Part shown: in pieces, positions 1 through 14,054 of the stretch
Position numbering within the stretch: position 1 is the first letter of the stretch
How the letters are laid out: each line of letters starts with the position of its first letter
NCBI GenBank assembly: GCA_947624465.1
Contig: CANQKJ010000023.1
Location: 1-14,054 of the forward strand
Source of the DNA: an uncultured Oscillospiraceae bacterium
GTDB lineage: Bacteria; Bacillota; Clostridia; Oscillospirales; Oscillospiraceae
Direction of reading: 5' to 3'
Length of the DNA stretch: 14,054 nt
Notes under the pieces: generated by a model
Database searches by the model: none
What the model was told of the DNA's origin: nothing
What the model saw: the letters and a program-made list of their open reading frames with translations, nothing else
Made by a program: the position numbers and the translations under genes

Positions 1-1680
1 GGCCGGTACGTCATCGCCTACAACGGCGAGATCTACAACTACCGGGAGTTGCGGGAGGAGCTGAAGGCGGCGGGCGTCCCCTTCTCCACCAACTGCGACA
101 CCGAGGTCATCCTGATGGGCTACGCCCACTGGGGCGTGGAGGTCACCCGGAAGCTCCGGGGGATGTTCGCCTTCGTCATCTGGGACAAGGAGCGGCGGGA
201 GCTGTTCGGCGCCCGGGACCCCTTCGGCATCAAGCCCTTCTACTACGCCCCCATGGGGGACTATTTCTTCTTCGGCTCCGAGTGCAAGAGCTTTCTCCCC
301 CACCCCGGCTTCAAAAAGGAGCTGAACCCCGACGCGCTGAAGCTCTACCTGACCTTCCAATACTCCGCCCTGAACGAGTCCTTTTTCAAGGGGGTCTACC
401 GGCTGCTGCCGGGGCACTACTTCCTCCACCGGGACGGAATCACCGAGTTCTACTCCTACACCCAGCTCACCTTCGACCCGGAGAATATGCCGCTGGCGGA
501 GCGCACCAAGCAGATCCGGGAGGTGGTCACAGAGTCGGTGGAGGCCCATCAGATCAGCGACGTGGAGGTGGGCGCGTTCCTGTCCGGCGGCATCGACTCC
601 AGCGTCATCACCGCCCTGTCAAGGCCTGACAAGACCTACTCCGTGGGCTTTGAGCGGGAGGGCTTCAACGAGACCCACGAGGCCCAGGCCCTCTGCAAGG
701 AGCTGGGGCTGAAAAACTACTCCAAGCTCATCACCGCCCAGGAGTTCTTCGATATCCTCCCCGCCATCCAGTATTTCGCCGACGAGCCCAACGCCAACCT
801 GTCCACCGTGCCGCTGTACTTCCTGTCCCGGCTGGCCGCCCAGGACGTGAAGGTGGTCCTCTCCGGCGAGGGGGCGGACGAGCTGTTCGCGGGCTACGAG
901 ACCTACCACACCACCCGGCTGTACCGGGCGTACCGCAAGCTGCCTCAGCCTCTCCGCAGCGCGGCGGCGGCGGTGGCGGGCAAGCTGCCCAGGTTCCACG
1001 GCCAGGGCTTCCTCACCAAGGGGGCCAAGGACATCCGGGACGTGTTCGTGGGCCAGGCCTTCATCTTCGACAACGACGAGGCGGAGCGGGTGCTGGCCCC
1101 CCGATACCGCTCCCCCCTCACCTGGAAAGACGTGACCGGCCCCTACTTCGACGCCATCCCCGACGCCGACGATCTGGTCAAGATGCAGTACCTGGACCTG
1201 CACCTGTGGCAGCCCCTGGACATCCTCCGCAAGGCGGACCGGATGACCATGGCCAACGCCCTGGAGCTGCGGGTGCCCTATCTGGACCGGGAGGTGTGGT
1301 CCGTGGCCCGGGCCATCCCCAGCAAGCAGAAGATGCGGGGCAAGATGGTCACCAAGTACCCCCTCCGCATGGCCGCCGTCCCCCTCCTGCCCGACGACTG
1401 GATCAACCGGCCCAAGGCGGGCTTCCTGGTGCCCTTCATCGCCTGGCCCCGGGACGAGAAATACTACAACTGGGCCAGGGAGATCATCAGCCGGGAGTAT
1501 GTGTCCGAGTTCTTCGACCGGGACTATCTGCTGGACCTGCTGGAGCGCCATTACTCCGGCAAAGAAAAGACCCACCGGAAGCTGTATACCGTGCTGTCCT
1601 TCCTGATCTGGTATCAGGTGTATTTCCCGGAAAAGTGCGGGGCGCAGCCCTTCGTGCCCCCCGAGCCTCCCAGGCGCTGA
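1..1680 (+). CDS. asnB: Asparagine synthetase (glutamine-hydrolysing), 5' end cut off
   Basis: Cytosolic enzyme that makes asparagine from aspartate, ATP and glutamine-derived ammonia. The reading frame is open from base 1, so the start and the catalytic N-terminal Cys of the class II glutaminase domain lie outside the window; 559 codons are visible and roughly 50-60 residues appear to be missing compared with the usual length of about 610. The glutaminase half shows YNGEIYN near the start and GARDPFGIKP further on. The synthetase half carries the ATP pyrophosphatase loop SGGIDSS (bases 583-603), then SGEGADELFAGY and the RKADRMTMANALELRVPYLD block typical of AsnB. It ends in TGA just before a strong hairpin and is convergent with the PadR operon. 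A related amidotransferase subfamily is possible, but the whole pattern fits AsnB. The identification is confident; the family role is from known homologues. Confidence 0.95.
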   Translation, partial: GRYVIAYNGEIYNYRELREELKAAGVPFSTNCDTEVILMGYAHWGVEVTRKLRGMFAFVIWDKERRELFGARDPFGIKPFYYAPMGDYFFFGSECKSFLPHPGFKKELNPDALKLYLTFQYSALNESFFKGVYRLLPGHYFLHRDGITEFYSYTQLTFDPENMPLAERTKQIREVVTESVEAHQISDVEVGAFLSGGIDSSVITALSRPDKTYSVGFEREGFNETHEAQALCKELGLKNYSKLITAQEFFDILPAIQYFADEPNANLSTVPLYFLSRLAAQDVKVVLSGEGADELFAGYETYHTTRLYRAYRKLPQPLRSAAAAVAGKLPRFHGQGFLTKGAKDIRDVFVGQAFIFDNDEAERVLAPRYRSPLTWKDVTGPYFDAIPDADDLVKMQYLDLHLWQPLDILRKADRMTMANALELRVPYLDREVWSVARAIPSKQKMRGKMVTKYPLRMAAVPLLPDDWINRPKAGFLVPFIAWPRDEKYYNWAREIISREYVSEFFDRDYLLDLLERHYSGKEKTHRKLYTVLSFLIWYQVYFPEKCGAQPFVPPEPPRR

Positions 1681-1705
1681 GGCGCGGTTTCCCTGCCGGG
1701 ATGAA

Positions 1706-1743
1706 AAGCGGCGGCGTGATACTTCGGTATCACGCCGCCGCTT
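1706..1743. terminator. Bidirectional hairpin terminator between asnB and the PadR operon
   Basis: A perfect inverted repeat with 16-base arms (1706-1721 and 1728-1743) encloses CTTCGG, so the stem is 17 bp with a very stable UUCG tetraloop. On the minus strand the stem is followed by CTTTTC, a short T run. On the plus strand the tail is only CCGCTTTG. It lies 25 bases after the asnB stop and 11 bases after the PadR stop, so it most likely ends both converging transcripts. Confidence 0.85.
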
Positions 1744-1754
1744 CCGCTTTGCCG

Positions 1755-2099
1755 TCACGCGGGGGACGGGAACTCCCCGTAGACCACGCCGTTGACCCCT
1801 TCGGAGAAGGCCCGCCACTCCGCCTTCTTCTCGTCCAGCAGGCGCAGGCCCCTGCCTGTCAGGTGATAATACCTGCGGGGGCGCCCGCCGGGGGTGGTCT
1901 GTGTGTAGGAGCGCACCGCCCCCTCCTTCTCCAACGCGTGGAGGACGGGGTACAGGGTGCCCTCCTTCATCTCAAAGGTCTTATCGCTCCGCCGCTCCAG
2001 CTCGGCGATCATCTGGTAGCCGTACATATCCCCCGTCTTCAGCAGGGAGAGCGCCAGCAGCCCGGTGCTGCCCGACAGCAGACTCTTGTCGATCTTCAT
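1755..2099 (-). CDS. PadR-family winged-helix transcriptional repressor
   Basis: A 114-residue DNA-binding regulator. The PadR winged helix covers about residues 8-85: SGSTGLLALSLL, MYGYQMIAELE (residues 25-35), then the recognition-helix and wing region KEGTLYPVLHALEKEG (45-60) and GRPRRYYHLTGRG (72-84). Its short C-terminus fits the small PadR subfamily that dimerises through one C-terminal helix. Its ATG overlaps the stop of the preceding membrane-protein gene by 4 bases, so it is translationally coupled as the third and last gene of the minus-strand operon. PadR proteins of this type usually repress their own operon; the 18-bp palindrome on the operon promoter at 3652-3669 is the likely target. 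The inducer is not evident. Confidence 0.93.
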   Translation of the reverse strand: MKIDKSLLSGSTGLLALSLLKTGDMYGYQMIAELERRSDKTFEMKEGTLYPVLHALEKEGAVRSYTQTTPGGRPRRYYHLTGRGLRLLDEKKAEWRAFSEGVNGVVYGEFPSPA

Positions 2100-2857
2100 T
2101 CGGTCCAGCCTCCTCCGTATTCCACATTGCCGGAGCGCTCCCCCAGGACCGCTCCGTTTTCGTCCATCAGCCGCACCCGCAGCCAGTAGCCGCTTTTCTC
2201 AAAGACGGCCTCCGGCGGCGTCTCCTCCTCCGTCCGCCCGGCGATGAGCAGGCAGGCGCCGTCCTCCGTCTCCCGGCTTCCCCGGAGGACCGTGCTTCCG
2301 TCTTCGCCCCGGACGGCCAGCTCCGCCTCCACTCTGGCGGCGGGGAGGTCGCTGTACACGACCAGCGGGGCCAGCTCGGGGCCGTCGCCATTGAAGTGGA
2401 TCAAATACAAGTAGGCCGAAACATCCCCCGGTCCGGCGGGAAGAGCGGCGGTGAGGCGATTCAGAAACCCGGATTCGTAGATGTGGAGCCAGCCGGGACT
2501 CCGGCCCAGGAGGAAACGCGCGTCCCGGAACTGGCTGTGGGCAAAGCTCCACTTCGCGGTGGCGTCCTGGTCCCCCCACTCGTCAAGGGTGGGGAATTCG
2601 CCGTCCGCGTCCCAGTATATGGCGTCTTCCATGGACAGGCCGGCCACGATCTCCGAGGGCTGGAGCAGCGCGCTGCGCTCCGCCAGCCGGAACCGCCACT
2701 CCAGAGGCAGGGGGACTCGGCTGATGACGCCGGAATAAAGCAGCCCCGCAAAGAGCAGCGCCGCCAAAAGCACACAGCAGATCAGGTTCCGGGCCAGCTT
2801 CTGTCCCCGGGTCAGCCGCGGGATACGGGCCAGCGGGGCCTTCCGTTTCTCCTTCAT
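2096..2857 (-). CDS. Membrane-anchored protein of unknown function in PadR operon
   Basis: 253 residues, not recognised as a characterised family. A basic N-terminus (MKEKRKAPLARIPRLTRGQK) precedes one hydrophobic segment at about residues 24-46, so this is probably a single-pass protein with its large C-terminal part outside the cell. The outer part looks beta-rich and has no Cys cluster or evident catalytic motif. It contains a stretch reading YLYLIHFNG and an acidic AELAVRGEDG region. The gene overlaps the upstream HAAS-like gene by 4 bases (ATGA at 2854-2857) and the PadR gene by 4 bases at its end, so all three are made together. The start is fixed by that overlap. By context it may be the partner of the upstream membrane protein; this is inference. 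Confidence 0.8.
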   Translation of the reverse strand: MKEKRKAPLARIPRLTRGQKLARNLICCVLLAALLFAGLLYSGVISRVPLPLEWRFRLAERSALLQPSEIVAGLSMEDAIYWDADGEFPTLDEWGDQDATAKWSFAHSQFRDARFLLGRSPGWLHIYESGFLNRLTAALPAGPGDVSAYLYLIHFNGDGPELAPLVVYSDLPAARVEAELAVRGEDGSTVLRGSRETEDGACLLIAGRTEEETPPEAVFEKSGYWLRVRLMDENGAVLGERSGNVEYGGGWTE

Positions 2858-3630
2858 GCGCCCGCCTCCTCCATGTCGATGCGGAGGGTGAACCGATGGC
2901 CGCCCCGGTCGTAGCTCACCTCATACCACCGGGCGGTGGCGCTGTCCCTGGGGACCCGGAAACTGATCCAGCCGAACTCGGAACAGGGGTCCCACATGGT
3001 ATCGCACCAGCCCATGTTCGCGGCCGCCCACCGGCGGCCCTGATCGTCGGTGATCCGCAGGGCGCTGTAGACGCTGCGCATATCCAGTTCCGGGGTGAAC
3101 AGGGCGTGCTCCGATTCCAGCCGGAGATAGATGAAGTCGGTCTCCTCGCCCTCCCACCGCCACCGGGCGGCGGCCGGGAGCCGCAGGGTGTAGTCCCCGC
3201 AGACCGCCTCGCCGTTCCCCTCCGCCAGCAGGAGGCGCTTTCTGTACTGGTAATCCGTCTCCTCGAACGCCCAAGCGGCCCGCCGGATTTCCTGATCGTC
3301 CAGGACGGCGTCGAACGGGACGATCAGGACGGCGGCCAGCGCCAGCCCCGCCGCCAGCAGGATCACCAGCACCTTGGACAGCAGCCACGCCCAGCCCAGC
3401 AGGGGGGAGTGGAGCCTGTTCAGCGCCCGGCCCACCTGGTCCGCGTCCCCCATGGCGGCCACGGTCCTCGCGGCGGCGGCCCCCTCGTCCAGCCCGCCGG
3501 CGGTGAGGGCCTCGTACCGGTCCTCCATGTGGTTTTGCAGCTCCGCCCGGACGCCGGCCCGGTCAGGCAGAAAGCGGACGTGTCTTGCCGCCCGGTCCGC
3601 CCAGGCGTACAGCTCGGTTTTGCCGGACAC
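2854..3630 (-). CDS. Membrane protein with HAAS/DUF1700-like N-terminal domain
   Basis: 258 residues, first gene of the PadR operon. Residues 1-75 form a helical domain (WADRAARHVRFLPDRAGVRAELQNHMEDRYEALTAGGLDEGAA..., then TVAAMGDADQVGRALNRLH) matching the pattern of HAAS/DUF1700 or permease-prefix domains that commonly accompany PadR regulators. One or two hydrophobic helices follow at about residues 79-105. The remaining 150 residues are probably extracytoplasmic and have no motif I recognise. The start is GTG at 3628-3630, with AAGGGGG placed 7 bases upstream; no better ATG is present in frame. In known systems such proteins are the co-transcribed membrane partners of PadR; the exact function is unknown. 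Confidence 0.82.
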   Translation of the reverse strand: MSGKTELYAWADRAARHVRFLPDRAGVRAELQNHMEDRYEALTAGGLDEGAAAARTVAAMGDADQVGRALNRLHSPLLGWAWLLSKVLVILLAAGLALAAVLIVPFDAVLDDQEIRRAAWAFEETDYQYRKRLLLAEGNGEAVCGDYTLRLPAAARWRWEGEETDFIYLRLESEHALFTPELDMRSVYSALRITDDQGRRWAAANMGWCDTMWDPCSEFGWISFRVPRDSATARWYEVSYDRGGHRFTLRIDMEEAGA

Positions 3631-3651
3631 GATACCGCCCCCTTACCTCGA

Positions 3652-3669
3652 TATTCTATGTATAGAATA
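3652..3669. promoter_or_regulatory. 18-bp palindrome, probable PadR operator
   Basis: TATTCTAT-GT-ATAGAATA is a perfect inverted repeat of 8-base arms around a 2-base centre. It covers the -10 box and predicted start site of the PadR operon promoter, so a bound dimer would block RNA polymerase. PadR proteins bind AT-rich inverted repeats as dimers, and the regulator gene is in this operon, so autorepression is the simplest reading. Binding itself is inferred. Confidence 0.68.
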
Positions 3670-3692
3670 CCTCGAACTTCGATGGTTGTCAA
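3664..3692 (-). promoter_or_regulatory. Sigma-A promoter of the PadR operon
   Basis: Read on the minus strand, a perfect -35 box TTGACA (3692 to 3687) is followed after exactly 17 bases by TATTCT (3669 to 3664), a 4/6 match to the -10 consensus. Transcription would start near 3657, about 27 bases before the GTG start of the first gene. Confidence 0.72.
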
Positions 3693-3753
3693 GAGGGATT
3701 TTGGGCAGTTCGGTATTTTTGTCGGAAAACGCCGCCCGTTCATAAATCTGCTA

Positions 3754-3782
3754 TTGAAAAAACCGCGCCGTTTTTATATAAT
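3754..3782 (+). promoter_or_regulatory. Sigma-A promoter of the activase/dehydratase-like operon
   Basis: TTGAAA (3754-3759), a 17-base spacer, and a perfect TATAAT (3777-3782). Predicted transcription start is about 3789, giving a leader of about 80 bases before the ATG at 3868. It diverges from the PadR operon promoter, with about 62 bases between the two -35 boxes. No other strong promoter was seen in this gap. Confidence 0.78.
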
Positions 3783-3790
3783 AGCTTTTA

Positions 3791-3842
3791 ACGTGGGCGG
3801 AAATCGCCCCGTTCAGGCGTGTTTTTCCGGGCCGTACGGCCC
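3791..3842 (+). promoter_or_regulatory. Structured leader: hairpin plus 14-bp palindrome
   Basis: Just after the predicted start site, ACG(T)GGGCG and CGCCCCGT can form an 8-bp stem with one bulged T and a GAAAT loop (3791-3812). A TTTTT run (3822-3826) and then the perfect palindrome GGGCCGTACGGCCC (3829-3842) follow. The T run is 9 bases past the first stem, so this is not a good intrinsic terminator. The palindrome lies 25 bases before the start codon and could be an operator or a second RNA structure. I do not recognise a riboswitch class. Confidence 0.4.
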
Positions 3843-3867
3843 ATGGATATTGAGTGAGGTGCGTCCC

Positions 3868-6805
3868 ATGAGTTTGCGCGTCGGCATCGACATCGGCTCC
3901 ACCACCGTCAAGGTGGTGGTGCTGGACGAGGACAACAGGCTGCTGTTCCGCTCCTACGAGCGGCACTATTCCAAGGCCAGGGAGCGGGCCTGCGAGACCC
4001 TGCGCTCCATTGAGGATATGCTGAAAGGCAAGGACGTGCGGCTGGTCATCACCGGCTCCGCCGGCCTGGGGGTGGCCAAGGCCGCCGGACTGGACTTCGT
4101 CCAGGAGGTGTACGCCACCGCCGCCGCCGTCAACCAGTTCATCCCCGACACCGACGCCGTCATCGAGCTGGGCGGCGAGGATGCCAAGATCATCTTCTTC
4201 GGCGGGGCGCTGGAGGAGCGGATGAACGGCTCCTGCGCCGGGGGCACCGGGGCCTTCATCGACCAGATGGCCACCCTGATGAACGTGACCGTGAACGAGC
4301 TGGACGAACTGTCCCTCAAGCATGAAAAAATATACCCCATCGCCTCCCGGTGCGGCGTGTTCGCCAAGAGCGACATCCAGCCCATCCTGAACCAGGGCGG
4401 GCGCAAGGAGGACGTGGCCGCCTCCATCTTCCAGGCGGTGGTGGATCAGACGGTGGCCGGCCTGACCCAGGGCCGGGAGCTGAAGGGCAAGATCGTGTTT
4501 TTGGGCGGGCCGCTGCACTTCCTCATGGGCCTCAGGGAGCGGTTCGTGGAGACCCTCCAGCTGGACGAGGCCCACGCCGTCTTCCCGGAGGACGGGGACT
4601 GCTTCGCCGCCATCGGCGCGGCCCTCTGCTCCTCCGACTACCCCGCCAGGCCCTTCAATGAGCTGTTCCGGCTGCTGGAGGAGAGCCGGGGGGCCACCTC
4701 GGTGGTGGACACCATGCCCCCCCTGTTCGCCAGCCGGGAGGAATACGACGCGTTCACCGCCCGGCACAACTCCTCCACCCCGCCCAAGGCGGATATCAAT
4801 ACTTACACCGGCGACGCGTATTTGGGCATCGACGCCGGCTCCACCACCACCAAGATGGCCCTCATCGCCCCCGACGGCGGACTGCTCTACACCTACTACC
4901 ACTCCAACCAGGGCAACCCGGTGGCCATCGTGCTGGACCAGCTGAAGACCATCTACGGCCTCTGCGGGGACCGGATCGTCATTAAGGGCTCCGCCGTCAC
5001 CGGCTACGGCGAGGACCTGATCAAGAACGCCTTCTCCTGCGATTTGGGACTGGTGGAGACGGTGGCACACTACCGGGCGGCCGCCCACTTCAACCCCGAC
5101 GTGGACTTCATCATCGACATCGGCGGCCAGGACATGAAGTGCTTTAAGATCCGGAACGGCGCGGTGGACTCCATCATGCTCAACGAGGCCTGCTCCTCCG
5201 GCTGCGGCTCCTTTATCGAGACCTTCGCGAAAGCTCTGGGGTACGATATCGCCGACTTCGCCAAACTGGGCCTGTTCACCAAAAAGCCGGTGAACCTGGG
5301 ATCCCGCTGCACGGTCTTTATGAACTCCAGCGTGAAGCAGGCCCAGAAGGACGGCGCCTCCGTGGAGGATATCAGCGCGGGGCTGTCCATCTCCATCGTG
5401 AAGAACGCCATCTACAAGGTCATCCGGGCCGCCAACGCCGACGATCTGGGCAGGCACATCGTGGTCCAGGGGGGCACCTTCTACAACGACGCGGTGCTCC
5501 GCGCCTTCGAGCAGGAGCTGGGACGGGAGGTCACCCGGCCCACCATCGCCGGCATCATGGGGGCCTTCGGGGCGGCGCTGTGCGCCAGGAACCTTCATCT
5601 GGAGAAGTCCTCCCTGTTAAGTTTAGACGCCTTACAGTCCTTCACCCACACGGCGCGGCCCGTCACCTGCAATCTCTGCACCAACCACTGCTCTCTCACC
5701 GTCAACACCTTCGACGGCGGGCGGCGGTTCATCTCCGGCAACCGCTGCTCCCGGCCTTTGGGCAAGGAGAGGATCGAGCTGCCCAATCTGTACCGCTACA
5801 AGTACAGGAAGCTCCGCGCCCTGGAGGGCAAGGGGAAGGGCGACGGCTCCCGGGGCCGCATCGGCATCCCCTTCGGGCTCAATATGTATGAGAACCTGCC
5901 CTTCTGGTTCGAGCTGTTCACCCGGCTGAACTTCGAGGTGGTCCTCTCCCCCGAGTCCTCCCGGAAGCTGTACATCAAGGGCCAGCGCACCATCCCGTCG
6001 GACACGGTGTGCTACCCCGCCAAGCTGCTCCACGGCCACGTGGAGGCCCTGGTGGAGGCGGGAGTGGACGCCATTTTCTACCCCTGTATGTCCTACAACT
6101 TCAACGAGAGGATCTCCGACAACCACTACAACTGCCCGGTGGTGGCCTACTACCCCGAGCTGCTGGCCGCCAACATCCCCGACCTGAAAAAGACGAAATT
6201 CCTCAACCCCTACGCCGGCCTCCACCGGCCCCACGACTACGAGCGCATCGGCTCCCAGTGGTTCGCCGACACCTTCGGCGTCCCCCGGCACGAGGCGAAG
6301 GAGGCCATCCGGGCCGCCTTTGAGGCCTATCACGCCCACGAGGAGGACGTGCGGGCCACGGGCAGGGCCTACATCGAAGAGGCCCGGGCGGCGGGCCGGC
6401 CCATCATCGTGCTGGCGGGCCGGCCCTACCACATCGACCCGGAGATCAACCACGGCATCGACGAGCTGATCGGCTCCTTCGGCTTCTACGTGGTCAGCGA
6501 GGATGCGGTGGCCTACCTGGAGGACTACGCCCCCCGGAAGGTGCTGAACCAGTGGACCTTTCAGGCCCGGATGTACAACGCCGCCCGGTACGTCTGCACC
6601 CAGCCGGATATGCAGCTCATCCAGCTGGTATCCTTCGGCTGCGGCACCGACGCCATCACCGGCGACGAGGTCCGCTCCATCCTGGAGAGCGGCGGCAAGC
6701 TCTACACCCAGTTGAAAATCGACGACATCAGCAATCTGGGCGCCGTCAGGATCAGGGTGCGCTCCCTGATGGCCGCCATGGAGGAGCGGGGAAAGGAACA
6801 AGACA

Positions 6806-6813
<8 letters not shown>
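3868..6813 (+). CDS. Double BadF/HgdC-type activase fused to DUF2229 domain
   Basis: 981-residue cytosolic iron-sulfur ATPase. Two ASKHA activase domains lie in tandem. The first (about 4-270) has GIDIGSTTVK and cysteines 123 (NGSCAGGTGAF) and 162 (SRCGVFAKSD). The second (about 318-580) has GIDAGSTTTK and cysteines 442 (NEACSSGCGSF) and 481 (GSRCTVF). Both pairs are 39 residues apart, the spacing of the [4Fe-4S] ligands I recall in HgdC. A four-Cys site follows (601, 604, 608, 627), then a DUF2229/COG3580-type domain with cysteines 715, 740, 756, 910 and 925. HgdC-type activases use ATP to drive low-potential electrons into a dehydratase or double-cubane-cluster protein; the substrate here is unknown. 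The ATG at 3868 has GAGGT 7 bases upstream and begins where homologues begin. The open frame extends far upstream, but that part runs antisense through the PadR operon and crosses the promoter. It overlaps the next gene by 8 bases. Confidence 0.9.
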
Positions 6814-8107
<1,294 letters not shown>

Positions 8108-8133
8108 ACACATCTGATAAAGGAGAGATCGCC

Positions 8134-8583
8134 ATGAAACTGGCAGAGGCATTGCAGGAGCGGGCCGACCTGAACCGGAAGGTCCAGCAGCTCAGGAGCC
8201 GCCTGATGGACAACGCCCTGGTGCAGGAGGGGGAGAAGACCGCCGAGGACCCCGCCGCCCTGCTGAAGGACTACGAGAACGCCCTGGCCGCCCTGGAGGA
8301 CATCACGGCAAAGATCAACCTGGCCAACTGCAGGACCCAGGTGGAGGGCAGGACCCTCACCGAACTCATCGCCAAGCGGGACGCCCTGACCCAGCAGGCG
8401 GGCACCCTCCGGGACCTGGCCCAGACCGCCAGCCGCACCTATCAGCGGGCCACCCGCAGCGAAATCAAGATCATGAGCGCCGTGGACGTCCAGGCCCTAC
8501 AGAAGAAGGCCGACCAGATCTCCAAACAGCTCCGCCTGCTGGACAACACCATCCAGCAGACCAACTGGACCGTCGATCTGTGA
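8134..8583 (+). CDS. DIP1984-family (septicolysin-like) coiled-coil protein
   Basis: 149 residues, almost entirely charged amphipathic helix. The start MKLAEALQERADLNRKVQQLRSRL and the ending NTIQQTNWTVDL are characteristic of the DIP1984 family, sometimes annotated septicolysin. There is no signal peptide or membrane segment, so it is cytosolic. Length is normal for the family. AAAGGAGAG sits about 6 bases before the ATG, and only 26 bases separate it from the HgdB-like gene, so all three genes are probably one transcript. Its function is unknown; the 'lysin' name should not be taken as evidence of toxicity. I recall, without being able to check, DIP1984 genes turning up near RNA-repair genes and a tRNA-like RNA. 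The structured stretch directly after this gene's stop codon is notable in that light. Confidence 0.88.
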   Translation: MKLAEALQERADLNRKVQQLRSRLMDNALVQEGEKTAEDPAALLKDYENALAALEDITAKINLANCRTQVEGRTLTELIAKRDALTQQAGTLRDLAQTASRTYQRATRSEIKIMSAVDVQALQKKADQISKQLRLLDNTIQQTNWTVDL

Positions 8584-8746
8584 GGACCGGCAGGTCGTTG
8601 GTAGCCTCGGGGGCGTAATGCGACCTCGATCCGGCAAGAGGTGAAACCGCCGGAATAGGTGGAACGCGCAGGGCCGCGCGGGGTTCGAGTCCCCTGTATC
8701 GGGCAGCCCCTATCGGGTACGAGCGCATCGTTACATGGCTTCGGCC
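8584..8746 (+). ncRNA. Candidate tRNA-like structured RNA after the DIP1984 gene
   Basis: No convincing protein is encoded here. The core is GGGG-TTCGAGT-CCCC (8680-8694), a textbook tRNA T-arm loop on a 4-bp stem. Upstream are AGGTCG/CGACCT (8592-8597 with 8621-8626), which closes a loop containing the D-loop-like TTGGTAG (8598-8604); CCGGC/GCCGG (8631-8635 with 8649-8653) with an inner GGT-GAA-ACC; and CGCGC/GCGCG (8665-8669 with 8676-8680). CTCGAT (8625-8630) can pair with ATCGGG (8698-8703), giving an acceptor-like closure. Bases 8649-8669 resemble the D-arm of bacterial tRNA-Leu. No anticodon arm and no proper 7-bp acceptor stem were found, so it is not an ordinary tRNA. A further hairpin lies at 8717-8734, and a small GGC-TTCG-GCC hairpin with TTTATT lies at 8737-8752. 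Some stems exclude one another; boundaries are approximate. Confidence 0.5.
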
Positions 8747-8809
8747 TTTATTCTGTACTACCACGCATTGACCTGAGGCAAGGGCGGGAACGGGGACGCC
8801 TGCCGGTAT

Positions 8810-8831
8810 GCCCCGCCCATACGGGCGGGGC
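8810..8831 (+). terminator. GC-rich hairpin, possible terminator before the GNAT gene
   Basis: GCCCCGCCC and GGGCGGGGC form a perfect 9-bp stem around ATAC, followed by TTCCCTTT. The T tail is broken by Cs, so termination may be weak. It would end read-through from the DIP1984/tRNA-like unit. It could instead sit in the leader of the acetyltransferase mRNA, whose start codon is 25 bases downstream; no convincing separate promoter for that gene was found. Confidence 0.45.
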
Positions 8832-8855
8832 TTCCCTTTGACTGGAGATGATCGG

Positions 8856-9410
8856 ATGGAACAGCTTCAAATCGTGGACGCCCGCACCGAGGCCCACTTC
8901 CGGGCCATGTCCATGATCCACGCCCGGGCGTGGAAGATCAGCTACCGGGGCGCGGTGCCCGACGACTTCCTGGACGCCATCGGCAACGACCACTGGCTAG
9001 AGGCCTTTCGGGCCAACTACGAGACCCGAAACGGCATCAAAGGGCTTCTCCTTTACAGAGGGGACGCGCCGGTGGCCTGCCTGAACTACTGCCGCGCCCG
9101 GAAGGACAATTTCAACAGCGCCGAGTGCCAATTCCCCAACGAGGGATACGAGGACTGGGGGGAACTGGCCTCCTTCTACACCCTCCCCGGAGAGCAGGGC
9201 AAGGGCTACGGCTCCATCCTGATGGCGGAGGCCCTGGAGCGGCTGAGGGCGGGCGGCTACCGGAACGCCTTCGTGTTCGTCCTGCGGGAGAACGAGGGGG
9301 CCAGGCGGTTCTACGCCCGCCACGGCTTCGCCTGGGACGGCACCTTCGCCGAGATCCCCTTCCCCCACGACACGGTGTGCGTCGATCTGCGGTATGTGAG
9401 GTCCCTGTGA
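8856..9410 (+). CDS. GNAT-family N-acetyltransferase
   Basis: 184-residue cytosolic acetyltransferase that would move an acetyl group from acetyl-CoA to an amine; the acceptor is unknown. The acetyl-CoA pyrophosphate loop (motif A) is EQGKGYG at residues 113-119, preceded by the beta strand ELASFYTLP. Motif B is RENEGARRFYARHGF (144-158). The N-terminal region (HARAWKISYRGAVPDDFLD) is typical of the RimI-like single-domain group. The chosen ATG at 8856 has TGGAG about 8 bases upstream. An in-frame ATG at 8808 would add 16 residues, but it would translate the GC hairpin at 8810-8831 and has no good ribosome site. The gene converges on the Na/Pi symporter with a shared terminator between. Confidence 0.88.
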   Translation: MEQLQIVDARTEAHFRAMSMIHARAWKISYRGAVPDDFLDAIGNDHWLEAFRANYETRNGIKGLLLYRGDAPVACLNYCRARKDNFNSAECQFPNEGYEDWGELASFYTLPGEQGKGYGSILMAEALERLRAGGYRNAFVFVLRENEGARRFYARHGFAWDGTFAEIPFPHDTVCVDLRYVRSL

Positions 9411-9438
9411 CCTCTCCCCCGCCCCACAGACGCGAAAA

Positions 9439-9475
9439 CGCCCCGGACCGTTTTCTGGTCCGGGGCGCATTTTTA
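9439..9475. terminator. Bidirectional terminator between GNAT gene and Na/Pi symporter
   Basis: A perfect 11-bp GC-rich stem (9439-9449 with 9457-9467, CGCCCCGGACC/GGTCCGGGGCG) with loop GTTTTCT. On the plus strand it is followed by CATTTTTATAA; on the minus strand by TTTTCGC. It lies 28 bases after the acetyltransferase stop and about 77 bases beyond the symporter stop. The strongest terminator signal of the window on the plus strand. Confidence 0.9.
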
Positions 9476-9551
9476 TAACGGTCGGGGAGGCCGGAGACGG
9501 CCAGCGCCAGCACGCCGGTCCCGCGCCGTTATCCCGGCCTTCTATGGCCTC

Positions 9552-11354
9552 TTACGTCTCCCTGATCTGGTCGAAATACTTCTCGTGGGCCTCCTGATAC
9601 TGCCGGTTGAAGTCCTCGTCCTGGCCCGCGTGGAGCTGGGATACATATTCGTGGACCTGGTGTTTCAGCTCGGGCATGGCCCGGGCGATGGTGGCCACGC
9701 CGATGTTGGAGCAGGCGTCGGAGATGCGCTCCGCCTCGGACAGGAGGTTCATAAAGGCGTTCCCGGCGTAGGTGGAGTAGCCGCCGGAGCGGATGCGGTC
9801 CAGGTTGTTGTCCCGCAGGACGGACACCATGTCGTCCACCACCTGTTCCAGCGGCTCGATGCGCCGGGCGGCGGCCACGTCCCGGTGCCGGAAGGTCTGG
9901 TCCCCCAGGTCCAGGATAGTGTCCAGCAGCTCCCGCAGCACCGCCAGTTCCCTCTGGGCGGCGTCGGGCAGGACCTCGTTCCTGCCCCGCAGGTCCTGGG
10001 CGGTCTCCAGGATGTTCATGGCGTGGTCGCTGAGCCGCTCGAACTCGGTGACCACGGCGTAGTACTGGTTCATGATCTCCACATGGTTGGGGGCGGTCAG
10101 GTGGGCGGAGATCTGCACCAGATAGTTGCTGATCCGGTCGGCGAACAGGTCCACCGTGTCCTCGTCCCCGGCGATCTGTCCGGCGGCGCCGGCGTCGTAC
10201 CTGGCGACCACGTCAAAGGCGCGGCCGATGTTCCTCCGGGCCACATCGTACATGGTGAGCAGAGCGTCGTAGCACCGGCCCAGGGCGATGGCGGGGGTGC
10301 TGAAAAACACCGGGTTGAGGGCGTCCAGCTGCTCGCTGTACTTGTCGGCGGGGACGGGAACGTCCTTCACCAGCCGATAGCTGAGCTTCTCGAACAGGCC
10401 CAGCAGCGGGAACATGGCCACGGCGCTGACCAGATTGAACACCGTGTTGGCGTTGGCGATGCCGCCGGAGTCGATGGGACTGCTCCAGATGCCGCCCAGC
10501 GCGCCCACGTGATAGAGGACGAACACTCCGATGAGCACCAGCGCGGTCTTGCAGAGGTTGAAGATGATATTGACGCAGCCCACCCGCTTGGCGCCGGGCC
10601 TGGCGCCGATGTTGATGACAATGGCGGTGGTGACGCAGTCCCCCAGGTAGATACCCGCCAGCACCGCGTAGATGGCGCTGAACGTCAACTGGCCGGAGGT
10701 GGAAAAAGCCTGCAAAATGCCGATGCTGGCCGACGAACTCTGGAGCACGAAGGCCACCGCCGCGCCGATGACATAGCCCAGGACCGGGTTGCTGCCCAGC
10801 CTGGCAAACAGCCCCTCGATGACGCCGGACTGGGTGAGCACATCCACCGCGCCGGTCATGGACAGCAGCCCGGAGAACAGGATGCCGAAGCCGATGACGA
10901 TCTGGCCGGTCTGTATGGGGCCGTTCTGCTGGAAGCCCATGAGGATGATGATGCCGACGATCAGGGCCAGCGGCGCCAGGGTGGACGGGGTGAAAACGCG
11001 GAGGATGGAGGTGCCGGAGGAGTCCACATCCAGCAGGCGGATGATCTGGCCGGTGACGGTGGTGCCCACGTTGGCCCCCACGATGATGCCCAGGGACTGC
11101 CGCAGGGAGATGACCCCCGCGGCCACCAGGCCGGAGGTGATGACGATGGTGGCGGTGGAGGACTGGATCACCGCCGTCATGGCCAGGCCCAGCAGAAACG
11201 CCTTGAGCGGGGTGCTGGTCAGCAGCTCCAGGGCCTTTTTCAGCGGGCCGGAGGAGCTCTCCTTCAGCGCGTCCCCCATGACCCGCATCCCGTAGAGGAA
11301 CATGGCAAGGCCGCCCAGCAGCGTGATAATATCGAAGATACTGATGGCCTCCAC
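9552..11354 (-). CDS. Na+/phosphate cotransporter with C-terminal PhoU-like domain
   Basis: About 600-residue inner-membrane protein of the NptA/YjbB (PNaS) family that imports or exports phosphate with sodium. Two inverted transport repeats carry the signature motifs QSSTAT (residues 64-69) and QSSSAS (205-210), with GANVGTTVTGQ (93-103) after the first. About eight or nine membrane segments end near residue 330. Residues about 350-560 form a helical PhoU-like domain (FERLSDHAMNILE, EAERISDACSNIG) on the cytosolic side. It appears monocistronic. The frame opens with GTG at 11352-11354, but the ribosome site GGGGAGG (11360-11354) overlaps that codon. An ATC at 11345-11343 lies at ideal spacing, and starting there would give a shorter N-terminus beginning M-S-I-F-D. 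The true start is therefore unclear within 9 bases. No phosphate-regulon genes are adjacent. Confidence 0.92.
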   Translation of the reverse strand: MEAISIFDIITLLGGLAMFLYGMRVMGDALKESSSGPLKKALELLTSTPLKAFLLGLAMTAVIQSSTATIVITSGLVAAGVISLRQSLGIIVGANVGTTVTGQIIRLLDVDSSGTSILRVFTPSTLAPLALIVGIIILMGFQQNGPIQTGQIVIGFGILFSGLLSMTGAVDVLTQSGVIEGLFARLGSNPVLGYVIGAAVAFVLQSSSASIGILQAFSTSGQLTFSAIYAVLAGIYLGDCVTTAIVINIGARPGAKRVGCVNIIFNLCKTALVLIGVFVLYHVGALGGIWSSPIDSGGIANANTVFNLVSAVAMFPLLGLFEKLSYRLVKDVPVPADKYSEQLDALNPVFFSTPAIALGRCYDALLTMYDVARRNIGRAFDVVARYDAGAAGQIAGDEDTVDLFADRISNYLVQISAHLTAPNHVEIMNQYYAVVTEFERLSDHAMNILETAQDLRGRNEVLPDAAQRELAVLRELLDTILDLGDQTFRHRDVAAARRIEPLEQVVDDMVSVLRDNNLDRIRSGGYSTYAGNAFMNLLSEAERISDACSNIGVATIARAMPELKHQVHEYVSQLHAGQDEDFNRQYQEAHEKYFDQIRET

Positions 11355-11373
11355 CTCCCCGAGTTTAGTCTAA

Positions 11374-11402
11374 AGTATATCATACTACATTTTTCCGGGA
11401 AA
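11374..11402 (-). promoter_or_regulatory. Possible promoter of the Na/Pi symporter gene
   Basis: Minus strand TATACT (11379 to 11374) matches the -10 consensus at 5 of 6 positions. At 17 bases upstream is TTTCCC, a poor -35. Nearby short inverted repeats TTTAG-T-CTAAA (11364-11374) and AGTAT-ATC-ATACT flank the -10 and might bind a regulator. The call rests mainly on the -10 box and its place just upstream of the gene. Confidence 0.4.
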
Positions 11403-11431
11403 ATCCACCCTTTTCTGCGGCGCGGACCGGA

Positions 11432-11464
11432 AAAGCGCCCCGCCGGGACTGTTCCCGGCGGGGC
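11432..11464 (-). terminator. Terminator of the riboflavin transporter gene
   Basis: A perfect 12-bp stem (11437-11448 with 11453-11464, GCCCCGCCGGGA/TCCCGGCGGGGC) with a 4-base loop. On the minus strand it is followed by GCTTTTCC. It begins 8 bases past the stop of the transporter gene and separates it from the Na/Pi symporter transcript. Confidence 0.87.
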
Positions 11465-11472
11465 GGACGCTT

Positions 11473-12195
11473 TCATCTCATGCGGAACAGCCGCTCGATG
11501 TGCTTGTACAGCAGGAAGGTCAGCAGGGACACCACCACGCCCTTCACCAGATTGAAGGGGGCCACCGCCAGCAGCACCAGGGTGCTCACGCTGTTGATGG
11601 CCGGGTTGATGCCCGTGCCGATGCCCACGATCTGGTCCAGGGGCATCCCGTACAGCTCGGAGAAGGCGGGGAGCAGATAGACCGCGTTGAACAGGCTGCC
11701 GAACACCGTCATCACCCCGGTGCCCGCGGCCATGCCCGCCAGAGCGCCCTTGCGGGTCTTGAAGCGGTGATAGACCACCGTGGCGGGCAGGATGAAGGAG
11801 CAGCCGGTGGCGAAATTGGCGAAATCCCCCACGAAGGCGGTGCTGGTGCCCTTGATGACCAGCTTCAGGAGGATCTTCACGAACTCGCACACCACCCCGG
11901 CCACCGGCCCCAGGGAGAAGGAGCAGATGAGTACCGGCACCTCGCTGAAGTCCAGCTCGTAGAAGAAGGGGGCGAAGGGCAGCGGGAACTCCCAGTACAT
12001 CAGGATGGCGGCGATGGCGCCGAACACGCCGATGTAGGCCGCCCGCCGGGCCGCCGGCTGTTTGGGCGTTTTGAGCCACAGCTTCTCCGCCGCCAGCGCC
12101 ACAAGGAACAGCCCCACGAACACCAGCAGGCACATCACCAGGAACAGGACGTTGTCCTGGACCGCGGCCCAAAGGTCTTTCAGATGATCGAACAT
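11473..12195 (-). CDS. ribU: ECF transporter S component, riboflavin-specific (RibU-like)
   Basis: 240-residue integral membrane protein that would bind riboflavin and work with a shared ECF energy module encoded elsewhere. Core features of the RibU fold are visible: AAYIGVFGAIAAILMYWEFPLPFAPFF, then ELDFSEVPVLICSFSLGPVAGVVCEFVKILLKL, GDFANFATGCSFILPATVVYH, and a final LVKGVVVSLLTFLLYKHI. The substrate call is supported strongly by the FMN riboswitch directly upstream. An additional hydrophobic helix (about residues 15-42) precedes the usual first helix, making the protein longer than the roughly 190-210 residues common in the family. The ATG at 12195-12193 has AGGAG with 8-base spacing. A GTG at 12204 overlaps that ribosome site and is rejected. 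No ECF ATPase or T component is in the window. Confidence 0.92.
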   Translation of the reverse strand: MFDHLKDLWAAVQDNVLFLVMCLLVFVGLFLVALAAEKLWLKTPKQPAARRAAYIGVFGAIAAILMYWEFPLPFAPFFYELDFSEVPVLICSFSLGPVAGVVCEFVKILLKLVIKGTSTAFVGDFANFATGCSFILPATVVYHRFKTRKGALAGMAAGTGVMTVFGSLFNAVYLLPAFSELYGMPLDQIVGIGTGINPAINSVSTLVLLAVAPFNLVKGVVVSLLTFLLYKHIERLFRMR

Positions 12196-12202
12196 AAAAA
12201 AC

Positions 12203-12261
12203 ACTCCTTTCCGATGCAGACGCCTGAAAAATTGCCTTCTCAGGTGTCGATCAAAAGGAGT
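12203..12261 (-). promoter_or_regulatory. Riboswitch expression platform sequestering the ribosome site
   Basis: In the minus-strand RNA, ACUCCUUU (12261 to 12254) is an exact complement of AAAGGAGU (12210 to 12203), which contains the ribosome binding site of the transporter gene. Inside, GACACCUGA (12248-12240) pairs with UCAGGCGUC (12227-12219) with one mismatch. Six U residues follow immediately before the AUG, so the same helix may act as a terminator, as a block to translation, or both. Expected logic: FMN bound, gene off. Confidence 0.72.
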
Positions 12262-12271
12262 ATGCGCAACA

Positions 12272-12385
12272 CATCTTCTTCCATCCGGACTATAACCGTT
12301 GGTCCCGGAGTTTCACCGGGTCGGCCATGAAACATGGTTCGCGGACTGTACCGCCAGTGGGGAATCTCACCCCGCCCTGAAGACA
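12272..12385 (-). promoter_or_regulatory. FMN riboswitch (RFN element)
   Basis: Read on the minus strand, the conserved RFN blocks appear in order: TCTTCAGGGCGGGGTGAGAT, TCCCCACTGGCGGT, AGTCCGCGAACC, GACCCGGTGAAACTCCGGGA, CCAACGGTTATAGTCCGGAT, and GGAAGAAGATG. The outer strands TCTTC and GAAGA close the multi-branched aptamer. RFN elements bind FMN and switch off riboflavin synthesis or uptake genes. Here the only gene downstream is the RibU-like transporter. Confidence 0.96.
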
Positions 12386-12407
12386 GTTATCCAGTTGTCC
12401 TGCCCAC

Positions 12408-12435
12408 ATTATAGCACGCCCCGCGGGAAATGCAA
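12408..12435 (-). promoter_or_regulatory. Promoter of the FMN riboswitch/ribU transcript
   Basis: Minus strand TGC-TATAAT (12413 to 12408) is a perfect -10 with an extended TGn element. A weak -35 TTGCAT lies 16 bases upstream (12435 to 12430). Predicted start near 12401, about 16 bases before the aptamer. Confidence 0.75.
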
Positions 12436-12505
12436 CCCCAAATTTCGGCGGGGCCGCATATCGGACGTTTGGTCCCGGTTTTCAAACAAATGTTTCAGCT
12501 TTCTC

Positions 12506-12534
12506 TTGACTTGCCCCGGCGGTTCAGGTAGAAT
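12506..12534 (+). promoter_or_regulatory. Promoter of the SLOG-family gene
   Basis: TTGACT (12506-12511), 17-base spacer, TAGAAT (12529-12534). Transcription should start near 12541, so the in-frame ATG at 12535 is outside the message and the leader is only about 12-18 bases long. The promoter diverges from that of the FMN riboswitch. Confidence 0.75.
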
Positions 12535-12552
12535 ATGGGCAGAGAGGAGGCG

Positions 12553-13098
12553 ATGGCCGTGGATATCCGGCGGGACGCCACCTGCTGCTTCACCGGCCAC
12601 CGCCCGGACAAGCTCCCCTGGGGCTTTGACGAGAGCGACCCCCGGTGCGCGGCGCTGAAAACCAGCATCGCCCGGGAACTTACGCGGCTCTACCTGCGGG
12701 GCTACCGGCACTTCATCTCCGGCATGGCCCAGGGGTGCGACCTGTACTTTGCCGAGGCCGCCCTGGCCCTGCGGGAGCGGTATCCCGGCGTGACGGTGGA
12801 GGGCGCGGTCCCCTGCCCCACCCAGGCGGACCGCTGGCCCGAAGAGGACCGCCGCCGCTGGCGGGCCATCCTGGACGCCTGCGACCTGGAGACGGTGGTC
12901 CAGCAGGAGTACGGCAGGTTCTGTATGCTCCGGCGGGACCGGTATCTGGTGGACCGCTCCGCCGCCATCCTGGCCGTGTTCGACGGCACCACCGGCGGCA
13001 CCCACTACACCCTCACCTACGCGGTGGGCAAGGAGAAGGAGATCTGGCTGCTGGATCCCGCCCGCCCGGAGGCGGAGGCCGTCCGCCTGGAGCTGTGA
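12553..13098 (+). CDS. SLOG-family (DUF1273/YpsA-like) nucleotide-binding protein
   Basis: 181-residue cytosolic Rossmann-like protein. The SLOG signature is clear: CCFTGHRPDKLPWG (residues 11-24), then HFISGMAQGCDLYFAEAAL (53-71), a middle PCPTQADRW, and AILAVFDGTTGGTHYTLTYA near the end. SLOG proteins are thought to bind nucleotide-type ligands; the exact role of the DUF1273 branch is unsettled. It is a single gene with its own promoter and terminator. The start could be ATG at 12553, which leaves only 2 bases after GAGGAGG, or GTG at 12559, which has ideal 8-base spacing. ATG is listed; GTG is at least as likely. No neighbouring nuclease or effector gene suggests a defence role. Confidence 0.88.
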   Translation: MAVDIRRDATCCFTGHRPDKLPWGFDESDPRCAALKTSIARELTRLYLRGYRHFISGMAQGCDLYFAEAALALRERYPGVTVEGAVPCPTQADRWPEEDRRRWRAILDACDLETVVQQEYGRFCMLRRDRYLVDRSAAILAVFDGTTGGTHYTLTYAVGKEKEIWLLDPARPEAEAVRLEL

Positions 13099-13131
13099 CC
13101 GGCAGAACAACGGCAGACGCGCAGACAAAAC

Positions 13132-13160
13132 GGCCGTCCGGCGCTTCGCGCCGGGCGGCC
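13132..13160. terminator. Bidirectional terminator after the SLOG gene and the 94-aa gene
   Basis: A 12-bp stem (13132-13143 with 13149-13160), complete except for one G-T wobble pair, has loop CTTCG. On the minus strand it is followed by TTTTGTC, on the plus strand by TTCTCTAT. It lies 33 bases past the SLOG stop and 22 bases past the stop of the facing gene. Confidence 0.82.
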
Positions 13161-13182
13161 TTCTCTATGTATGCGGGCAACG

Positions 13183-13467
13183 TCAGATCACGTGCAGGAC
13201 CTCGTTGCAGGGCAGAGTCAGGCGGTAGCGCTCCATGCGCTCCTCACCCTCCCCGTTCTGAGCTTCTCTCACAAGAAAGACGCCTTTGTCTGTCATTTCT
13301 ACCTCATAGTCGGAAGCGGGAGGCAGAGAATGGCCCATGAATTTCCAATCCAGCCACTGTCCCCCCTGCTCCTGCCGGGAGTAGAAATCCATCTTGCATC
13401 TGCTGCGCTCATAGGCGCTCATGCCCATCAGCTTGCTGATTTCCTCTTTTTTGACAATTTTCTTCAT
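13183..13467 (-). CDS. Hypothetical 94-residue protein
   Basis: Not recognised. The ATG at 13467 has AAGGAGGG with 7-base spacing. An in-frame start further up (13527) falls on the -35 box and is excluded. The sequence begins with a lysine-rich stretch (MKKIVKKEEISKLMGMSAYERSRCKMDFY), then has WLDWKFMG and a likely beta region (YEVEMTDKGVFLVREAQ, ERYRLTLPCNEVLHVI). There is no signal peptide or membrane helix. Its codon use is less GC-biased than its neighbours. A perfect consensus promoter and a terminator make it an independent, probably well-expressed unit. Two cysteines are present but form no known motif. Confidence 0.78.
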   Translation of the reverse strand: MKKIVKKEEISKLMGMSAYERSRCKMDFYSRQEQGGQWLDWKFMGHSLPPASDYEVEMTDKGVFLVREAQNGEGEERMERYRLTLPCNEVLHVI

Positions 13468-13498
13468 AGCTCGACCCTCCTTTTTGTGAGATATGTAT

Positions 13499-13527
13499 AT
13501 TATATGCCTCGTATACCAGCTTGTCAA
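13499..13527 (-). promoter_or_regulatory. Perfect consensus sigma-A promoter of the 94-aa gene
   Basis: Minus strand TTGACA (13527 to 13522), exactly 17 bases, TATAAT (13504 to 13499): full matches to both consensus boxes. Predicted start near 13492, about 25 bases before the start codon. The spacer contains GTATAC, but no clear operator was found. Confidence 0.9.
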
Positions 13528-13544
13528 CCATTTATTAGAAAAAA

Positions 13545-13580
13545 ACAGCCCCGGATCGGAGGAGGCCGGTCCGGGGCTGT
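13545..13580 (-). terminator. Terminator of guaB
   Basis: A perfect 11-bp stem, ACAGCCCCGGA with TCCGGGGCTGT (13545-13555 and 13570-13580), is followed on the minus strand by a run of Ts (TTTTTTTC counting the end of the stem). It lies about 53 bases past the guaB stop and just upstream of the promoter of the 94-aa gene. Confidence 0.88.
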
Positions 13581-13632
13581 GTAGCGCTGTTTATCTGTCA
13601 AAACGAAAGTCTTCCGCTTCCAATTTGCAAAA

Positions 13633-14054
<422 letters not shown>

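Follow-up and report, generated by a model that had tools for sequence, protein, structure and literature searches.

Burroughs and Aravind are said to have described, in 2016, a tRNA-like RNA in RNA-repair loci with Band-7 proteins. Among the bacterial Y RNAs, YrlA is modular and 90-150 nt long; a stem closes its 5' end against its 3' end, and it has a T-arm and, in Rsr/Ro60, a protein partner dedicated to it (PMC8394870). OLE RNA, of about 600 nt and found mostly in Bacillota, is associated with the proteins OapA and OapC, and its biochemical task is given as unknown in three reports (PMC12286853, PMC9723947, PMC12054373). ROOL and GOLLD are large structured RNAs of phages and prophages, often located near tRNA islands, and ROOL is without a known protein partner (PMC12286853). 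The DIP1984 protein family, with 4152 proteins at E<=0.001 and one member whose structure was solved in 2009, has an unexplained function. Under the name 'septicolysin', proteins of Acinetobacter plasmids have been taken as a pore-forming cytolysin in two papers (PMC3358182, PMC5559437).

We analyzed a stretch of 14,054 nucleotides from an uncultured Oscillospiraceae bacterium (hereafter, the window), in which a preliminary description had proposed a tRNA-like structured RNA a few bases behind a DIP1984 gene. The gene assignment was confirmed: the encoded protein scored 177.4 bits against NF038048 (cut-off 70) and 164.8 bits against PF20935 (cut-off 27). The gene ends with the stop codon at 8581-8583, and the RNA element indeed starts only 2 nt past it. 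Features of the locus are as follows, where A2 denotes an alignment of 48 sequences and R1 a covariance model of the RNA.

6806-8107: gene for a CoA-activase relative, before the DIP1984 gene
8134..8583, forward strand: DIP1984 family gene, 149 aa, DUF6847; the protein half of the cassette
8586..8807, forward strand: whole conserved RNA element, P1 to P1', by R1 match and alignment A2
8586..8594, forward strand: P1 5' strand ACCGGCAGG, partner 8799-8807
8600..8604, forward strand: GGTAG motif, part of the internal loop that joins P1 to P2; GGTA in 40/48; the final G already belongs to P2, as its first base
8604..8611, forward strand: P2 5' strand, partner 8772-8779
8612..8616, forward strand: junction GGCGT between P2 and P3; RGYG in most sequences; surfaced in a search for helices made without this motif
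8617..8622, forward strand: P3 5' strand AATGCG, partner 8764-8769; five pairs backed by covariation, the sixth by eye
8623..8627, forward strand: PK1 5' strand ACCTC, partner 8638-8642; covariation; elsewhere mostly TCTC/GAGA
8631..8653, forward strand: hairpin P4, CCGGC (8631-8635)/GCCGG (8649-8653); loop holds the PK1 3' strand GAGGT
8666..8679, forward strand: hairpin P5, GCGC/GCGC; loop holds the PK2 5' strand GGGC (8671-8674)
8680..8694, forward strand: T-arm hairpin GGGGTTCGAGTCCCC, GGGG-TTCGAGT-CCCC; strict T-loop (GTTCRANYC) in 36/48 aligned sequences
8706..8709, forward strand: PK2 3' strand GCCC; covariation; the window's own pairs by eye
8757..8763, forward strand: conserved TACC segment, 5' of P3', by alignment A2
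8764..8769, forward strand: P3 3' strand CGCATT; covariation
8772..8779, forward strand: P2 3' strand CCTGAGGC, preceded by a GA spacer (8770-8771)
8780..8795, forward strand: G-rich motif AAGGGCGGGAACGGGG; consensus GAGGGYGGGnnnGGGG in 47/48
8799..8807, forward strand: P1 3' strand CCTGCCGGT, pairs with 8586-8594
8810..8831, forward strand: terminator-like hairpin and T-rich tail directly 3' of the RNA; one site, with 0.8 expected there by chance
8856-9410: GNAT gene, behind the RNA

The element thus combines a nine-pair closing helix (P1), the stacked helices P2 and P3, and a T-arm hairpin with two pseudoknots and an internal loop that is G-rich. Read 5' to 3', it runs from P1 through GGTA, P2, RGYG, P3, and the first PK1 strand to hairpin P4, whose loop supplies the PK1 partner; hairpin P5 with a PK2 strand in its loop, the T-arm, the PK2 partner, and P6 follow, and the 3' end is built from TACC, P3', GA, P2', GAGGGYGGGnnnGGGG, and P1'. 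R1 matched the window at 8588-8809 with 133.8 bits, the window being part of the R1 training set. The preliminary description had placed a T-arm at 8680-8694, exactly where it lies, and a TTGGTAG motif within 8592-8626, which is found at 8598-8604. The stem drawn around that motif (8592-8597/8621-8626) did not survive as a conserved pairing, because its bases belong to P1, P3, and PK1; the segment 8649-8669, read as similar to a tRNA-Leu D-arm, consists of the P4 3' strand, a linker, and the P5 5' strand; and the element, previously ended at 8746, extends to 8807.

The minimum-energy fold of 8584-8835 was not significant compared with shuffled sequences (z -1.27, with 21/200 folding equally well); folding energy is therefore insufficient to reveal the element, and the evidence is comparative. 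From 112 loci with a DIP1984 hit, 105 regions were obtained, of which 96 remained after removal of near-identical ones. The 48 sequences of A2 were hand-picked for clear motifs, a selection that favours the pattern, and the later tests on other loci serve as the check. In an unguided scan of all column pairs of A2, P2 and P3 ranked high, and so did one pair each of PK1 and PK2. Over the 32 pairs of the 48 sequences, covariation reached 0.482 compared with 0.229±0.009 after shuffling (0/500), and slid controls gave 0.07-0.12; 90.7% of cells were paired, and 27/32 pairs had changed on both sides. The weaker parts were the middle two pairs of P2 (70.8%), P5 (84.6%), PK1 (85.6%), and P6 (86.0%, mostly G-U changes). 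P4 is based on the window sequence together with A2 columns 71-90 and 72-89. The window's row in A2 is shifted by at least one base at PK1, where its pairing was read by eye; the P5 helix is supported in A2 and in a second alignment, A5, with the window's own P5 pairs likewise read by eye because of a shifted row.

A5 comprises 83 matches (81 distinct) that were aligned to the model and hence lean towards the model helices; 10/83 rows share 90% or more identity with a training row, 73/83 fall below 90%, and the median is 68%. The model helices scored 0.690 in this set compared with 0.246 after shuffling, and slid controls gave 0.07-0.10. For the pseudoknots, both absent from the model, the score was 0.211 versus 0.115 (0/500), with slid values <=0.10 and paired cells of 76.7% for PK1 and 92.0% for PK2; the numbers of pseudoknot pairs changed on both sides (139/500) and of further pair types (70/500) were not unusual. 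The closing helix P1 had a median pairing score of 18.5 versus 9.0 for mispaired flanks (65 loci), and 27/65 loci exceeded the 95% point of this control, which includes related flanks. G-U cells outnumbered A-C cells (126 vs 50), so that the sense strand is likely to be the RNA. The preliminary description, which assigned a structured RNA to the DIP1984 gene, had held that a lack of conservation or covariation behind related DIP1984 genes would speak against it; both are present behind DIP1984 genes elsewhere. The existence of an RNA structure here can be regarded as virtually certain, and the conserved stretch of about 200 bases is predicted to fold as one RNA.

How tRNA-like this RNA is proved to be a separate matter. 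ARAGORN found no tRNA in the window and none over the R1-matched RNA in L001-L114, and the element yielded no D-arm, anticodon arm, or acceptor stem; a canonical tRNA or tmRNA cloverleaf was ruled out on these grounds, and the preliminary description had likewise noted the lack of an anticodon arm and of a standard acceptor stem. Its term 'tRNA-like' holds insofar as the T-arm is genuine and covaries in A2, and fails as the essence of the element. The T-arm is absent from the inspected Campylobacter forms, from Paracoccus, and from Acinetobacter; GGTA-like and G-rich motifs stay in the Campylobacter forms, and the Acinetobacter form has neither a T-arm nor the G-rich motif. By pattern, 46 of 87 loci had both T-loop and GGTA, 24 GGTA only, 11 T-loop only, and 6 neither. 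GGTA is thus retained in 24/30 loci that lack a T-loop, which argues that it does not serve solely as a D-loop for the T-loop; it is better read as part of the internal loop opposite the G-rich motif, and the T-arm is a common accessory rather than part of the core. The Rfam 15 search that had been proposed for the element, which covers OLE, ROOL, GOLLD, T-box, and Y RNA among other families, returned no family over it at E<=10; relatives were also without a match, at E<=10 for 5 full RNAs and 6 short-match loci and at E<=1 for 6 more full RNAs. Elsewhere in the window, Rfam identified an FMN riboswitch at 12269-12388 on the reverse strand (111.9 bits), directly followed by an ECF transporter substrate subunit gene (11473-12204, reverse strand), and the two probably serve riboflavin uptake.

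The RNA is closely linked to DIP1984. Among 60 related genomes, 18 carry DIP1984, all of the window's genus, and the same downstream element was recognized in 18/18 by motif and by eye, and also by the model. The best 80 of 529 named loci were retrieved together with ten virus loci; hosts of the named loci include Oscillospiraceae, other Bacillota, Bacteroidales, Campylobacter showae, and one metagenome-assembled genome (MAG) each of Treponema and Pyramidobacter. Plasmids, with 372 DIP1984 records of which 343 are from Acinetobacter, add Picosynechococcus, Paracoccus, Streptomyces, Mycobacterium, and Acinetobacter, and on four annotated plasmids a stretch of 269-623 bases 3' of DIP1984 is without a listed gene in an incomplete gene table. 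The Picosynechococcus locus L019 is a plasmid-borne cassette of the harmless strain PCC 7117. At a linkage threshold of E<=1e-4, R1 matched behind DIP1984 in 60/66 loci outside its training set; 10/60 of these reach 90% identity or more to a training row, and without near copies the count is 50/56. The misses were L078, which a contig end cuts, L109 and L110, which show parts of the pattern (the latter by eye), and L112, L113, and L114, which are doubtful DIP1984 matches. Most matches lay no more than about 100 nt past the stop codon, with about 220 nt in L092, about 450 nt in L081, and about 520 nt in L107. Beyond second copies in L087, L090, and L107, just two weak R1 matches (E 0.2 and 0.94) occurred in 500,849 bases.

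Searches in sets of genomes from three phyla gave a similar picture. In 299 genomes of the window's phylum, 18 exceeded the PF20935 cut-off and two more fell below it; a full-length R1 match stood just behind the gene in 17/18 under strict filters, with 8 candidates scored per genome, and the match of the remaining genome was seen in an unfiltered search of its locus (L118), giving 18/18. Nine other genomes of the 299 had short or weak matches only (<=28.9 bits). In 14 control genomes the DIP1984 family did not appear. In the phylum of Campylobacter showae, DIP1984 was present in 31/298 genomes, and the RNA in 25/25 loci examined (one of them, L193, is training locus L093); in that of a Paludibacteraceae MAG, DIP1984 was present in 3/296 and the RNA in 3/3, one being L044 again. 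R1 searches of whole records or genomes containing diverse loci found a match in 17/18 of these, and outside known places short or weak ones only. On plasmid pAB0057 (L023), whose DIP1984 member is about 39% identical to the window protein, a divergent RNA was detected at the locus (20.0 bits, E 5.6e-6), and the whole-record search gave none. Second DIP1984 copies in genomes G070 and G155 had no R1 match; behind that of G070 (L117, 5901-6300, reverse strand), a degenerate RNA keeps GGTA, a P3-like part, and TACC and is without the G-rich motif. Taken together, the results define a conserved class of RNA that has a protein dedicated to it; the class is without a match in Rfam 15, and the literature searched gave no description of it.

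Compared with OLE, the DIP1984 RNA is likewise a conserved, ornate RNA tied to a dedicated protein gene, and differs in its size of about 200 nt, in its occurrence across several phyla, and in having no Rfam match to OLE (PMC12286853, PMC9723947, PMC12054373). A likeness to ROOL and GOLLD is seen in virus contigs L111 (by R1) and L110 (by eye), where ARAGORN called 17 and 9 tRNA genes around the RNA; unlike those RNAs, which are larger (PMC12286853), the DIP1984 RNA is tied to one protein. Two ARAGORN calls were also made on virus contig L114, which has a doubtful, weak partial DIP1984 match.

In the window's genus, gene and RNA are jointly present or jointly absent, as one cassette of about 720 bp (10 genomes with, 9 without). 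The two flanking genes are 729-826 nt apart in the 10 genomes that carry DIP1984 compared with 14-84 nt in the 9 that lack it, where no RNA remnant was present. Of the 23 loci read for this test, 4 were uninformative, i.e., G020, with the cassette elsewhere, and G013, G009, and G018. Locus L132 (G032, reverse strand, 5525-5622) has the scar of a lost cassette, with the RNA 3' end alone between the same flanking genes. When 127 neighbouring genes (of 179 found) at loci elsewhere were scanned, no family occurred in more than 3, which makes the RNA the sole constant partner of DIP1984 seen. The gene upstream lies on the DIP1984 strand in 57/89 loci and the gene downstream in 51/90. In L009, L013, L014, L016, and L035, a palindromic insert around TTCCTTTTTC...GAAAAAGGAA separates the stop codon from the RNA.

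DIP1984 and the RNA of about 220 bases form one cassette, and we regard it as on balance probable that the protein binds the RNA as a small particle acting in trans. The main competing explanation, possible but distinctly less probable, is a cis-acting 3' UTR structure that tunes how stable the DIP1984 message is or how strongly it is expressed, perhaps with feedback by the protein, and that never becomes a separate RNA. It would account for the median of 14 nt between the stop codon and the GGTA-like motif, for the terminator-like hairpin within 90 nt 3' of the RNA in 46/87 loci (7.1 expected from base shuffles), and for the joint loss of gene and RNA; the mostly 3' UTR position of the RNA, which fits a cis role as well, and the small number of two-copy loci count against the particle. 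However, some 200 nt with two pseudoknots and long conserved single-stranded motifs would seem to exceed what a stability element needs, and several loci have more than one RNA per gene. L087 (3554-4032) and L090 (4453-4931) contain two tandem RNAs, the second of which is preceded by a duplicate of the final DIP1984 codons; virus contig L106 (G363) has two divergent tandem RNAs at 4530-5026 behind one DIP1984 gene; and on the 178-kb virus contig L107 (4986-5997), two RNAs follow DIP1984 at distances of 524 and 1325 nt, and an HNH/endonuclease VII-like frame, named by eye, stands between them. These extra copies speak for action in trans.

A toxin-antitoxin-like or defence/counter-defence pair, which the patchy, mobile, and solitary cassette on plasmids and virus contigs, its clean presence or absence, and its lack of a constant neighbour might suggest, is improbable: PADLOC gave no match of substance (best E 0.011), NCBIfam and Pfam revealed no nuclease or other enzyme domain in the window protein, and in G070 a second DIP1984 is accompanied by a degenerate RNA. 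A type III toxin-antitoxin system, with RNA repeats upstream of an endoribonuclease, was rejected, as the RNA here is downstream and mostly single and the NCBIfam and Pfam scans gave no such protein domain. The window's RNA resembles that of the Band-7 RNA-repair loci as a tRNA-like element adjoining a protein gene, and is set apart by its context: RtcB, present in 10/18 carrier genomes (mostly drafts), is on another contig or more than 1 Mb from DIP1984, never beside it, and no family is common among the 127 neighbouring genes, so that a link to RNA repair raised in the preliminary description found no footing. That the RNA is such an RNA-repair RNA, or a bacterial Y RNA, in a new place is quite unlikely, even though P1 closes the element end to end and a T-arm and a linked protein gene are shared with YrlA (PMC8394870). 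The D, T, and acceptor arms are all present in YrlA, whose protein is a TROVE ring; of these arms the DIP1984 RNA has the T-arm alone, which some members lack, along with a G-rich loop and two pseudoknots, and its protein has four helices. A TROVE (Rsr) gene occurs in 1/18 carrier genomes, about 60 kb away and not adjacent. Finally, a decayed tRNA or a chance T-arm behind an unrelated gene, which a T-arm without an ARAGORN tRNA could indicate, has a negligible likelihood and is refuted by the covariation in A2 and by linkage across phyla.

For the particle acting in trans, a tentative sequence of steps can be drawn. The RNA would arise from the 3' portion of the DIP1984 transcript, given the short gap between stop codon and GGTA, the terminator-like hairpin, and a search that found no promoter-like site for the RNA, and would then be cut out near P1. 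It may be held by the helical DIP1984 protein, perhaps via a conserved flexible loop around R105-K112. No feature of the protein flags RNA binding: its fold has a clear match only to its own family (PDB 3kdq, a homologue), and with 22 K+R versus 21 D+E it is overall not basic. Action of the particle in trans would fit some virus contigs and MAGs with two RNAs per protein and one virus contig with RNAs apart from the gene, and the T-arm, where present, may give TruB or other enzymes that handle tRNA an accessory place to dock.

More speculatively, DIP1984 and its RNA could constitute an undescribed, ancient, and mobile class of two-part ribonucleoprotein that extends across bacterial phyla as well as to plasmids and tRNA-rich phages. 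Its helical protein and its pseudoknotted RNA, with a T-arm as an option, would act in trans on tRNA, the ribosome, or the machinery of RNA decay, and the particle would probably serve in stress or in conflict with phages. The pairing also calls into question the name 'septicolysin' for the Acinetobacter plasmid members. The window protein belongs with them to DIP1984/DUF6847, and unlike the pore-forming cytolysin of those papers (PMC3358182, PMC5559437), this homologue has no cytolysin domain by NCBIfam and Pfam, the scan being of the window protein. A widespread protein family of unexplained function thereby gains a first partner that is constant, a structured RNA to which no Rfam 15 family matched, and DIP1984 becomes a directly testable question of RNA and protein in harmless carriers.
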